Of a DNA stretch of 64,000 nt, positions 1 to 64,000 are shown piece by piece. Source of the DNA: Alcaligenaceae bacterium SAGV5 (lineage in GTDB: Bacteria; Pseudomonadota; Gammaproteobacteria; Burkholderiales; Burkholderiaceae_B); the NCBI GenBank assembly GCA_009360345.1, contig SPDP01000003.1, positions 620,001 to 684,000 on the forward strand, given 5' to 3'. Every line of letters begins with the position of its first letter. Positions within the stretch are counted from its first letter, which is position 1. The notes under the pieces are model-generated. The model had not been told where the DNA came from, made no database searches, and saw nothing but the letters and a program-made list of their open reading frames with translations. The position numbers and the translations under genes were made by a program.

Positions 1-616
1 CGAGGCCGACCTGGACCTGGCCATCTGCATCACCGAGGGCATCCCCGTCCGCGACATGCTGGAACTGCGCAACCGCATGCGCGACGAGAACAAGCGCACG
101 CTGCTGCTCGGACCCAACTGCCCCGGCCTGATCACCCCCGACGAAATCAAGATCGGCATCATGCCCGGCCACATCCACCGCAAGGGCCGCATCGGCATCG
201 TCAGCCGCTCGGGCACGCTTACGTACGAAGCCGTGGGCCAGGTCACGGAACTGGGCCTGGGCCAGTCCAGCGCCGTCGGCATCGGTGGCGATCCCATCAA
301 CGGCCTGAAGCACATCGACGTGCTGAAGATGTTCAATGACGATCCCGACACCGACGCCGTCATCATGATCGGCGAGATCGGCGGTCCGGACGAAGTGAAC
401 GCCGCCCAGTGGGCCAAGGACAACATGAAGAAGCCGGTGGTCGGCTTCATCGCGGGCGTGACGGCTCCGGCCGGCAAGCGCATGGGCCACGCCGGCGCGC
501 TGATTTCCGGCGGCGCCGATACGGCCGAGGCCAAGCTCGAGATCATGGAAGCCTGCGGCATCAAGACGACCAAGAATCCGTCCGAGATGGGCAAACTGCT
601 CAAGTCCGTGCTGTAA
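1..616 (+). CDS. sucD: Succinyl-CoA synthetase alpha subunit, 3' part
   Basis: This is the C-terminal two-thirds of the ADP/GDP-forming succinate-CoA ligase alpha subunit, a TCA-cycle enzyme that makes succinate and ATP from succinyl-CoA together with SucC. The frame is open from base 2, so the gene begins upstream of the window. Family landmarks are the CITEGIPV stretch, the SRSGTLTYEA segment and the RMGHAGALISGG loop, whose histidine is the phosphorylated residue in the family. The protein ends ...LLKSVL and a TAA stop. sucC is expected just upstream. Only the missing 5' end limits the call. Confidence 0.97.
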   Translation, partial: EADLDLAICITEGIPVRDMLELRNRMRDENKRTLLLGPNCPGLITPDEIKIGIMPGHIHRKGRIGIVSRSGTLTYEAVGQVTELGLGQSSAVGIGGDPINGLKHIDVLKMFNDDPDTDAVIMIGEIGGPDEVNAAQWAKDNMKKPVVGFIAGVTAPAGKRMGHAGALISGGADTAEAKLEIMEACGIKTTKNPSEMGKLLKSVL

Positions 617-625
617 TAAAAAACT

Positions 626-658
626 CGACGGGCGCGGCCAGACCGGCTGCGCCCGTCG
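626..658 (+). terminator. Hairpin after sucD
   Basis: A perfect 10-bp stem (CGACGGGCGC, 626-635, with GCGCCCGTCG, 649-658) closes a 13-base loop just after the sucD stop. No T-run follows on the plus strand, but a run of A precedes it, so it would read as a hairpin plus T-tract on the minus strand. It probably ends the suc transcript or works in both directions. Confidence 0.55.
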
Positions 659-676
659 GCATTTCAGGAGATAGGT

Positions 677-1381
677 GTGGAATTCGGATCAGCGGCCTTC
701 ATACTGGCCCTCATACAAATCATCTGGGTGAACATCCTGTTGTCGGGGGACAATGCGGTGGTCATCGCGCTGGCGGCTCGTTCGCTGCCGGCCCATCAAC
801 AAAAGAAAGCAATCGTGATCGGCTCTGCGGCCGCCATCGTGATGCGGATCGTCCTGACGCTGGTTGCGGCCCAGTTGCTGCAACTGCCCTGGTTGAAGCT
901 GATCGGCTCGGTGCTGCTGCTGTACATCGGTATTTCGCTGTTGTTGCCGGAAGGTGAAGAGGACGGAGGCAAGCTGGCCAAGGATGGCCTGATGGCCGCC
1001 ATCCGCACCATCCTGATCGCCGACCTGGTCATGAGCCTGGACAACGTGATCGCCGTGGCGGCCGCCGCCATGGGCAATACCGTGCTCCTGGTCCTGGGCC
1101 TGGCCATCAGCATCCCGTTGGTGATCTTCGGCAGCACGCTGCTGCTGAAGGTCATCGAGCGCTTCCCGCTCATCGTCTGGCTGGGCGCCGCCCTGCTGGG
1201 TTTCATCGCGGGCGAGCTGTTCGTCAATGATCCGGCGTTGCACACCGAGGCCCTCGAAGCCTCGATGGGCCTCACGCATCATGCCGCGGAAATCGGCGCG
1301 GGCGTGCTGGGCGCCATCATCGTGCTGGTGGCGGGCAAGGTGCTGATGTCGCGGCGCCGGTCTGGCGACCAGCCTGCCTGA
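677..1381 (+). CDS. TerC-family integral membrane protein (first copy)
   Basis: A 234-residue polytopic membrane protein of the TerC/YjbE group, whose members have been linked to manganese or other metal ion export and tellurite resistance. Two internally repeated halves each carry the family signature: SGDNAVVIALA near residues 20-30 and MSLDNVIAV near residues 115-125. The acidic residues in these are thought to bind metal. About seven hydrophobic segments are visible. The GTG start at 677 has a good AGGAG (666-670) six bases upstream. A second paralogue follows at 1574. The substrate cannot be read from the sequence. Confidence 0.9.
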   Translation: MEFGSAAFILALIQIIWVNILLSGDNAVVIALAARSLPAHQQKKAIVIGSAAAIVMRIVLTLVAAQLLQLPWLKLIGSVLLLYIGISLLLPEGEEDGGKLAKDGLMAAIRTILIADLVMSLDNVIAVAAAAMGNTVLLVLGLAISIPLVIFGSTLLLKVIERFPLIVWLGAALLGFIAGELFVNDPALHTEALEASMGLTHHAAEIGAGVLGAIIVLVAGKVLMSRRRSGDQPA

Positions 1382-1400
1382 CGGGTTGCAGTCGTAGTGC

Positions 1401-1430
1401 GTCGGCCTGGCCTCGGGGCGCCAGGCCGGC
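1401..1430 (+). terminator. Hairpin between the two terC-like genes
   Basis: An 11-bp stem (GTCGGCCTGGC, 1401-1411, with GCCAGGCCGGC, 1420-1430, one G-T pair) with an 8-base loop is followed by the T-rich TTCGTCTTCG. It lies 20 bases after the first terC stop and probably terminates or attenuates that transcript, so the second terC likely has its own leader. Confidence 0.55.
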
Positions 1431-1510
1431 TTCGTCTTCGCGGTGGGGATGTCCGGGCATGCGGGTGCCTGGAAATGCCCACCGGGCAGGCGCGATGAAT
1501 TCTAAAAACA

Positions 1511-1540
1511 AGGAAGAACCGATCTTCCTCACAGGAAGAT
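1511..1540 (+). promoter_or_regulatory. Mutually exclusive hairpins in the leader of the second terC
   Basis: The segment AGGAAGA (1511-1517) can pair with TCTTCCT (1523-1529). That same strand can instead pair as ATCTTCCT (1522-1529) with AGGAAGAT (1533-1540). The two helices share the middle strand and cannot form together. The element lies 34 bases upstream of the GTG start of the second TerC protein. TerC genes in other bacteria are often under manganese-sensing leaders, but I do not see the yybP-ykoY consensus here. Confidence 0.4.
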
Positions 1541-1573
1541 TCGCTCGTCCGGATCTGGCTTAGGGAGCTACAC

Positions 1574-2302
1574 GTGCTTGAATTTTTACAGACGCTCAGT
1601 TGGGCGGCGGTATTGCAGATCATCCTGATCGACATCCTGCTGGGGGGCGACAACGCGGTCGTCATCGCGCTGGCCTGCCGCAATCTGCCGGCCAAGCGGC
1701 GAATGCAGGGCATTCTGTGGGGGACGGCGGGCGCCATCGTGCTGCGCGTCGTGCTGATCGCTTTCGCGGTCACGATGCTCCAGATTCCGTTCCTGAAGAT
1801 CGTGGGCGGCGTGCTGCTGTTCTGGATCGGCATCAAGCTTCTGGTGCCCGAGGATGAGTCGCACGACAATATCGAAGGCGGCGCCACGCTGCTGGGCGCG
1901 ATCAAGACCATCATCATCGCCGACTTCGTCATGAGCCTGGACAACGTCATCGCCATCGCGGGCGCGGCCCAGCAGGCGGACGAGTCCCATCAGATCGGGC
2001 TGGTCGTGTTCGGCCTGCTGGTGAGCGTGCCCATCATCATCTGGGGCAGCACGCTGGTCCTGAAGCTGATCGATCGCTTCCCCGTCGTGGTGACGCTGGG
2101 CGGTGCGCTGCTGGGGTGGATTGCCGGCGGCATGCTGGCGACCGACGTCGCGGTCCAGTCCCATGTGATCCAGCCGAGTTCGCTGGCCGCCTACAACACG
2201 CAGATCACCTATGCCGCGGAAATCCTCGGCGCGCTGATCGTCGTCGGGGTGGGGATGTGGCTGGCCCGCCGCAAGAAGGTGGGGCAGCCCGGCCACGCCT
2301 GA
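1574..2302 (+). CDS. TerC-family integral membrane protein (second copy)
   Basis: A 242-residue paralogue of the protein at 677-1381 with the same two-fold signature: GGDNAVVIALACR early and DFVMSLDNVIAIAGAA in the middle. It has about seven membrane segments and a short basic tail (ARRKKVGQPGHA). The GTG start at 1574 is six bases behind AGGGAG (1562-1567). Neighbouring paralogues suggest tandem duplication or a two-protein export system for divalent metal. The 190-base gap to the first copy holds a terminator-like hairpin and an alternating hairpin, so it may be expressed separately. Confidence 0.9.
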   Translation: MLEFLQTLSWAAVLQIILIDILLGGDNAVVIALACRNLPAKRRMQGILWGTAGAIVLRVVLIAFAVTMLQIPFLKIVGGVLLFWIGIKLLVPEDESHDNIEGGATLLGAIKTIIIADFVMSLDNVIAIAGAAQQADESHQIGLVVFGLLVSVPIIIWGSTLVLKLIDRFPVVVTLGGALLGWIAGGMLATDVAVQSHVIQPSSLAAYNTQITYAAEILGALIVVGVGMWLARRKKVGQPGHA

Positions 2303-2335
2303 TCGGAACGCGGGGCCGCGAGGCCCTGGCGCGGC

Positions 2336-2357
2336 ACGCCCTGCCTCGGCAGGGCGT
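2336..2357 (+). terminator. Terminator of the second terC
   Basis: A nine-bp stem (ACGCCCTGC, 2336-2344, with GCAGGGCGT, 2349-2357) closed by a CTCG tetraloop is followed by TGTCGTTT. It lies 34 bases after the stop codon at 2302. Confidence 0.65.
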
Positions 2358-2550
2358 TGTCGTTTGCGGCTGGTCATTCGCGGAAAAGGGCTGCTTGCCC
2401 GGCGAGCCGTGGCGTTCCAGGCAGGCGGGCCTGGCGGGCGCGGGCATGACGCGGGAAGGCCGGGCCCTTCCCGGCCAGGTCAGCGCCAGCCGCCGTGATC
2501 GCCGGCCATGGGTGCATCCCGCGCCTGAAACAGGCTAACCTATTGCCCCG

Positions 2551-2606
2551 CCGGGTTCCGGATCTCCCGCGCATCGGGACAGAGCCCGATAACCCGGTAT
2601 TTTTTT
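2551..2606 (+). terminator. Intrinsic terminator with seven-T tract upstream of the prepilin-like ORF
   Basis: CCGGGTT (2551-2557) pairs with AACCCGG (2591-2597), and inside it ATCGGG (2573-2578) pairs with CCCGAT (2585-2590), giving a stacked, bulged hairpin followed by TATTTTTTTA with T2600-2606. It ends a transcript from the left before the small gene at 2642. Confidence 0.6.
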
Positions 2607-2641
2607 ATTGCCGCGCTCGCGCGGCGGTGTCAGAGGATGGA

Positions 2642-2740
2642 ATGAAGAGCTTGCAGAAAGGGTTGACGCTGATGCAGATGCTGGTGGTGATCGGCGCGGT
2701 CGGCGTGGCGATCGCGGTCGTGGTTTCCTACCTGCGCTAG
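2642..2740 (+). CDS. Prepilin-like 32-residue membrane peptide
   Basis: A very small protein that looks like just the N-terminus of a type IV prepilin or pseudopilin. A short basic leader (MKSLQK) precedes G-L-T-L-M-Q, the expected cleavage site for the prepilin peptidase, and a hydrophobic helix follows and ends SYLR. The usual glutamate at position +5 of the mature protein is a glutamine, and there is no globular pilin domain. The ATG has AGAGGA (2632-2637) four bases upstream. Its stop shares CTAG with the stop of the convergent IclR gene. It could be a genuine mini-pseudopilin or the remnant of a longer gene, and its function is unknown. Confidence 0.5.
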   Translation: MKSLQKGLTLMQMLVVIGAVGVAIAVVVSYLR

Positions 2741-3594
2741 GTACTGGCAACGGGCTGCGGCTCGCGGTGGCCCAACGCCAGCGACAGCTCCCGCGCGGCC
2801 CGCACGACGGCGGGGATCACCGTCCCGGCAACGACCTCGTCGGTGAAGGTGTAGATCATCGAGGTCGCGTTCAGTCCCGCCACGACTTCTCCCCGGGCGT
2901 TCAGGACCGGCGCGGCGATCGAACGCACGCCCCGGTGGAATTCCTCGTCGTTGTAGACGTAGCCGCGTTCGCGCGCGGTATCCAGCAGCGCGCGGAAGGC
3001 GGCGGGGTTTACCGTCGATTTTTCGGTCAGGGCGGGAATGGGCGCGCCGTCCAGGATGCGGTCGATGTCCGCCTGGGGCTTGTAGGCCAGCAGGATCCGT
3101 CCGATCGAGGACGAGTGCGGCGGCATGCGGGACCCGACATGGATGTCGATCGAGGTCGGCAGCGGAATGCGGGCCTGTGCCACGTAGACCAGCTCGTCGC
3201 GGTCCAGGATGGCCATGTGCACCGAGGCGCCGACCTCGGTGCGCAGCCGGTTCATGATGGGCTGCGCCAGTTCGACCAGGGGAAGACGGTTCAGGTAGGC
3301 GAAACCGAGCTTCATCGCATGCGCGGTGAGCCGGTAGCGCCGGCCGACCTCCTCGCGTTCGAGGAAACCCAGCTTCTCCAGCGTATGGACGAAGCGATGG
3401 GGCTTGCTGCGGCTCCAGCCCAGGCGCTGCGCGAGTTCGGTCAGAGTGAGCGAGGGCTGTTCGCAATCGAAGGCTTCGAGCACGGACAGGCCCTGGGCCA
3501 GCGCGTCGACCCAGTAGGGATCCTTGCGGGGAGTGGAAGCGTTGTCGGGCGGATCGTCGCCGTCGTCGATAGCCGGCAGCAGGGGTTCGGTCAT
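2737..3594 (-). CDS. IclR-family transcriptional regulator
   Basis: A 285-residue regulator. A winged helix-turn-helix spans about residues 28-90 (ALAQGLSVLEAF, then LTELAQRLGWSRSKPHRFVHTLEKLGFLE), followed by the IclR effector-binding domain (RIAAPVLN.RGEVVAGLN near the end). IclR proteins usually bind small aromatic or organic acids and control an adjacent catabolic operon. It is the last gene of a leftward series with a Bug protein and a flavoprotein monooxygenase, so it probably regulates that operon. Its stop overlaps the convergent prepilin-like gene by four bases. Confidence 0.9.
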   Translation of the reverse strand: MTEPLLPAIDDGDDPPDNASTPRKDPYWVDALAQGLSVLEAFDCEQPSLTLTELAQRLGWSRSKPHRFVHTLEKLGFLEREEVGRRYRLTAHAMKLGFAYLNRLPLVELAQPIMNRLRTEVGASVHMAILDRDELVYVAQARIPLPTSIDIHVGSRMPPHSSSIGRILLAYKPQADIDRILDGAPIPALTEKSTVNPAAFRALLDTARERGYVYNDEEFHRGVRSIAAPVLNARGEVVAGLNATSMIYTFTDEVVAGTVIPAVVRAARELSLALGHREPQPVAST

Positions 3595-3644
3595 AGGGGG
3601 CAGATAGGACGGGGCGCAAGGCGAACGCCCCGCGCCCGGTCATT

Positions 3645-4610
3645 TTATAGTCTACGCAGCCCTATCCGGTCGATCAGCAGTTTTTCCTTTTGCATGGTGT
3701 CCGCCGCGAAGCGGGTGAACTGTTCGCTGCTCAGGTAGGCGGGCTCCAGGTCGTACTGCTTGAGCGCGGCGCGGTAGTTGTCCATGTCCATGGACTGCTT
3801 GAAGGCGTCGTGCAGGATGCGGACCACGCCTGGGTCGGTGTCGCGGGGCGCGGCCAGCCCGAAGGGGGCGTTCTGCACGATGTCGTAGCCCAGTTCCCTG
3901 AGCGTGGGCGCCGACGAGAAGCGGGCGCTGCGCGCTTCGCCGCCGGTGGCGAGCAGGCGCAATTGCCCGGACTCGACGTATTGGGCCCAGCTCGGACCGT
4001 CGGCGAGCGACATGATGTGGCCGCCCAGCAGCGCGGCCAGCGCCTCGGCGCCGCCCTTGTAGGGTACGTGGTTGAACTTCACGCGGGCCTGGAAGGCCAG
4101 GTCTTCCATGGTCAGGTGGGGAGAGGACAGGGTGCCCGGCGTGCCGTAGGTCATCGTGCCCGGATTGGCCTTGGCGTAGGCGATGTAGTCCGCCACCGTC
4201 CTGATGGGCGAGGAAGCCGGCACCACGAGGCCGAAGGGGTAGGCCGCCAGGCCGATGATGTATTTCAGGTCCTTGAGCGGATCCCAGGCGGTCTTGACCA
4301 GATAGGGCGTGCGGAACACCGATACCGCGATCTGCGCGATGGTGTAGCCGTCGGGCGCGGTGGCCTGCATCATCTGGGCGGGAATCACCATTCCCGCGCC
4401 AGGCTTGTTCTCGACCACGACGGGTTGCTTCAGGATGGCGGCCGCATTTTGCGCCAGGACGCGGAACGCGACGTCGGTGGCGCCGCCGGGCGCGAAGCCG
4501 ACCAGCATGCGGATGGGCCGCGAGGGGAAACCGGGTTGGGCGCGCGTGGCCGGGGCCGCGCCGGCCCCCGCCGCCGCGATCATGGTGCCGAGGAAATGTC
4601 GTCTGTGCAT
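3645..4610 (-). CDS. Bug/TctC-family substrate-binding protein 1
   Basis: A 321-residue periplasmic solute receptor of the tripartite tricarboxylate transporter (Bug) family. The start at 4610 gives a twin-arginine-like signal (HRRHFLGTM, hydrophobic core, ATRA-Q). The mature part has the family landmarks PSRPIRMLVGFAPGGATD, VVENKPGAGM and VPYKGGAEALAALLGGH. The open frame continues upstream into the next gene, but this start fits the family. It sits 29 bases after the monooxygenase and 50 bases before iclR. No TctA or TctB membrane partner is nearby, so it may serve a distant transporter. The ligand is unknown. Confidence 0.9.
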   Translation of the reverse strand: MHRRHFLGTMIAAAGAGAAPATRAQPGFPSRPIRMLVGFAPGGATDVAFRVLAQNAAAILKQPVVVENKPGAGMVIPAQMMQATAPDGYTIAQIAVSVFRTPYLVKTAWDPLKDLKYIIGLAAYPFGLVVPASSPIRTVADYIAYAKANPGTMTYGTPGTLSSPHLTMEDLAFQARVKFNHVPYKGGAEALAALLGGHIMSLADGPSWAQYVESGQLRLLATGGEARSARFSSAPTLRELGYDIVQNAPFGLAAPRDTDPGVVRILHDAFKQSMDMDNYRAALKQYDLEPAYLSSEQFTRFAADTMQKEKLLIDRIGLRRL

Positions 4611-4639
4611 GGCAAGGACTCCGCTAGGAAGGGAAGGGT

Positions 4640-5779
4640 TCAGTGCGCCCGCTCGGGCAGCGGTTCGGTCCAGGCGTCGTAGCCATAGACCCAGTCGGCG
4701 TTCGTGTCCGAGCGCAGCCAGTCGTTCTGCAGCGAGCCGCGCTGGATGCGGCTGGCGCGTTCCAGCCGGGCCTGTTCGTAGCGCAGCAGGGCGGCGGGCA
4801 CGTCGTCCTTGGCCTGGCCCAGGCAGCGGCTCAGGACCGCGGCGTCCTCCAGGCCCATGGCGGCGCCCTGGGCCATGAAGGGCAGCATCGCGTGGCAGGC
4901 GTCGCCCAGCAGGGTGACCCGGCCATGGGTCCAGCGCGCCATGGGGTCGCGCGCGTAGAGCGCGGTCTTGAGGACGACGTCGCAGCCTTCCAGGATGGCG
5001 AGCGCTTCCTCGTGGAAGCCGGCGTACGCGCGCAGCAGTTCGTCCTTGTGGCCCTGGATCGACCAGGATTCGTGCGTCCATTCGGTTTCGGGCACGGTGG
5101 CGAACACGAACAGTTCGCGCTGGCCGCGGTCGATCAGGAAGGTGAATATCTGGCTGGAAGCATCCGGTCCCCACCACTTGGTCGTGGGGGTCAGGTCGTA
5201 GCGGGCCAGCGGTGCGGTGGGGACGATGGACCGGAACGCGACCTTGCCTGTGAAGCGGGGCGCCTCGGGTCCGGCGATGGCTTCGCGCACCACGGAATGG
5301 ATGCCGTCGCAGCCGACCACGGCGCGCGCGGCCACCCGCGACCCATCGGCCAGCTCCAGCCATGCCTGGCGCCCGTCCTGGCCGACGCCGGCCACCTTGG
5401 CGCCCAGGCGGACCGCGCCGGCGGGCAGGGCCGTTTCCAGCGCCGACAGCAGATCGGCGCGGTGGATGGTCAGTTGCGGCGCGCCGTAGCGCCGTTCGCC
5501 CTGGGCGTGCAATTCCAGCCGGGAGGTTTCCTGGCCGCTGTCCCACAGCCGGCTGACCCGGCTGGTGGGTTCGTAGGCGGTGCCCCGGAGCACCGCGCCC
5601 ACGCCCAGTCCGTCCAGCACCTTGACCGCATTGGGCGTCAGATTGATGCCGGCGCCCACGCGCCCGAACCGGGGCGCCTGTTCGTAGACCCCCACCGTGA
5701 ATCCCGCGCGATGCAGGGAGATGGCCGCGGCCATGCCGCCTATGCCCGCTCCGACGATCGCGATGTCGACTTCCGTCAT
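4640..5779 (-). CDS. FAD-dependent aromatic monooxygenase (NicC / salicylate hydroxylase-like)
   Basis: A 379-residue class A flavoprotein monooxygenase. The N-terminus has the dinucleotide-binding GAGIGGMAAAI; the middle has CDGIHSVVR (the conserved DG motif); the C-terminal GDACHAMLPFMAQGAAMGLEDA binds the flavin ribityl chain. The C-terminal WLRSDTNADWVYGYDAW resembles 6-hydroxynicotinate 3-monooxygenase (NicC), but no other nic genes are present, so the substrate (a hydroxylated aromatic acid) stays open. Of two in-frame ATGs I prefer 5779, because AGGATGAG overlaps the upstream one (5788) and is well spaced for the downstream one. It is first in the operon with the Bug protein and iclR. 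Confidence 0.82.
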   Translation of the reverse strand: MTEVDIAIVGAGIGGMAAAISLHRAGFTVGVYEQAPRFGRVGAGINLTPNAVKVLDGLGVGAVLRGTAYEPTSRVSRLWDSGQETSRLELHAQGERRYGAPQLTIHRADLLSALETALPAGAVRLGAKVAGVGQDGRQAWLELADGSRVAARAVVGCDGIHSVVREAIAGPEAPRFTGKVAFRSIVPTAPLARYDLTPTTKWWGPDASSQIFTFLIDRGQRELFVFATVPETEWTHESWSIQGHKDELLRAYAGFHEEALAILEGCDVVLKTALYARDPMARWTHGRVTLLGDACHAMLPFMAQGAAMGLEDAAVLSRCLGQAKDDVPAALLRYEQARLERASRIQRGSLQNDWLRSDTNADWVYGYDAWTEPLPERAH

Positions 5780-5821
5780 GCTGCTCATCCTGATTTGTTT
5801 TGTATAAGAAAACTTTTTTTG

Positions 5822-5851
5822 AATATAAAACTTAACTGCGTGGGGAAGCAA
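5822..5851 (-). promoter_or_regulatory. Candidate promoter of the monooxygenase operon
   Basis: On the minus strand, TTGCTT (5846-5851) lies 18 bases from TATATT (5822-5827), a fair sigma-70 pair about 45 bases upstream of the start codon. The AT-rich stretch between it and the gene contains GTTTT (5797-5801) and AAAAC (5809-5813) as an inverted repeat, a weak candidate for the IclR operator. Confidence 0.4.
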
Positions 5852-6002
5852 TAGGGGGAAGCCACGAAGGCGAGCGGAGGCGCATGCGCCGGGACGCGGC
5901 GCATGGCAGGGGGAAGAGGGCGTGGCGGCCGGCCGGGGGGGATCCGGCCGGCCAGGGAGGGAGCAAGGCGGCGGGTCGGCGGCCGGCCCGCTCCGGCCGG
6001 GG

Positions 6003-8846
6003 TCAGCCGGTGTTGCGCAGGCCCGCGGCGATACCGTTGATGGTCAGGTGGATGCCGTTCTGGGTTCGCCCGGCGGGATCCGCCTTGGTCCGGCCCGCCT
6101 TGCCGTGGGTGGCGCGATAGCGGCGGAGCAGTTCGATCTGCACGTGGTTGAGCGGATCGATGTAGGCGATGCGATCGCGGATCGAGCGCGCCAGGGACGG
6201 GTCACCGGCCAGCAACTGGCGCTGGCCGGTGATCAGCTTCAGCGCGCTCATGGTGCGCTTCCATTCGTCGCTGATCGCGCCGAAGATGCGCTTGCGCAGC
6301 GCGGTGTCAGGCACCAGCTGGGCATAGCGGGAGGCGATCACCAGGTCGGTCTTGGCCAGCACCATTTCCATGTTGGACAGCAGCGTGCGGAAGAACGGCC
6401 AGTCGCGCGCCATGGCCCGCAGGTGCTCGACGCGCTCGCGCTTGGTGCCCTCGCCGTGGCGCAGGTAGTCGTCGATGGCCGCGCCCATGCCGTACCAGCC
6501 CGGCAGCAGCAGCCGGCATTGGCCCCACGAGAATCCCCAGGGAATGGCGCGCAGGTCCTCGATGCGTCCGGTGGATTTGCGCGAGGCCGGGCGCGATCCG
6601 ATGTTCAGGCCGGCGATCTCGGAGATCGGCGTCGAGGCGAAGAAGTAGTCGGCGAATCCCGGGGTCTCGTAGACCAGGTTCCGATAGCTGCGCATGGCAA
6701 TCCCGGACAGGCGGTCCATGGTCTGTCCATAGCTGGCGAACAGCGCGTCCTCGGCCGAGGCGCTTTCGGTGTGGTCGGCCAGGCTGGCTTCCAGCGTGGC
6801 CGCGGTCAGCAGCTCGAGATGCCAGCGGCCGATGTCGGCGTCCTTGTACTTGCTCTGGATGACCTCGCCCTGTTCGGTCAGGCGGATCTGGCCGGCCACG
6901 GTGCCGGGCGGCTGGGCAAGGATGGCATCGAAGCTCGAACCGCCGCCCCGGCCCACGGTGCCGCCGCGGCCATGGAACAGGCGCAGCCTGACCTTGCGGG
7001 CGCGGAAGACCTCGACCAGCGCGCGCTCGGCCTGGTAGAGGGACCAGTTCGACGTCAGGAAGCCGCCGTCCTTGTTGCTGTCGGAGTAGCCCAGCATGAC
7101 TTCCTGCACGCCGCGCTGGGCGTGGCGCACCCGCGCCTTGACTTCGGGCAGGTCGAGGAATTGCGCCATGATGCCGGGGCCGTTGGCCAGGTCGGGAATG
7201 GTCTCGAACAGCGGCACCACCATCAGCCCTTCGCCGTCGGCGGGAACGTGGCCGCTCGTAGAGCCGCCTCCCGGCGCGATCAGGCCGGTCTCTTGTTGCA
7301 GGACCAGGACTTCCAGCAGGTCGCTGACGGTTTCCGTATGCGACACGATGGCATGGTGCACGGCCTGCGCGCCGAAGCGCTGGCGGGCGCTGGCGGCCGC
7401 CCGGAAGATATCGAGTTCGCGGGTGGTTTCCTCGCTGTAGCGCAGCCAGGGCGAGACCAGCGGGCGCACTTCCTTGAGTTCGCGCCGCAGCAGCGCGATC
7501 CGGGCGGTTTCGTCCAGGCTGGCGTAGTCGGGTTCGACGCCGGCGCGCGCGAACAGTTCGGCCACCGTGCGTTCGTGCACGTCGGAACTCTGGCGCAGGT
7601 CGATCGTGGCCAGGTGGAAGCCGAACACGTCCACCGCCTGGCGCAGCGCCGACAGGCGCAGCCGGGCGATGGGCGAGGCATGGTGGCCGTTGAGCGAGTC
7701 GGCGATCACCGCCAGGTCGGCGGCGAAGGCGGCCGGTTCGGCATAGGGCTGGGCGGGCGGAGCCGCGCGGCGGGCCAGGTCGCGGCCGGTCAGCGCGCGC
7801 GCCGACGCCGCCAGGCGGGCGTAGATGCCGACCAGGGCGCGGCGGTAAGGTTCGTCGCGGCGGTGCTCGGAAAGATCGCCGCCTTGCTCGGCCAGCGCGG
7901 CCAGCGCATGCGAGGCGGGCGTCAGCAGCTCGCTCAGGGACAGCTCGGCGCCGAGCGCGTGGGTCTCGTCCAGGTAGTACTCGAAGGCCGTGGTGCTCTG
8001 GCGCAGCAGCGCCAGGTTCAGCGTCTCGGCGTCGACGTTGGGGTTGCCGTCGCGGTCGCCGCCTATCCAGCTGCCCATGCGAAGGAAGGACTTGAGCGGG
8101 GTGGGGTGGGGGCCGAACGGATCGGCCGGCTCGCGGCCGAGCAGGCGCGAAAGATGGCCGTACAGCTGCGGGATGACGGACAGGAAGGTGCTGCGGTAGT
8201 AGGACAGCGCGTTCTCGATCTCGTCGGCCACGGTCAGCCGGGAGTTGCGCAGCATGCGCGTCTGCCACAGCGTGGTGATGCGGCCCAGCAGGGCCAGGGT
8301 CTGCTCGAAGGATTCGTCGGTGGTGCGCGGGTCGTCGCGTTCCTGCAGCAGGTGGGCGATTTCCTTGTGTACGTCCAGCGTGCTCTTGCGCTGGACCTCG
8401 GTGGGGTGGGCCGTCAGGACCGGCGAGATCAGCGTCTCGTCCAGCAACTGGCGCATGCGCGCGTTGCCGATGCCCGCCGCGCGCAGCCGGGACACGGCGT
8501 TCTGCAGGCTGCCGCGCGCGGGGGCGTCCTGCTGGAGCAGCGTGGCGCGGCGGCGCCGGTTCTGGTCGCGGTCCTCGGCGATGTTGGCCAGGTGCAGGTA
8601 GTAGGTGAAGGCGCGGACCACGGAGTTGGTTTCGTCGGCCGCCAGCAGCTTGAGGCGTTTTTCCAGCGCGCGGCCGTCGGTGGCGTTGCCGTCGCGGCGA
8701 AAGCGCACCGCCGTGCGGCGCACGGTCTCGATGGTGTCGAAGACGCCCGCGCCTTCGCTGGCGCGGATCACGTCGCCCAGGAGGCGGCCCAGCAGTCGGA
8801 TGTCGTTGCGAAGAGGCAGGTCGGGATCTTGAAGCGATGAGGTCAT
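6003..8846 (-). CDS. ppc: Phosphoenolpyruvate carboxylase
   Basis: A 947-residue enzyme that carboxylates phosphoenolpyruvate with bicarbonate to oxaloacetate, refilling the TCA cycle. Conserved blocks are all present: [12 protein letters not shown] with the catalytic histidine, [73 protein letters not shown] and the C-terminal [13 protein letters not shown]. Length is normal. The frame stays open far upstream, but the ATG at 8846 ([12 protein letters not shown]) fits the family N-terminus. It is divergent from hemC across about 195 bases. Confidence 0.97.
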
Positions 8847-8974
8847 GGAGCGTCGCGCGAGTTGTCGTTGGAGTCGGCTGCTGCAAATGCTTGGAGAGGC
8901 GGCCCGGCGGCAAAAGCCGCGGTACGGGCGCCGCCAAAGCATGCCATGAAAAATGGCCGCATATCGAATACTTC

Positions 8975-8980
8975 TATAAT
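8975..8980 (+). promoter_or_regulatory. -10 element upstream of hemC
   Basis: A perfect TATAAT lies 61 bases before the proposed TTG start of hemC. No good -35 is seen at the right distance. Its position downstream of the in-frame ATG at 8946 argues that translation starts later. Confidence 0.45.
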
Positions 8981-9041
8981 CCCGAAGGGGGGCGCCGCGA
9001 GAGCGGAAGCCTGGCCGCACCGCAATCGAGATCTCCGTATT

Positions 9042-9965
9042 TTGAAAAACGATCGTTTGATCATCGCCACCCGCGAAAGCCAGCTGGCGCTCTGGCAGGC
9101 CGAGCATGTGCAGGCGCGGCTGCGCGCGCTGTATCCGCAATGCACCGTCGAACTGCTGGGCATGACCACCCGCGGTGACCGCATCCTGGACCGCACGCTG
9201 TCCAAGGTCGGCGGCAAGGGCCTGTTCGTCAAGGAACTGGAAACCGCCCTGCAGGACGGCCGGGCCGACCTGGCCGTGCATTCGCTCAAGGACGTGCCGG
9301 TGGACCTGGCGCCGGAGTTCGCGCTGTCCACCATCATGGAGCGCGAGGATCCGCGCGACGCCCTGGTGTCGGCGCGCTACGCGGAGCTGGCCGAGATGCC
9401 CGCCGGCGCGGTCATCGGCACCTCCAGCCTGCGCCGCGAGTCGCAGATCCGGGCCCGCCATCCTCATCTGCAGGTCAGGCCCCTGCGCGGCAACCTGCAG
9501 ACCCGGCTGGCCAAGCTCGATCGCGGCGAATACGACGCCATCGTGCTGGCGGCCGCGGGCCTGCGCAGGCTGGGCCTGGGCGACCGCATCCGGACCCTGC
9601 TGGCGCCCGAGGACAGCCTGCCGGCAGCCGGGCAGGGCGCCCTGGGCATCGAGATCCGCGCCGACCGCGAAGACCTGCGGGCCGCGCTGGCTCCGCTGGC
9701 CCATGCCGCGACTACCGCCGAAGCCCTGGCCGAGCGCGCCGTGTCGCGGCGTCTGGGCGGTTCCTGTCAGGTGCCGCTGGCCGCCTACGCGCAGGCGCAG
9801 GGCGAGTCGCTGCGCCTGCGGGCCCTCGTCGCGACGCCCGACGGCGGGCGCATCGTCCGCGCCGGACGCACCGGCGCGGCACGGGACGCCGAGGCCCTGG
9901 GCCTGGCCGTGGCCGAAGAACTTCTTGCGGCCGGCGCGGCGGACATCCTCGCTACGCTGGGCTGA
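9042..9965 (+). CDS. hemC: Hydroxymethylbilane synthase (porphobilinogen deaminase)
   Basis: A 307-residue cytosolic enzyme that joins four porphobilinogen molecules into hydroxymethylbilane in heme synthesis. The N-terminus [18 protein letters not shown], the [13 protein letters not shown] and HSLKDVP blocks, and [11 protein letters not shown], whose cysteine carries the dipyrromethane cofactor, are all family features. I place the start at TTG 9042, because the family N-terminus begins there and a TATAAT (8975-8980) lies between it and the upstream in-frame ATG. hemD follows after six bases, and hemX and hemY continue the operon. Confidence 0.95.
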
Positions 9966-9971
9966 GCCGCG

Positions 9972-10811
9972 ATGCCGGCCCAGCCATCCGCGCCGGCCCC
10001 CGGGCGCACCGCCATCCTGACCCGTCCCGCCGGCCAGAACGACGACCTGGCGCAGGCGCTCACGGCGCGCGGATGGCGGACGCTGGACCTGCCGGCGCTG
10101 CGGCTGACCCCCGAGGCCGGCCCGGCGCCCGATCCCGCGGATGTCGGCCTCGTCGTCTTTGTCAGCGGCAATGCGGTCCGCATGTTCCTGGACAAATGGC
10201 GCGCATCCGCCGGGCCGGACTGGACATGGCCCGCCGCCACCGCCGCCGCGGTCGTCGGACCCGCCAGCGCGCGGGCGCTGCGCGAGCACCCGGCCTTCGG
10301 CGACGGGCCGAGGTTGCTGCAGCCCGCGCCCGACAGCCTCCACTTCGATTCCGAGGCGCTGTGGGCCATCCTGTCCGCCGCGCCGCTGCCTGCCAGGGTC
10401 CTGATCGTGCGCGGTGGCCGGGGCGAGCAGGGCAGCGGCCGGGACTGGCTGGCCGGCCGCCTGCGCGACGCCGGCGCCAGCGTGACCCTGCACCGCGCCT
10501 ACCGGCGGGTTCCCGAGGCCTGGACGCCCGCCCTGGCCGGCCGCTTGCGCGAACTGGCCCGCGCAGCTATCCCCACGACCTGGCTGCTGACCAGCGCCGA
10601 GGGCGTGGACGCGGTGCGCGGACAACTGGCCGCCCTGGAGTTGCTGGACTGGTGGGCAGATTGTCGTCTCGTTGCAACCCATCCGCGGATCGCCCGGCAT
10701 CTAATAACGGTGATCGCCGAAGCGTTGCCTGCTCGCGGCGTCCCGCCAATGTTACAAACTTGCGCGCCCCGGGATGAGGACATCCTGGCCGCGATAGAAT
10801 CGGTGTCATGA
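9972..10811 (+). CDS. hemD: Uroporphyrinogen-III synthase
   Basis: A 279-residue enzyme of the divergent HemD family that cyclises hydroxymethylbilane, inverting ring D, to uroporphyrinogen III. It shows the two-lobed pattern of the family: an N-terminal lobe from about 13 ([17 protein letters not shown]) with [10 protein letters not shown], and a central [26 protein letters not shown] followed by [13 protein letters not shown]. Sequence conservation is low in this family, but position after hemC and a four-base ATGA overlap with hemX make the call firm. Confidence 0.92.
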
Positions 10812-11968
10812 CTGCATCCGAGAACGCATCTCCAGCATCCGCGCAGGGTCCTGCGCCCAACGATACCCGTTCCGCAACCGAGCGCGCCGGCCGTGCCCCC
10901 AAGGGCAGGGCGTCCAGCAGATCCTTTCCCTGGCTGGGGACGGTGCTCGCTTTCGCGCTGATCGTGATCGTGGTGCTGGCCGCCGCGCTGTGGCGCCAGC
11001 AGCAGCTCGTCGATGCCATCGGCCGCGAATCGGCGCGCCGGTTCAACGAACTCGATTCCTTCTCCCGCGATGCCCAGGCCCGCGCCCGCCAGGCCCTGTC
11101 CATCGCCCAGGGCAACACCGACAAGCTGGCCGTGCTCGAATCCAAGGTGCTGGAGTCGCAAAGCCAGCAGGCCGCGCTGGAGCAGCTCTACCAGGAGTTG
11201 TCGCGCGGCGAGGACGAATGGACGCTGATCGAGGTCGAGCAGGCGCTGTCCATCGCGGCCCAGCAACTGCAACTGGCCGGCAACGTGCAGAACTCGATCG
11301 CCGCGCTGCAGGTGGCCGATGCCCGCCTGGCGCGCGCCGACCGGCCGCAGTTCACCGCCGTGCGCCGCGCCATCGCGCAGGATCTCGAACGGCTGCGCGG
11401 ACTGCCGTCGGTGGATGTGTCCGGCCTGGTGGTCAAGATCGACCAGTTGATCGGCCTGCTCGATCGCCTGCCGCTGCTGGCCAGCGTGCAGCCGGCCCAT
11501 GAAGCCGACGATCAGGTCCCGCCGCCCGTGGTCGACCCGGCGCAGGCCCCGGCCGGCGATGCGCCCTGGTGGAAGCGCGCCATCGCGTGGTGGGGCCCGC
11601 TGCGGGACGGTTTCCTGGGCGACATGCGCGACCTGATCCGCATCCGCCGCATCGACAAGCCCGACGCTCTGCTGGTGTCGCCCGAACAAGGCGCCCTGGT
11701 GCGCGAGAATCTCAAGCTCAGGCTGCTCAATGCCCGGCTGGCCCTGCTGTCCCGGCAGGAGCATGCCTGGCAGGCCGACCTGGACGCCGTCGTCCAGGCC
11801 CTGCCCGCCTACTTCGATGTGAACGCGCCGGCCACGCGCAATGCCCAGGCCCTGCTCCGGCAGATCCGCGAGACCGATATCTCCATCGAGCTGCCGACCC
11901 TCAACGACAGCCTGTCGGCGGTGCGGTCGGTGCTGCCGCGCAATGCCGTTTCCGGCGCGCAGAGGTAA
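10808..11968 (+). CDS. hemX: HemX-like membrane protein of the heme operon
   Basis: A 386-residue protein with a polar N-terminal tail, one membrane helix at about residues 39-60, a coiled-coil-prone segment (about 65-130) and a C-terminal domain of the HemX family. It is often annotated as a uroporphyrinogen-III methyltransferase-like protein, but it lacks the methyltransferase fold, so its role is probably structural, holding heme-synthesis proteins at the membrane. Its ATG overlaps the hemD stop, and hemY starts three bases after its stop, so it is translationally coupled in the operon. Confidence 0.9.
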   Translation: MTASENASPASAQGPAPNDTRSATERAGRAPKGRASSRSFPWLGTVLAFALIVIVVLAAALWRQQQLVDAIGRESARRFNELDSFSRDAQARARQALSIAQGNTDKLAVLESKVLESQSQQAALEQLYQELSRGEDEWTLIEVEQALSIAAQQLQLAGNVQNSIAALQVADARLARADRPQFTAVRRAIAQDLERLRGLPSVDVSGLVVKIDQLIGLLDRLPLLASVQPAHEADDQVPPPVVDPAQAPAGDAPWWKRAIAWWGPLRDGFLGDMRDLIRIRRIDKPDALLVSPEQGALVRENLKLRLLNARLALLSRQEHAWQADLDAVVQALPAYFDVNAPATRNAQALLRQIRETDISIELPTLNDSLSAVRSVLPRNAVSGAQR

Positions 11969-11971
11969 GGC

Positions 11972-13267
11972 ATGCGCACCTGGTTCTGGACCTTGTTGCT
12001 GCTGGTGGCCGCCGTCGGGCTGGCCGTCGGGCTGCGTTATCACGCCGGCAATGTCGCGCTGCTGCTGCCGCCCTACCGGGTCGAGCTGTCCGCCAGCCTG
12101 GCCGCGCTGATCCTGCTCGCGTTGTTCGCGGTGCTGTACGCCGCGCTGCGCGCCATTTCGTGGACCCTGGAGCTGCCGGTGCGGGTGCGCCGCTGGCGCG
12201 CGCGCCGGGCGCTGGCGCAGCAGCAGGAACTGCTCGAGCGCGGCTGGATCAACCTGCTGGAAGGCCGCTACGCCAAGGCCGAAGCCGACATGAGCAATGT
12301 TGCCGGGCAGACCGACGTGCCGTCGCGCCGAGTCCTGGCCAACCTGTCGGCCGCCCGGGCGGCGCACGCGATGCAGGAGTTCGCCCGCCGCGACCTGCTG
12401 CTCGCGCAGGCCCGCGAAGCGGCCGAGGCGGATGCCGGGCTCAAGCCCGCCGTCGTCCTGGTCGAGGCCGACATGCTGCTCGACCAGCAGCGGCCCGAGG
12501 AAGCGCTGGCGCTGCTGTCGCAGTTGCACGAGGGCGGCCCCAAGCACATGCATTCGCTGCGGCTGACCCTGCGCGCCCACCGTGACCTGGGGCATTGGGC
12601 CGAGGTCCTGAAGCTGGCGCGCACGCTGTCCAAGCGCAATGCCCTGCATCCGGCCGCCGCCACGCGCATGATCGCCGCCGCCGCGGCCGAACTGCTGCGG
12701 TCGGCCAGCGATGCCGCCACGCGGCGCGTCATCTGGAAGGACCTGAAGGACGACGAACGCGTCCTGCCCGAAGTGGCCCGGGCCGGCGCGGAGGTGTTCG
12801 AGGCCGATGGCGACGAGGTGCGCACCCGCCGCATCCTCGAAGCCGCGCTCGACGCCCAGCTCAGCGCGGTCCTGTTGCAGGCCTATGCCCGCTGCAGCGC
12901 CGAACAGATATCTCCGCGGCTGGAGAAAGCCGAAAGCTGGCTGCGCCAGCACCCCAACGATCCCGACCTGCTGCAGGCGCTGGGCACGCTGTGCCTGTGC
13001 GGACGCCTGTGGGGGCCGGCGCAACGCTATCTCGAACGCAGCCTGAGCGAGCGCGACGACCCGCGTACGCACGCGCTGCTGGCCAGCCTGTACGATCGCA
13101 CCGACCGCGCCGTCGATGCCGTGCGGCACTGGCGTCTCGCCACCGAAGGCGTCATCGGCCTGCCGGTGCTCAAGGCGGACGAGGGGGTGCTGTTCGGCCC
13201 CGCCGCCGCGCGTCCCCAGTTCGAGAGCGAAGAGGACGTAGCGCCCGATCGCGCGGCCGGCCTCTAG
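11972..13267 (+). CDS. hemY: HemY-type TPR membrane protein
   Basis: A 431-residue protein with two N-terminal membrane helices (about residues 1-20 and 38-62) typical of the HemY_N family, then a soluble region of tetratricopeptide-like repeats (for example [21 protein letters not shown] and a repeat near [20 protein letters not shown]). It is a conserved partner of heme synthesis in proteobacteria and is distinct from the protoporphyrinogen oxidase also called HemY. It is the last gene of hemCDXY. The exact biochemical role is not known. Confidence 0.92.
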
Positions 13268-13290
13268 CGGCGGTTTTTTTCGATGTCGTG

Positions 13291-13320
13291 CCGGCCCCGG
13301 GCCGGTCCACCTGTTTTTTT
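13291..13320 (+). terminator. Terminator-like hairpin after hemY
   Basis: CCGGCC (13291-13296) pairs with GGCCGG (13300-13305) around a three-base loop, and seven T residues follow at 13314-13320. The eight-base gap between stem and T-tract makes it weaker than usual. It separates the hem operon from ppa. Confidence 0.45.
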
Positions 13321-13337
13321 CAACTTTCCAGGCAGTT

Positions 13338-13874
13338 ATGAATCTCGATCGAGTCGGTCCCGGCAAAAAGGCGCCGGAAGAATTCAACGTCATCATTGAG
13401 ATCCCGATGAACGCGGATCCGATCAAGTACGAAGTCGACAAGGAAACTGGAGCCTTGTTCGTCGATCGCTTCATGATGACCGCCATGCACTACCCGTGCA
13501 ACTACGGCTACGTGCCGCAGACCCTGTCCGACGACGGCGACCCCGTCGACGTGCTGGTCATCACGCCCCATCCGGTCACCGTCGGCGCCGTGGTTCGCTG
13601 CCGCCCCATCGGCATCCTGAACATGGACGACGAAGCGGGTGGCGACGCCAAGCTGCTGGCCGTGCCCGTGGACAAGGTCCTGCCCATCTACCGCCACTGG
13701 CAGAAGCCGGAAGACCTGCAGCCCGAATACCTGCTGCGCATCCAGCATTTCTTCGAGCACTACAAGGACCTGGAGAAGGGCAAGTGGGTCAAGATCAAGG
13801 GCTGGGACGGCCCGGACGCCGCCCGCCAGGAGATCGTTGGCAGCATCGAGCGCTACCAGCAGGCAGGCAAGTAA
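13338..13874 (+). CDS. ppa: Inorganic pyrophosphatase, family I
   Basis: A 178-residue soluble enzyme that hydrolyses pyrophosphate to phosphate and so pulls biosynthetic reactions forward. The conserved metal-site block DGDPVDVLV (with essential aspartates) sits at about residues 65-75, preceded by [27 protein letters not shown] lies near the N-terminus. Length and motifs match the bacterial hexameric type. It is followed by a strong terminator, so it is probably monocistronic. Confidence 0.97.
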
Positions 13875-13897
13875 GTCGACGGTCGTACCGTTGTGCG

Positions 13898-13923
13898 AAG
13901 ACCTCCCGCCAGGGAGGTCTTTT
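13898..13923 (+). terminator. Intrinsic terminator of ppa
   Basis: A perfect ten-bp stem (AAGACCTCCC, 13898-13907, with GGGAGGTCTT, 13912-13921) with a GCCA loop runs directly into TTTT (13920-13923). It is 23 bases after the ppa stop and is the clearest intrinsic terminator in the window. Confidence 0.9.
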
Positions 13924-13948
13924 CATTTCAGGCCGGCGGTATTTCCGT

Positions 13949-15349
13949 TCATCGAGGTCGAGCTGCGTCGGTGCGGCCGGTATCGATCCGGCCAGCCGCT
14001 TCCATGGGGATGAGCACCGTGACGCTCAGGCCGGTCTGCGTTGCCTGGTCGGAAAAGTCGAGGCGGATCTCGGCGCCTGTGCGGTCGGCAATTGTCTTGA
14101 CGATCGAAAGCCCCAGGCCCGAACCCATCTGTCCGCTGCCCGGCGTGCGGTAGAACGCGTCGAAAACCCGTTCGCGCTCGGCCGCCGGAATGCCCGGACC
14201 GGTGTCCCGGACGCACAGCACGGCATGGTTTGGCGCCACCCCGACGGAGAGGTCGACCCGTCCGCCCTCCGGCGTGTAGCGAATGGCGTTGTCGACCAGA
14301 TTCCGGGTCAAGGCGATCATGTCCACCTCGCGTACCCAAACCCGCGCATCCTGGTTTCCCTCGACCCCGATGTCGATGCGCCTGGCCTCGGCCAGCGGCA
14401 TGAGGTCCTCCAGCACCCGGCGGTAGATGCCTTGGACGGACACCGGCGAGGTCGGCGAATCCGGCGCCGACTGGGCCTTGGCCAGGGCCAGCAATTGATC
14501 CAGCAGGCCGCGGCCGCGCTCGATGCCCTGGCGCAGCAGCATCAGCCGTTCACGGGCCTGGCTCGACATTTCCGCCTCTGCCAGCCGTTCCGCCTGCAGC
14601 GACAGCGCCGTCAGCGGCGAGCGCAACTCGTGGGCGGCGTCCGCCACGAAACGGCGCTGCGACGCCATGGACTGCCCCACGCGGGCCAGCAGGCGATTGA
14701 TCGCTATGGCAAAAGGCCGCACCTCGATGGGAAGGTGGCGGTCTTGGACCGGGTGCAGCGCCTGCTCGGCGCGCTGATCGATTTCCTTGGAAAGCGCCGC
14801 AATGGGCCGGAACATGCCGCGCACCAGATTGGCGACGATCAGCAGCAGCACCGGCACCAGGAGCAGGAAAGGCAGGACGGTGCGCAGCGCCCCATCTCGG
14901 GCGATTTCATTGCGGAAGTCGGATTCCTGGGCCACGGCGATCCGTTCGCCGGCGGCCGTCGTCCTGACCAGGACGCGGAACGCTTCTCCGCCGACTTCCA
15001 GGGTGTGCAGGCCGTCGACCAGCGTTGCCGGGAGCGCGAGCGTTCCTCCCGCCTCTTTGCCTGGGAGAGCCGGGCCGCCGTCCCCGAGGCGCTGGACGAT
15101 CACGCGCGACGCGTCGTCGCCGCCCTCGGGTCCGGCCGCGTTGGCGGGCGCGGCGGGGGGCAGGCGCTGCCGATCCATGAGTTGCGCGACCTGGCGCAAG
15201 ACATCGTCCTGGAGTTCGTGGGCTTCATCGAAGGCCGAAAGGAACGAGAAGATGCCGGCCGCGGCCGCGACCACGAGGATGGCCAGCGACAGGGTGAAGG
15301 ACAGCTTGAGCTGCACCGATTCGTTCAGGCGTTTTTGGAGACCATCCAT
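13949..15349 (-). CDS. Two-component sensor histidine kinase (QseC/TctE type)
   Basis: A 466-residue inner-membrane sensor. One helix is at about residues 17-38, a periplasmic loop of some 115 residues follows, then a second helix at about 158-177, a HAMP-like linker, the dimerisation domain with VADAAHELRSPLTAL (phosphorylated His about 240), and an ATP-binding domain with NLVDNAIRYTPEGG, DTGPGI and GSGLGLSIVK. It phosphorylates the regulator encoded just upstream, whose 3' end overlaps its start by 25 bases. The signal is unknown; linkage to a COG4705 membrane protein suggests a cell-envelope cue. Confidence 0.93.
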   Translation of the reverse strand: MDGLQKRLNESVQLKLSFTLSLAILVVAAAAGIFSFLSAFDEAHELQDDVLRQVAQLMDRQRLPPAAPANAAGPEGGDDASRVIVQRLGDGGPALPGKEAGGTLALPATLVDGLHTLEVGGEAFRVLVRTTAAGERIAVAQESDFRNEIARDGALRTVLPFLLLVPVLLLIVANLVRGMFRPIAALSKEIDQRAEQALHPVQDRHLPIEVRPFAIAINRLLARVGQSMASQRRFVADAAHELRSPLTALSLQAERLAEAEMSSQARERLMLLRQGIERGRGLLDQLLALAKAQSAPDSPTSPVSVQGIYRRVLEDLMPLAEARRIDIGVEGNQDARVWVREVDMIALTRNLVDNAIRYTPEGGRVDLSVGVAPNHAVLCVRDTGPGIPAAERERVFDAFYRTPGSGQMGSGLGLSIVKTIADRTGAEIRLDFSDQATQTGLSVTVLIPMEAAGRIDTGRTDAARPR

Positions 15350-15990
15350 CCCACCCCCCTGACGTTCTTGATCGTCTCGCTGCCCAGCTTGCGCCGAAGT
15401 GCGTGAATCAGATATTCGACGGCATTGCTTTCCACCTCTTCGCCCCAGCCGTAGATGCGATCCTCCAGCTCGCCGCGCGAGAGAATGGCTCCCGGCCGAA
15501 CCAGCAGGGCTTGCAGCAGCGAGAACTCCCGGTGGGACAGGAGAACCGGGGCACCGTCCTTGACGCGGGCTTCTTTCGTGGCGGGGTCGAGCGATATCAC
15601 GCCATTGCCCAGAACGGGCGCGGCGCTTCCGCCCTTGCGCCGTAGCACGGCGCGCATCCGGGCCAGCAGCTCGGCCATCTCGAACGGCTTGGGGACGTAG
15701 TCGTCGGCCCCGCCGTCCAGGCCGCGCAGACGGTCATCCAGGCCATCGCGGGCCGTGATGATGAGCAGGGGTACAGGATTGTCCCGGGCGCGGAGGCTGC
15801 CCAGCACTTCGAGCCCGTCCTTGCCGGGCAAGCCCAGGTCGAGCAGCACCAGGTCATAGTGCTGGCCCGCCAGCGTCGCCAGGGCGGTTGCGCCATTCCG
15901 CACCCAGTCGGCGGCATAGGACGCATCCTTCAAGGCGCCCTGGATCGCTTCACCGATCATGACGTCGTCTTCGACCAGCAGCACCCGCAT
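15325..15990 (-). CDS. OmpR-family response regulator
   Basis: A 221-residue regulator with a receiver domain (DD at 8-9, phospho-acceptor Asp51 in LLDLGLPG, conserved Lys in DDYVPKPFEM) and a C-terminal winged-helix DNA-binding domain (LSHREFSLLQALLVRPGAILSRGELEDRIYG). The ATG at 15990 is preferred over an upstream one because AGGAGAG lies just ahead of it. It overlaps the kinase gene by 25 bases and follows the membrane-protein gene by 85 bases in the same direction, so the three form an operon. Confidence 0.94.
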   Translation of the reverse strand: MRVLLVEDDVMIGEAIQGALKDASYAADWVRNGATALATLAGQHYDLVLLDLGLPGKDGLEVLGSLRARDNPVPLLIITARDGLDDRLRGLDGGADDYVPKPFEMAELLARMRAVLRRKGGSAAPVLGNGVISLDPATKEARVKDGAPVLLSHREFSLLQALLVRPGAILSRGELEDRIYGWGEEVESNAVEYLIHALRRKLGSETIKNVRGVGWMVSKNA

Positions 15991-16075
15991 GTTCTCTCCT
16001 GTCGTGGTGTCCCATTCGCCATGCATGCATGGCTGCTGTCAGGATCGTATTGAAAACGGGCCATGACGGCACTAT

Positions 16076-16834
16076 TCAATGCGCCGTCCGGGCCGCCCGC
16101 TGCCTGAGCAGCAGAATAGCGGTCAGCATGAAGGCCAGCAGCGCGGCAGAGGCCCAGTAGCGGCTCAAGGCCAATCCTCCCGCGCTCAGCGGCTTGTCCA
16201 GGAAGTCACCGACCACGGCGCCCAGCGGACGGGTCAGGATGAACGCCGCCCAGAACAGCAGCGTGCGCGACATACGAGTCCAGCGATAGGCTGCCAGAAT
16301 CAGGGCGAGCCATCCCACGAACACGATGGCCGCGCCGGTGTAGCCCAGGCCGGCCGTGTCGGCCGTCCAATCGCCCAGCGCCGTCCCCAAGGTCTGGGAG
16401 AACATGATCGTCATCCAGTAGAAGGCTTCCGCCTCGGGCGTGCTGACGGTGCTTACCGATACCGAACCCAGGGTGCGATGCCAGGCGAGGAGCGTGCCGA
16501 GCAGCATGGCCAGCAGCAGGCACGAGCCGCCAGCGTAGCCGATGCCCAGCGAGCGGTCCGCGAAATCGGCCAGCGTCGTGCCGACCGTGGTGGTGGCAAT
16601 GATGGTGGTCCAATACAGGAAAGGGTGGAATCCCTTGGCCTTGATCTGCGCGATCACGGCCGCCAGGAAGATCGCCGCGAAAATGCCGGTGCCGATCAGA
16701 TAGCCCAGGTTCATGGACATCGAGACGGCATCCCCGCCGGTTTCGCCGAGCGTGGTGGCGGCGATCTTGATGAGCCAGAACCCGAGCGTGACTTCGGGAA
16801 CCTTGGCCAGCGCGTGGTCAGTGGATGTTTTCAT
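16076..16834 (-). CDS. COG4705-type polytopic membrane protein
   Basis: A 252-residue membrane protein with about eight hydrophobic helices and a visible internal repeat: KVPEVTLGFWLIKI...TLGETGGD, then TTTVGTTLADFADRSLG, then QTLGTALGDWTAD, then RPLGAVVGDFLDKP. The recurring LG..LGD pattern is typical of the uncharacterised COG4705 family, often found beside two-component systems. The start at 16834 gives MKTSTDHALAKVPEV. It is the first gene ahead of the regulator and kinase, and may be a target or accessory of that system. Function unknown. Confidence 0.8.
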   Translation of the reverse strand: MKTSTDHALAKVPEVTLGFWLIKIAATTLGETGGDAVSMSMNLGYLIGTGIFAAIFLAAVIAQIKAKGFHPFLYWTTIIATTTVGTTLADFADRSLGIGYAGGSCLLLAMLLGTLLAWHRTLGSVSVSTVSTPEAEAFYWMTIMFSQTLGTALGDWTADTAGLGYTGAAIVFVGWLALILAAYRWTRMSRTLLFWAAFILTRPLGAVVGDFLDKPLSAGGLALSRYWASAALLAFMLTAILLLRQRAARTAH

Positions 16835-17042
16835 GAGGAACCTCGCAGCCTGGACCCCGCCTTGGCGGGGGTCGGAGGCTGGCAACGGATTGGCCCTGGC
16901 CGCAGGCAAGGTGGAACGGCCTGCGGGCAGTCTGCCGGGGCTGGCTTAGCCGGGCCATAGGTTCACTCACGGACCGATCCGCGCGGGATCAAGCGGCCGG
17001 CAATCCGGCGAGGGGCCGGCCGGCGCCGCCTGGCGGCCTGTC

Positions 17043-17240
17043 CTAGCCGTGCTTCTGCTCAGCCAGGCAATGCGGGCAGTAGCGGGAATGCGGCTTCAGG
17101 TAGCGGTCGCAGTCCAGGCACAGCGATCCTCCTCGCAACTCGATCTCCCGCAGGCGCCGCCGCTTGCGCCAGGACGATCGGAACTTGAGCAGGCCCAGCA
17201 GGAAAGCGACCGCGAGCGAGCTATAGGCGAGGGTGGTCAT
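17043..17240 (-). CDS. Small membrane-anchored zinc-ribbon protein
   Basis: A 65-residue protein with one N-terminal membrane helix (about residues 4-18), a highly basic segment (SSWRKRRRLRE) and a zinc ribbon made of CLDCDRY near 41 and CPHC near 55. Such microproteins are widespread in Burkholderiales but have no assigned role. It lies downstream of, and in the same direction as, the orphan kinase, but has its own candidate promoter. The stop shares no overlap with neighbours. Confidence 0.7.
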   Translation of the reverse strand: MTTLAYSSLAVAFLLGLLKFRSSWRKRRRLREIELRGGSLCLDCDRYLKPHSRYCPHCLAEQKHG

Positions 17241-17272
17241 GAAGCCTCGAAAACGAGGAATAGGGACCGTTT

Positions 17273-17302
17273 ATTCTAGGTTTTTCCTGTTTCATCTTGT
17301 AA
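17273..17302 (-). promoter_or_regulatory. Candidate promoter of the zinc-ribbon gene
   Basis: Read on the minus strand, TTACAA (17297-17302) and TAGAAT (17273-17278) are separated by 18 bases in an unusually AT-rich patch, about 33 bases from the start codon at 17240. Confidence 0.45.
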
Positions 17303-17378
17303 TTATTTCCGAAATGTAATGTGCTGTGGCGCTTTACATACGGATACAGGAAGGCGGGCGCCGCAGCCGCGGCCGGTG

Positions 17379-19286
17379 TTACCGGGGATGCGGCTCGTGG
17401 GGCAGGGTGAAGCGCAAGGTGGCGCCCTTGCCGGGTTCGCCGTGGGCGACGATGCGCCCGCCATGGCGCTCGATGATGCGGCGGCAATGCGCAAGCCCCA
17501 CGCCGGTGCCGTCGAAATCCCGGTTGGAATGCAGCCGGCTGAACATGCCGAAGAGCTTGGCCGACTGCCGCATGTCGAAGCCGGCGCCGTTGTCGCGAAC
17601 GTTGATGGCGATCGTCTGTTCGTATTCGTCGGCCCAGATCTCGATCAGCGCGTTGGGCGTGTAGCGGGTGAACTTGACCGCGTTGTCCAGCAGGTTGACC
17701 ATGACCAGCCGGATCAGGTGGGGATCGGCGAAGACGCGTGGCAGCTTGTCGATACGCCAGGAAACCGACCGGTCGCCGACGTTGGCGGCCAGTTCCGACT
17801 GGATCTCCTGCACCATGGTGCCGAGCGGCCAGAGTGAAGGCACGATGCCGGCGCGCCCCAGCCGCGAGAGTTCCAGCAGGGCGTCGATGGTGCGGTTCAT
17901 GCGCTCCGCGGTGGTCAGGAGCGCCGACAGCATGGGCTTGATGTCGCTGCCGGGCTGCTCGCTCTTGCGCAGCATGATGTCGGCGGCAGACATGATCTGG
18001 CGGGCCGGCGCGCGCAGGTCGTGGCTGACCGAGCTGGTGAAGGCTTCCAGCTCGGCCGTGCGCTCGGCCACGCGCAGCTCCAGGGTTTCGTTCAGTTGCC
18101 GGATCTTGTCCTCGGCCAGCCGGTGTTCCGTGACGTCGACGCAGAACAACTCCACCCGCTGCCTGCCGTCGCGCGTGACGCTGATCGCGGCAAGCTCGAC
18201 GTCGCGTTTCTGGCCGTCCAGCGCCACCAGCCGGTAAGGCCTGAATTCGGCGAAGCCGGGGGCCTGGGCGAGTTCCTCGATGCGGCGGCGGACCTTCTCG
18301 CGGTCCTTGTCGACGATGAAGTCCGAGAACGGCCGTCCGATGGCGCGGCCAGGCCAGTCCGCCGACAGCATGAGCAGCGCCGCGGGGTTGGCATAGATCA
18401 GCAGGCCGTCGACCTGGCTCAGGATACCGATGGGCGCGTGCTCGATGACGGCCTTGTACATGGATTCGCGCTCGATCAGGCCGTGCTTGGCGCGCACCGC
18501 GTCGGTCACGTCGACCAGCATCATCAGCGTGGCCGGGGCGCCCGCGGCCGTGTCGGCGTGCGGCGACAGGAAGACGTCGAACTCGCGCTTGACGTTGTCG
18601 GGCGTGGTGAAGGGCAGGCGGAAGCTCACGGCCTTGCCTTGCGCGGCCTGTTCGAGATGGGGGGCGTACAGCGAGGCCGCGCGGCGCGGCCAGAGTTCCT
18701 GGGTGGTGCGTCCCAGCGCGATGGCGGCGGACTTGTCGATCAGCGCCAGGTAGGGGGCGTTGGCGTAGGTCAGCGCCCCGTCGGCGCCGGCGATCGCCAT
18801 GGCGTGGGGCAGCAGGTCCAGCAGCGGCTCCATGCGCGCGGCGGTCGAGCCCGCCGCGGGCCGGTCGAGCGTGTCTCGCGCCGCCGGTCGCCGGGCCGCC
18901 GCCTGGGACGCCGACAGGCAGAGATGGACGACGGCCACGGACAGCAGCGTGGTCACGGCGAACAGCGGCGCAACGGGGACGTCGGGCACGCGCCAGATCA
19001 GCGGCAGGGGGCCGATCACCCAGGTCCAGAAGTCCAGCAGCGAGGTAAAGACCACGGATACCATCGAGAGCAGCGTCGATTCGCGCAGGGGCAGCACGAT
19101 GACGCCGGCGACCAGCGCGGAGATCAGGGGCAGCGCGATGGGCCATTGCAGGCCGCCGGTGACCGCGCAGGCCAGCAGGCCGAGCACGGAGCATCCGTAA
19201 ATCAGGCCGCGTCCACGGACGGGGGGACGGACTTGGGCGGAGGCAACGGCATCGCCTGCCAGGACGCTTGCTCGGTCAGCTGGCAT
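17379..19286 (-). CDS. Orphan PAS-containing sensor histidine kinase
   Basis: A 635-residue inner-membrane kinase. About four membrane helices lie in residues 28-125, two PAS-like domains follow (about 150-265 and 270-390, the second containing IEHAPIGILSQVDGLLIYANPAALLML), then a dimerisation domain with SVSHDLRAPARQ (His about 422) and an ATPase domain with NLLDNAVKFTRY, DNGAGF and GTGVGLAHCRRII. It resembles phytochrome-type and other soluble-signal kinases in its C-terminal half. No response regulator gene is adjacent, so it is an orphan kinase and its partner must be elsewhere. Confidence 0.9.
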   Translation of the reverse strand: MPADRASVLAGDAVASAQVRPPVRGRGLIYGCSVLGLLACAVTGGLQWPIALPLISALVAGVIVLPLRESTLLSMVSVVFTSLLDFWTWVIGPLPLIWRVPDVPVAPLFAVTTLLSVAVVHLCLSASQAAARRPAARDTLDRPAAGSTAARMEPLLDLLPHAMAIAGADGALTYANAPYLALIDKSAAIALGRTTQELWPRRAASLYAPHLEQAAQGKAVSFRLPFTTPDNVKREFDVFLSPHADTAAGAPATLMMLVDVTDAVRAKHGLIERESMYKAVIEHAPIGILSQVDGLLIYANPAALLMLSADWPGRAIGRPFSDFIVDKDREKVRRRIEELAQAPGFAEFRPYRLVALDGQKRDVELAAISVTRDGRQRVELFCVDVTEHRLAEDKIRQLNETLELRVAERTAELEAFTSSVSHDLRAPARQIMSAADIMLRKSEQPGSDIKPMLSALLTTAERMNRTIDALLELSRLGRAGIVPSLWPLGTMVQEIQSELAANVGDRSVSWRIDKLPRVFADPHLIRLVMVNLLDNAVKFTRYTPNALIEIWADEYEQTIAINVRDNGAGFDMRQSAKLFGMFSRLHSNRDFDGTGVGLAHCRRIIERHGGRIVAHGEPGKGATLRFTLPHEPHPR

Positions 19287-19451
19287 GGGAGCTTGGTATC
19301 AATTGAAATAATGGGTTACGTGTGGCAGCCGCGCCGGATTGTACCGGCTTCCCTCCGGGCTGGGAATCGTCGCGTTCGTCGAAAGGCAGGTCCGTGCCCG
19401 GACCAGGTGCCGTCCGGGGGCAGGACGGCCTTTGGCAAAAAGGAGCAGGCC

Positions 19452-20711
19452 CTAGGCCTGGAAGCGTTCCGCCGTCAGTCCGTCCAGGTCGATGGCGGGC
19501 TGCCGGCCGGCAACGATGTCGGCGACGATGCGGGAGGTGCCGCAGGATTGCGTCCATCCGTTCGAGCCGTGGCCGCTGTTCAGGAACAGGTTGTTCCAGC
19601 GCGTGCGGCCCAGGATGGGCGGGCCGTCCGGCGTCATGGGCCGCAGGCCGGCCCAGAATTCCACCTGGTCCCAGTCCAGTCCCCGCGGGAACAATTCGCC
19701 CACGACGTCGACCAGCAGTTTCTTGCGCGCCGGGTTCAAGCCCAGTCCGTAGCCGGTCAGCTCGGCCATGCCGGCGGCGCGTATGCGGTCGCCCAGGCGC
19801 GAGATCATGATCTTGTTGTGCTCGTCCATGACCGCCATGCGCGGGACCGCGTCGGGGTCGGACACGGGCACGGTGATGGAATAGCCCTTCAGGGGGTAGA
19901 CCGGCAGGTTCAGGCCCAGCGGCCGCACCAGGAAGGGCGCGTGGCTGCCCAGCGCGACGACGTAGGCATCGGCGCGCAGCGGGCCTTGCGACGTGCGGAC
20001 CGCGCCGATGGCATCGCCCTCTCGCTCCAGCGCGTCGATGCGCACGCCATAGCGGAAATCGACGCCGCGCTGCTGCAGGAACGCGGCCAGGCCCTGCGAG
20101 AATTTGTAGCTGTCGCCCGAGGCGTCGGCGGGCATGTGCAGGGCGCCCGCCACCGTGGCGCGGCTGTGCGCCATGGCTGGTTCCAGCGCGCTGATGTCGG
20201 CGGCGTCCAGGATGCGCCAGGGTACGCCGTACTCTTCCAGGGCCTTGGCCGACAGCCGGCCCAGGTCGAGTTCGGCGGGCGTGCGGAAAATCTGCAGCGT
20301 GCCGCCTTCATGAAAGTCGAACGACGGCAGCTCCTCGCTGCCGGCGATCTCGCGCAGGCACTGCAGGCTGTAGTGCGCCACGCGCTGCATGCGCAGCTTG
20401 TTGATGCGGAAACGCTCGGCATTGCAGTTGCGCATCCATTGCAGCACCCAGGCCACCTTGCGGGGCTCGGGCAGCGGCGAGAACCGGATGGGGGAATCGC
20501 GCTGGACCGACAGCTTCAGCACCTTGGCGATCATGCCCGGCGCGGCCCAGGGGCCGGCGAAGCTGGGACATAATCCGCCCGCGTTGCCGTAGCTGGTTTC
20601 CCGGCCGGGGCCGGGCTGGCGCTCGACCACGGTGACTTCGTGACCGTCCTTCCACAGGTAGTAGGCGGTCGCGACGCCGACCACGCCGGCGCCCAGCACG
20701 AGTACTTTCAT
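19452..20711 (-). CDS. dadA: D-amino acid dehydrogenase, DadA type
   Basis: A 419-residue FAD enzyme that oxidises D-amino acids (classically D-alanine) to 2-oxo acids and ammonia at the membrane respiratory chain. The N-terminus VLGAGVVGVATAYYLWKDGHEVTVVER is the FAD-binding fold, and TSYGNAG, PWAAPG, EGGTLQIFRT and the C-terminal GHGSNGWTQSCGTSRIVAD follow the DadA pattern. It lies 12 bases after a Bug protein, and the pair probably forms an operon. No alanine racemase is adjacent, so the in vivo substrate could be another D-amino acid. Confidence 0.88.
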   Translation of the reverse strand: MKVLVLGAGVVGVATAYYLWKDGHEVTVVERQPGPGRETSYGNAGGLCPSFAGPWAAPGMIAKVLKLSVQRDSPIRFSPLPEPRKVAWVLQWMRNCNAERFRINKLRMQRVAHYSLQCLREIAGSEELPSFDFHEGGTLQIFRTPAELDLGRLSAKALEEYGVPWRILDAADISALEPAMAHSRATVAGALHMPADASGDSYKFSQGLAAFLQQRGVDFRYGVRIDALEREGDAIGAVRTSQGPLRADAYVVALGSHAPFLVRPLGLNLPVYPLKGYSITVPVSDPDAVPRMAVMDEHNKIMISRLGDRIRAAGMAELTGYGLGLNPARKKLLVDVVGELFPRGLDWDQVEFWAGLRPMTPDGPPILGRTRWNNLFLNSGHGSNGWTQSCGTSRIVADIVAGRQPAIDLDGLTAERFQA

Positions 20712-20723
20712 GAACCTTGCCGC

Positions 20724-21719
20724 TTATTCGACCGTGATCTTGGCCGCGTCGATGATCTTCTGGTAGCGCGCCATTTCCGAGTCGATGTACTTGGCGAAGT
20801 CGGCCGAGTTCTTGTAGGCCGATTCGAAACCCAGGGACGCCAGGCGCTCCTTCATCTCGGTCGATGCCATGATCTTGGCCGTGGCGGCGTCCAGCTTCTT
20901 CAGGATGGGGGCCGGCACCTTGGCGGGCGCCCACAGGCCGTACCACGAGTAGAACTCGAAGTCCTTGAAGCCGGATTCGCGCATGGTGGGCACGTCGGGC
21001 AGCAGCGGGCTGCGTTCGCGGCCGGTCACGGCCAGGGCGCGCAGCTTGCCGGACTTCACGTGCGGCAGCGAGGACAGCATCGGATCCATCATGGCGGACA
21101 CCTGGCCGCCCACGAGATCCTGGAGCGCCGGCGCGGCGCCCTTGTACAGCACGATCGGGATGTCGCCGGTCAGGTGGGCTTCATGCAGGAACTGCGCCGC
21201 GCCCAGGTGGCCGGCCGAGCCGAAGCCGCTGGTCACGAAAGTGTACTTGGTGGGGTTGGCCTTCAGGACGGAGACGAATTCCTGGACGCTGTGGGCGGGG
21301 ACCGTGGGATGGACGCTGAAGATCAGCGCGCCCTGGGCCAGCATGCTGACGGGGGCGAAGTCCTTGACCGCGTCGAACTTGATGTTCTTCTTGTACAGCA
21401 GGGGATTGATGGCGTGGATGGAGGCGTTGAAGTACAGCGTGTAGCCGTCCGGCTCGGCGCGCGCGACGTAGGCGGCGCCGATCATGCCCGACGCGCCGGC
21501 GCGGTTCTCGACCACGATGGATTGCTTGAGTTCGTCCTTGAGCTTTTCGGCGAACAGGCGGGCCGTGTTGTCGACCGCGCCGCCAGGCGCGTGCGGGACG
21601 ACGATGGTGATCGGGCGGGCCGGATAGTCGCCCTGCGCGAAGGCGGGGCTGGTCAGGGCGGCAGCGCTGGCGGCGGCCAGGGCGGTATTCAGGAAAGTGC
21701 GGCGGGTCGTGCGTTTCAT
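20724..21719 (-). CDS. Bug/TctC-family substrate-binding protein 2
   Basis: A 331-residue periplasmic receptor. The signal peptide carries a twin-arginine motif (TRRTFLNTALAAA) and ends near AFA-Q, which suggests Tat export. The mature part has YPARPITIVVPHAPGGAVDN, VVENRAGASGMIGA and VLYKGAAPALQDLVGGQ. It is followed at 12 bases by dadA, so it may capture an amino acid or related acid that DadA then oxidises, although Bug ligands cannot be predicted. A 195-base gap separates it from the SDR gene, where an AT-rich stretch could hold its promoter. Confidence 0.9.
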   Translation of the reverse strand: MKRTTRRTFLNTALAAASAAALTSPAFAQGDYPARPITIVVPHAPGGAVDNTARLFAEKLKDELKQSIVVENRAGASGMIGAAYVARAEPDGYTLYFNASIHAINPLLYKKNIKFDAVKDFAPVSMLAQGALIFSVHPTVPAHSVQEFVSVLKANPTKYTFVTSGFGSAGHLGAAQFLHEAHLTGDIPIVLYKGAAPALQDLVGGQVSAMMDPMLSSLPHVKSGKLRALAVTGRERSPLLPDVPTMRESGFKDFEFYSWYGLWAPAKVPAPILKKLDAATAKIMASTEMKERLASLGFESAYKNSADFAKYIDSEMARYQKIIDAAKITVE

Positions 21720-21914
21720 GATTTCCCCATATTCGAAAAACAGAATTGTCTCCGTTTTCTATATATTTTGCGGTTATTAGAAAATGCTCCGGTTTCCCCT
21801 GTCGGGGTGGGCCGGAGCCCGCGCATCCTGGGCCATCCCGCGGGCGGGACGGCACGGACGCCTTGTTGTTCTCCTGTTTTCCTTCTTATTCCCGGATCGA
21901 CGCCCAGGTGCCCG

Positions 21915-22694
21915 TCAGAACGTGCCCGGGTAGCCGCCGCCGTCTATCAGCAGGCTCTGGCCCGTGATGTAGCCCGTGTGCGCCGAGCACACGAAGGCGC
22001 ACAGCGCGCCCAGTTCCTCGGCGCGCCCATAGCGGCCGGCGGGGTTGTTGCTGCCGCGTTCCGCCCAGAGCTGGTCGAAGGTCTTGCCGGTATCCTCCAG
22101 CATGCCCTCGATGTGGCGGCGCTGGGCGTCGGTGGCGAACACGCCCGGCAGCAGGTTGTTGATCGTGACGTTGTGGCGCACCGTCTGGCGGGACAAACCC
22201 GCCACGAAGCCCACGAGACCCGAGCGCGCGCCGTTGGACAGGCCCAGTTCGATCTGCGGCGTCTTCACGCTGCGCGACACGATGTTGACGATGCGGCCGA
22301 ATTTGCGTTCGACCATGCCGTCGACCGTGCGGCGGATCATTTCGATCGGCCCCAGCATCATCGAGTCCAGCGCCTGGTGCCAGTCGTCCAGCGTCCATTT
22401 GCGGAAGTCGCCAGGCTCGGGACCGTCGGCATTGTTGACCAGGATGTCGGGGGCGGGACAGGCGGCCAGCGCCGCGTCGCGTCCCGCTTCGGTCGTGATG
22501 TTGGCGACCACGTAGCGTACCGGCGTGCCGGTCTGCGCCGTGATCTCCGCCGCCGCTTTTTCCAGCGTGGCCTGGGTGCGCGCCGCGATGGTCACGAGCA
22601 CGCCTTCCTGCGACAGCTGGAGCGCGCAGGCGCGCCCCATGCCGCGGCTGCCGCCGAATACCAGTGCGCTTTTGCCTTGGATGCCGAGGTCCAT
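21915..22694 (-). CDS. SDR-family oxidoreductase with altered active site
   Basis: A 259-residue Rossmann-fold protein of the short-chain dehydrogenase family: GGSRGMGRA (cofactor loop, about 14-22), DILVNNADG (about 83-91) and the C-terminal ITGQSLLIDGGG. The region that normally holds Tyr-x3-Lys reads LGLSNGARSGLVGF, so by my alignment the Tyr is Ser153 and the Lys is Arg157; the serine of VSRS is kept. This is seen in a divergent SDR group and makes ordinary dehydrogenase chemistry uncertain. It lies 16 bases after the DapA-like gene and is surely cotranscribed with it. Confidence 0.82.
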   Translation of the reverse strand: MDLGIQGKSALVFGGSRGMGRACALQLSQEGVLVTIAARTQATLEKAAAEITAQTGTPVRYVVANITTEAGRDAALAACPAPDILVNNADGPEPGDFRKWTLDDWHQALDSMMLGPIEMIRRTVDGMVERKFGRIVNIVSRSVKTPQIELGLSNGARSGLVGFVAGLSRQTVRHNVTINNLLPGVFATDAQRRHIEGMLEDTGKTFDQLWAERGSNNPAGRYGRAEELGALCAFVCSAHTGYITGQSLLIDGGGYPGTF

Positions 22695-22710
22695 GAGTCG
22701 CGTCCGTCCG

Positions 22711-23646
22711 TCAGGCCGACTTCAGCTCGGGCGAGCTCCAGCCGTATTTCTTGTCCAGCTCGAGCTCGCGCACCACGCGCAGGCCCTTCTGCAGGGCCTC
22801 GGGAGCCAGGCCCTTGAGCGGCTTGCGCAGATCGCCGGCGGGCAGGCCGACGGCCTTCATCAGCGACTTGATCGCCACCGGGTTGATGGCCGAGTACGAG
22901 AAGTGCAGCATGGGCAGCATGTGCAGGTACATGTCGCGGAAGCTTTCGGACACGTCGGGCGTCTTCCAGGGCTTGGAGATCGTGGCGATCTCGGCCGGGG
23001 CGATGTTGCCGGTCATGTTGGCGGTGCCGTGGCCGCCCAGGCTCATGGTCGGAACGACCAGGCCCAGGTTGGGCGAGTCGCAGCACATCACGGCCACGTC
23101 GGGGCGGGCGCGCAGCACTTGCGCGACCTGGCCCACGCGGGTGGTCGATTCCTTGTGCACGACGTAGTTGGGGTGCTTGAAGATGCGCAGCAGGTTGTCC
23201 CAGTGCAGGTCGGTCTTCACGCGCGGCGGGTTGTTGTAGATGCCCAGCGGCAGGTCGGTGGCGTCGGCCACTTCCAGGAAGTAGTCCTCGATGTCGGACT
23301 CGGAGCCGCAGATGTAGGCCGGCGCGGCCAGGATGGCGCCGTCGGCGCCGTTGGCGCGGGCAAAGCGCAGGTAATCGATGGTGGTGGCGGTGTTGTTGCC
23401 GGTGCAGCCGTAGAAGAACTTCATCTTGCCGTTCTTCATCTTGGCCGTCTCGGCGATGATCTGCTGGCGCTCTTGCTGCGACAGCATCGAGACCTCGCCC
23501 GTCGAGCCCATCATGAGCACGGCGGAGGTGCCGTTGTCCTCATGGAACTTGAGCAGGGTGCGGAAGCCTTCGAAATCGACGCTGCCGTCTTGATTGAAAG
23601 GGGTGATCAGGGCAACGAACGACCCTTCGATTTTCATCTTAGCCAT
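22711..23646 (-). CDS. DapA-family (dihydrodipicolinate synthase-like) aldolase
   Basis: A 311-residue class I aldolase or hydratase of the DHDPS superfamily. GSTGEVSML lies at about 47-55, the Schiff-base lysine is at about 165 in VVHKESTTR, and the tyrosine of GIYNNPP is near 137. The ATG at 23646 (MAKMKIEGSFVALITPF) fits the family start, although the frame is open farther up. True lysine-synthesis DapA is unlikely, since the neighbour is an SDR and not a lysine gene. Expected substrates are pyruvate-derived keto acids. A repeat element separates it from the upstream lyase gene. Confidence 0.85.
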   Translation of the reverse strand: MAKMKIEGSFVALITPFNQDGSVDFEGFRTLLKFHEDNGTSAVLMMGSTGEVSMLSQQERQQIIAETAKMKNGKMKFFYGCTGNNTATTIDYLRFARANGADGAILAAPAYICGSESDIEDYFLEVADATDLPLGIYNNPPRVKTDLHWDNLLRIFKHPNYVVHKESTTRVGQVAQVLRARPDVAVMCCDSPNLGLVVPTMSLGGHGTANMTGNIAPAEIATISKPWKTPDVSESFRDMYLHMLPMLHFSYSAINPVAIKSLMKAVGLPAGDLRKPLKGLAPEALQKGLRVVRELELDKKYGWSSPELKSA

Positions 23647-23711
23647 GACGATTCCACCAATTGGATAACTGTTACATGATACCTTGCGGAGGTCTTCCGC
23701 TTTTCCCCTGT

Positions 23712-23785
23712 GGGCGCCGCGGATCCGGCTTTGCCGGTCCGCCAGCGCCGCCCCCTGGGGGGTGCGCCTAAGCGCGTAGGGGGGT
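23712..23785 (-). repeat. Dispersed GC-rich palindromic repeat, copy A
   Basis: Read on the minus strand it begins with a C-run followed by TACGCGCTTA, then ACCCCCCAGGGGG, then a hairpin GCGGACCGGC-AAA-GCCGGATCCGC (23719-23742). A near-identical element is at 48228-48301. Its left end encodes the last residues and stop codon of the lyase at 23768-24967. Confidence 0.75.
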
Positions 23786-24967
23786 GCACACCTCAACCTC
23801 CGCCAGCGCGGCGAAGCCGCCTTCCAGGTCGGCGATCAGGTCGGCCGGGTCCTCCAGGCCGACGTGCAGCCGCAGCGCCTGGCCGGTGTAGGGCCATTTG
23901 GCGGTGACACGGTCGCCCGACGGGTTGAAGGGGATGACCAGGCTTTCGTAGCCGCCCCACGATACGCCGATGCCGAACAGCTGCAAGCTGTCGATGAAGG
24001 CTTCCACCGCGGCCGGCGAGGCGGGCTTGAGCACTACCGCGAACAGTCCGGCGGCGCCCAGGAAGTCGCGTTTCCACAGCGCGTGGCCGGGATGGCTGGG
24101 CAACGCGGGGTGCAGCACCTTTTCCACCTCGGGCCGGGTTTCCAGCCACGAGGCCACCTCGATGCCCGACTTCCAGTGCTGCTGCAGGCGCACGTTCATG
24201 GTGCGCAGGCCGCGCAAGGCGAGATAGACGTCGTCGGGGCCGGCGGTCTGGCCCAGGTCCTGGGTGGTGCGCTTGATCAGCGGCCAGGTTTCCTCGGTGC
24301 AGGTGACGATGCCCAGCATGGCGTCGGAATGGCCGACGATGTACTTGGTCGCGGCCTGGATGGAGACATCCACGCCATGCTCGAAGGGCTTGAAGAACAG
24401 CGGCGTGCCCCAGGTGTTGTCCATGACCACCCTGGCGCCGTGGCGATGGGCCACGGCCGCGATGGCGGGGATATCCTGCATGTCGAAGGTCTCGGACCCG
24501 GGAGATTCGACGTAGACCACGCGGGTGTTGGGCCGCATGCTGGACTCGATGCCGCCGCCCGAGGTCGGGTCGTAGATGGTGACTTCCACGCCGAAGCGGC
24601 CCAGCACGCGGGTCAGGAAGGTGCGGGTGGGAGAATAGGCGCTGTCGGTCAGCAGCACGTGGTCGCCGGCGGCCAGCAGCGCGGTCAGCGCGGTGGCGCA
24701 GGCGGCCAGCCCCGACGGGAACACCTGCGAGCGGTAGCCGCCTTCCAGTTCGGCGATGGCTTCTTCCAGCGCATGATGGGTGGGCGTGCCGAAGCGGCCA
24801 TAGGTGGTGGCGCCCGGCTCGTCGGCGGCGCGCCGCTTCTTCTTTTCTTCCCATTCGGCCATCGACCCGTGAAGAATGGTCGACCCGCGGAAGATCGGGG
24901 TGTTCACGAGTCCGGCGAAACGCTCGGGGTGCCTGCCGGCGGTAACCAGCCTGGTCTTCTCTTTCAT
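23768..24967 (-). CDS. metC: Cystathionine beta-lyase-like PLP enzyme
   Basis: A 399-residue fold-type I PLP enzyme of the cystathionine gamma-synthase/beta-lyase family. The internal aldimine lysine is about residue 208 in QAATKYIVGHSD; VMDNTWGTP holds the conserved aspartate; YGRFGTPTHHALEEAIAELE is the N-terminal substrate region. The length and the TRFG-like start suggest beta-lyase, which splits cystathionine to homocysteine, ammonia and pyruvate, but related lyases are hard to tell apart. The last residues (VCTPLRA) and the stop come from a dispersed repeat. It is divergent from an Lrp-family regulator. Confidence 0.82.
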   Translation of the reverse strand: MKEKTRLVTAGRHPERFAGLVNTPIFRGSTILHGSMAEWEEKKKRRAADEPGATTYGRFGTPTHHALEEAIAELEGGYRSQVFPSGLAACATALTALLAAGDHVLLTDSAYSPTRTFLTRVLGRFGVEVTIYDPTSGGGIESSMRPNTRVVYVESPGSETFDMQDIPAIAAVAHRHGARVVMDNTWGTPLFFKPFEHGVDVSIQAATKYIVGHSDAMLGIVTCTEETWPLIKRTTQDLGQTAGPDDVYLALRGLRTMNVRLQQHWKSGIEVASWLETRPEVEKVLHPALPSHPGHALWKRDFLGAAGLFAVVLKPASPAAVEAFIDSLQLFGIGVSWGGYESLVIPFNPSGDRVTAKWPYTGQALRLHVGLEDPADLIADLEGGFAALAEVEVCTPLRA

Positions 24968-25079
24968 TGCTGCGGTTGTCCTCGAATACACAGACGGCGC
25001 CGGGGCGCCGGATCCCATCCGCGATACGGTCGGGCATGGAGAAAGTGTAGGCGGGAAGGGGATTAAATTTTTTTCCTTC

Positions 25080-25097
25080 TTGACACCGATTTGTCAA
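25080..25097. promoter_or_regulatory. Palindrome between metC-like gene and lrp-like gene
   Basis: TTGACA-CCGATT-TGTCAA is a perfect inverted repeat in the 182-base divergent region. It contains TTGACA, so a bound Lrp-type protein could block a -35 element. It is 52 bases upstream of the regulator start. Confidence 0.5.
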
Positions 25098-25149
25098 AAA
25101 ATGGGAAAATTATTTATCCTATAGTCTCTAGAATGGTGATTGATTCCCC

Positions 25150-25608
25150 ATGGATAAAAAAGACAGCAATATTCTTTCTATCCTCCAGGAAGACGCCACG
25201 CTGTCGGTCAACGAGATCGCCGAGCGGGTCAGCCTGTCTCCCACCGCGTGCTGGAAACGCATCCAGCGCCTGACGCAGGAAGGCGTGATCCGCAAGCAGG
25301 TATGCCTGCTCGACAACCGCAAGCTGGGCGTGGGAGTGACCGTGTTCGTGGCCGTCAAGACCAACCACCACGACCTGCAATGGCTGCAGAAATTCGCCGC
25401 CGGGGTGCGCGACATGCCCGAGGTGGTCGAGTTCTACCGGATGAGCGGCGAGATCGACTACCTGCTCAAGGTCGTGGTGCCGGACATCCAGGGCTTCGAC
25501 ATGGTGTACAAGAAACTCATACAGGTCGTGGAACTCTTCGACGTCAGTTCGAGTTTCGCGATGGAAGAACTGAAATACACGACGGCGCTGCCGTTGGATT
25601 ACGCCTGA
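25150..25608 (+). CDS. Lrp/AsnC-family transcriptional regulator
   Basis: A 152-residue regulator with an N-terminal helix-turn-helix (ILSILQEDATLSVNEIAERVSLSPTACWKRIQRL, about 9-42) and the C-terminal ligand-binding RAM domain (about 65-145, with MSGEIDYLLKVVVPD). This family senses amino acids and often controls the divergent gene, here the PLP lyase. The molybdopterin oxidoreductase starts 16 bases after it in the same direction, so they may be cotranscribed. Confidence 0.92.
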   Translation: MDKKDSNILSILQEDATLSVNEIAERVSLSPTACWKRIQRLTQEGVIRKQVCLLDNRKLGVGVTVFVAVKTNHHDLQWLQKFAAGVRDMPEVVEFYRMSGEIDYLLKVVVPDIQGFDMVYKKLIQVVELFDVSSSFAMEELKYTTALPLDYA

Positions 25609-25624
25609 CCCCGCCGAGACCGCC

Positions 25625-27937
25625 ATGGCCGCAGACATCAAACGCTTTCCGTCCCTCTCCCACTGGGGCGCCTTCACCGCGGTCGTCGCCGACGGCCGCC
25701 TGCAGGCCTGCGAGCCGTTCGCGCTCGACCAGGCCCCGTCGCCCATCCTCCAGTCCATGCCCGGCATGGTCCATTCCCCCCTGCGCATCGCCCGCCCCGC
25801 CGTGCGCGAAGGCTGGCTGCGCGACCGCGAGCGGGCCGATCGCGGCGCGCGCGGCAGCGACCGGTTCGTGGAAGTGGAATGGGACGTGGCCTTGAAACTC
25901 GTGGCCGACGAACTGGCGCGGGTGCGGACCACCCATGGCGACACCTCGATCTTCGGCGGGTCCTACGGCTGGTCTTCGGCCGGCCGCCTGCATCATGCGC
26001 GCACGCAGACGCACCGCTTCCTGAACGCGGGGGGCGGCTGCGTCAACCAGGCCGGCAACTATAGCTGGGGCGCCGCGCAATTCCTGTTGCCGCACGTCAT
26101 CGGCACCTATTCGCCGGTCACCGGGCGCGTGACCGACTGGAACAGTGTCGCCGCGCACACCCGGCTGTTCGTGGCCTTCGGCGGGATACCGCTGCGCAAT
26201 ACGCAGATCACCTCGGGCGGCGCCGGCGAGCACTCCGCGCCGCGCTGGCTGGCGCGCGCGCGGGAAGCGGGCGTGGAATTCGTGGTGGTCAGCCCCACTC
26301 GCGCCGATGTGCCGGAGGGCATCGAGGCGCGTTGGATCCCCATCCGGCCCAATACGGACGCTGCCCTGATGCTGGGGATGATCCACACGCTGCTGACCGA
26401 AGACCTGCACGCCGCCGATTTCACGCGGACACATTGCGCCGGCTTTGACCGTTTCGCCGGCTACGTCCTGGGCAAGTCCGACGGCCAGCCCAAGAGCCCC
26501 GAATGGGCGCAGGCCTTGTGCGGCGTGCCGGCGGCCGACATACGCGGCCTGGCGCGGCGCGCCGCCGGCACGCGCACCATGCTGACCTGCACCTGGTCGC
26601 TGCAGCGCGCGCATCGCGGCGAGCAACCCTATTGGGCCTCGATCGCGCTGGCTTCGGCGCTGGGCCAGATCGGCCTGCCCGGCGGCGGCTTCGCGTTCGG
26701 CCATGGCTCCATGAATGGCGTCGGCAACCCGCGGCCGGCCGCCGCCTCGCCCGAGATGTCCTCGGGCGCGAATCCCACCGGGCGCTCGATTCCCGTGGCG
26801 CGCATCGCCGACATGCTGCTGCGGCCGGGCCAGCCCTTCGAGTTCAACGGCCGCACCGACGTCTATCCCGACATCCAGATGATCTACTGGGCGGGCGGCA
26901 ATCCTTTCCATCACCACCAGGACCTGAACCGCCTGGTGCGTGCCTGGAGCAAGCCCCAGACCATCGTCGTGCACGACAGCTGGTGGACGCCCACGGCGCG
27001 CCGCGCCGACATCGTGCTGCCCGCCACCACCACCCTCGAACGCAACGATATCGGCGGTTCGTCGCGCGACCGTTTCGTGCTGGCCATGCACCAGGCGCTG
27101 GCGCCCCACGCGCAAAGCCGCAACGACTTCGACATCTACCGCGAACTGGCGGCCATGGGCGGCTACGAGGCGGCCTTCACCGGCGGCCGCGACGAGTTCC
27201 AGTGGATACGGCACATCTACGACGGCATGGCCGCGGGATGGCGCGAAGCGGGTTTCGATGCGCCGGCCTTCGAGGACTTCTGGCGCGCGGGCCACCTGGA
27301 GTTGCCTGAACCGGCGCGCGAATTCGTGCTGTTCGAGGACTTCCGCCGCGATCCGGCGGCCCATCCGCTCAAGACCCCGTCGGGCCGGATAGAGATTTAT
27401 TCCGAGCGCATCGCCGGCTTCGGCTACGACGACTGCCCGCCCCATCCGGCCTGGGTACCGCCGGCTGAATGGCTGGGCGCGGACCTGGCCGCGCGTTTCC
27501 CGCTGCACCTGGTCACCTCGCAGCCGGGCGACAAGCTGCATTCGCAACTGGACGCCGGCGTCGTGTCCGCGGCGAACAAGCTGCACGGACGCGAACGCGT
27601 GCGGATGGCGCCGGAGGACGCGGCGGCGCGCGGAATCCAGGACGGCGACCTAGTCAGGGTTTTCAACGATCGCGGCGCCTGCATCGCGGCGGCGCTGGTG
27701 CTGGACGGCGTGATGCCCGGCGTGGCCATCATGTCCACCGGCGCGTGGTTCGACCCCCTGGACGCGGCGCTGGAGCGCCATGGCAATCCCAATGTGCTGA
27801 CGCTGGACGCGGGCACCTCGCGCCTGGCGCAGGCGCCCAGCGCGCTGTCGGCGCTGGTGGACATCCGCAAGTGGGAAGGCGAGGCGCCGGCGGTGGAGGC
27901 CTTCGAGGTGCCGGAGATCAGCGTCCGGGCGGCGTGA
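25625..27937 (+). CDS. Molybdopterin-dependent reductase, BisC/TorA-like
   Basis: A 770-residue member of the DMSO reductase superfamily. No 4Fe-4S cysteine motif is present at the N-terminus, and there is no signal peptide, so it is the cytoplasmic biotin-sulfoxide-reductase/S- or N-oxide reductase type. GGSYGWSSAGRLHHA (about 114-128) contains the likely serine ligand to molybdenum; WTLQRAHRGEQPYW-like and PADIVLPATTTLERND segments are typical. It may reduce methionine sulfoxide, biotin sulfoxide or a similar compound. It ends with a 20-base overlap with the convergent permease. Confidence 0.87.
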   Translation: MAADIKRFPSLSHWGAFTAVVADGRLQACEPFALDQAPSPILQSMPGMVHSPLRIARPAVREGWLRDRERADRGARGSDRFVEVEWDVALKLVADELARVRTTHGDTSIFGGSYGWSSAGRLHHARTQTHRFLNAGGGCVNQAGNYSWGAAQFLLPHVIGTYSPVTGRVTDWNSVAAHTRLFVAFGGIPLRNTQITSGGAGEHSAPRWLARAREAGVEFVVVSPTRADVPEGIEARWIPIRPNTDAALMLGMIHTLLTEDLHAADFTRTHCAGFDRFAGYVLGKSDGQPKSPEWAQALCGVPAADIRGLARRAAGTRTMLTCTWSLQRAHRGEQPYWASIALASALGQIGLPGGGFAFGHGSMNGVGNPRPAAASPEMSSGANPTGRSIPVARIADMLLRPGQPFEFNGRTDVYPDIQMIYWAGGNPFHHHQDLNRLVRAWSKPQTIVVHDSWWTPTARRADIVLPATTTLERNDIGGSSRDRFVLAMHQALAPHAQSRNDFDIYRELAAMGGYEAAFTGGRDEFQWIRHIYDGMAAGWREAGFDAPAFEDFWRAGHLELPEPAREFVLFEDFRRDPAAHPLKTPSGRIEIYSERIAGFGYDDCPPHPAWVPPAEWLGADLAARFPLHLVTSQPGDKLHSQLDAGVVSAANKLHGRERVRMAPEDAAARGIQDGDLVRVFNDRGACIAAALVLDGVMPGVAIMSTGAWFDPLDAALERHGNPNVLTLDAGTSRLAQAPSALSALVDIRKWEGEAPAVEAFEVPEISVRAA

Positions 27938-29336
27938 CCGGTTCGGCGCTTCCCAGCACGGCCTTGCGGCGCGAGTACAGGAAATACACCGCGAGGCCCG
28001 CCAGCACCCATACGCAGAAGGCCAGCCAGGTGACGTGGTCCAGGTGGGCGATCAGGAACACGCAGCATGCGACGGCCGCGAGCGGGACATAGGGGACGCC
28101 GGGGCAGCGGAAGCCGCGCTGCAGGTCGGGATGGGTCTTGCGCAGCACGATGACGGCCAGCGAGATCAGCGCGAAAGCGGTCAGCGTGCCGATGTTGATG
28201 AGCTCGGCCAGCACGGCCAGGGGGACGAGCCCGGCGATCAGCGCGAATAGGAGCCCGACGGACCACGTCAGCGCGAAGGGCGTCGCGTAGCGCGGGTGCA
28301 GGCTGGCCAGCCGCCTGGGCAGCAGGCCGTCGCGGGCCATGGCGTAGAGGATGCGCGTCAGGCCGTAGCCCATGACCAGGATGACCGTCGTCATGCCCAG
28401 TATCGCGCCCAGGTCCACCACGCCGGCCAGGCCGAGCTGCCCGGTGCGCTGCAGGGCCAGCGATACCGGGTGGTCGGTGTTCTCGGCGAAGTCCCGGTAG
28501 GGCACGATGCCGGTCATGACCAGCGTCACGAGCACGTACAGCACGGTGCAGATCAGGAGCGAGCCCAGGATGCCGAGCGGCAGCGAACGCTGCGGATCCC
28601 TGACCTCCTCGGCCGACGACGCGACCGCGTCGAAGCCGATGAACGCGTAGAACATCAGGGCCGCGCCGGCGTAGACGCCGCTCATGCCGTAGGGCATGAA
28701 GGGGGTCCAGTTCTCGGTCCGCACGTGGGTGGCGCCGGCGGCGATGAACAGCACCACCACCAGGATCTTGATCGCCACCATCGTGTTGTTCACGCGCTTG
28801 GACTGGCGGATGCCCAGCGAGAGCAGGGCGGTGATGGCGGCCAGGACCAGGAAGGCGGGCAGGTTGAACAGCGAGGCGCTGCCGGCCACCGCGCCAGGCG
28901 CCGCGCGCAGCGCCTCGGGCAGGTGCAGGCCGAAGCCGGCGACCAGCGATTGCAGGTAGCCGGACCAGCCCGCCGCGACGGCCGAGGCGGCCAGGCCGAA
29001 CTCCAGGATCAGGATCCAGCCGATCAGCCAGGCCGGCAGCTCGCCCAGCGTGGCATAGACATAGGTGTAGACGGAACCCGATACCGGCAGTGAGGACGAG
29101 AACTCGGCGTAGGACAGGGCCGAGAAGAAGCAGGCGATGGCCGCCAGCACGAAGGACAGGGACAGGGCGGGACCGGCGATCAGGCTGCCGGTGCCGGTAA
29201 GAATGAAGATACCCGAACCGACGACCGCGCCCACGCCCAGCATGACGAGATCGAAGGTGGAGAGGCTCTTGCGCAGGCCGGCGGTCTGGCGCTGCGCCAG
29301 CATGCTGTCTATGCTTTTGACGCGGAACAGGTCCAT
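27918..29336 (-). CDS. APC-family amino acid permease
   Basis: A 472-residue inner-membrane transporter with about 12 helices, of the amino acid-polyamine-organocation superfamily (cationic amino acid/YfnA-like subgroup). LVMLGVGAVVGSGIFILTGTG is the helix-1 signature, and FYAFIGFDAVASSAEEVRDP is the helix-6 signature. The start at 29336 (MDLFRVKSIDSML) fits; the frame is open farther up only by chance. It is convergent with the molybdopterin enzyme and its 5' end faces tRNA-Arg. Substrate is an amino acid, otherwise unknown. Confidence 0.9.
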   Translation of the reverse strand: MDLFRVKSIDSMLAQRQTAGLRKSLSTFDLVMLGVGAVVGSGIFILTGTGSLIAGPALSLSFVLAAIACFFSALSYAEFSSSLPVSGSVYTYVYATLGELPAWLIGWILILEFGLAASAVAAGWSGYLQSLVAGFGLHLPEALRAAPGAVAGSASLFNLPAFLVLAAITALLSLGIRQSKRVNNTMVAIKILVVVLFIAAGATHVRTENWTPFMPYGMSGVYAGAALMFYAFIGFDAVASSAEEVRDPQRSLPLGILGSLLICTVLYVLVTLVMTGIVPYRDFAENTDHPVSLALQRTGQLGLAGVVDLGAILGMTTVILVMGYGLTRILYAMARDGLLPRRLASLHPRYATPFALTWSVGLLFALIAGLVPLAVLAELINIGTLTAFALISLAVIVLRKTHPDLQRGFRCPGVPYVPLAAVACCVFLIAHLDHVTWLAFCVWVLAGLAVYFLYSRRKAVLGSAEPVTPPGR

Positions 29337-29465
29337 GGTCGCCTTTCGCTGGAGGTGGTGTTGGCGCGTTCCCGCCCGGTCCATTGCCCGCATTCTCACA
29401 TAGGTGGGATTGCCGAGGCGATTCTTGTCCCGGGGGCCTTTCTGCTGGTACAGTAGCGGGCTTGC

Positions 29466-29540
29466 GTCCCTGTAGTTCAATGGATAGAACAGGTTCCTCC
29501 TAAGAATCAGATCCAGGTTCGATTCCTGGTGGGGACGCCA
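29466..29540 (+). tRNA. tRNA-Arg (anticodon CCT)
   Basis: A complete 75-base tRNA. The acceptor stem GTCCCTG pairs with TGGGGAC, T8 and A9 precede a D arm GTTC/GAAC, the anticodon stem GGTTC/GAATC holds the loop CTCCTAA with anticodon CCT (reads AGG, arginine), and the T arm is CCAGG-TTCGATT-CCTGG. The discriminator is G and CCA is encoded at 29538-29540. Such tRNA genes often serve as integration sites, but no integrase is seen here. Confidence 0.95.
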
Positions 29541-29565
29541 TCCTCCGCTTCCCTCCTTCCCCCGG

Positions 29566-30519
29566 TCACCCCCCGATTCGCATGGAATCCTGCCTTCCAG
29601 CGGATGCCGCGCCCAGGTTCGATATGCCGAAGACATTGGCGCGATCGAGCCGGGCGAATTCGGCGTGGAGCAGTTCCTGCACCGCATCGTAGGCGGCCGG
29701 GCTGTCCCGCTCGATGCGGCGGGCCAGCACCAGCATGCGGTTCAACTGCACGCCCGTGATTTCCGAGCCGGTCACCCGGCCAGCGGCGACCAGATCCTTG
29801 AAGACCGAGATCGGCATGATGGTGGCCCATCGGCCGCGGCACACCAGTTCCCGGATGGCATCCACCGAGTCGATCTCGGCCTCGAGCGTCAGGTCCATGC
29901 CCAGGGGCATCAACTGCCTGTCCACGATGTCGCGATGCAGGGAGGTCATCAAGAGCGGTATGCGATGCAACTGCGTGGCGGGGATGACCGGGCCCAGGCC
30001 CAGCGCGACGTTGGCGATCAGCGCGAAGGGTTCGCCCAGCAGCGGTTGCAGGGCCAGCGAGCCGCCCGGGGCGGGGTTGGTGACCACGGCCAGGTCCACC
30101 ATTCCGCGCTCCACCCATTCCAGCAGGGACGGGGTGAAGGCTTCGCGCACCTTGATATGGATGCCGTCCAGGCCGCGCCGCGATTGCTCGAACAGGCCGG
30201 GCACCAGGACCGCGGCCAGGGTGGGCGAGATGCCGATGGTGACGGTGGTCGCGGCGCTGGCCGGGCGCTGCGTCATCTGGCGGCGTAGCCGGGCCGCCTC
30301 GGCCAGCATGCGCTGGGCGGACTCGTACAGCGTCAGCCCGGCGGCCGTCAGCCGCACGCCGCGGGCGCCCCGTATCAGCAAGGGCTGGCCCATGTCCCGT
30401 TCCAGTTCCCGGAGCTGGCGGCTGAGCGCGGGCTGGGCGATGGATATCGCTGCGGCCGCGGCGCTCAGGCTGCCGGCATCGACGATGGCGACGAAGTACC
30501 GCAACGTGCGCAGATTCAT
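29566..30519 (-). CDS. LysR-family regulator of the Ldh operon
   Basis: A 317-residue LysR-type regulator with a winged helix-turn-helix (LRYFVAIVDAGSLSAAAAAISIAQPALSRQLRELERDMG, about 5-43) and a periplasmic-binding-protein-like effector domain (from about 93). It is divergent from the dehydrogenase operon at 30619, and a 19-base palindrome (30536-30554) lies between the two. It most likely activates or represses those genes in response to their substrate. Confidence 0.92.
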   Translation of the reverse strand: MNLRTLRYFVAIVDAGSLSAAAAAISIAQPALSRQLRELERDMGQPLLIRGARGVRLTAAGLTLYESAQRMLAEAARLRRQMTQRPASAATTVTIGISPTLAAVLVPGLFEQSRRGLDGIHIKVREAFTPSLLEWVERGMVDLAVVTNPAPGGSLALQPLLGEPFALIANVALGLGPVIPATQLHRIPLLMTSLHRDIVDRQLMPLGMDLTLEAEIDSVDAIRELVCRGRWATIMPISVFKDLVAAGRVTGSEITGVQLNRMLVLARRIERDSPAAYDAVQELLHAEFARLDRANVFGISNLGAASAGRQDSMRIGG

Positions 30520-30535
30520 GGCAAACCCGAAGAAA

Positions 30536-30554
30536 CCATATCAAGATGATATGG
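30536..30554. promoter_or_regulatory. LysR operator candidate
   Basis: CCATATCAAGATGATATGG is an inverted repeat with 8-base arms and a 3-base centre. It contains a T-N11-A pattern typical of LysR binding sites and sits 17 bases upstream of the lysR start and 65 upstream of the dehydrogenase. Confidence 0.65.
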
Positions 30555-30618
30555 CCTGGAGCGAATTCTGTATTGGATTTCCCGCATGCCGCTCTCTAGC
30601 ATTGGCCAGTAATGGGCA

Positions 30619-31704
30619 ATGGCATCGACGGATATGGGTGAAGATAGCAATTCGATATCGGTTTCACAGGAACAACTGGAGCGGTTCATCGCGTCCGCGC
30701 TGCGGCGGGCGGGTCTGCCCGAGGGCGACGCATCGGCGGTGGCGGGGTTGATGGCGCAGGCCGATCTGCAAGGGTCGGACGGCCACGGCGTTATCCGCCT
30801 GCCCCAGTACATACGGCGGATCCTGGCGGGCGGCATCAATGTCCGGCCCGACATCCGGGTGGTGGCCGACATGCCGGCCATGGCCATCGTGGACGGCGAC
30901 AACGGCATGGGGCACCTGGTGGTCTCGCGCGCGACCGAGATCGCCATCGGCAAGGCCCGGACCCAGGGAGTCGCGTGGGTCGGCACGCGGCGCAGCAACC
31001 ATGCCGGCCCGGCATCGCTGTACTCGGCCATGCCGTTGCGGCACGAGATGATCGGCATCTACTTCGCCGTGGGCAACGCCAATCATCTGCCGCCCTGGGG
31101 CGGCACCGAGATGCTGTTGTCGACCAATCCCATTTCCGCCAGCGTACCGGCGGGCGAGGAACCCGCCGTGGTCCTGGACATGGCGACCACGGTCGCCGCC
31201 TATGGCAAGGTCAAGGCCAAGGCCAAGCGCGGCGAGATGATGCCCGAAGGCTGGATGATCGACCGCGAGGGCAAGCCGCTGCTCGACCCCACGCGTTCGG
31301 ACGACGGTTTCCTGATGCCCATCGGCGGCCACAAGGGTTATGGCCTGGCCCTGATCGTGGGCCTGCTGGCCGGCACCTTGAACGGCGCCGCGATGGGGCG
31401 CGAGGTCGTCGATTTCAACAAAGACCATGTGACGGCCACCAATACCGGACAGGCCATCCTGGTCCTGAACCTGGCCGCGTTCGGGCCGGTCCAGGCGTTC
31501 AAGGGGGCGGTCGACCGGCTGGTGGAGGACCTGCGCGGCAGTGCCCGCATGCCCGGCACCGATCGGATCTGGATGCCCGGCGAACAAAGCCATGCGCGCC
31601 GCCGCCGCTACCGGGAAACGGGCATTCCCGTGTCCCGTGGCGTGGCGGCCGAGCTGGACCAGCTTGCCAGGGAACTGGAGATACCGCCCCTGGCAGCCTG
31701 CTGA
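30619..31704 (+). CDS. Ldh-family (malate/L-lactate/ureidoglycolate) dehydrogenase
   Basis: A 361-residue NAD(P)-dependent 2-hydroxyacid oxidoreductase of the Ldh2/MDH2 family. QGSDGHGVIRLPQYIRRI near 50 and TRRSNHAGPASLYS near 120 are family motifs holding catalytic and cofactor residues, and HKGYGLALIVGLLAG near 235 is also typical. The reduced or oxidised 2-hydroxy acid is unknown. The start may be 30619 or the in-frame ATG at 30634. It is followed by a Bug receptor and a cupin in one rightward unit, suggesting uptake and use of a hydroxy or keto acid. Confidence 0.87.
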   Translation: MASTDMGEDSNSISVSQEQLERFIASALRRAGLPEGDASAVAGLMAQADLQGSDGHGVIRLPQYIRRILAGGINVRPDIRVVADMPAMAIVDGDNGMGHLVVSRATEIAIGKARTQGVAWVGTRRSNHAGPASLYSAMPLRHEMIGIYFAVGNANHLPPWGGTEMLLSTNPISASVPAGEEPAVVLDMATTVAAYGKVKAKAKRGEMMPEGWMIDREGKPLLDPTRSDDGFLMPIGGHKGYGLALIVGLLAGTLNGAAMGREVVDFNKDHVTATNTGQAILVLNLAAFGPVQAFKGAVDRLVEDLRGSARMPGTDRIWMPGEQSHARRRRYRETGIPVSRGVAAELDQLARELEIPPLAAC

Positions 31705-31755
31705 TCGACCATTCGTTCCCAGACATCATCCGCATAGACGGGGGAGGAGACAGAC

Positions 31756-32730
31756 ATGAAGTCCATCATCGCAAGCGTGGGCATGGCGTTGCTGGCCTGC
31801 GCGGGCAGCGTGCCCGCGCAGGCGGCCGATACCTATCCCGCCAAGCCCGTCCGCATGGTGATCCCGCTGGCCGCGGGCTCCGCGGTGGACAAGGCGGTCC
31901 GGATCGTGGTCCAGAAGATGTCCGAGGACCTGGGCCAGCCCTTCGTGGTCGAGAACATTCCCGGCTCGTCGGGGCTGATCGGCGCGGACAAGGTGGCCAA
32001 GGCCGCGCCGGACGGCTACACGCTGGGGGGCTTCAACGACAGCATCCTCACCATGATTCCGCACATCTATCCCAACATGCCGTGGCATCCCCTGAAGGAT
32101 TTCGATCCGGTCTCGCTGGTGGCGACGGTCGAATGGGGGCTGGTGGCGCCGGCGGACTCTCCCTACAAGACGGCGGCCGATTTCATCGCCGATGCGCGCG
32201 CGAATCCCGGCCGCATCAACTACAGCTCGGGCGGCAACGGCAGCCCGCAGCACATCGCGATGGCGCTGTTCGCCAAGAAGGCCGGCCTGGACATCGTGCA
32301 CGTGCCCTACAAGGGCGCCACGCCCGGCGCCGTCGCGGTGGCGGGCAAGGAAGTGCAGGCGGGTTTCCAGGGGCTGGGAACGGTGGCCGGGCTGATCCAG
32401 GGCGGGAAGGTGAAGCTGCTCGCGGTCTCCACGAAGGAGCCGCTGGCGCAGTTCCCCGGGGTGCCGACGGTGGACACGTCCGGCCTGCCGGGATTCTTCT
32501 TCGATTCGTGGGCCACGATCGTCGCGCCGCACGGCACGCCCCGGCCCATCGTCGACCGCCTGCACCAGAGCGTGGTGAAGGCGCTGGCCGCGGCCGACGT
32601 CAAGGCGCAACTGGCGCCGCTGGGCATGACGCTGCGCGGTATCGGTCCCGACGAGTTCGGGGCGGCCACGCGCGGCAACTTCGACCTGTACCGGCAACTG
32701 ATACACGATGGCAACATCCAGTCCAACTGA
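31756..32730 (+). CDS. Bug/TctC-family substrate-binding protein 3
   Basis: A 324-residue periplasmic receptor with a Sec signal peptide (MKSIIASVGMALLAC...AQA-ADTYPAKP). Family landmarks are PVRMVIPLAAGSAVDK, VVENIPGSSGLIGAD and HVPYKGATPGAVAVAGKE. It lies between the Ldh-type dehydrogenase and the cupin, so its ligand is probably the organic acid that enzyme handles. No membrane partner is nearby. Confidence 0.9.
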   Translation: MKSIIASVGMALLACAGSVPAQAADTYPAKPVRMVIPLAAGSAVDKAVRIVVQKMSEDLGQPFVVENIPGSSGLIGADKVAKAAPDGYTLGGFNDSILTMIPHIYPNMPWHPLKDFDPVSLVATVEWGLVAPADSPYKTAADFIADARANPGRINYSSGGNGSPQHIAMALFAKKAGLDIVHVPYKGATPGAVAVAGKEVQAGFQGLGTVAGLIQGGKVKLLAVSTKEPLAQFPGVPTVDTSGLPGFFFDSWATIVAPHGTPRPIVDRLHQSVVKALAAADVKAQLAPLGMTLRGIGPDEFGAATRGNFDLYRQLIHDGNIQSN

Positions 32731-32746
32731 GGCCGAGGAACCCACG

Positions 32747-33160
32747 ATGAACATCACGCCGTCCCGGGCCGTCCTGCTCAAGGCAGCCGAGTTGCCAGTT
32801 CACGACCGGGGCGGCGGCGCGCGCACCACGCCGCTGGTCGGCCGTCAGACCGGTGCCCAGGGTTTCCTGACCGGCTATACCGAATTCGCGGCGGGGGCGC
32901 AGATCCCCTTCCACTTCCACAATTGCGAGGAAAGCGTCGTGCTGATCGAGGGCGAGGCCGTGCTGGACATCGACGGCGAGTCCCATCCGCTCAGGGCGCA
33001 CGACGCCACCTATATCCCGCCGGGCGTGCCGCACCGCTTCCGCAATCTGTCGGCGACGCGGCCGATGAAGATCCTGTGGATCTACGGCTCGCCGGACGCC
33101 ACCCGCAGCCTGGTGGAGACCGGCGAGACCCGGCCGATCGCGGCCGAGCACGGCAAGTAG
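32747..33160 (+). CDS. Cupin-domain protein
   Basis: A 137-residue single-domain cupin. The two conserved motifs are PFHFHNCEESVVLIEGEA (histidine metal ligands near 47-52) and YIPPGVPHRFRN (near 90-101). The ATG at 32747 is used because GAGG lies just upstream and the Bug stop is 16 bases away. Cupins of this size serve as small isomerases, dioxygenases or sensors; the role here is unknown, but it ends the Ldh-Bug-cupin operon. Confidence 0.85.
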   Translation: MNITPSRAVLLKAAELPVHDRGGGARTTPLVGRQTGAQGFLTGYTEFAAGAQIPFHFHNCEESVVLIEGEAVLDIDGESHPLRAHDATYIPPGVPHRFRNLSATRPMKILWIYGSPDATRSLVETGETRPIAAEHGK

Positions 33161-33215
33161 CCGTCCGTCCGGGGTTCTCGGCCCGCTGTTCGCGCCCCTG
33201 CGCGAAGCCGCCGCC

Positions 33216-34151
33216 TCAGGCCGGCGGTTCGGTGCTCAGCAGTGCTTCCTCGATCGCGGCGGGCGTCAGGTCCGGCGCCAGCTTGCCGACGAACTCGTAC
33301 AGGTGGCGCGGCCAGTAGGCGCCGCGCCGCGCCAGCGCGTAGACGGTGCTGGTCGGGAACAGGTGGTCCACCGGACGCGCGTCGAGCTTGCGGTCGCGCG
33401 TGCGGGAATAGGCCAGGAGCGGGATGACGGCCAGGCCCACGCCGGTGGCGGCATAGCTTTTCATGATTTCCACGTCGGTGCCGCGCATGGCGATCTTGGG
33501 CGCCAGGCCGGCGGCGGCGAAGGCTTCGTTCACCCGCCGGCCGATGGCGTGCTGTTCGCTGTAGGTGATGAGCGGGTGGCGGGCGATGGCCTCCAGCGTC
33601 AAGGGCGAGGTCTCGAACACGGGATGGCCACGCTCGCCGATCAGCACGTGCTTGAGCTTGTAGCAAGGGATGGTGGCCAGCGACGGCGGCAGGATCTGCG
33701 GCGCGGTGGACAGGCCCAGGTCGACTTCGCCGGTGGCGACCAGATCGGCGATCTCGGACGGCGTGGCCTGGACCAGGTGCAGCCCCACGCCCGGATGGCG
33801 CCGGGTGAATCCCAGCACGATGTCCTGCAGCGCGTAGCGCGCGTGCGTGTGCGTGGTGGCGATGGCCAGCCGGCCGCCGGCTTCGCGGCGGTGATCGGAC
33901 ACGATGAGCGAGATGTCGTCGGTTGCCGCCAGCATGCCGCGCATGCAGCGCAGCACCTGGCGGCCCACGTCGGTCAGCCCCAGGATGCGGCTCTTGGCGC
34001 GGATCAGCAGCGCCACGCCCAGGCTGTCCTCCAGTTGCCCGATCTGCTTGCTGACCGCCGACTGGGTGGTGTGCAGGGCGCGCGCCGCCCGCGACACGCT
34101 CATGTCATGGTCGACGACGGCGCAGAAGGCCCGGATCTGCTGGAGTTTCAT
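33216..34151 (-). CDS. LysR-family regulator, CysB-like
   Basis: A 311-residue LysR-type regulator with a winged helix-turn-helix (MKLQQIRAFCAVVDHDMSVSRAARALHTTQSAVSKQIGQLEDSLG, about 1-45) and an effector domain resembling CysB/Cbl (HARYALQDIVLGFTRRHPGV, PCYKLKHVLIGERGHP). The start at 34151 is the usual family N-terminus, not the upstream in-frame ATG. It is divergent from the hydratase/CoA-transferase/lyase operon across 120 bases with several short palindromes, and should control it. Confidence 0.91.
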   Translation of the reverse strand: MKLQQIRAFCAVVDHDMSVSRAARALHTTQSAVSKQIGQLEDSLGVALLIRAKSRILGLTDVGRQVLRCMRGMLAATDDISLIVSDHRREAGGRLAIATTHTHARYALQDIVLGFTRRHPGVGLHLVQATPSEIADLVATGEVDLGLSTAPQILPPSLATIPCYKLKHVLIGERGHPVFETSPLTLEAIARHPLITYSEQHAIGRRVNEAFAAAGLAPKIAMRGTDVEIMKSYAATGVGLAVIPLLAYSRTRDRKLDARPVDHLFPTSTVYALARRGAYWPRHLYEFVGKLAPDLTPAAIEEALLSTEPPA

Positions 34152-34156
34152 CGGGG

Positions 34157-34217
34157 TATTCCAGAGGTTCGTTTCCAAAATGGAATAGACATCCGCAATT
34201 TATCATTTCTCGGAAAT
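34157..34217. promoter_or_regulatory. Operator region of the CoA-catabolism operon
   Basis: TATTCC (34157-34162) and GGAATA (34182-34187) form one inverted repeat; inside it TTCCAAAATGGAA (34173-34185) is a LysR-type T-N11-A palindrome. A third palindrome, ATTTC-TCG-GAAAT, is at 34205-34217. All lie in the divergent gap between the lysR and the hydratase. Confidence 0.5.
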
Positions 34218-34271
34218 AAGGGGCGAGTCTACGATGGGCTTCGTACAAGAGAACTCCAGCGAGACACCATC

Positions 34272-35156
34272 GTGACCTCCGACACCACGCCCGCGGCACT
34301 CGACGCGTTGCAAGCCTGGGTGGGCCGCAGCGAGACGAACGCCGACGCCGTCACCCCCCAACTGGCCGAACGTCTGTCGGCCACCATCGAGTCCTCGCGC
34401 GGCGCCGCGTTCGCCCGGGGCGCCGAATTCCCGCAGATGTGGTACAGCGTGCTCTTCCCGCGCGTCGTGCCGCGCTCCCAGCTGGGCCGCGACGGCCATC
34501 CGGCGCTGGGCGATTTCCTGCCGCCCGTGCCGCTGCCCAAGCGCATGTTCGCCGGCAAGCGCATCCAGTTCGTCGCGCCCATCCGCATCGGCGACGAACT
34601 GGAGCGGGTGTCCACCATCGCCTCGATCACGCCCAAGCAGGGCAGCTCGGGACCGCTGGTGTTCGTGACCGTGCGCCACGTCGTCAGCAACGCCGCCGGC
34701 GCGGTGGTGATCGAGGAGCAGGACGTCGTCTATCGCGACAGCGCGCTGGCCAAGGACGGCGGCGCGGCCAGGCCCGCCGCGCCCGCTTTCGAGGCCCTGC
34801 ACCGGTCCGACACCATCGTGGCCGATGCCGTGATGATCTTTCGCTACAGCGCGCTGTGCTTCAACGGCCACCGCATCCACTACGACCAGCCCTATGCCAC
34901 CCAGGTCGAAGGCTATCCCGGCCTGGTGGTCAACGGCGGCCTGGGGGCGCTGTGCGCCGCCGAGCATCTGCACGAAGCCTGGGGCGGCGTCCGGCTTGCG
35001 CGCCTGACCACCCGCAATACGGCGCCGCTGTTCGAGGGCGTGCCCTTCCGCATCGAGAGCCGCGAGGGCGCGGAGCCCGGCGCGATCGAATTCCGTGTCG
35101 TGACCGAAGCGGGCAAGACCACGCTGCAGGGCTCGGCCACGAAGGAGGGCGCATGA
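34272..35156 (+). CDS. FAS1-like/MaoC acyl-CoA hydratase (itaconyl- or mesaconyl-CoA type)
   Basis: A 294-residue double hotdog protein of the HTD2/mesaconyl-CoA hydratase group. The N-terminal half has LPPVPLPKRMFAGKRIQFVAPIRIGDEL; the C-terminal half has the catalytic-like FNGHRIHYDQPYA (about 197-209) and NGGLGA. The start is GTG 34272; the frame is open far upstream by chance. It overlaps the next gene by four bases (ATGA). With a family III CoA-transferase and a CitE-type lyase it fits the hydration step from itaconyl-CoA to citramalyl-CoA, or from mesaconyl-CoA to methylmalyl-CoA. Confidence 0.8.
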   Translation: MTSDTTPAALDALQAWVGRSETNADAVTPQLAERLSATIESSRGAAFARGAEFPQMWYSVLFPRVVPRSQLGRDGHPALGDFLPPVPLPKRMFAGKRIQFVAPIRIGDELERVSTIASITPKQGSSGPLVFVTVRHVVSNAAGAVVIEEQDVVYRDSALAKDGGAARPAAPAFEALHRSDTIVADAVMIFRYSALCFNGHRIHYDQPYATQVEGYPGLVVNGGLGALCAAEHLHEAWGGVRLARLTTRNTAPLFEGVPFRIESREGAEPGAIEFRVVTEAGKTTLQGSATKEGA

Positions 35157-36400
35157 TGGCGTCCGTTTCGCAGCAGGCGGGGCGCGCGCCGCTCGAAGGC
35201 CTGCGCATCGTCGACCTGACGCAGGTGGTGGTGGGGCCGTATGCGACGCAGTTCCTGGCGGATTTCGGCGCCGAGGTCATCAAGATCGAGCATCCCTCGG
35301 GCGATCTGGCGCGCTGGATAGGCGGGCGTTCGCCCACGCCCGGCATGGCCGCGAAATACCTGCACCTGAACCGCAACAAGAAGAGCCTGGCGCTGGACCT
35401 GAAGAAGCCCGGCGCGCTCGATGCCCTGAAGAAGCTGATCGCCTCGGCCGACGTGGTGGTGCACAACATGCGGCCGCCCGCGGCGGCGCGCCTGGGGCTG
35501 TCGGCCGAAGACCTGATCCGGCTCAAGCCCGACCTGATCTATTGCAGCGTGGTGGGCTTCGGCCAGGAAGGTCGCTATCGCGACAAGCCGGCCTACGACT
35601 CCATCATCCAGGGCGCCTCGGGCCTGGCGGCCATCAATAACGGCGGCGACGGCCAGCCGCGTTTCGTGCCCATGGTCATCGCCGACCGCACCGTCGGAGT
35701 GATGGTGGCCAACAGCATCCTGATGGCGGTGGTGCAGCGGCTGCGGCACGGCGGTCCCCAGGTGGTGGAAGTGCCCATGTTCGAGAGCATGACCGCCTTC
35801 GTGCTGGCCGAGCACATGTTCCTGAAGACCTTCGACCCGCCGCTTGGCGCCACCGGCGACTCGCGCCTGCTCGACCCCAATTCGCGGCCCGTGCGCACCG
35901 CCGACGGCTATCTGTGCGTGACCGCCAACACCGACGCGCAGGTCTTCGCGATGTTCGACGCGATGGGCCGGCCCGAGCTGCGGACCGATCCGCGCTTCGC
36001 CGAGAAGCGTGCCCGCTTCGAGAACATCGGCGAGATGTTCCGCATCCGCAACGAGGTGTTCGCGACGCGGACCACGGCCGAGTGGCTGGAGGTCCTGGAA
36101 GCCGCCGACATTCCCGCGATGCCGCTGCATACGCTGGATTCGGTGCTGGACGATCCGCACCTGGCGGACACCGGGTTGTTCCAGAAGATCGAGCATCCCA
36201 CCGAGGGCACGATCACCAACCTGCGCAACCCGGTCCGCTTCTCGACCTACGAGCCGGCGCTCAAGTGGCCCGCGCCGCATATCGGGGAGCACAGCGTCGA
36301 ACTGTTGCGCGCCGCCGGTCTCGGCGACGAAGACATCCAGGCCATGGTGGCCAGCGGCGCGACGGTCGATCATGCCGCCGCCCGGGAGGAGGCACGATGA
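35153..36400 (+). CDS. Family III (CaiB/BaiF) CoA-transferase
   Basis: A 415-residue CoA-transferase. RIVDLTQVVVGPYATQFLADFGAEVIKIE lies at 18-46, and the catalytic aspartate is probably D178 in MVIADRTVG. The start at 35153 overlaps the hydratase stop (ATGA), and its own stop overlaps the start of the lyase in the same way. It would move CoA from a donor such as succinyl-CoA to a C5 dicarboxylate. The order hydratase, CoA-transferase, lyase, with a divergent lysR, matches itaconate-degradation clusters known in Pseudomonas (ich, ict, ccl). Confidence 0.87.
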   Translation: MMASVSQQAGRAPLEGLRIVDLTQVVVGPYATQFLADFGAEVIKIEHPSGDLARWIGGRSPTPGMAAKYLHLNRNKKSLALDLKKPGALDALKKLIASADVVVHNMRPPAAARLGLSAEDLIRLKPDLIYCSVVGFGQEGRYRDKPAYDSIIQGASGLAAINNGGDGQPRFVPMVIADRTVGVMVANSILMAVVQRLRHGGPQVVEVPMFESMTAFVLAEHMFLKTFDPPLGATGDSRLLDPNSRPVRTADGYLCVTANTDAQVFAMFDAMGRPELRTDPRFAEKRARFENIGEMFRIRNEVFATRTTAEWLEVLEAADIPAMPLHTLDSVLDDPHLADTGLFQKIEHPTEGTITNLRNPVRFSTYEPALKWPAPHIGEHSVELLRAAGLGDEDIQAMVASGATVDHAAAREEAR

Positions 36401-37314
36401 CGAGCATGGCAGAACAAGCCAAGCAGCGCGAACTGCCGGTCTGGCGGTCGTTGCTCTACGTGCCGGCGAACGTGCCGCGCTTCATCGAGAAGGCGCACAC
36501 CCGCGGCGCGGACGCCATCATGCTGGACCTCGAGGACAGCGTGCCGGTTTCCGAGAAGGCCGCGGCGCGCGAGGCGGTCACGGCCGCCGCCGCGCAGGTG
36601 CGGCGCGGCGGCGCCGACGTGCTGGTGCGGGTGAACCGCCCGCTCGGCCTGTGCGTGCGGGACGTCGAGGCCAGCGTGGGCGCGGACGTGGACGGCATCG
36701 CCATCACCAAGGTGGACGGTCCGTCGCACGTGCGGCTACTGGACGAACTGGTGACCGAACTGGAGGCGGACCGCGGCCTGGCCATGGGGCGCACGCGCTT
36801 CCTGGTCATGATCGAGACGCCGGAGGCGTTCGAGCAGATGACCGACATCGCCCGCGCGTCGCCGCGCGTGGCGGCCATCAACATAGGTGGCGAGGATTTC
36901 GCCCTGAACGGCGGTTTCGAGCCCACCGACGAGGCGCTGCTGATGCCCAAGCAGCGCATGATCCTGGCGGCGCGCGCCGCCGGCGTCATGCCGCTGGGCT
37001 ACATCGGCACCGTGGCCGATTTTTCCGATTGGGACCAGTTCCGGACCATGGTCGCGCGATCGAGGCAATTCGGTTTCGACGGCGCGAGCTGCGTGCATCC
37101 GGGGCAGGTCGCCATCGTCAACGAGGAGTACGGGCCGCGGCCTGGCGACGTGGCGCATGCCATGCGCGTCATCGAGGCGGCGGAGCAGGCGCAGGCCGAA
37201 GGCCGCGCGTCGTTCCAGCTGGACGGCAGGATGATCGATATCCCGGTCATCGAACGGGCCCGAAGGCTGATCGCGCGCCAGCGGCGCATCGAGGCCCGGG
37301 GAGCCCGTCCCTGA
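36397..37314 (+). CDS. CitE/HpcH-family CoA lyase (citramalyl- or malyl-CoA lyase)
   Basis: A 305-residue TIM-barrel lyase of the HpcH/CitE superfamily. RSLLYVPANVPRFIEKA (near 16-33), DAIMLDLEDSVP (metal-binding acidic residues, near 39-50), VRVNRP and MIETPEAFEQM with the metal-ligand glutamate, and GASCVHPGQV are all family motifs. CitE-type enzymes acting on free CoA esters cleave citramalyl-CoA, malyl-CoA or methylmalyl-CoA to acetyl-CoA plus a keto acid. As the last enzyme of the operon it would give pyruvate and acetyl-CoA from citramalyl-CoA. Confidence 0.87.
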   Translation: MTSMAEQAKQRELPVWRSLLYVPANVPRFIEKAHTRGADAIMLDLEDSVPVSEKAAAREAVTAAAAQVRRGGADVLVRVNRPLGLCVRDVEASVGADVDGIAITKVDGPSHVRLLDELVTELEADRGLAMGRTRFLVMIETPEAFEQMTDIARASPRVAAINIGGEDFALNGGFEPTDEALLMPKQRMILAARAAGVMPLGYIGTVADFSDWDQFRTMVARSRQFGFDGASCVHPGQVAIVNEEYGPRPGDVAHAMRVIEAAEQAQAEGRASFQLDGRMIDIPVIERARRLIARQRRIEARGARP

Positions 37315-37381
37315 GCCGCGGGGCGGCGGGCTTGGGGGTCCGCCGCTCATCTATATCAATACACACAGGAGACCCATCGCC

Positions 37382-38356
37382 ATGTTCAAGCAAGTCATTA
37401 CCTCGGCCATCGTCTGCGCCGCTTTCGCGGCCCCGCTGCACGCGGCCGACAACTATCCGTCCCGGCCCATCACCCTGGTGGTTCCCTTCACCCCGGGCGG
37501 CAGCACCGACATCATCGCGCGCGTCATGAGCAAGCAGCTGGGCGCGGCGCTCGGCCAGCCCATCGTCGTCGAGAACAAGCCCGGCGCGGGCGGCATCGTG
37601 GGCACGCAATACGCGAAGTCGCAGCCGGCCGACGGCTACACCCTGATCATGGGCGCCATCGGGACCTTCGGCGCCAACGCCACGTTGTACCGCCGCCTGC
37701 CCTACGATCCGGTCAAGGATTTCGCCCCGATCTCGCTGGTGGCCGGCGTGCCCAACGTGCTGGCGGTCAATCCGGCCAAGCTGGACGTGCGCACGGTGGA
37801 CGAGTTGATCAAGGCCGTGCGCGCCAAGCCCAATGGCTATGACTATGCCTCGGGCGGCAACGGCAGCGCGGCGCACCTCGCGACCGAATACTTCAAGCTC
37901 AGGGCCAACATCCAGGTCCAGCACGTGCCCTACAAGGGCACGGCGCCCGCGCTGAACGACCTGGTCGGCGGCGTGACCTCGATGGTGCTGACCGGCTATC
38001 CGCCGCTCTCGCCGTTCTTCCAGGCCGGCCGCCTGCGTCCCATCGCCGTGGCGACCGCCAAGCGCCTGCCGCAGTTGCCCGACGTGCCGACCATCAGCGA
38101 GACCAAGGGCCTCGAAGGCTTCGAGGCCAGCCAGTGGTATGGCCTCCTGACCATCGCCGGCACGCCCAAGCCCATCGTGGATCGCCTGAACAAGGAAATC
38201 GTGGCCGCGCTGAAGAATCCGGAGACCCTGGAGCAGTTCCGCAAGGAAGGCCTGGAGCCGATGTCCAACACGCCCGAGGAATTCGCCCAGTACATCAAGG
38301 ACCAGATCCAGCTCTGGCGGCCGGTCATCCAGAAGGCCAACATCATCATCGACTGA
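37382..38356 (+). CDS. Bug/TctC-family substrate-binding protein 4
   Basis: A 324-residue periplasmic receptor with a Sec signal (MFKQVITSAIVCAAF...LHA-ADNYPSRP). Landmarks are PITLVVPFTPGGSTDIIARV, VVENKPGAGGIVGTQ and HVPYKGTAPALNDLVGG. It follows the CoA-lyase at 67 bases in the same direction with AGGAG before the start, so the ligand is likely the same C5 acid. A GC hairpin closes the operon. Confidence 0.9.
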   Translation: MFKQVITSAIVCAAFAAPLHAADNYPSRPITLVVPFTPGGSTDIIARVMSKQLGAALGQPIVVENKPGAGGIVGTQYAKSQPADGYTLIMGAIGTFGANATLYRRLPYDPVKDFAPISLVAGVPNVLAVNPAKLDVRTVDELIKAVRAKPNGYDYASGGNGSAAHLATEYFKLRANIQVQHVPYKGTAPALNDLVGGVTSMVLTGYPPLSPFFQAGRLRPIAVATAKRLPQLPDVPTISETKGLEGFEASQWYGLLTIAGTPKPIVDRLNKEIVAALKNPETLEQFRKEGLEPMSNTPEEFAQYIKDQIQLWRPVIQKANIIID

Positions 38357-38363
38357 TGGCCGC

Positions 38364-38396
38364 GGCCGGCGGCGCGGGCATATCGCTCCGCCGGCC
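38364..38396. terminator. Bidirectional hairpin between convergent Bug genes
   Basis: GGCCGGCGG (38364-38372) and CCGCCGGCC (38388-38396) form a nine-bp stem with a 15-base loop between the stops of Bug 4 and the convergent Bug 5. No T-run follows on either strand. Confidence 0.5.
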
Positions 38397-38401
38397 TCGT
38401 G

Positions 38402-39355
38402 CTACTGCTTGAGATTGAGCTTGGGCACCAAGGTCTTGAATGCCTGCCCCTGCCGGGCCACGTCGGACGAGAACTCGGACAGGTCGGCGTAGGCCGGCGT
38501 CAGGTTCTGCTTGCGCATGGTGGTCTGGAACTCGGTCGACTGCGACAGGGTCCGGGCCGCCGCGCGCCATTTCTCCACCGCCTCGGCGGGGGTGCCCTTG
38601 GGGACCCCCACGCCGCGCCAGACGCTGAACAGCAGGTCATGGCCCAGTTCCTTGAAGGTCGGGACCTGGCCCAGCGTCTCGATCCGCTTGTCCGACATCA
38701 CCGCCAGCGTGCGCAGCTTGCCGGCTTCCACATGCTGGCGCAGTTCCGCGTAGGCCACGGTGGTGGCCTGCACGTCGCCCGCCAGCAAACCCATGATGGC
38801 CGGTGCCGATCCCTGGTAGGGGACGTGCGTGAACGCGATGCCCGCCGATTCGCCCAGCGCCGCGGCCGCCATGTGCGGCACCGTGCCGTTGCCGGCGTTC
38901 GAGATCGCGACGCGGTCCGGATTGGCCTTGGCATGGGCCAGGAATTCCTGGATGGTCTGCCACGGCGCGTCGGCGCGGACCGTGATCGACGACGGATCGT
39001 CGGTGAAGCGGGCGATGGGCTGGAATTCATCCACGGTGGTCTTGCCTATGCCCATCAGCGGCACGACCAGCATCTCCGGCGTCATCAGGACCAGCCGGTA
39101 GCCGTCGGCCGGGCCGGTGGCCACGTAGGACCAGCCGATCGAGCCGCTGGCGCCGGGTTTGTTGACCACGTAGACGGTCTGCGGAAAGATGGGGCGCACC
39201 GCGTCGGCGATGGCGCGGGCGGTGTTGTCGCTGCCGCCGCCGGGCTGGTAGGCGACGACGAGTTCCACGGGCTTGGCCGGGTAGCCGGCGGCCCAGGACG
39301 AAGCCAGCGCGGACAGGCTGGCGAGTGAAGCGCAAAGCAGGCGGGCGAGGTTCAT
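38402..39355 (-). CDS. Bug/TctC-family substrate-binding protein 5
   Basis: A 317-residue periplasmic receptor with a Sec signal (MNLARLLCASLASL...SWA-AGYPAKP) and the mature landmarks PVELVVAYQPGGGSDN, VVNKPGASGSIGW and HVPYQGSAPAIMGLLAGD. The long frame upstream is a chance extension. It is 62 bases after a DapA-like enzyme on the minus strand, in an operon divergent from a GntR regulator. Its ligand is probably a sugar acid or keto acid that the aldolase uses. Confidence 0.9.
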   Translation of the reverse strand: MNLARLLCASLASLSALASSWAAGYPAKPVELVVAYQPGGGSDNTARAIADAVRPIFPQTVYVVNKPGASGSIGWSYVATGPADGYRLVLMTPEMLVVPLMGIGKTTVDEFQPIARFTDDPSSITVRADAPWQTIQEFLAHAKANPDRVAISNAGNGTVPHMAAAALGESAGIAFTHVPYQGSAPAIMGLLAGDVQATTVAYAELRQHVEAGKLRTLAVMSDKRIETLGQVPTFKELGHDLLFSVWRGVGVPKGTPAEAVEKWRAAARTLSQSTEFQTTMRKQNLTPAYADLSEFSSDVARQGQAFKTLVPKLNLKQ

Positions 39356-39417
39356 GGTGCGGTCCTTCTGCTGTGGGAAAGCCCCCGGTGGCGCCTGGCG
39401 CCGAGGGGGCGGGGGGA

Positions 39418-40326
39418 TCAGTAGTCGTATCCCAGCCGGCGCAGGCCGGCCTGGGTCTCGCGGACGATGGCGATGGTGCGCTCCCGCTCGGCGCCCGACA
39501 ACGGGAGCCGAGGGGGCTTGACGGTTTCCGCGCTGCCGCCGATCAGGTGCTCGGCCAGCTTGATGTGCTGCACCAGCTTGGCCACGGTATCCAGGTGATA
39601 GAGCGGCGTCAGCACGCGATACAGCTCGCGTGCCTTGTCGAAATCCCCCGCGGCGGCCAGCGCGAGCAGGTCCACCGATTCGCGCGGCACCGCGTTGGCC
39701 ATGCCCGACACCCAGCACCGGACGCCCAGCGCGGCGCTCTCGACCACCAGGTCGTCCACGCCGCACACCACGGCCAGGCGGTCGCCGAAGCGGGTGATGA
39801 GATCGGTGACGCGCGTGGTGTCGTAGGACTCTTCCTTGAGCGCGACGATGGTCGGCTCTTCCAGCAGGCGGGCCACGACATCGGGCACGAGGTCCACGCC
39901 GTAGCCGCGGGGATTGTTGTAGAGCAGGATGGGCAGCGGCGAGGCCTGCGCCACCGCGCGGTAGAAGGCCACGGTCTCGTCGGCGTCCGACTTGTAGGTC
40001 AGCCCCGGGAACACCATCAGGCCGTCCACGCCCAGCGCCTGCGCGTCGCGGGCGAAGGCCGCGGCCCGCTCGGTGCTGGTCTCGGCCACGCCGGACAGCA
40101 CCGGCACGCGGCCCTTCACGGTGTCCAGCGCGAGGCGCAGCACCTGCTGCTTTTCCTGGGGCGACAACTGGGCGTTCTCGCCCACCATGCCCATCATCAG
40201 GACGCCGTCCACGCCACGGGCGATCAGGCGTTCCAGGCCGGCGCGGATCGCCTCGGCATCCAGCGAGCAGTCGGGTTTGAACTTGGTCGTGACGGCGGGA
40301 AACACGCCTTGCCATCGGATCGTCAT
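39418..40326 (-). CDS. DapA-family aldolase (second copy)
   Basis: A 302-residue class I aldolase of the DHDPS/N-acetylneuraminate lyase superfamily. MMGMVGENAQLS lies at about 44-55, the Schiff-base lysine is about 164 in VALKEESYD, and the tyrosine of LLYNNPRG is near 136. It is the first gene of the leftward operon with Bug 5, controlled by the divergent GntR protein with two operators. The neighbourhood suggests breakdown of a sugar acid or an alpha-keto acid and not lysine synthesis. Confidence 0.86.
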   Translation of the reverse strand: MTIRWQGVFPAVTTKFKPDCSLDAEAIRAGLERLIARGVDGVLMMGMVGENAQLSPQEKQQVLRLALDTVKGRVPVLSGVAETSTERAAAFARDAQALGVDGLMVFPGLTYKSDADETVAFYRAVAQASPLPILLYNNPRGYGVDLVPDVVARLLEEPTIVALKEESYDTTRVTDLITRFGDRLAVVCGVDDLVVESAALGVRCWVSGMANAVPRESVDLLALAAAGDFDKARELYRVLTPLYHLDTVAKLVQHIKLAEHLIGGSAETVKPPRLPLSGAERERTIAIVRETQAGLRRLGYDY

Positions 40327-40371
40327 GCGGGTGCTCCTTGGAATCTTCAGTTCGGATATTGACTACTTTAT

Positions 40372-40383
40372 ATTGGATCCAAT
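40372..40383. promoter_or_regulatory. GntR operator 1
   Basis: ATTGGATCCAAT is a perfect 12-base palindrome 46 bases upstream of the DapA-like start. It overlaps the spacer of a possible minus-strand promoter with the -10 TATAAA. It shares TGGATCCAAT with operator 2 at 40452-40467. Confidence 0.7.
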
Positions 40384-40396
40384 TTGAAAGTCCATG

Positions 40397-40417
40397 AAAA
40401 ACGGCCACAGGGGCCGT
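40397..40417 (-). terminator. Terminator-like hairpin between the two GntR operators
   Basis: Read on the minus strand, ACGGCC (40417-40412) and GGCCGT (40406-40401) pair around a five-base loop and are followed by a run of T. It points toward the DapA-like gene and could attenuate a transcript starting near operator 2. Confidence 0.4.
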
Positions 40418-40447
40418 CACCAGCCCGACCTGATCGGTCGGTAGCTG

Positions 40448-40476
40448 TTGGATAGTGGATCCAATATACTTATATT
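40448..40476 (+). promoter_or_regulatory. gntR promoter with operator 2
   Basis: TTGGAT (40448-40453), a 17-base spacer and TATATT (40471-40476) make a good promoter for the regulator at 40540. The palindromic ATAGTGGATCCAATAT (40452-40467) fills the spacer, so binding of the regulator would block its own promoter. Confidence 0.65.
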
Positions 40477-40539
40477 AAAACCCAAGCCCGCCGCGCGTCT
40501 GTCCGGGTTTACCTGGACCCCGTCATTTCCCTTTCCGCC

Positions 40540-41265
40540 ATGCCCAGAAACGACATTCCCCCGTCTTTCCTTCCGGCTGCCAAACCGTCCGCCACCAACC
40601 GGCTGGTGCGCCGGACCACGTCCGAACTGGTGGTCGAGGCGCTCCGCGACCGCATCCTGTCGGGAGCGATCCCCCCTGGGTCGCCGCTGCGCCAGGAACT
40701 CCTGGCCGAGGAACTGGGCGTCAGCCGGATTCCGGTCCGCGAGGCCATCCGGCAGCTCAGCGCCGAAGGGCTGGTGGACGCCATTCCCCACCGCGGGGCT
40801 TTCGTTTCCATGCTGTCGCGCGCCGAGGTCGAAGAGTTGTTCGACATCCGCCTGCGCCTGGAGCCCTGGCTGATCCACGAGGCGGCCACGCAGATCTCGG
40901 AAGAGGAACTGGCGCTGGCCGAGCAATGCGTGGCGCGCATGGATACCGCGGGACCCGAGCAGTGGGGCCAACTGAACTGGCAACTGCACGAAGGACTGTA
41001 CCGCGCGGCCCAGCGGCCCGCCGCGCTGGCCATCGTGCGCGGCCTGCACGAGAAGTCCGAACGCTATTTCCGCTTCCAGGTGGTCAACGCCCCGATCCGG
41101 CAGCAGGCGCACCAGGAGCACATGGCCCTGGTCTCGCTGTGCCGCGGCCGGCAGGCCGACCAGGCGCAGGCGGTGCTGGAGCGCCACATCGGCGATGCCG
41201 CGGAGCAGATCCTGGCCATCGTCGAACGCCTGCTGGACCAGGCGCCGGGCCGCGATCCGGCGTAG
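40540..41265 (+). CDS. GntR-family (FCD subgroup) transcriptional regulator
   Basis: A 241-residue regulator. The winged helix-turn-helix is at about 25-85 (LVVEALRDRILSGAIPPGSPLRQELLAEELGVSRIPVREAIRQLSAEGLV), and an FCD ligand-binding domain is at about 95-225, with the metal-binding pattern D..LR..LE and several histidines. It lies divergent from the DapA-like/Bug 5 operon, with two TGGATCCAAT palindromes between them, so it probably represses both itself and that operon until an organic acid binds. Confidence 0.92.
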   Translation: MPRNDIPPSFLPAAKPSATNRLVRRTTSELVVEALRDRILSGAIPPGSPLRQELLAEELGVSRIPVREAIRQLSAEGLVDAIPHRGAFVSMLSRAEVEELFDIRLRLEPWLIHEAATQISEEELALAEQCVARMDTAGPEQWGQLNWQLHEGLYRAAQRPAALAIVRGLHEKSERYFRFQVVNAPIRQQAHQEHMALVSLCRGRQADQAQAVLERHIGDAAEQILAIVERLLDQAPGRDPA

Positions 41266-41347
41266 CGGGGGCGGTGCGACTACAATGCGCAGGCCGTGGC
41301 CGGTCGCGCACGCACCGGCGCCACGGTTTTCCACGATCCATTCCTTC

Positions 41348-42553
41348 ATGCCGTCGCAGCCTCTTTCTTCATCGATCCCGTCGTCCCGCCCAGGAAACAT
41401 CGTCGTCTGCGCGTCGCTCGTGCTGCTGTTCGCCATGGGCGTGCGGGCGACCTTCGGCCTGTTCATGCAGCCCATGGGACTGGTCCACGGCTGGGGACGC
41501 GACGTGTTCTCGCTCGCCTTCGCCATCCAGAACCTGGTGTGGGGCGTGTCGGCCATCCTGATGGGATCGGTGGCCGACAAATGGGGGTCGGGCCGGACCA
41601 TCGTCATCTCGGCGCTGCTGTGCGCCCTGGGCCTGGTGGGCACGCGCTACGCCGGGTCCGAGGCCATGCTGTACCTGTGCGCCGGCGTGCTGGTCGGACT
41701 GGGGCAGGCCGGCACGACGTTCGCCGTGCTGTTGCCGGTGGTGGCGCGCGCCGTGCCGCCGGCGGGCCGGAGCACGGCGATGGGCATCGCCAGCGCGGGC
41801 GGCTCCATGGGCCAGTTCGTGGTCGTTCCCGCCGGGCAGTTGCTGATCGACCATGTCGATTGGACCGGCGCGCTGTGGGTGTTGTCCGCGCTGATGCTGC
41901 TGGCGCTGCCGCTGGCCACGCGCCTGACGGGCAAGCCGGCGCAGGTCGCGGGCGCCCAGTCGCTGGGCGCGGCGGTGCGCCAGGCCATGGGGCACGGCTC
42001 CTATCATTACCTGTTCTGGAGCTACGCGGTCTGCGGCTTCCACACGGCCTTCATCACGCTGCACCTGCCCGCCTTCGTGGTGGACGGCGGCCTGAAAGCC
42101 TCGGACGGCGCGCTGGCCATCGCGCTCATCGGCCTGTTCAACGTGTTCGGCTCGTACTGGGCCGGCCGCATGGGCGGCCGCCACAGCAAGAAGCACCTGC
42201 TGGCGCTGCTGTACGCGACGCGCTCGGCGGCGATCATGCTGCTGATCCTGTTGCCGCTGACGCCGGCGGTGCTGTACGCCTTCTCGGCCCTGATCGGACT
42301 GGTCTGGCTGGGAACGGTGCCGCTGACCACCGCGTTGGTGGGACATATCTACGGCATGCGTTATGCCTCTACCCTCACGGGCATCGTCTTTTTCGGCCAC
42401 CAGATCGGCAGCTTCGTCGGGGTCTGGCTGGGCGGCAAGCTGTATGTCGCCACCGGCAGCTACGATGTGGTCTGGTGGATGTCGGTCGCGCTGGGCCTGA
42501 TCGCCGCGGCGCTGTGCATGCCCGTGCGCGAGCGCGCATTGGTGCCGGCATGA
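41348..42553 (+). CDS. MFS transporter
   Basis: A 401-residue inner-membrane transporter of the major facilitator superfamily with about 12 helices. ADKWGSGRTIVI near 75 is the loop 2-3 signature, and GRMGGRHSKKHLL near 275 is its second-half counterpart. The overall style is that of oxalate/formate- or monocarboxylate-type carriers. The ATG at 41348 is chosen; the Shine-Dalgarno sequence is weak. A TACAAT at 41281-41286 could be a -10 element. Substrate unknown. Confidence 0.88.
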   Translation: MPSQPLSSSIPSSRPGNIVVCASLVLLFAMGVRATFGLFMQPMGLVHGWGRDVFSLAFAIQNLVWGVSAILMGSVADKWGSGRTIVISALLCALGLVGTRYAGSEAMLYLCAGVLVGLGQAGTTFAVLLPVVARAVPPAGRSTAMGIASAGGSMGQFVVVPAGQLLIDHVDWTGALWVLSALMLLALPLATRLTGKPAQVAGAQSLGAAVRQAMGHGSYHYLFWSYAVCGFHTAFITLHLPAFVVDGGLKASDGALAIALIGLFNVFGSYWAGRMGGRHSKKHLLALLYATRSAAIMLLILLPLTPAVLYAFSALIGLVWLGTVPLTTALVGHIYGMRYASTLTGIVFFGHQIGSFVGVWLGGKLYVATGSYDVVWWMSVALGLIAAALCMPVRERALVPA

Positions 42554-42580
42554 GTCCCGCCGGGAACAGGAGGCAAATCC

Positions 42581-42748
42581 ATGGCCGATCACAGCCGGCA
42601 GGCACAACCCGGGAGGCGCGGGCGCGTCTGGCGGAAAGTCCTTGCCTGCGCTTTGCTTGGCGCCGTGCTTGCGGTAGCCTTCCTGGGCTATTTGCGCCCG
42701 CAACTCGTCGTCGGATGGGACGGGCTCATGGCCCTGTGCGGCTTTTGA
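42581..42748 (+). CDS. 55-residue single-span membrane protein
   Basis: A small gene before parE. The protein has a basic N-terminus (QPGRRGRVWRK), one hydrophobic helix (about 19-38) and a short tail ending MALCGF. A strong AGGAGG (42568-42573) lies seven bases before the ATG, which supports translation. It starts 27 bases after the MFS gene, so it may be cotranscribed with it. No family recognised; function unknown. Confidence 0.6.
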   Translation: MADHSRQAQPGRRGRVWRKVLACALLGAVLAVAFLGYLRPQLVVGWDGLMALCGF

Positions 42749-42827
42749 ACGCCGCCGGCCGGGAAAGGGAGAGGTGCCCAAAAAATGGGCGTGCCAGTCC
42801 GACCCGCATGGTTAGGCCCTCCATCCG

Positions 42828-42833
42828 TAAAAT
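42828..42833 (+). promoter_or_regulatory. -10 element upstream of parE
   Basis: TAAAAT lies 32 bases before the proposed TTG start of parE in a short AT-rich patch. No clear -35 is seen. Its place after the upstream in-frame ATG (42785) supports the later start. Confidence 0.35.
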
Positions 42834-42865
42834 ATCCTTCATTTTCCACAGTCGCTGGGGATAAC

Positions 42866-44824
42866 TTGGCCACTCGCTACAACGAAGCTTCCATCCGGGT
42901 GCTGAAGGGGCTGGAGCCCGTCAAGCAGCGCCCGGGCATGTACACCCGAACCGAAAACCCCCTGCACGTGGTGCAGGAAGTGATCGACAATGGCGCCGAC
43001 GAGGCGCTGGCCGGCTACGGCAAACATCTGCAGGTCACCCTGCATACCGACGGCAGCGTGACCGTCGAGGACGAGGGCCGCGGCATTCCCGTCGGCATGC
43101 ATCCCGAGGAAAACGCGCCGGTCGTCGAACTGGTCTTCACCCGCCTGCACGCGGGCGGCAAGTTCGACAAGCAGGGCGGCGGCGCCTATTCGTTCTCCGG
43201 CGGCCTGCACGGCGTCGGCGTCTCGGTCACCAACGCGCTGTCGTCGCGGATGGAGGTCACGGTCTGGCGCGACGGCGCGGCCCACCGGCTGGTGTTCCAG
43301 CACGGCGACGTGGTCGAGGAGCTCGCGCAGGTGTCCGACCTCGCGCGCAAGAAAAGCGGCACGCGCGTGCGCTGCTGGCCGGATCCCAAGTATTTCGACA
43401 GCGGCGCGATCCCCATGGGCGAGCTGTCGCGCCTCCTGCGCAGCAAGGCCGTGCTGCTGCCTGGCGTGAAGGTCACGCTGCGGGTCGAGAAGACCGGCGA
43501 GACCCAGACCTGGCTGTACGAGCAGGGCCTGCGCGGCTACCTGACCGAGGCGCTGGCCGGCGCCGAACTGCTCATCCCCCTGTTCGAGGGCGAGCAGTAC
43601 GCCGGCAGCGACAACGAGAACTTCGCCGAGGGCGAGGGCGCGCAATGGGTGGTGGCCTGGACCGAGGACGGCAACGTCGTGCGCGAGTCCTACGTCAACC
43701 TGATCCCGACGCCGGCCGGCGGCACGCACGAGGCCGGGCTGCGCGACGGCCTGTTCAACGCCGTCAAGGGCTTCGTCGAACTGCACAACCTCAGCCCCAA
43801 GGGTGTCAAGCTGTTGCCCGAGGACGTGTTCGCGCGCGCCAGCTTCGTGCTGTCGGCCAAGGTGCTCGATCCGCAGTTCCAGGGCCAGATCAAGGAGCGC
43901 CTGAACAGCCGCGACGCGGTGCGCCTGGTGGGCGGCTTCTCGAAGCCCGCGCTCGAGCTGTGGCTGAACTCCCACGTCGAGTACGGCAAGAAGCTGGCCG
44001 AACTGGTCATCCGCCAGGCGCAGTCGCGCGTGCGGGCCACGCAGAAGGTCGAGAAGCGCAAGAGCTCCGGCGTGGCGGTGCTGCCCGGCAAGCTGACCGA
44101 TTGCGAAAGCAGCGATGCCACCCGCACCGAGGTCTTCCTGGTCGAGGGCGACTCGGCCGGCGGGTCGGCCAAGATGGGGCGCGACAAGGAATTCCAGGCC
44201 ATCCTGCCCTTGCGCGGCAAGGTGCTCAACGCCTGGGAGGTCGAGCGCGACCGCCTGTTCGCCAACAACGAGATCCACGATATCGCGGTGGCGATCGGCG
44301 TCGATCCCCACGGGGCCAGCGACGATCCCGACCTGTCGGGCCTGCGCTATGGACGCGTCTGCATCCTGTCCGACGCGGACGTGGACGGTTCGCACATCCA
44401 GGTGCTGCTCCTGACGCTGTTCCTGCGGCACTTCCCCAAGCTGGTCGAGGCCGGGCACGTGTACGTGGCGCGGCCGCCGCTGTTCCGCGTGGACGTGCCG
44501 GCGCTGGGCAAGCGGCCGCCGCGCAAGCTCTATTGCCTGGACCAGGGCGAACTGACCGCGGTCGAGGACAAGCTGCGCAAGGAAGGCGTGCGCGAAGGAT
44601 CCTGGAGCATCAGCCGCTTCAAGGGCCTGGGCGAAATGAGCCCCGAGCAGCTTTGGGAAACCACGATGAACCCCGACACCCGGCGCCTGTTGCCGATCAC
44701 CTACGGCGAGCTTGGCGCGGACGAGACCACGCGCATGTTCGACATGCTGATGGGCAAGGGTGAGGCCGCGCAGCGGCGCTCGTGGCTGGAAGAGAAAGGC
44801 GACCTCGCCGAGGTGGATATTTGA
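42866..44824 (+). CDS. parE: DNA topoisomerase IV subunit B
   Basis: A 652-residue ATPase subunit of topoisomerase IV, which unlinks daughter chromosomes. The GHKL ATP site starts at [13 protein letters not shown] (about 37-49), with a second block near [18 protein letters not shown]; the TOPRIM domain has [13 protein letters not shown] and DADVDGSHI. The TTG start at 42866 has GGGG five bases upstream and gives the family N-terminus [18 protein letters not shown], while the ATG at 42785 lies before the -10 element. The stop overlaps the parC start by one base (TGATG). Confidence 0.95.
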
Positions 44825-47133
44825 TGACGGACGAACAACAACCCGGCTTGTTCGAGATGCCGGGCGGCGATGCCGCGATCACGCTGGCGCGCTATGCGGA
44901 ACAGGCTTATCTGGATTACGCGGTATCGGTGGTCAAGGGTCGGGCGCTGCCCGACGTCAGCGACGGCCAGAAACCGGTGCAGCGGCGCATCCTGTACGCG
45001 ATGCAGGCCATGGGGCTGGGCGCCAACGCCAAGCCGGTGAAGTCGGCCCGCGTGGTGGGCGACGTGCTGGGCAAGTACCACCCCCATGGCGACCAGGCCG
45101 CCTATGACGCGCTGGTGCGCATGGCGCAATCGTTCTCGCTGCGCTATCCGCTCATCGACGGACAGGGCAACTTCGGTTCGCGCGATGGCGACGGCGCCGC
45201 GGCGATGCGCTACACCGAGGCGCGGCTCACGCCCATCGCCCGGCTGCTGCTGGACGAACTGGACGAAGGCACGGTCGATTTCGTTCCCAACTACGACGGG
45301 TCGTACCAGGAACCCAGGCAGTTGCCGGCGCGCCTGCCCGTGGTGCTCCTGAACGGCGCCTCGGGCATCGCGGTGGGCATGGCCACCGAGATCCCGCCGC
45401 ACAACCTGCGCGAAGTCGCGCAGGCCGCGGTGGCGCTGCTGAAGAATCCCAGGATCGCCGACGACGAACTCTACGGCCTGCTGCCCGGCCCCGATTATCC
45501 CGGCGGTGGCCAGATCATCACGCCACGGCCCGAGATCGCCCAGATCCTCGGCACGGGCCGCGGCTCGATCAAGGTGCGCGCGCGCTGGAAATTCGAGGAA
45601 ATGGCCCGGGGCCAGTGGCAACTGGTGGTCACCGAGCTGCCGCCGTCCACCTCCGGCCAGAAAGTGCTGGAAGAGATCGAGGAACTCACCAACCCCAAGG
45701 TGAAGGCGGGCAAGAAGAGCCTGTCCAACGACCAGCAGCAGACCAAGGCGGCCTTGCTGAGCCTGCTCGACGCGGTGCGCGACGAGTCCGGCAAGGACGC
45801 CGCGGTGCGGCTGGTGTTCGAGCCCAAGACCTCGCGGGTGGACCGCGACGAATTCGTCAACACGCTGCTGGCCCACACGTCCATGGAAAGCAGCGCGCCC
45901 ATCAACCTGGTGGCGGTGGGCAACGACGGACGGCCGCGCCAGAAGTCCATGCGCGAGATCCTGGACGAGTGGCTGGCCTTCCGCACCCAGACCGTCACGC
46001 GCCGCTCGCGCCATCGCCTGGACAAGGTGCTGGACCGCATCCATGTGCTGGAAGGGCGCATGGTGGTCTACCTGAACGTGGATGCCGTGATCAAGGTCAT
46101 CCGCGAATCGGACGAGCCCAAGCCCGCGCTCATGCAGGCCTTCAAGCTGTCCGAGCGCCAGGCCGAGGACATCCTGGAAATGCGCCTGCGGCAATTGGCA
46201 CGCCTGGAAGGCTTCAAGATCGAGCAGGAGCTGAAGGACCTGAAGGAAGAACAGGGCAAGCTCGAAGAACTGCTGGCCAATCCGGCTTCGCTCAAGCGCA
46301 TGATCATCAAGGAAATCGAAGCCGACGCCAAGCAGTACGGCGACGACCGCCGCACGCTGATCGAAGCGGCCGAGCGCGCCACCATCGAAGCCAAGGTCAT
46401 CGACGAGCCCGTTACTGTCATCGTGTCGCAGAAAGGCTGGCTGCGGGCCCGCCAGGGCCACGGCCATGACGCCAGCCTGTTTACCTTCAAGGCGGGCGAT
46501 GCGCTTTACGGCGCGTTCGAATGCCGGACCACCGATACGCTGATCGCGCTGGGCAGCAACGGCCGCGTCTATTCGGTGGCCGTCAGCGCGCTGCCGTCGG
46601 CGCGCGGCGACGGCGTGCCGGTGACCACGCTGATCGACCTGGAGGCCGGGGCCCGCATCCTGCACATGATCGCGGCGGCGCCCGAGAGCCGCTGGCTGCT
46701 GGCGACCGGACGCGGCGTCGGCTTCGTCACCCGCCTGGGCGACATGGCCACGCGCCAGCGCGGCGGCAAGCAATTCATGACCCTGGACGAGGGCGACGGC
46801 CCGCTGCGCCCCGTGCCGGTGTTCGACGGCGCCGACTCGCTCGCGCTGCTGACTGACAAGGGCCGCTTCCTGGTGTTCGGCCTGGCCGAGGTCAAGGCGT
46901 TGTCGTCGGGCGGCCGTGGCACGGCGCTGATGGACATCGATCCCAAGGACAGCCTGGCCCAGGTCGTGCCGGTCGGGCCGGCGGGGTTGCGGATCACGGG
47001 CATCTACCGCAACAAGCCGCACGAAGAGATCCTGTCCGCCGGCGGGCTGGCGGCCTACGTCGGCAAGCGGGCACGCAAGGGCCGGCTGCTGGATGCCAAG
47101 CCCAAGCAGCCCGTGCTGTCCCCGGTGTTGTAG
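44824..47133 (+). CDS. parC: DNA topoisomerase IV subunit A
   Basis: A 769-residue breakage-reunion subunit. The active-site tyrosine is Tyr130 in [14 protein letters not shown]; the winged helix has [15 protein letters not shown] and the C-terminal part has beta-pinwheel repeats. The position of E. coli Ser80 in the quinolone region is Gln91 here, and Glu84 is Asp95. It is translated together with parE (one-base overlap). The lipoprotein gene at 47138 starts five bases after its stop. Confidence 0.95.
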
Positions 47134-47137
47134 CAAC

Positions 47138-48226
47138 ATGATGGCCCGGGGGGTGGCGGCAGTCCTGGCGGCTTGCGCGGTGGCGGGGTGTTCCCCCGTC
47201 AATCCGTACTATGAACCCGCCCAGCCGCACCATACCCCGCACGGGTTCCGCAACCTGTACTCGTATGCCCATCCGGGCACGCTCGATTTCTGGCGCTGGC
47301 AGTTCGACCGCTGGGCGCAGGGCCTGCCCCCGCCTCCGACGGAGTCCCTGGTGCCGGTCGTGGCGGACACCGCGTGGCTGAAGGAGTCCTCGCCCGACGT
47401 GCGGGTGAGCTGGGTGGGGCATTCCACCCTGCTGGTGCAACTGGGCCGCTTCAATCTGTTGACCGATCCGGTGTTTTCCGAGCGCGCGTCGCCTTTCGAG
47501 CTCATCGGACCCAGGCGCCATCAGCCGCCGGGCATCGCGCCGGCCGACCTGCCGCATATCGATGCCGTGGTGATCTCGCACAATCACTACGATCACCTGG
47601 ATCTCGCCTCGGTCAAGGCGCTGGCGGCCCAGCCCGGCGGTCCGCCTGTCTTCATGGTGCCCCTGGGCGTGGACGTGTGGTTTCGCCAGTACGTGCCCGA
47701 GGCCACCGATCTGCGTCCGCTGGACTGGTGGGGCCAGACGGTGGTCGGCGATGCCATCCTGACGCTGTTGCCCGTCCAGCACTGGAGCGCCCGCACGCCG
47801 TTCGACCGGAATGTCTCGCTATGGGGGGCGTGGGCGGTCCAGACCCGCGAACCCGCTTTCAACTTCCTGTTCGGCGGCGACTTCGGCTATTCCAGGGACA
47901 TCGCCACCATAGGCGAGCGCATGGGCCCCTTCGACCTGGCCGCGCTGCCGATAGGCGCCTATGCGCCGCGCTGGTTCATGCGCGGCCACCACATGAATCC
48001 CACCGAGGCCGTGCAGGCGCACCGGGAACTGCGCGCCAAGGCCTCCGTCGCCATCCACTGGGGCACGTTCGAGCTCGCCGACGAGGCGCTGGACCAGCCG
48101 CCCCGGGACCTGGCGCGGGCGCGCCGCTACGCGGGCGTGGCGTCCGACGAGTTTTTCGTGATGCACCACGGCGAGAGCCGTGTCTGGCGCGACGGGCGCT
48201 GGCTGATCCGCGCGCCGGGGGATTAA
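47138..48226 (+). CDS. Metallo-beta-lactamase-fold lipoprotein (NAPE-PLD/UlaG-like)
   Basis: A 362-residue lipoprotein with a signal ending AVAGC (lipobox, cysteine near 22). The metal-binding motif is HNHYDHLD (HxHxDH) near 148; other conserved features are WVGHSTLLVQLG, FGGDFGYS and the late HWGTFELADEA. The family includes N-acylphosphatidylethanolamine phospholipase D and RomA-like outer-membrane hydrolases, so it probably acts on a lipid or envelope substrate. It begins five bases after parC and may be cotranscribed. Confidence 0.85.
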   Translation: MMARGVAAVLAACAVAGCSPVNPYYEPAQPHHTPHGFRNLYSYAHPGTLDFWRWQFDRWAQGLPPPPTESLVPVVADTAWLKESSPDVRVSWVGHSTLLVQLGRFNLLTDPVFSERASPFELIGPRRHQPPGIAPADLPHIDAVVISHNHYDHLDLASVKALAAQPGGPPVFMVPLGVDVWFRQYVPEATDLRPLDWWGQTVVGDAILTLLPVQHWSARTPFDRNVSLWGAWAVQTREPAFNFLFGGDFGYSRDIATIGERMGPFDLAALPIGAYAPRWFMRGHHMNPTEAVQAHRELRAKASVAIHWGTFELADEALDQPPRDLARARRYAGVASDEFFVMHHGESRVWRDGRWLIRAPGD

Positions 48227-48227
48227 A

Positions 48228-48301
48228 CCCCCCCCTACGCGCTTACGCGCGCCCCCCAGGGGGCGATGCGGGCGGACTGGCGGAGCCAGATCCGCCGCAT
48301 C
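48228..48301 (+). repeat. Dispersed GC-rich palindromic repeat, copy B
   Basis: The element starts one base after the lipoprotein stop with a run of C, then TACGCGCTTACGCGCG, CCCCCCAGGGGG and the hairpin GCGGACTGGC-GGA-GCCAGATCCGC (48272-48295). It matches copy A at 23712-23785; in the hairpin one base pair differs by a compensated change (C-G in copy A, T-A here). Confidence 0.75.
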
Positions 48302-48388
48302 CTGGGTCTGCGTTGTTTGTCTTGGTGCGGAGCGCCGGGTGCTTGCGCGATGTTGGCGCGCGAATGTTGTGCGGAATCGGCATTTGTC

Positions 48389-48424
48389 TTGATTTGGTCA
48401 TTGATGCGCTGTATAAAAAACCAG
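48389..48424 (+). promoter_or_regulatory. Promoter of the HNH gene with SOS-box-like operator
   Basis: TTGATT (48389-48394), 17 bases, then TATAAA (48412-48417) make a good promoter. Overlapping its -10 is CTGTATAAAAAACCAG (48409-48424), which fits the LexA pattern CTG-N10-CAG with one change in the right half (CCAG for ACAG). Confidence 0.55.
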
Positions 48425-48462
48425 TAAAAGATAGCGATAGGCAATCCACACAGGAGAAAACT

Positions 48463-49227
48463 GTGGCTCATCTGGTTCTCGCGCTCGATGTCGCCGGCAC
48501 GCCGGTGCATTGGGTCGACATCGAAAAAGCCATCTGCCTGCACGTGGCGGGAAGGGTGGCGTGGGAACTGGGGGATACCACCGTCACCTATCGCGGGGGG
48601 ACGAACCGCCTGACCGGGCTCGTGTCCACCGCCAGCACCGCCAGCATCATCGCGGTGCGCGGCCGCGAGTTCCGCGGCGATCGCTCCGCCTCCATCAGCA
48701 TCAGCCGCGAGCGCCTGTTCTCGCGCGACATGCATGTCTGCGCCTATTGCGGCGGCTGTTTCCCGGAATCCGAACTGACCATCGAGCACGTCCGCCCCGA
48801 GTCGCGCGGCGGCGCCAATACCTGGGAGAACGTGGTCACGGCCTGCCGCTCGTGCAACCAGCGCAAGGGCAACCGCACCCCCGAGCAGGCCGGCATGCCG
48901 CTGCTCTACCTGCCGTACCGGCCCAACCGCTGGGAGGGCATGATCCTGCGCAATCGCCGCATCCTGGCCGACCAGATGGAGTTCCTGCTGGCCGGCGTGC
49001 CGATTACCAGTCGGTTAGGGCCCCCCCCTACGCGCCCGCAGCAATCCTGTCCTTCCCCTCGGGTGAACCAGCGCGCCCCGCAGCCCGCGGCAAACGTACC
49101 GAAGCCGAACCCCGACCGCCCTCCTCCGAGATCCGTGACCTCCAGCCCCAGTTGGAAGGCATCCAGGCCGCTCCGGCCAAGACGGCCCGCAAGACTGCCG
49201 CCAAATCCAAGGCCGGCACCCTGCTGA
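48463..49227 (+). CDS. HNH endonuclease
   Basis: A protein of up to 254 residues, of which the first about 185 form a conserved HNH nuclease: CAYCGGCF and CRSCNQRKG hold the zinc, and LTIEHVRPESRGGANTWENVV supplies the HNH core. The GTG at 48463 has AGGAG six bases upstream. After ITSRL the frame enters an eight-C tract and repeat-like sequence and runs on for about 70 proline-rich residues into the phoH leader, so the natural stop seems to have been lost or shifted. The SOS-box-like promoter suggests a role in DNA damage. Confidence 0.8.
   Translation: MAHLVLALDVAGTPVHWVDIEKAICLHVAGRVAWELGDTTVTYRGGTNRLTGLVSTASTASIIAVRGREFRGDRSASISISRERLFSRDMHVCAYCGGCFPESELTIEHVRPESRGGANTWENVVTACRSCNQRKGNRTPEQAGMPLLYLPYRPNRWEGMILRNRRILADQMEFLLAGVPITSRLGPPPTRPQQSCPSPRVNQRAPQPAANVPKPNPDRPPPRSVTSSPSWKASRPLRPRRPARLPPNPRPAPC
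49018..49033 (+). repeat. Partial repeat copy with eight-C tract at the HNH/phoH junction
   Basis: GGG followed by eight C and TACGCGC matches the first bases of repeat copies A and B, then diverges. It lies where the HNH gene should stop and the phoH gene should start. Confidence 0.5.
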
Positions 49228-50750
49228 CCCCCGCGCCGCAGGCCGAGGCCCCCATCGTCGCGCGCGCGCCGCAGCCCGCGTCCGCGCCCGCCCCGGCTCC
49301 CGCCGCCGGCAAGGCCGTGGCCAGGTCCGTCCCCAGGCGCAAGGCAAAATCGGCCGGGCCGGAAGTCGCCAAGCTGTTCGTGCTCGACACCAACGTCCTG
49401 ATGCATGATCCGAGTTCGCTGTTCCGTTTCGAGGAGCACGATATCTTCCTGCCGATGATGACGCTGGAAGAGCTGGACAACCACAAGAAGGGCATGTCCG
49501 AAGTCGCGCGAAACGCCCGCCAGGTCAGCCGCTCGCTGGACGAACTGGTCAGCGACATCGGCGACATGGACGCCGGCATCCCGCTGAGCAAACTGGGCAA
49601 CCGCGACGCCCTGGGCCGGCTGTACCTGCAGACGACCCTGCTGTCGGCCGCGCTGCCGTCGGGCCTGCCCGTGGGCAAGGCCGACAACCAGATCCTGGGC
49701 GTGGTGCGCGCCCTGCAGGAACGCTTCCCCGACCGCGAGGTCGTGCTGGTGTCCAAGGACATCAACATGCGCGTCAAGGCGCGCGCGCTGGGGCTGCCGG
49801 CCGAGGACTACTTCAACGACCAGGTCCTGGAAGACTCCGACCTGCTCTACACCGGCGTGTTGCAGTTGCCCGACGACTTCTGGGACAAGCACAGCAAAGG
49901 CATGGAGTCCTGGCAACAGGGCGGCAGCACCTTCTACCGGATCACCGGGCCGCTTTGCGCGCAGTTCGCCGTCAACCAGTTCGTCTATTTCGAAGGCAGC
50001 ATGCCGCTGTACGCGCAGGTCAAGGAGGTCAACGGCAAGACCGCCGTGCTCCAGACGCTGCGCGAATACACCCACAGCAAGAACAGCGTCTGGGGCATCA
50101 CCGCGCGCAACCGCGAGCAGAACTTCGCGCTCAACCTGCTGATGAACCCGGACTGCGACTTCATCTCGCTACTGGGCCAGGCCGGCACCGGCAAGACGCT
50201 GCTGGCGCTGGCCGCGGGCCTCACGCAGGTGCTCGAGACCAAGCGCTACACCGAGATCATCATGACCCGGGTCACGGTGCCGGTGGGCGAGGACATCGGC
50301 TTCCTGCCAGGCACCGAGGAAGAGAAGATGCTGCCCTGGATGGGCGCGCTGGAAGACAACCTCGACGTGCTGAACATGGGCGACGGCGAAAGCGGCCATG
50401 GCGGCGACTGGGGGCGCGCCGCCACCATGGACCTCATCCGCTCGCGGGTGAAGGTCAAGTCGCTGAACTTCATGCGCGGCCGCACCTTCCTGAACAAGTT
50501 CCTGATCATCGACGAGGCGCAGAACCTCACGCCCAAGCAGATGAAGACACTGATCACCCGCGCCGGCCCCGGCACCAAGGTGGTCTGCCTGGGCAACATC
50601 GCGCAGATCGACACCCCCTACCTGACCGAGGGCAGTTCCGGCCTGACCTACGTGGTGGACCGCTTCAAGGGCTGGCCGCACTCGGGCCACGTGACCCTTC
50701 AGCGGGGCGAACGCTCGCGGCTGGCCGACTACGCGGCCGAGGTGCTGTGA
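49152..50750 (+). CDS. PhoH-family protein with PIN domain
   Basis: A PIN-PhoH protein (PhoH2-like). A PIN nuclease-type domain starts at KLFVLDTNVLMHDPSSLF, followed by the RecA-like ATPase domain with Walker A GQAGTGKT and Walker B FLIIDEAQNL. The family is thought to act as RNA helicase/RNase. The true start is not clear: TTG 49152 (used), GTG 49317 and positions farther up are all possible, none with a good ribosome-binding site. The frame runs 532 residues from 49152 and ends one base before the CoA-transferase start. Confidence 0.85.
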   Translation: MEGIQAAPAKTARKTAAKSKAGTLLTPAPQAEAPIVARAPQPASAPAPAPAAGKAVARSVPRRKAKSAGPEVAKLFVLDTNVLMHDPSSLFRFEEHDIFLPMMTLEELDNHKKGMSEVARNARQVSRSLDELVSDIGDMDAGIPLSKLGNRDALGRLYLQTTLLSAALPSGLPVGKADNQILGVVRALQERFPDREVVLVSKDINMRVKARALGLPAEDYFNDQVLEDSDLLYTGVLQLPDDFWDKHSKGMESWQQGGSTFYRITGPLCAQFAVNQFVYFEGSMPLYAQVKEVNGKTAVLQTLREYTHSKNSVWGITARNREQNFALNLLMNPDCDFISLLGQAGTGKTLLALAAGLTQVLETKRYTEIIMTRVTVPVGEDIGFLPGTEEEKMLPWMGALEDNLDVLNMGDGESGHGGDWGRAATMDLIRSRVKVKSLNFMRGRTFLNKFLIIDEAQNLTPKQMKTLITRAGPGTKVVCLGNIAQIDTPYLTEGSSGLTYVVDRFKGWPHSGHVTLQRGERSRLADYAAEVL

Positions 50751-50751
50751 C

Positions 50752-52149
50752 ATGCGGCGCGACCCGGCGGCCGTCGCGGACGAAGCCTGCGACGGCTACC
50801 TGCGTGCCATCTGGAACGCGACGGGAAGCGCCGCGCTTCCCCCCGGCATCGCGTGGCTCGGGGCGGGCAGCCTGCCGTCCATCTTCCCGGTCACCGATCT
50901 CGCGGCCGCGGCCGTCGGTGCGGCGGGGCTGGCCGTTGCCGAACTGATCGGGCACCGGCACGGCCATCGGCCCGCGGTGGCGGTCGACCGGCGGCTGGCC
51001 TCGTTCTGGTTCGAGACATCGTTGCGGCCGGCAGGCTGGAAACTGCCCGCCGCGCGCGACCCCGTTACCGGCGATTACGAAACCACCGATGGCTGGATAC
51101 GGCTCCACGCCAACGCGCCGCACCATCGCGACACCATCCTGCGCGTGCTGGGCTGCCACGGCAACCACGACAGCGTGGCACGGGCGGTCGCGGCGTGGAA
51201 CGCCCTGGATCTCGAGAACGCAATCGTCGAGGCCAAGGGTTGCGCCGCGCAGATGCGTTCCCAGGAAGCCTGGGCGGCGCATCCCCAGGGGGCCGCGGTG
51301 TCGGGCGAACCGCTGCTGTGGCGCAAGCCGGCGCACGCCGCCGAAGCACCCGCCTGGGCCCTTGCCCCGGACCGTCCGCTGCGGGGCGTGCGCGTGCTGG
51401 ACCTGACCCGCATCATCGCGGGACCGGTGGCCACGCGCTTCCTGGCGGGCTACGGCGCGGAAATCCTGCGGCTGGATCCCCCCGGGTGGGACGAACCGGT
51501 CGCCGCCCCCGAGCTGACGCTGGGCAAACGCTGCGGCCGCATCGACCTTCGCTCCACGGAAGGCCGGCGCCTGTTTCGCCAGTTGCTGCGCGACGCCGAC
51601 GTGCTGGTGCATGGCTATCGTTCGGATGCCCTGGGCGCCCTGGGGTTCGATGCGGAGCAGCGGCGCCGCATCAACCCCGGCCTGGTCGATGTGTCACTGG
51701 ACGCGTACGGATGGACCGGCCCCTGGAAGGCTCGCCGCGGATTCGACAGCCTGGTGCAGATGAGCTGCGGCATCGCGGATGCGGGCATGCGCGCGCTGGG
51801 CCGGGCCCGGCCCACCCCGCTGCCGGTCCAGGCGCTGGACCATGCCACGGGCTACCTGCTGGCCACCGCGGCGATACGCGGCTTGACCGAACGCGTGCGT
51901 ACCGGCTGCGGCGGCGAGGCCCGCGCCTCCTTGGCGCGCACGGCGGCCCTGCTGGTGCAGGGCATGGAGCAAACGGACACCGCGCCCCTCGTTCCCGAAA
52001 CCCGTGACGACTGCACCATGCCCTCGGAAACGACGGCCTGGGGCCGGGCACGGCGCGTCAAGACTCCGCTCGCGGTAACCGGCGCCCCCATGGCCTGGGA
52101 CATTCCGGCCGGCCCGCTGGGCGCCTCGCCAGCGTCGTGGCGGGCCTAG
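50752..52149 (+). CDS. CaiB/BaiF family III CoA-transferase, long form
   Basis: A 465-residue CoA-transferase whose recognisable half starts near residue 210 (LRGVRVLDLTRIIAGPVATRFLAGYGAEILRLDPP); the probable catalytic aspartate lies in VQALDHATGYL. The first 200 residues are poorly conserved and likely represent a swapped domain typical of this long subgroup. The ATG is one base after the phoH stop, so the two are cotranscribed. The acyl substrate is unknown. Confidence 0.8.
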   Translation: MRRDPAAVADEACDGYLRAIWNATGSAALPPGIAWLGAGSLPSIFPVTDLAAAAVGAAGLAVAELIGHRHGHRPAVAVDRRLASFWFETSLRPAGWKLPAARDPVTGDYETTDGWIRLHANAPHHRDTILRVLGCHGNHDSVARAVAAWNALDLENAIVEAKGCAAQMRSQEAWAAHPQGAAVSGEPLLWRKPAHAAEAPAWALAPDRPLRGVRVLDLTRIIAGPVATRFLAGYGAEILRLDPPGWDEPVAAPELTLGKRCGRIDLRSTEGRRLFRQLLRDADVLVHGYRSDALGALGFDAEQRRRINPGLVDVSLDAYGWTGPWKARRGFDSLVQMSCGIADAGMRALGRARPTPLPVQALDHATGYLLATAAIRGLTERVRTGCGGEARASLARTAALLVQGMEQTDTAPLVPETRDDCTMPSETTAWGRARRVKTPLAVTGAPMAWDIPAGPLGASPASWRA

Positions 52150-52174
52150 CGCCGGCATCCTGGGCCCGCTGGCA

Positions 52175-52876
52175 CTAGAGCTCGATCCACTCTCGCCTGA
52201 CCGGGACGTCCGCGCGCAAGGCCGCCGGGGTTCCCGCGAACACCACCGCGCCGTGCCCCAGCACATACGCACGATCGGCAATGTCCAGCGCGAAATCCAG
52301 CTTCTGCTCGATCAGCAGGATCGCCATGCCCTGGCGGCGCAGTTCGGCCAGGCAGGCCGCCAGCTGCGCCACCACCTGCGGCGCCAATCCTTCGGCTGGC
52401 TCGTCCACGAGCATCAACGCGGGATCGCCCATCAGCGTGCGGCCCAGGGCCAGCATCTGCTGCTCGCCTCCCGACAGGTACTGCGCCTGGACGCCGGCCC
52501 GCCGCGCCAGCGGCGGAAAAAGCCGGTATACCTCGGCGCGGGTCCAGCGTCCCGGTCTTGCCGCCTTCTGGCCCAGCACGAGATTCTGCTCGACCGTCAT
52601 GCCCGGAAAAACGTCCCGGCTTTCCGGCACATAGCCGATACCCCTGCGCGCGATCTCGAACGTGCGCAGCGCGCCGATATCCTGGCCGCACCAGAGGTAC
52701 CGGCCGCGCCGCTCGACCAGTCCCATGACGGCGCGCGCCAGGGTGGAGCGGCCCGCGCCATTGCGCCCCAGCAGCGCGACGATCTCGCCCGGCGCCACGT
52801 GCAGGTCGACGCCTTGCAGGACATGGGCCCGGCCATACCAGGCATGGGCGCCGCGGAGTTCCAGGCAGCGGTTCAT
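52175..52876 (-). CDS. livF: Branched-chain amino acid-type ABC transporter ATPase, LivF
   Basis: A 233-residue ABC ATPase. Walker A is GRNGAGRST (the usual lysine is arginine, LLGRNGAGRSTLARAV); the signature is LSGGEQQ, Walker B LMLVDEPAEGL, and the switch histidine lies beyond. It overlaps livG by four bases (ATGA). LivF-LivG energise uptake of branched-chain amino acids or related amides, but permease LivH and the binding protein are absent here and LivM is truncated, so the transporter is probably non-functional unless completed elsewhere. Confidence 0.88.
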   Translation of the reverse strand: MNRCLELRGAHAWYGRAHVLQGVDLHVAPGEIVALLGRNGAGRSTLARAVMGLVERRGRYLWCGQDIGALRTFEIARRGIGYVPESRDVFPGMTVEQNLVLGQKAARPGRWTRAEVYRLFPPLARRAGVQAQYLSGGEQQMLALGRTLMGDPALMLVDEPAEGLAPQVVAQLAACLAELRRQGMAILLIEQKLDFALDIADRAYVLGHGAVVFAGTPAALRADVPVRREWIEL

Positions 52877-53655
52877 TCCAGCTCCGGCGCGGCACCGCCC
52901 AGGTAGGCCTGGCGGACCGCCTCGTCCGCGCGTATGCGATCGGGTGTGCCGGTTGCGATCAGTTCGCCCTGGACCATGACCGAAATACGATCGGACAGGC
53001 CGAAAACCACCTGCATGTCATGCTCGACGATCAGCACGGTTCTCCCCCGACAGGTATCGCGTATCAGTTCCATCATCCGCGTCGTCTCGGCGCGGCTCAT
53101 CCCGGCCGTCGGTTCGTCCAGCAGCACGACGCGCGCGTCGGTCGCCAGCACCATGCCCAACTCCAGGGCGCGCTGCTCCGCGTAGCTCAATTCGCCCGCC
53201 TGCCGATCCGCGCGCGGCTCCAGGCCGAGCTGCGCCATGACCTGGCGCGCCCGTTGCGCCACCCCGCATCCGCGATCCAGCGCGCGCCACCATTGGTAGC
53301 CCAGTCCCCCGGTACGCATGGCGGCACAGCGCAGGTTGTCGAATACCGACATGCGGCCGAAGACATTGGCCACCTGGAAACTGCGCGACAGGCCGGACCT
53401 GGCCATGCGATGCGCCGCCAGCCCGGTGACGTCGCGGCCATGCAGGCGCACCCTGCCCGCCGAGGGCGGCGTCAGGCCCGATATCACATTGAACAGGCTG
53501 GACTTGCCGGCCCCGTTGGGACCGATCAAGGCATGGAACTCGCCCGCGGCGACACGCAGGGTGACATCGTCCAGCACCTGGACATGGCCGTATCGCTTGC
53601 CCACGCCCTCAAGCTCCAAGGCATCGGTGCCGGGCCCGGCCTGTGCGTCATGCAT
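52873..53655 (-). CDS. livG: Branched-chain amino acid-type ABC transporter ATPase, LivG
   Basis: A 260-residue ABC ATPase: Walker A GPNGAGKSS, the signature region (GELSYAEQRALELGMVLA) and Walker B VVLLDEPTAGM. The start at 53655 gives MHDAQAGPGTDALELEGVGKRYG and overlaps the truncated livM by eight bases. It overlaps livF by four bases at its end. Both ATPases look intact, while the membrane part of the transporter is damaged. Confidence 0.9.
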   Translation of the reverse strand: MHDAQAGPGTDALELEGVGKRYGHVQVLDDVTLRVAAGEFHALIGPNGAGKSSLFNVISGLTPPSAGRVRLHGRDVTGLAAHRMARSGLSRSFQVANVFGRMSVFDNLRCAAMRTGGLGYQWWRALDRGCGVAQRARQVMAQLGLEPRADRQAGELSYAEQRALELGMVLATDARVVLLDEPTAGMSRAETTRMMELIRDTCRGRTVLIVEHDMQVVFGLSDRISVMVQGELIATGTPDRIRADEAVRQAYLGGAAPELE

Positions 53656-54601
53656 CGCATTCCCCCGGCGACGCCGCCGCCCTGCCCCGGCCCCGGAACA
53701 GGATGACGGCGGCCGGCGCCAGCAGCGCACCGGCCGCCGCCCATGGCAGGGCCGCGGACGGATCCAGCGTCAGGCCGAACCAGGACACGGCCGCCGGGCC
53801 GCCGGCCCCGTGGACGCGTCCATAGGCCAATTCGATCGCCAGGCTCAGTCCGGCGCACCCACCCAACGCGCCGGCGGCCGCCCAGCCTCTCGGGCGCAGC
53901 CAACCGGCCAGTTCGCGCCGGGCGACGAGCCGTGCCGCGTCGCGGGCGCCCCCCGCCAATCCTCCCGGCAGGACCAGCACGACGGCGGCAAAGACAAGCC
54001 CCAGGTACAACTGCCAGGCCCCGGTATGGCGCGACAGCGCCACCGAGAAAAACGTCACGACCACCGCGCCGGCCACGGGCCCCAGGAACAGGCCGCTGCC
54101 GCCCACCACCACCGCCAGCAGCACCGCGCCCGACCGCAAGGCGCCCAGGCTGTCGGCACTGGCGATTTCCAGATTGAGCGCCATCAACCCACCCGCCACC
54201 CCGGCGAAGAACCCCGCCATCGTCAGCATCAGATAGCGTACACGGTGGGGGTCATAGCCGATGAAAGCCACGCGCTGCGGGTTGTCCCGGACGGCGTTGG
54301 CAAGCTTGAGCAAAGGCGTCCGGCCAAGCGCATGGATCGCCAACGCGCCGGCGACCGTCCATACCGCGGTCAGGTAATAGACATGGAGGTCGGAACCCAG
54401 GCTCCATTCGGGCCAGAGGCCGGCGGCGAATGCCGGACCGGCCGTACGGTCCGCCGTCAGCCCCCCCTCTCCGCCAAACCACTCCGGCAGCACGCCCGCC
54501 GCGGCATGGACCAGCTCTCCCACTGCCAGCGAAATCATCGCGAACGGCGTTCCGCCACGGCGCGTGGTCGGATACCCGATCAGCGCGGCGAACCCGGCCA
54601 T
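53648..54601 (-). pseudogene. livM: LivM permease, 5' end missing
   Basis: A 317-residue frame homologous to the inner-membrane permease LivM from about residue 100 of a normal protein: the frame opens at MAGFAALIGYPTTRRGGTPFAMISLAVGELVHAA, where family members already have several helices behind them. In-frame stops lie about 50 bases upstream and the intervening sequence is not membrane-like. livH and livK are absent. The lost 5' part ends exactly where the fecR fragment begins on the other strand, so a deletion is the likely cause. It may still be translated but is unlikely to work. Confidence 0.75.
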
Positions 54602-54610
54602 GCTGGGCGG
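54590..54610. other. Deletion breakpoint between liv and fec regions
   Basis: The livM homology (minus strand) stops and the fecR homology (plus strand) starts within about ten bases around 54600. Both genes face outward and both lack their 5' part. No insertion sequence or long direct repeat is visible at the join. Confidence 0.65.
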
Positions 54611-55277
54611 GGGGCTGCTGATGGCCCGGCGGCCGGTATTTTCCGGCGCCGATTATCAGGCCGCCAAGGGCGAGATCCGTCCGCTCGTGCTCGAGGACGG
54701 CACGCGCCTGGTCCTCGACAGCCAGGCCGCCGTCGACGTCCGTTTCGACGCCACCCAGCGCCTGGTCTGGCTGCGGGCCGGCAACGTGCTGGTCGAAACG
54801 GCCGCCGACCCGGCGCGGCGCCCGTTCCGGGTCGGGACCGTCCATGGCCTGGCAACCTCGGTCGGGACACGCTACACCGTCCGCCTGGAGGCGCGCGCCA
54901 CCCGTGTCGCCGTGCTGGAACATGCGGTCCTGCTGCATCCCGCCCGGGCTTCCGCTCCGCCGCGCCTGATCCAGGCGGGGCAGGAGGCCGTCATGTCCGC
55001 GTGGGAGGTCGAGGCGGTGGCACAGGCCGATCCCACGCGCGCGCTGTGGGCCAGGGGCGTGCTGGTCGTTTCCGACTGGGCGCTGGGAGACGTGGTGGCG
55101 GAGCTGGCCCGCTATCGGCCCGGCTGGCTGGGCTGTGATCCCGCCGCCGCCGGCCATCGGGTCTCGGGCTCGTTTCCCCTGAACGACAGCGATGCCGCGC
55201 TGGCCGCCTTGCGGCGCACCTTTCCGGTGGAGATCCAGCGCCGGACCCGCTATTGGACGCGCATCGTCCGCCGCTAG
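54600..55277 (+). pseudogene. FecR-family regulator, 5' end missing
   Basis: A 225-residue frame with the periplasmic part of a FecR anti-sigma regulator: GEIRPLVLEDGTRLVLDSQAAVDVRF at the start (FecR domain), GTRYTVRLE in the middle and the C-terminal SGSFPLNDSDAALAALRRTFPVEI, which normally touches the receptor STN domain. About 100 N-terminal residues (cytoplasmic sigma-binding domain and most of the membrane helix) are missing, and no fecI sigma gene is present. The downstream receptor with STN domain shows that it was once part of a FecIRA-type system. Confidence 0.75.
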
Positions 55278-55380
55278 CGGATCGCGACCTTTTTTTCGCG
55301 GTGATTGTCCTTTTGGGCGCGTTCGTTCGACTCCCTATCAGGAGCACGGATCTCACGAACGTCTTGGCGAAAGGATGACC

Positions 55381-58146
55381 ATGTTGCAGGGCTGCGTGTG
55401 CGCTTTCCGGCGCACTGTCGCGCGTCGATTGTTGTGGGGCCTGATGCTGGCGGCCAGCCTGCCGGCGATGTTGCCGGCGGGCACCGCCGCGGCGGCCGAG
55501 GCGCGCTACTACGAGGTGCCGGCCGGGCCGCTGGGGGCGGCGCTCAGCCAGTTCGCGGGCATGGCGGGCGTGGTGTTGTCTTTCGATGCCTCGTGGCTGG
55601 CCGGCATGCGCAGTTCCGGGCTGCGCGGGACGTTCACGGTGCAGCAGGGCTTCAGCGCTTTGCTGGAAGCCAGCGGCTTCGAGACCGCCTACGACGCGGG
55701 CATCTATTCCCTGCGGCGCAGTCCGATCGGCCAATCGATGCTGCCGATGATCACGGTCGAGGGCGTGCGCGACCAGGATCCCAAGGACGAGGTCTACCGC
55801 ACCGCCGGCTCGCGCAGCGTGCTGACCCGCGAAGACATCGAGCGCAACCGCGGCACGTCGGTGGGCGATATCTTCCGCGGCACGCCCGGCGTGCTGGTGG
55901 GCGAGCTTCGCAACAGCGGCGGACTGGACATCAACATCCGCGGCATGCAGGGCCAGGGCCGGGTGCCGGTCCTGGTGGACGGCGCGCGCCAGGAAACCAC
56001 GGTGTATCGGGGGTATTCCGGCGCGGTCTCGCGCAGCTACATCGACCCGGATCTGATCGGCGGCATCCAGATCGACAAGGGACCGACCCTGTCGGCCGAA
56101 GGCACCGGCGCCACCGGCGGCCTGGTCAGCATGCGCACCATCAAGGCCGAAGACATCGTCCGGCCCGGCCAGGATTTCGGCCTGCGCGTGCGCGGGCAGG
56201 CCATCGGCAACAACAGCGGCTCGCCCGCGGCAGCCGGTACGCCGGCCGGGCTCTACACCGGCGGCACGCTGGGCGTTGCGCCGGTCTACCGCACCGATTG
56301 CGTGACGGCCGCCGCCTGCTCCGGGCGATACGCCCTGCCCGAGGAATGGGGCAACCCCGAGGGGCTGGACCGGCCCGGCACCTTCCGGCCCAAGAGCTAT
56401 GCCGGGAGCCTGGCCATCGCCAAGCGCTGGGAGAAATTCGATCTGGTGGCGGCCTATGCGCAACGCGAGCAAGGCAATTACTACGCCGGCGCGCACGGTC
56501 CCTCGGCTTGGGTCGATGTCTCGAACCGGCGCAAGTTGCCGTTCTATACCGAGGTTCGCCCCGAGGTCCGCGGGGCCTCGTATTTCCAGGCCGGCGAGCG
56601 CATTCCCGGCACCAACTACGAAAGCAGGTCGGCGCTGCTCAAAGGCACGTTCTACCTGCCGGCAGACCAGGAACTCGAATTGAGCTACCTGCGCTACCGC
56701 AGCGTGTACAGCGAAATCATGCCTTCGCAGATCGTCCGCTTCGCAAACTTCGCACCGATCACGCAGCCGCGCAACAGCGACGTCACCGTCGATACCTACG
56801 CCAGCCGCTACCATTGGAATCCAGCCGGTACGCCGTGGCTGGACCTGCGCGCGAACCTTTGGCATACCCGGACCCGCGCCACCAACAACAGTCCCAGCGC
56901 GACCCAGCCGGATCTCTACAACAACGAGCGCGAGAAATACCGGCGCTGGGGGCTGACCCTGGAGAACACCTCTAGCCTGGATCATCGCGCCTGGGGCGAA
57001 AGCCAGCTGCGCTATGGCCTGGCCGGGCAATGGGAGGATGTCGGCACCACGCCCCTGACGCCGGACTTCCGAGGGCTGGCGGGGCGGCAGGGCAGCCGCG
57101 ACGAATACAGCGCGTTCGTGGCCTGGCTGTACAAGCCCGTGGAAACCGTGGCGCTGGACGTGGGCGTGCGTCATACCCGTTTCAAGTCGCATGACGACAA
57201 GCCCATCACGGTCCACGATCCGCAAAGCCCGAACTGCGTGGATGCCGATGGCGATGGCGTTTGCGATCCGCTGCCCAACCGCAACAAGCAAAGCGGCACC
57301 GCGCCGGTCATCAGCCTGAGCTGGGAGCCGGGCAAGCACGGCCTGCAGTTCTACGGCCGCTATGCCGAGGCCTACCGCATGCCCAGCCTGTTCGAGAGCA
57401 CCTCCGGCTTTTCGTTCGATGCCGCGCCCGACGTCATCCTCAAGCCCGAACACACCAGGAACAAGGAAGTCGGCGTCAACTATCTCAAGGACGGCATCCT
57501 GGCCGGCCGCGACAGATTGCGCCTGAAGCTGGCCTACTTCCGCAACCATACCAAGGACTACCTGACGCGTACGACGCCCAACCTGTGGGAAGAGGGCGGC
57601 GCGGGCGGCGAGCTGAGCCAGGCCTCCAACTTCACCATGCGCAACATCGACAGCGCGACCTTCAACGGGCTGGAGTTGTCGGGTTCGTACGACCTGGGCG
57701 TGGTGTTCACCCAATTCGGCGTCACCCAGTACAACAAGATCGAGATCTGCCATACCGGCAGCTATCGCGCCGAGCGCTGCAACGACTACGGCATCGCCGG
57801 CAGCTACATCAACAACATGGTGCCGCCCAAGTGGCACGGCAACATCACCCTGGGCGCGCGACTGCTGGACTACCGGCTCGTGCTGGGCGTGCGCGGCACG
57901 TTCATGGGCCAGCGCACCAATGCTCCCCAATACAACGACGACACCCGGCGCAGCTTCCTGTCCATCGTGCCCTGGCACGCGTACCGGGTGTTCGACCTGT
58001 TCGCCAGCTATCGGGTCAACGATCGCGTCAGCATCGATTTCAACCTGGACAACATCACCGACCGCTACTACCTCGACGCCCTGAGCCTGGGACTGATTCC
58101 CGCGCCGGGCCGCACGGCGCGAGTGAGCGTGACCTTGAGGTACTGA
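55381..58146 (+). CDS. TonB-dependent receptor with STN signalling domain (heme/hemophore type)
   Basis: A 921-residue outer-membrane receptor. Signal peptide to about residue 37; STN domain about 40-110 (RYYEVPAGPLGAALSQFAG); plug about 130-270 (VLTREDIERNRGTSVGDIFRGTPGV, IDKGPTLSAEGTGATGG); then a 22-strand barrel ending in an aromatic residue (TLRY). YRMPSLFE and KPEHTRNKEVG match the FRAP/NPNL region of heme receptors. The ATG at 55381 has AAAGGA five bases upstream; the ATG at 55375 overlaps it. It heads the Slam locus, so it probably takes heme from the hemophore-like protein. Confidence 0.87.
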   Translation: MLQGCVCAFRRTVARRLLWGLMLAASLPAMLPAGTAAAAEARYYEVPAGPLGAALSQFAGMAGVVLSFDASWLAGMRSSGLRGTFTVQQGFSALLEASGFETAYDAGIYSLRRSPIGQSMLPMITVEGVRDQDPKDEVYRTAGSRSVLTREDIERNRGTSVGDIFRGTPGVLVGELRNSGGLDINIRGMQGQGRVPVLVDGARQETTVYRGYSGAVSRSYIDPDLIGGIQIDKGPTLSAEGTGATGGLVSMRTIKAEDIVRPGQDFGLRVRGQAIGNNSGSPAAAGTPAGLYTGGTLGVAPVYRTDCVTAAACSGRYALPEEWGNPEGLDRPGTFRPKSYAGSLAIAKRWEKFDLVAAYAQREQGNYYAGAHGPSAWVDVSNRRKLPFYTEVRPEVRGASYFQAGERIPGTNYESRSALLKGTFYLPADQELELSYLRYRSVYSEIMPSQIVRFANFAPITQPRNSDVTVDTYASRYHWNPAGTPWLDLRANLWHTRTRATNNSPSATQPDLYNNEREKYRRWGLTLENTSSLDHRAWGESQLRYGLAGQWEDVGTTPLTPDFRGLAGRQGSRDEYSAFVAWLYKPVETVALDVGVRHTRFKSHDDKPITVHDPQSPNCVDADGDGVCDPLPNRNKQSGTAPVISLSWEPGKHGLQFYGRYAEAYRMPSLFESTSGFSFDAAPDVILKPEHTRNKEVGVNYLKDGILAGRDRLRLKLAYFRNHTKDYLTRTTPNLWEEGGAGGELSQASNFTMRNIDSATFNGLELSGSYDLGVVFTQFGVTQYNKIEICHTGSYRAERCNDYGIAGSYINNMVPPKWHGNITLGARLLDYRLVLGVRGTFMGQRTNAPQYNDDTRRSFLSIVPWHAYRVFDLFASYRVNDRVSIDFNLDNITDRYYLDALSLGLIPAPGRTARVSVTLRY

Positions 58147-58188
58147 GACCTTGGATATTCCATTCAACCACCAGAGGGTTCCACAGCC

Positions 58189-60693
58189 ATGATTCTTTCC
58201 TTGCGCAACCTCAGGGCAGGGCTGGCGGGCATCGCCGTCATGCTGCTTGCCGCATGCGGCGGCGGCGATGGCGGCGGCGATGCCGGCACCGGCGCCGCCC
58301 GGCCCACCGCGGTGGCCACCGCCGACCGGACCAGCGTGCCCATCGGCACGGCCGTCACGCTCGACGGCAGCGCCAGCACCACGCCCAACGGCGGCACGCT
58401 GCGCTATGCGTGGACCTTGTCGGCCAAACCCGAGGGCAGCGGCGCGGTGTTGTCCGGCAACGCCAGCGCCAGGCCGACCTTGACCCCCGATCTTCCGGGC
58501 GACTACGTGGCCGACCTGATCGTCAGCGACGGCACGTCCAGCGGCAGCGCGCGCGTCACGATCACGGCGACCAGCGTCAATCCGCTGGCGGTGGCCATTC
58601 CCGCGGAACAGACGGTATTGCGGGGCGCCACCGTCGTGCTGGACGGTAGCCACAGCCTTGCGCCCACCGGCGCAGCCGTGGGCGAGCTACGGTACCAATG
58701 GACTCTGATCGAGCAACCCGACAATGAGCTGATCACCGCCCTGAGAGACGCGACCAGCGCGAAGGCCAGTTTTCTGGCCGACCGGGTCGGCATCTATCGC
58801 GCCAGTCTCGTCGTGCGGCATGGAGACAAGACCAGCGAACCTGCCGACGTCAGGATCACCGTCAATACCGGCAACAGCCTGCCGGTCGTCTCCATCACCG
58901 CGCCGGCGGATGCCGCGTACGACCGGAACGGTTACCTGGTCTTCGCCGGCACGCTGCGCCGGCCCGTGGTGCTCGACGGCAGCGGCAGCAGGGATCCCGA
59001 CGGCGACGCGCTGGGCTACCGCTGGCGTTTTCCGACCACCGCCGCGATTCCGGTCGGCAGCAAGGCCACGATCGCCAACGCTGATAGCGCCAAGACCGAG
59101 TTCGTCCCCGACGTCGTTGGCAAGTACACCTTCGACTTCATGGCCTACGACGGACACGCCGCCACCACGCAGCGCGTGATCGTGAACGTCGCGAAAGCCG
59201 CGGACGATACCGTCAATACCGCGCCGGTGGCCGGCATCTCGGGCACGGGCGAATGCGAGCTCGGCGGCACCTCCATCCACTATCCCTATTGCACGATCGC
59301 CGCCTATGCCTCCTACGATCCCGAAGGCGATCCGCTGACCTACCAGTGGACCTACTGGAACCAGGCCAGCCCGGGCGAGCGGCTGACGTCGACGGCCAGC
59401 TCCGTGGTGCTGGATGGCAGCAAGACGGGCAACTGGCGGTTCGAGCTCGTCGTCAGCGACGGCAAGCTGGACAGCGCGGTCGCGGACTATGCGCTCAGCA
59501 TCAAGACGGGCGCCAATGTCGCACCGGTGGCCAGCGCCAAGGTGGACGTGGCCAAGGTACTGGTCGGCCAGACCATCACGTTCGACGGCAGTGCCAGTTC
59601 CGACAAGAACGGCGACCAGCTTTTCTACACCTGGACCCTGGAGCGCCCGGCCGGCAGCAGCGCCGTGCTGACGCAAAGCCAGAACGATCCGACGGCCAGC
59701 GTGGTGGCCGACAAACCGGGCCCGTACATCGCTTTTCTGCAGGTCAAGGATTCCAAGGGAGCGATCAGCAACCGGGTGGGGGCAACCACCAGCGCCAGCG
59801 CCTTCGCCAAGGTGGGCAACAACCCGCCGGTACTGACGCGCCTTTCGCTTCAGAATCACTACATCTGGTATCCGAACGGCAATGGCGGCCTGGATAGCGG
59901 GACCACGCCGGGCCAGCCGGTGATCGCCGAGTCCGCCCCGATGTTTATCACCTCGAACGTCCAATACATGTTCGATCCGGATCAGGACTCGCCGCTGTAC
60001 TACGACATTTCTGTCGTCAAGCAGCCCGAAGGCGCCAACTTCCCCTCCTATTCGTGCTCGACGGCCGCCGGGGAAAAGTGCCATCCCAATGGAAACGGCT
60101 TCGACCTCGCCGTGCCGGGTGATTACGTGGTGGAGGCCAGGATCAGCGACGGGGTTGCCGTTTCCGAACCCAAGCGCGTGGCTTTCACGGTCATCAATGG
60201 GCGTGAGAACTACTCGACGCTATTGCTGGAGCGGCTCCCGGCCAATAGCCGCGACTCGGACGTGGACGGCAACATCCAGTTGTTCTTCCCCTTCACGGCT
60301 GCCGCGAATGCGCGCTTCAGCAATGTCCAGCCGGTGGAAAGCGGCGCCACGTCATTGGCCGTCGAACGTTTTCGCCTGACGGCCTTCGACCGCGACTACA
60401 CCATCGTGGACCTGCGGACGTCCTCGGTGGTCGAGGGCTACCAGCCCGTCTTCAACGGTCTTCGGAACAATCAGGTGATTCGGCAGGGCGACTCGGTGGA
60501 GTTTTCCCTGGAGCGTCCGTCCATCGTCAACGAAGCGCGGCTCTATGCCGAATGGACGGCGTTGGGCAATACGGCCGAGGGCAATGCGGAGGGAGCGCGC
60601 CTGCAAAAGATCGTGGATGCCTATCAGTTCACGTGGTCCTTCCGGGTCGCGGAAAAGGAAGGCTACACCTTGCATCGGGGGCCGCTCAATTGA
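58189..60693 (+). CDS. Large PKD-repeat surface lipoprotein
   Basis: An 834-residue lipoprotein. The signal ends LLAAC-GGG (lipobox), so the protein is lipid-anchored, with a glycine/aspartate spacer after the cysteine. About five Ig-like PKD-type repeats follow, each with a DGS..S and YRW or YTW pattern (for example VVLDGSGSRDPDGDALGYRW); the last about 250 residues form a separate C-terminal domain. It lies 42 bases after the receptor and before the hemophilin-like gene, so it may be a Slam client displayed at the surface or a receptor partner. I recognise no characterised homologue. Confidence 0.75.
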   Translation: MILSLRNLRAGLAGIAVMLLAACGGGDGGGDAGTGAARPTAVATADRTSVPIGTAVTLDGSASTTPNGGTLRYAWTLSAKPEGSGAVLSGNASARPTLTPDLPGDYVADLIVSDGTSSGSARVTITATSVNPLAVAIPAEQTVLRGATVVLDGSHSLAPTGAAVGELRYQWTLIEQPDNELITALRDATSAKASFLADRVGIYRASLVVRHGDKTSEPADVRITVNTGNSLPVVSITAPADAAYDRNGYLVFAGTLRRPVVLDGSGSRDPDGDALGYRWRFPTTAAIPVGSKATIANADSAKTEFVPDVVGKYTFDFMAYDGHAATTQRVIVNVAKAADDTVNTAPVAGISGTGECELGGTSIHYPYCTIAAYASYDPEGDPLTYQWTYWNQASPGERLTSTASSVVLDGSKTGNWRFELVVSDGKLDSAVADYALSIKTGANVAPVASAKVDVAKVLVGQTITFDGSASSDKNGDQLFYTWTLERPAGSSAVLTQSQNDPTASVVADKPGPYIAFLQVKDSKGAISNRVGATTSASAFAKVGNNPPVLTRLSLQNHYIWYPNGNGGLDSGTTPGQPVIAESAPMFITSNVQYMFDPDQDSPLYYDISVVKQPEGANFPSYSCSTAAGEKCHPNGNGFDLAVPGDYVVEARISDGVAVSEPKRVAFTVINGRENYSTLLLERLPANSRDSDVDGNIQLFFPFTAAANARFSNVQPVESGATSLAVERFRLTAFDRDYTIVDLRTSSVVEGYQPVFNGLRNNQVIRQGDSVEFSLERPSIVNEARLYAEWTALGNTAEGNAEGARLQKIVDAYQFTWSFRVAEKEGYTLHRGPLN

Positions 60694-60738
60694 ACGTTCG
60701 CGCCCGGGGTTCGCAGTGAGGCCCATTCGACTTCCATG

Positions 60739-60810
60739 GATGCCGCCGGGGATGCCCGCGGCGGCATCGTCCCGGCTGCGGCCGTCGCGGCCCGGCGGGC
60801 GCCGGGCCGC
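60739..60810 (+). terminator. Two strong hairpins between PKD gene and hemophilin-like gene
   Basis: GATGCCGCCG (60739-60748) pairs with CGGCGGCATC (60759-60768); then GCGGCCCGGC (60787-60796) pairs with GCCGGGCCGC (60801-60810) around a GGGC tetraloop. Neither is followed by a T-run. They could cut read-through or protect the downstream mRNA, giving the small secreted protein more copies than the large lipoprotein. Confidence 0.45.
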
Positions 60811-60873
60811 CTGTCCGCGGCATTCCGCCACGGGCGTCCCGTGTGCCTGGCACACACCCAAGGAGTGATGATC

Positions 60874-61713
60874 ATGAAGCAAGCACTGATTGCACTGGCC
60901 ATTCTCGCCGTCTCCGGCGCGGCGCAGGCGCAGACCTACGAGGTCGTGAGCGACAAGGCGGGCGTGGTGAACCTCGTCAACCTCGGCCCCACCACCGTGG
61001 GTGGGTTCCATGGTCCGATCGGCGCACCGGGCATCGCGGCCGCCGGCACCAGCGACTACATCAGCCTGCAAAGCATCGAGTCGTTCACCCACGTCTCCGC
61101 GCTGGACCAGACCCTGGCCGGCACCAGCACCAACTGGGTCTTCACCTACCATCAGTTGGCGCCCGGCTTCATCCATACCGAACCGGAACACGAGGGCGAG
61201 GAACCGCTGGCGGTCGGCCTGGACGGCATCAAGATTCCCGGCCTGGCCAAGAGCGTCTACTTCGGCATCGCCAGCGCGGATTCCGCCACGCCTGGCCTGG
61301 TGGACCACCAGGCATGGTACGTGGGCGACAAGAAGGACCGCGTCCTGCCGTCGTCGTCGACCGACTACGTGGGCGTGGCCCTGGTGGCGACCCCGAGCAC
61401 CGCCGTCAACGCACCGAGCGTGCTGCCTGGCCAGTTGACGGTGTCGTCGGGCGCCACATCCATTTCGGGGCAGTTCACCGCGGGGAGCGGCACGGGCAAG
61501 AAAACGCTGGAAATCGCGGCCACCGGCGGCGCGGTTTTCAGCGGAACCGCCAAGTACTACGTGGGGACGACCGCACCGGGCGCGACGAACGGCACCAGCC
61601 AGGGCCAGTTCTTCGGTGATGCCGGCGCGAACGCCAGCGCGCTGGCCGGGGTTGCCAGCGGCACGTATCTCGGCACGGGCTATGTCGCCTCTTTCGGCGC
61701 GCGCCAGAAATAA
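60874..61713 (+). CDS. Hemophilin-like secreted protein (Slam substrate type)
   Basis: A 279-residue exported protein with a Sec signal ending AQA-QTYE and no lipobox. The C-terminal part (from about residue 165) has strands and the signature GTAKYY...GQFFGDAGANASALAG, as in the TbpB-type eight-stranded barrel of Slam clients. The N-terminal half is rich in histidines (GGFHGP, FTHVS, TYHQ, FIHTEPEHEGEE, DHQAW), candidates for heme ligands. ATG 60874 has AAGGAG at the right distance; ATG 60868 is too close. It lies between receptor and Slam genes, as in known hemophilin loci. Confidence 0.72.
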   Translation: MKQALIALAILAVSGAAQAQTYEVVSDKAGVVNLVNLGPTTVGGFHGPIGAPGIAAAGTSDYISLQSIESFTHVSALDQTLAGTSTNWVFTYHQLAPGFIHTEPEHEGEEPLAVGLDGIKIPGLAKSVYFGIASADSATPGLVDHQAWYVGDKKDRVLPSSSTDYVGVALVATPSTAVNAPSVLPGQLTVSSGATSISGQFTAGSGTGKKTLEIAATGGAVFSGTAKYYVGTTAPGATNGTSQGQFFGDAGANASALAGVASGTYLGTGYVASFGARQK

Positions 61714-61747
61714 GCGGTACCCGTCTTCCCTGATGTCCACCAAAAAA

Positions 61748-61810
61748 GAAACCGCCGCCTGACACGGTGATGCGCGGTTTCTCCAGGCCCCGTTTTCGGA
61801 TGGGGCCTGG
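61748..61810. terminator. Tandem hairpins between hemophilin-like gene and slam
   Basis: GAAACCGC (61748-61755) pairs with GCGGTTTC (61774-61781), preceded by six A on the plus strand; two bases on, CCAGGCCCC (61783-61791) pairs with GGGGCCTGG (61802-61810). The first looks like a minus-strand terminator or two-way hairpin; together they could lower slam expression relative to its client. Confidence 0.5.
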
Positions 61811-61833
61811 TCGACTTGTCTCGCGCAGGCGCC

Positions 61834-63294
61834 ATGACCGTTTCATTTCCCCGCTCTCTCTGCTGGATCGCATGGCTGTGGTGCCTGGGCCTGGGCTGCG
61901 CCTGGGCCCAGCAGGACACGGCTGACCGGCTCTGGCAGGGTGCCGAGCAGCAATCCCGGCAAATCCGCCGCCAGACCGTCCCGTCCCGACCCGAAGGCCA
62001 GGGAAGCTGGGTCCACGAGTCCATGCTGTCGGCCTGGCAGGTTCCCGAAGCCCGGGTAGGGCAGCTCACGCTCGCCATCCTGAACGCCGTCAACCAGCAC
62101 GACTGGTTCGGCGCGGACCGGCTGCTGCGCCAGTACCGACAGGTTCCCAGGCACGATCCGGCACTGTTCACGTTCGTCGAGGCCAGCCGCCTGGCGGCAC
62201 TGGGCGATCATGCCGACGCCATCGACCGCTACCGCCAGGTGCTGCGGGCCAATCCCTTGTTCACCCGAGGCGACCTGGACCTGGCGCGCGTGCTGTTCAT
62301 CGACAATCGCCTGCGCGATGCGCGGGAGATCTTCCAACGGCTGCAGGCCCGGCAGCTGCCGCCGGAAATCGAACGGCACGTTGCCGACTATCTGGCGGCC
62401 ATCGAGCAGCGCACGCGCATGCGGATCACGCTGTCCCTGTCGGCGGTACGCGAGGACAATCTGAACAATGCCTCGACGATCGTGGACCCGTGCGCACTGC
62501 GGTTCCTGGACGCCTGCTTCGAGAACGTGCCGGGCCGCAAGGCCGCCGACACCGGCGCCTATTTCGAAGGCACCCTCAACAAGCTATGGCCGCTGGCGGG
62601 CAACCACGCCTTCATGCTGCGCAGCCTCAACTATGGCAACCGCTACCGGCACGAAGACGACTACGGCAACCTCGCATCGACCACTTACCTCGGTTACCAG
62701 TACGGGTCGGCGCGCAATCAGTTCCAGTTCCTGCCGCTGTTCGAATACGACCGCGAAGGTGGGCATAAGGCCTACCACGCCTTCGGTTTTCGAACCAGCA
62801 TCAGCCGGCAGTTGAGCCCGCGCGCGATGCTGGAAGCCAGCTACGAAACCAAGTATCGCCATTTCGCGCAGCGGCTGGAAAGCCTGGAAGGCGACTTTCG
62901 CAGCATGGGGCTGTTCGGACAGTACGTGATCCGCCCCGATCTGCTGGTGTACGGCAGCCTGGCCTGGCGCGAGAGCGGTGCGCGCCTGGGGATCTTCGCC
63001 TACCGCGAAAAGAGCGCGCGTCTGGGAATCTACAAATCGTTCGGCGGCAAGGTGGCCGTCAGCATGGCCTACGGCTACCGCCAGCGGCAGGCGGACGAGG
63101 CCGTTGCGCTGTTCGAGAAGCGCCAGCGCGACCACGAGGGCAGCCTGTACGTGAACGTATCGCTACCCGGCTACGCCTGGCACGGGATGACGCCCACCAT
63201 GAGCTACGAGTACCGCAAGAATCGCAGCAGCATCCCGCACCTTCATACCTACGAGAAGAACCGCCTCACGCTGGGCTTCACCAAGGTTTTTTGA
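61834..63294 (+). CDS. Slam/DUF560 outer-membrane translocator
   Basis: A 486-residue outer-membrane protein of the surface lipoprotein assembly modulator family (type XI secretion). Signal peptide to about 27 (GCAWA-QQ); TPR repeats about 65-185 (GDHADAIDRYRQVLRANPLFTRGDLDLARVL); then a 14-strand barrel from about 195, starting RITLSLSAVREDNLNNA and ending in TKVF with a C-terminal Phe typical of outer-membrane proteins. It would carry the hemophilin-like protein, and perhaps the PKD lipoprotein, across the outer membrane. The ATG at 61834 is chosen. Confidence 0.88.
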   Translation: MTVSFPRSLCWIAWLWCLGLGCAWAQQDTADRLWQGAEQQSRQIRRQTVPSRPEGQGSWVHESMLSAWQVPEARVGQLTLAILNAVNQHDWFGADRLLRQYRQVPRHDPALFTFVEASRLAALGDHADAIDRYRQVLRANPLFTRGDLDLARVLFIDNRLRDAREIFQRLQARQLPPEIERHVADYLAAIEQRTRMRITLSLSAVREDNLNNASTIVDPCALRFLDACFENVPGRKAADTGAYFEGTLNKLWPLAGNHAFMLRSLNYGNRYRHEDDYGNLASTTYLGYQYGSARNQFQFLPLFEYDREGGHKAYHAFGFRTSISRQLSPRAMLEASYETKYRHFAQRLESLEGDFRSMGLFGQYVIRPDLLVYGSLAWRESGARLGIFAYREKSARLGIYKSFGGKVAVSMAYGYRQRQADEAVALFEKRQRDHEGSLYVNVSLPGYAWHGMTPTMSYEYRKNRSSIPHLHTYEKNRLTLGFTKVF

Positions 63295-63328
63295 CGATGC
63301 TTGAACACCCTTTGACGGAACCCCCATC

Positions 63329-64000
63329 ATGAAGATCCAACTCCGACACCTGCTCGTCCCGTGTCTGCTGCCCGTGCTGCTGGGCGGCTGCCTTTCCACC
63401 TCCCACATCCGCGCGGTCCCGGACAAAAAACGTCCGCAGGTCATCAGCCATGCCGAAGGCCTGGAGCGCGACCGGCAGGCCATCCTGGCGATGGTGGGCG
63501 AGTACCGGGTCAGTTTCAATTTCGAGGAAAGCGATCCCGCGCCGGGCTATGAGCCCAAGCGGCGCTACCGCAGCGGTGCCTACGAGATGGTGCTGGTGGC
63601 CGAGGACCAGGGCGACCGCATCGTGCTCCAGCATCTGCTGGTGCATCGCACCGCCGGATTCGTGGTCAAGCATTGGCGCCAGGACTGGCGCTACCAGGCG
63701 CCGGCGCGGCTGGAGTTCACGGAGAACCAGACCTGGCGCCTGCGGCCCATCGATCCGGCCGTCACCAAGGGGGCCTGGACGCAGTGCGTCTACGAGGTCA
63801 GCGATGCGCCGCGCTATTGCGGCACCGGCAAATGGACCTACGAGAACGATGTGCCGACGTGGACCTCGGATGCCGGGTGGCGGCCGTTGCCGCGGCGCGA
63901 ATACACCCAGCGCGGCGACTACAACGCGCTGGGCATCGTCAACACGCACCGCATCACGGCCGAGGGCTGGCTGCACGAACAGGCCAATCGCAAGGTGGTG
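63329..64000 (+). CDS. Lipoprotein of unknown function, 3' end outside window
   Basis: At least 224 residues. The signal ends LLGGC-LST (lipobox), so it is a lipoprotein. The body has WRQDWRY, PRYCGTGKW and LPRREYTQRGDYNAL, which remind me of the DUF6607 family; the match needs a search to confirm. It starts 34 bases after the slam stop and is cotranscribed, so it is part of the heme/Slam locus, perhaps an envelope chaperone or heme handler. The stop lies beyond base 64000. Confidence 0.65.
   Translation, partial: MKIQLRHLLVPCLLPVLLGGCLSTSHIRAVPDKKRPQVISHAEGLERDRQAILAMVGEYRVSFNFEESDPAPGYEPKRRYRSGAYEMVLVAEDQGDRIVLQHLLVHRTAGFVVKHWRQDWRYQAPARLEFTENQTWRLRPIDPAVTKGAWTQCVYEVSDAPRYCGTGKWTYENDVPTWTSDAGWRPLPRREYTQRGDYNALGIVNTHRITAEGWLHEQANRKVV

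Follow-up and report, generated by a model that had tools for sequence, protein, structure and literature searches.

A hemophilin-type Slam locus with RhuH-type and PKD lipoprotein genes in Pigmentiphaga

Described heme-acquisition loci and the Pigmentiphaga gene array

The hemO cluster of Acinetobacter baumannii comprises, in the available part of its description, genes for an ECF sigma factor and an anti-sigma factor, hphR, hphA, hsmA, a TonB-related gene, a heme oxygenase gene and a hypothetical gene (PMC10483418). The has operon of Serratia marcescens is given in the accessible text as hasI, hasS, hasR, hasA, hasD, hasE and hasB (PMC9249621), and in Stenotrophomonas maltophilia the order hemP-hemA-smlt0796-smlt0797 includes the hemin receptor HemA and a product, Smlt0797, the function of which the available text calls unclear (PMC9241770). 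The rhuH-rhuR-rhuA locus of Riemerella anatipestifer belongs, according to the part of its account at hand, to a Flavobacteriales system; its haemophore RhuH is present in vesicles, has homologues mainly in Weeksellaceae and Flavobacteriaceae, has a measured heme Kd of 3.44e-11 M and removes heme from hemoglobin. In the RhuH pocket, as far as its description was available, His96 binds the heme iron while Arg143, Tyr144, Arg170, Arg183 and Gln198 are on the propionate side (PMC11967795).

The stretch of 64,000 nucleotides analyzed here (the window) holds, all on the plus strand and in this order, genes for a TonB receptor, a PKD lipoprotein, a putative Slam cargo, a Slam and a DUF6607 lipoprotein, with intergenic gaps of 34–174 bp in this one-strand array. 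The original prediction had named these genes, in this order, as a hemophilin-type Slam locus in an Alcaligenaceae-like genome; all were present, and the genome is one of Pigmentiphaga, an environmental genus that fits that description. The type of the locus was borne out by the profile and fold of the cargo, the Slam tree and a gene order like that of A. baumannii hemO, although the predicted layout had overlooked the FecI–FecR half and the RhuH homology of the last lipoprotein. The order sigma/anti-sigma, receptor, hemophilin, Slam is shared with the hemO cluster, as described in one source available in part (PMC10483418) and in a second (PMC8560813), whereas Pigmentiphaga has the PKD lipoprotein between receptor and cargo, a RhuH-type DUF6607 gene after the Slam where hemO has its TonB-related and heme oxygenase genes, and a cargo that has diverged beyond the reach of the Pfam HphA models. 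With the has operon, to the extent of its available description, are shared the sigma/anti-sigma pair, a signalling heme receptor, a haemophore and an exporter (PMC9249621), whereas the haemophore folds differ.

Assessing loci from ORFs of at least 100 aa, we found an identical gene set in 4 of the 10 other Pigmentiphaga genomes, and gene order was kept in all five carriers, the diverged P. humi copy among them. Compared with three near congeners the dN/dS of the locus genes was 0.00–0.24, which together with the recurrence of the set argues that the locus is not due to chance. Compared with the P. humi copy it was 0.16–0.74, with the maximum in the cargo, which is thus not under constraint at every site. 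Among the sampled genomes, RhuH-type and Slam/hemophilin genes occurred in one locus only in Pigmentiphaga. Scanning of 55200-64000 for promoters gave 0 sites with a sigma-70 model, the reach of which does not extend to ECF promoters.

The Slam, its putative hemophilin-like cargo and the intervening hairpin

Where the has operon has HasDE, an exporter of type I, the Pigmentiphaga locus has a Slam, a type XI outer-membrane translocator with an N-terminal TPR (61834..63294, plus strand, 486 aa). Its predicted Slam homology was confirmed by a SlipAM match of 1.8e-46, spanning profile positions 4–288 of 288 and the only one in the genome, together with a TPR_Slam match of 7.7e-18. In the Slam tree it grouped, with 94/85 support, with those from hemophilin-like loci. 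That the Slam and cargo are chance finds or wrongly annotated was ruled out by the domain profiles, the hemophilin match, the fold and the Slam tree.

The putative cargo, a hemophilin-like secreted protein (60868..61713, plus strand, 281 aa), has a signal peptide of about 22 residues as judged by eye. In Pfam, using a query that included the upstream frame from 60736, TbpB_B_D reached 23.3 bits (cut-off 26) and neither HphA_N nor HphA_C was listed at E≤1; two relatives encoded beside related receptors of another genus, L042 and L046, were both over the cut-offs of HphA_N and HphA_C. A profile of five sequences from Pigmentiphaga only matched solved hemophilins at 1.5e-7, and with wider relatives added at 7.5e-27. 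The AlphaFold model, run without templates on an alignment that contained hemophilin relatives, had a pTM of 0.74 and a pLDDT of 68.5, with the clamp partly below 50. The top seven Foldseek chains were all hemophilins (8gmm: E 2.9e-10, TM 0.73 by target length and 0.61 by query), and the model has the clamp-plus-barrel hemophilin fold, with a barrel that also matches the TbpB C-lobe. Judged by profiles and predicted structure, the cargo is a divergent hemophilin.

The TbpB-type C-terminal barrel that had been proposed for this protein accordingly stood, by profile and by a predicted fold nearest to hemophilins, if sub-threshold in Pfam, whereas the proposed histidine richness was only modest, with five His in residues 23–130. 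The P. humi copy retains H48, H103 and, further on, H147; H48 lies within GGFHGPIGAPGI, which by eye resembles GGPHQAGKAGI of S. maltophilia HphA, and H103 is offset in position from the HphA histidine. Both HphA histidines were sought in the cargo, and neither profile alignments nor the low-confidence clamp loops gave a placement.

The cargo–Slam gap contains a strong hairpin (61783..61810, plus strand) that is modest in relation to control windows, and the P. humi gap has a hairpin too, of different sequence. With gap borders set by eye, counting perfect stems gave an unusual value for this gap (<2% of control windows) at six of 15 loci; the remaining nine did not stand out, several of them having a stem interrupted by GU pairs or bulges. 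In an energy test the best gap hairpin was within the strongest 0–17% of equal windows in all 15 loci, five of them from Pigmentiphaga, the hairpin so found in L052 and L180 being other than that with the perfect stem. As a feature of such loci, the hairpin is suggestive only.

The receptor, its signalling genes and the two lipoproteins

The receptor gene (55381..58146, plus strand) encodes a HasR-like TonB-dependent receptor with an N-terminal signalling (STN) domain, as assigned from domain profiles (TonB barrel 6e-43, plug 7.5e-21) and the HasR match. It was over the cut-off of the TIGR01785 heme/hemoglobin receptor model (1.7e-106). The STN domain was sub-threshold in Pfam (15.4 bits, cut-off 28.4); the N-terminus matched the solved structures of FecA, HasR and PupB, and the best solved-structure match was HasR at 2e-56, with the signalling domain covered. 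The claim of heme-receptor motifs was upheld with regard to two boxes, which we take to be those named FRAP and NPNL and which are present in similar form, but His189 and His603, presumably the heme ligands of HasR, were missing, with Tyr at the His189 site and a span from the FRAP-like to the NPNL-like box that contains no His. Since neither is kept, the HasR histidines were ruled out as a heme marker for this receptor; receptors adjoining clear HphA genes likewise lack both. Relatives within the family, at 39–40% identity, were six receptors from five genomes of another genus, in searches that evaluated no more than the top two or three candidates of each genome, so that absence there carries little weight.

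Upstream of the receptor lies a FecR-like anti-sigma gene of which only the C-terminal part is present (54564..55277, plus strand, FecR 5e-16), cut at 54596. It covers positions 105–312 of 313 of NF007296 at a score under the model cut-off, and homology of this region to three congeners begins at 54596/54597. The FecI gene and the N-terminal half of FecR were located on another contig of the same assembly, the missing half at G000:C13:143134-143982. FecI–FecR is upstream of the receptor in congeners, and of 12 receptor loci 11 have both genes adjoining it; the exception is the broken locus of the window, split over two contigs. A FecIR-type cell-surface signalling set is hence present, with STN on the receptor and the FecI and FecR genes. 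A simple inversion failed to fit all pieces as the cause of the break at 54596; misassembly may be a candidate cause.

The large PKD lipoprotein of the original prediction was found at 58189..60693 (plus strand, 834 aa, K319L-like PKD 5.4e-42), with a lipobox at C23 that was invariant in nine of nine aligned homologues. Its predicted model is a chain of Ig-like domains, and a fold search gave strings of Ig-like domains only, with TM <0.3 among the 50 matches listed. The receptor–PKD pair was seen in 12 of 12 loci.

The second lipoprotein of that prediction proved to be a DUF6607 protein of 326 aa (63329..64309, plus strand; window part 63329..64000), the gene of which extends beyond the window end, matching PF20311 at 1e-53 in the window and 5.3e-65 for the whole protein. 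It is homologous to the Riemerella haemophore RhuH (PDB 8xjc, E 1.7e-55), the heme-iron His96 of which corresponds to H115. His96, Arg143, Tyr144, Arg170 and Gln198 are kept in 25 of 25 aligned ORFs, whereas Arg183 is kept in one of 25 and is Ile in the window protein, and the dimer residue Glu160 is not kept. Riemerella rhuH likewise adjoins a TonB heme receptor, but is there, according to the accessible text, divergent from rhuR, unlike the one-strand array in Pigmentiphaga, and the available part of that locus description makes no mention of Slam or hemophilin.

In the family DUF6607 occurred in 5 of 268 genomes, all five being the carriers of the locus. A search for papers using the name DUF6607 found none. 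Among 20 DUF6607 loci fetched outside the genus, a TonB receptor was adjacent in 15 and not found by HMM in the other five, and a HemP-like motif was present in six. The S. maltophilia operon order was repeated in L098, L099, L100 and L103 (three of the four near-identical), as HemP-like motif, receptor, 206-aa-type protein and DUF6607, and in L102 with the 206-aa gene missing; from operon order and signal peptide rather than sequence, Smlt0797 is probably a DUF6607 protein. Unlike Pigmentiphaga, these Stenotrophomonas-order loci had no Slam in the stretches fetched. One genome, G114, has both Slam and DUF6607 genes, far apart.

A probable heme-acquisition operon and its alternatives

Our best reading of the observed homology, predicted fold, residue conservation and gene linkage is a hemophilin locus to which a PKD partner and a second heme-binding lipoprotein, of RhuH type, have been added. 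We find it likely that this is a heme-acquisition operon turned on by cell-surface signalling, with export, heme binding, transfer direction, signalling and the PKD role inferred as follows. Heme, probably delivered by a haemophore, would bind the HasR-like receptor, the signalling domain of which would act on FecR so that FecI is freed and the operon transcribed. The hemophilin-like protein would reach the periplasm by Sec and cross the outer membrane through Slam, pick up heme outside and hand it over to the receptor. Heme would also be bound by the DUF6607 lipoprotein, which, sited at the outer membrane or on vesicles, would either capture heme itself or act as a go-between for the soluble haemophore and the receptor. 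The PKD lipoprotein, which accompanies this type of receptor throughout, would perhaps be a surface stalk keeping heme proteins or haemophores close.

It is possible, if rather unlikely, that the locus is instead a plain hemophilin locus with the cargo as sole haemophore and the DUF6607 protein as a periplasmic or outer-membrane accessory in heme handling. No Slam was found in any of the 20 DUF6607 stretches fetched outside the genus (flanks of at most about 9 kb, some shorter), four of which have the hemP-receptor operon order, and DUF6607 homologues have, by eye, a lipobox in some cases and a plain signal peptide in others, so that a surface anchor is not constant. Deletion of smlt0797 left growth of S. 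maltophilia on hemin unimpaired, but these were hemin utilisation assays, with none using hemoglobin in the available part of the report (PMC9241770). The homology to RhuH, with its tight heme binding and its removal of heme from hemoglobin, and the kept coordinating His also speak against this alternative.

That two independent neighbours are involved, FecIR-receptor-PKD for one ligand and hemophilin-Slam-DUF6607 with a receptor elsewhere, seems improbable to us. The former set was found without the remaining genes in seven loci, some of them second copies, which every one of the five carriers has; however, the one-strand array with its gaps of 34–174 bp and an order kept in every carrier does not favor this, nor do the six related receptors of another genus, all of which adjoin a hemophilin-like gene, with a Slam in five of the six stretches. 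Least probable is a different porphyrin or metal chelate as ligand (e.g. cobalamin, cobalt or a metallophore), which would suit the lack of both HasR histidines, the diverged N-terminal half of the cargo and the existence of a T11SS cargo named, in the accessible text, cobalt receptor protein CrpC (PMC12282271), but is at odds with the TIGR01785 score, the hemophilins being nearest to the cargo by profile and fold, the largely kept RhuH heme pocket, and a heme oxygenase family gene in 11 of 11 and HemS in 10 of 11 Pigmentiphaga genomes.

Returning to the extended hemophilin locus, we tentatively propose a surface relay with two haemophores of unrelated structure, a hemophilin that is soluble and exported by Slam and a RhuH-type protein with a lipid anchor, which together with a PKD stalk may feed one signalling receptor; both haemophores may be substrates of Slam. 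On this view, heme capture would be a widespread role of the RhuH-type family in Proteobacteria, Stenotrophomonas-type hemin operons included, under the name DUF6607; so far the family has been linked to heme in a distant bacterial phylum only. DUF6607 is now connected with a haemophore of measured affinity and with hemin-type operons in Proteobacteria, which makes proteins such as Smlt0797 testable for heme binding via one named histidine. The receptor–PKD pair is a new partnership open to test, and the locus offers a natural case for testing how a soluble and a lipid-anchored heme carrier share the work, and how tasks are split between the haemophore and signalling by the receptor.

Gene content and conservation of the locus

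The locus is encoded on the forward strand, with genes for a TonB-dependent receptor (55381–58146), a PKD-repeat lipoprotein (58189–60693), a secreted protein with a TbpB-type barrel (60868–61713; here called the cargo, as the putative Slam substrate), the translocator Slam (61834–63294) and a DUF6607 lipoprotein (63329–64309, its 3' end lying beyond the window), and with a FecR-like gene, cut at 54596, upstream of the receptor. The source genome (6.0 Mb, 16 contigs, listed contamination 7.63%) belongs to Pigmentiphaga, and Slam was present in four of the ten other genomes of that genus, all four having FecR followed by receptor, PKD, cargo, Slam and DUF6607 in unchanged order. Protein identity to the window was 94–100% across all five genes in three of these congeners, with dN/dS of 0.00–0.24 and the lowest values for the cargo (0.00–0.03). 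For the fourth, P. humi, identities were 78% (receptor), 55% (PKD), 45% (cargo), 67% (Slam) and 86% (DUF6607), with dN/dS of 0.16–0.74, highest for the cargo. When named genomes were scanned with the cargo alignment, in a collection that may omit records very close to the window's genome, three loci emerged: one in P. kullae K24 (best segment 100% identical), one at 99% in 'Burkholderiales bacterium 67-32', a metagenome assembly, and one at 45% in P. humi. About 68 bp between the PKD and cargo genes (about 60703 to 60786) were missing in three congeners. A strong hairpin was also seen between the cargo and Slam genes (61783–61810), as well as at one other fetched locus (L035:9573-9725) and 13 further cargo–Slam borders; its sequence was unrelated in P. 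humi and other genera, control comparisons were mixed, and it might reduce Slam expression relative to the cargo.

Cargo, Slam and receptor

The original prediction of a hemophilin-type Slam heme locus was supported by the cargo profile and fold, the SlipAM match and the Slam tree. In the HMM searches SlipAM was matched over nearly its full length by Slam; the sole Pfam match of the cargo was TbpB_B_D at 23.3 bits, below the cut-off. A cargo profile built from five Pigmentiphaga sequences matched the hemophilins 8gmm (1.5e-7) and 7re4 (7.6e-6) in the PDB, and also 9us7; with an 11-row profile that combined three Pigmentiphaga sequences with eight from Slam loci elsewhere in the family, five such entries were matched at 7e-27 to 2e-24. 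The predicted structure compared best with hemophilin: using the AlphaFold model (pLDDT 68.5, pTM 0.74, parts of the clamp below 50), the first Foldseek chains were 8gmm, 8gm3, 7re4 (three chains), 6om5 and 8glo, all hemophilins, with the TbpB C-lobe following after them. These profile matches and this ranking support assignment of the cargo to the hemophilin fold and family. The Pfam models HphA_N and HphA_C gave no match in the window cargo at E ≤ 1 and were both matched by two cargo relatives from another genus. Histidines 48, 103 and 147 of the cargo are all present in the P. humi copy; H147 was rejected as evidence for heme, because its motif, as judged by eye in the alignment, also occurs in cargoes without the histidine of HphA.

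A tree of 37 Slams placed the window Slam among those adjoining hemophilin-like genes, a group of 13 rows with support 94/85, and separate from the remaining 24; the Pigmentiphaga pair has a long stem. Two loci of other family members (L048 and L050) also have FecIR, receptor and Slam, but with Slam in another tree group; the cargo barrel at L050 is of FHBP_C type.

The receptor exceeded the cut-off of TIGR01785 and among solved structures matched HasR best (2e-56), including its N-terminal signalling domain. Counting positions along the alignment, HasR His189, which together with His603 we take to be a heme ligand, aligns with a Tyr, and His603 with no His. Receptors adjoining clear HphA genes lack both histidines too, and their absence is therefore no argument against a hemophilin receptor. 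At E ≤ 1e-80, receptors were found in 10 of 268 family genomes, being the five carriers of the whole locus and five genomes of another genus, and in 2 of 369 genomes of a class sample. Each carrier has a second receptor copy (58–60% identity), and one also a third (57%). The six receptors of the other genus (39–40% identity) all adjoin a hemophilin-like gene, with Slam within the fetched stretch at five; at locus L055 the frame of the hemophilin-like gene is in two pieces.

The FecI–FecR–receptor–PKD module

Twelve receptors were found at about 48% identity or more (five first copies, six further carrier copies and one in a genome of another family), every one with a PKD lipoprotein 3' and FecR 5', and all except that of the window's broken locus with FecI ahead. 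HMM searches of the fetched stretches of the seven among these twelve loci that are not first copies gave no hemophilin, Slam or DUF6607. The module thus occurs on its own, and hemophilin, Slam and DUF6607 look like an addition to it. The window's own genome has a second such module (contig C9, L141:5302-12273), with a receptor 58% identical and no haemophore genes. The structure model of PKD is a chain of Ig-like domains and points to no ligand; its C-terminal 295 residues had matches in 3 of 369 genomes, own included; at one of the three, G975, a stretch of 19 kb yielded no relative of the window receptor.

In each of the three near congeners the receptor is preceded by FecI and by FecR with an open frame. 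Homology to them ends at 54596 within FecR, which is there joined to a LivM/UrtC-type permease gene, truncated and on the opposite strand, both genes being cut. The FecI–FecR half lies on another contig (G000:C13:143134-143982), while the upstream part that the permease locus lacks is matched by G000:C10:744520-746090, about 70 kb away and in opposite orientation. The junction is either a cellular rearrangement or a misassembly.

The DUF6607 lipoprotein and the role of the locus

Searching PDB sequences with DUF6607 by phmmer gave 8xjc ('haemophore') at 1.7e-55, the runner-up being at 0.16. That entry is RhuH of Riemerella anatipestifer, described as binding heme with a Kd of 3.44e-11 M in dependence on His96, stripping heme from hemoglobin and being secreted in vesicles (PMC11967795). 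Counted along the alignment, His96 corresponds to H115 of the window protein, within VKHWRQDW. Among DUF6607 ORFs from 25 loci (five from Pigmentiphaga; L116 being a weak, partial match), RhuH His96, Arg143, Tyr144, Arg170 and Gln198 were conserved in all 25 and Arg183 in one. The Pigmentiphaga proteins carry a lipobox (LGGC), and the others, as judged by pattern and eye, either a lipobox or a plain signal peptide.

Within the family, DUF6607 was found in the five carriers alone (5 of 268 genomes); in a phylum sample it was found in 21 of 398 genomes, own included. Among the stretches fetched for the 20 other loci of that sample, 15 held a TonB receptor, whose frame in every case overlaps that of DUF6607 or lies no more than about 610 bp from it; none held a Slam, and six held a HemP-like motif. 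At four of these six (L098, L099, L100 and L103) the HemP-like motif is followed by the receptor, a 206-aa-type protein and DUF6607, in that order. The 206-aa gene is missing from L102; L104 has a distant 206-aa relative and no receptor by this HMM. The order of the four matches that of hemP-hemA-smlt0796-smlt0797 in Stenotrophomonas maltophilia, for which HemA is reported as the hemin receptor and Smlt0797 as having a predicted signal peptide of 20 residues, and in which deletion of smlt0797 left growth on hemin unharmed (PMC9241770); this disfavours a needed role. The DUF6607 proteins of all six loci, from Proteobacteria, likely belong to the Smlt0797 family. One genome of the same taxonomic order (G114) has both DUF6607 and Slam genes, far apart.

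By its predicted products, the locus is a hemophilin-type Slam locus plus a protein homologous to a second family of haemophores, a combination for which we found no earlier report in the literature searched. Like the window locus, hemO of Acinetobacter baumannii, a known hemophilin locus, has sigma/anti-sigma genes, as described in PMC10483418. The words PKD, Achromobacter and Bordetella are absent from the main text of the T11SS surveys PMC12282271 and PMC8406197. In searches that mostly did not extend to subscription journals, the name DUF6607 was not found, and the matches listed for RhuH held no relevant report beyond PMC11967795; for a double-haemophore or PKD link only PMC8560813 surfaced, and no title among the matches listed reported heme uptake in Pigmentiphaga. 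A heme oxygenase family gene was present in all 11 genomes of the genus and HemS in 10 of the 11, in carriers and non-carriers alike, so that the locus is probably an extra capture system and not the sole heme route.
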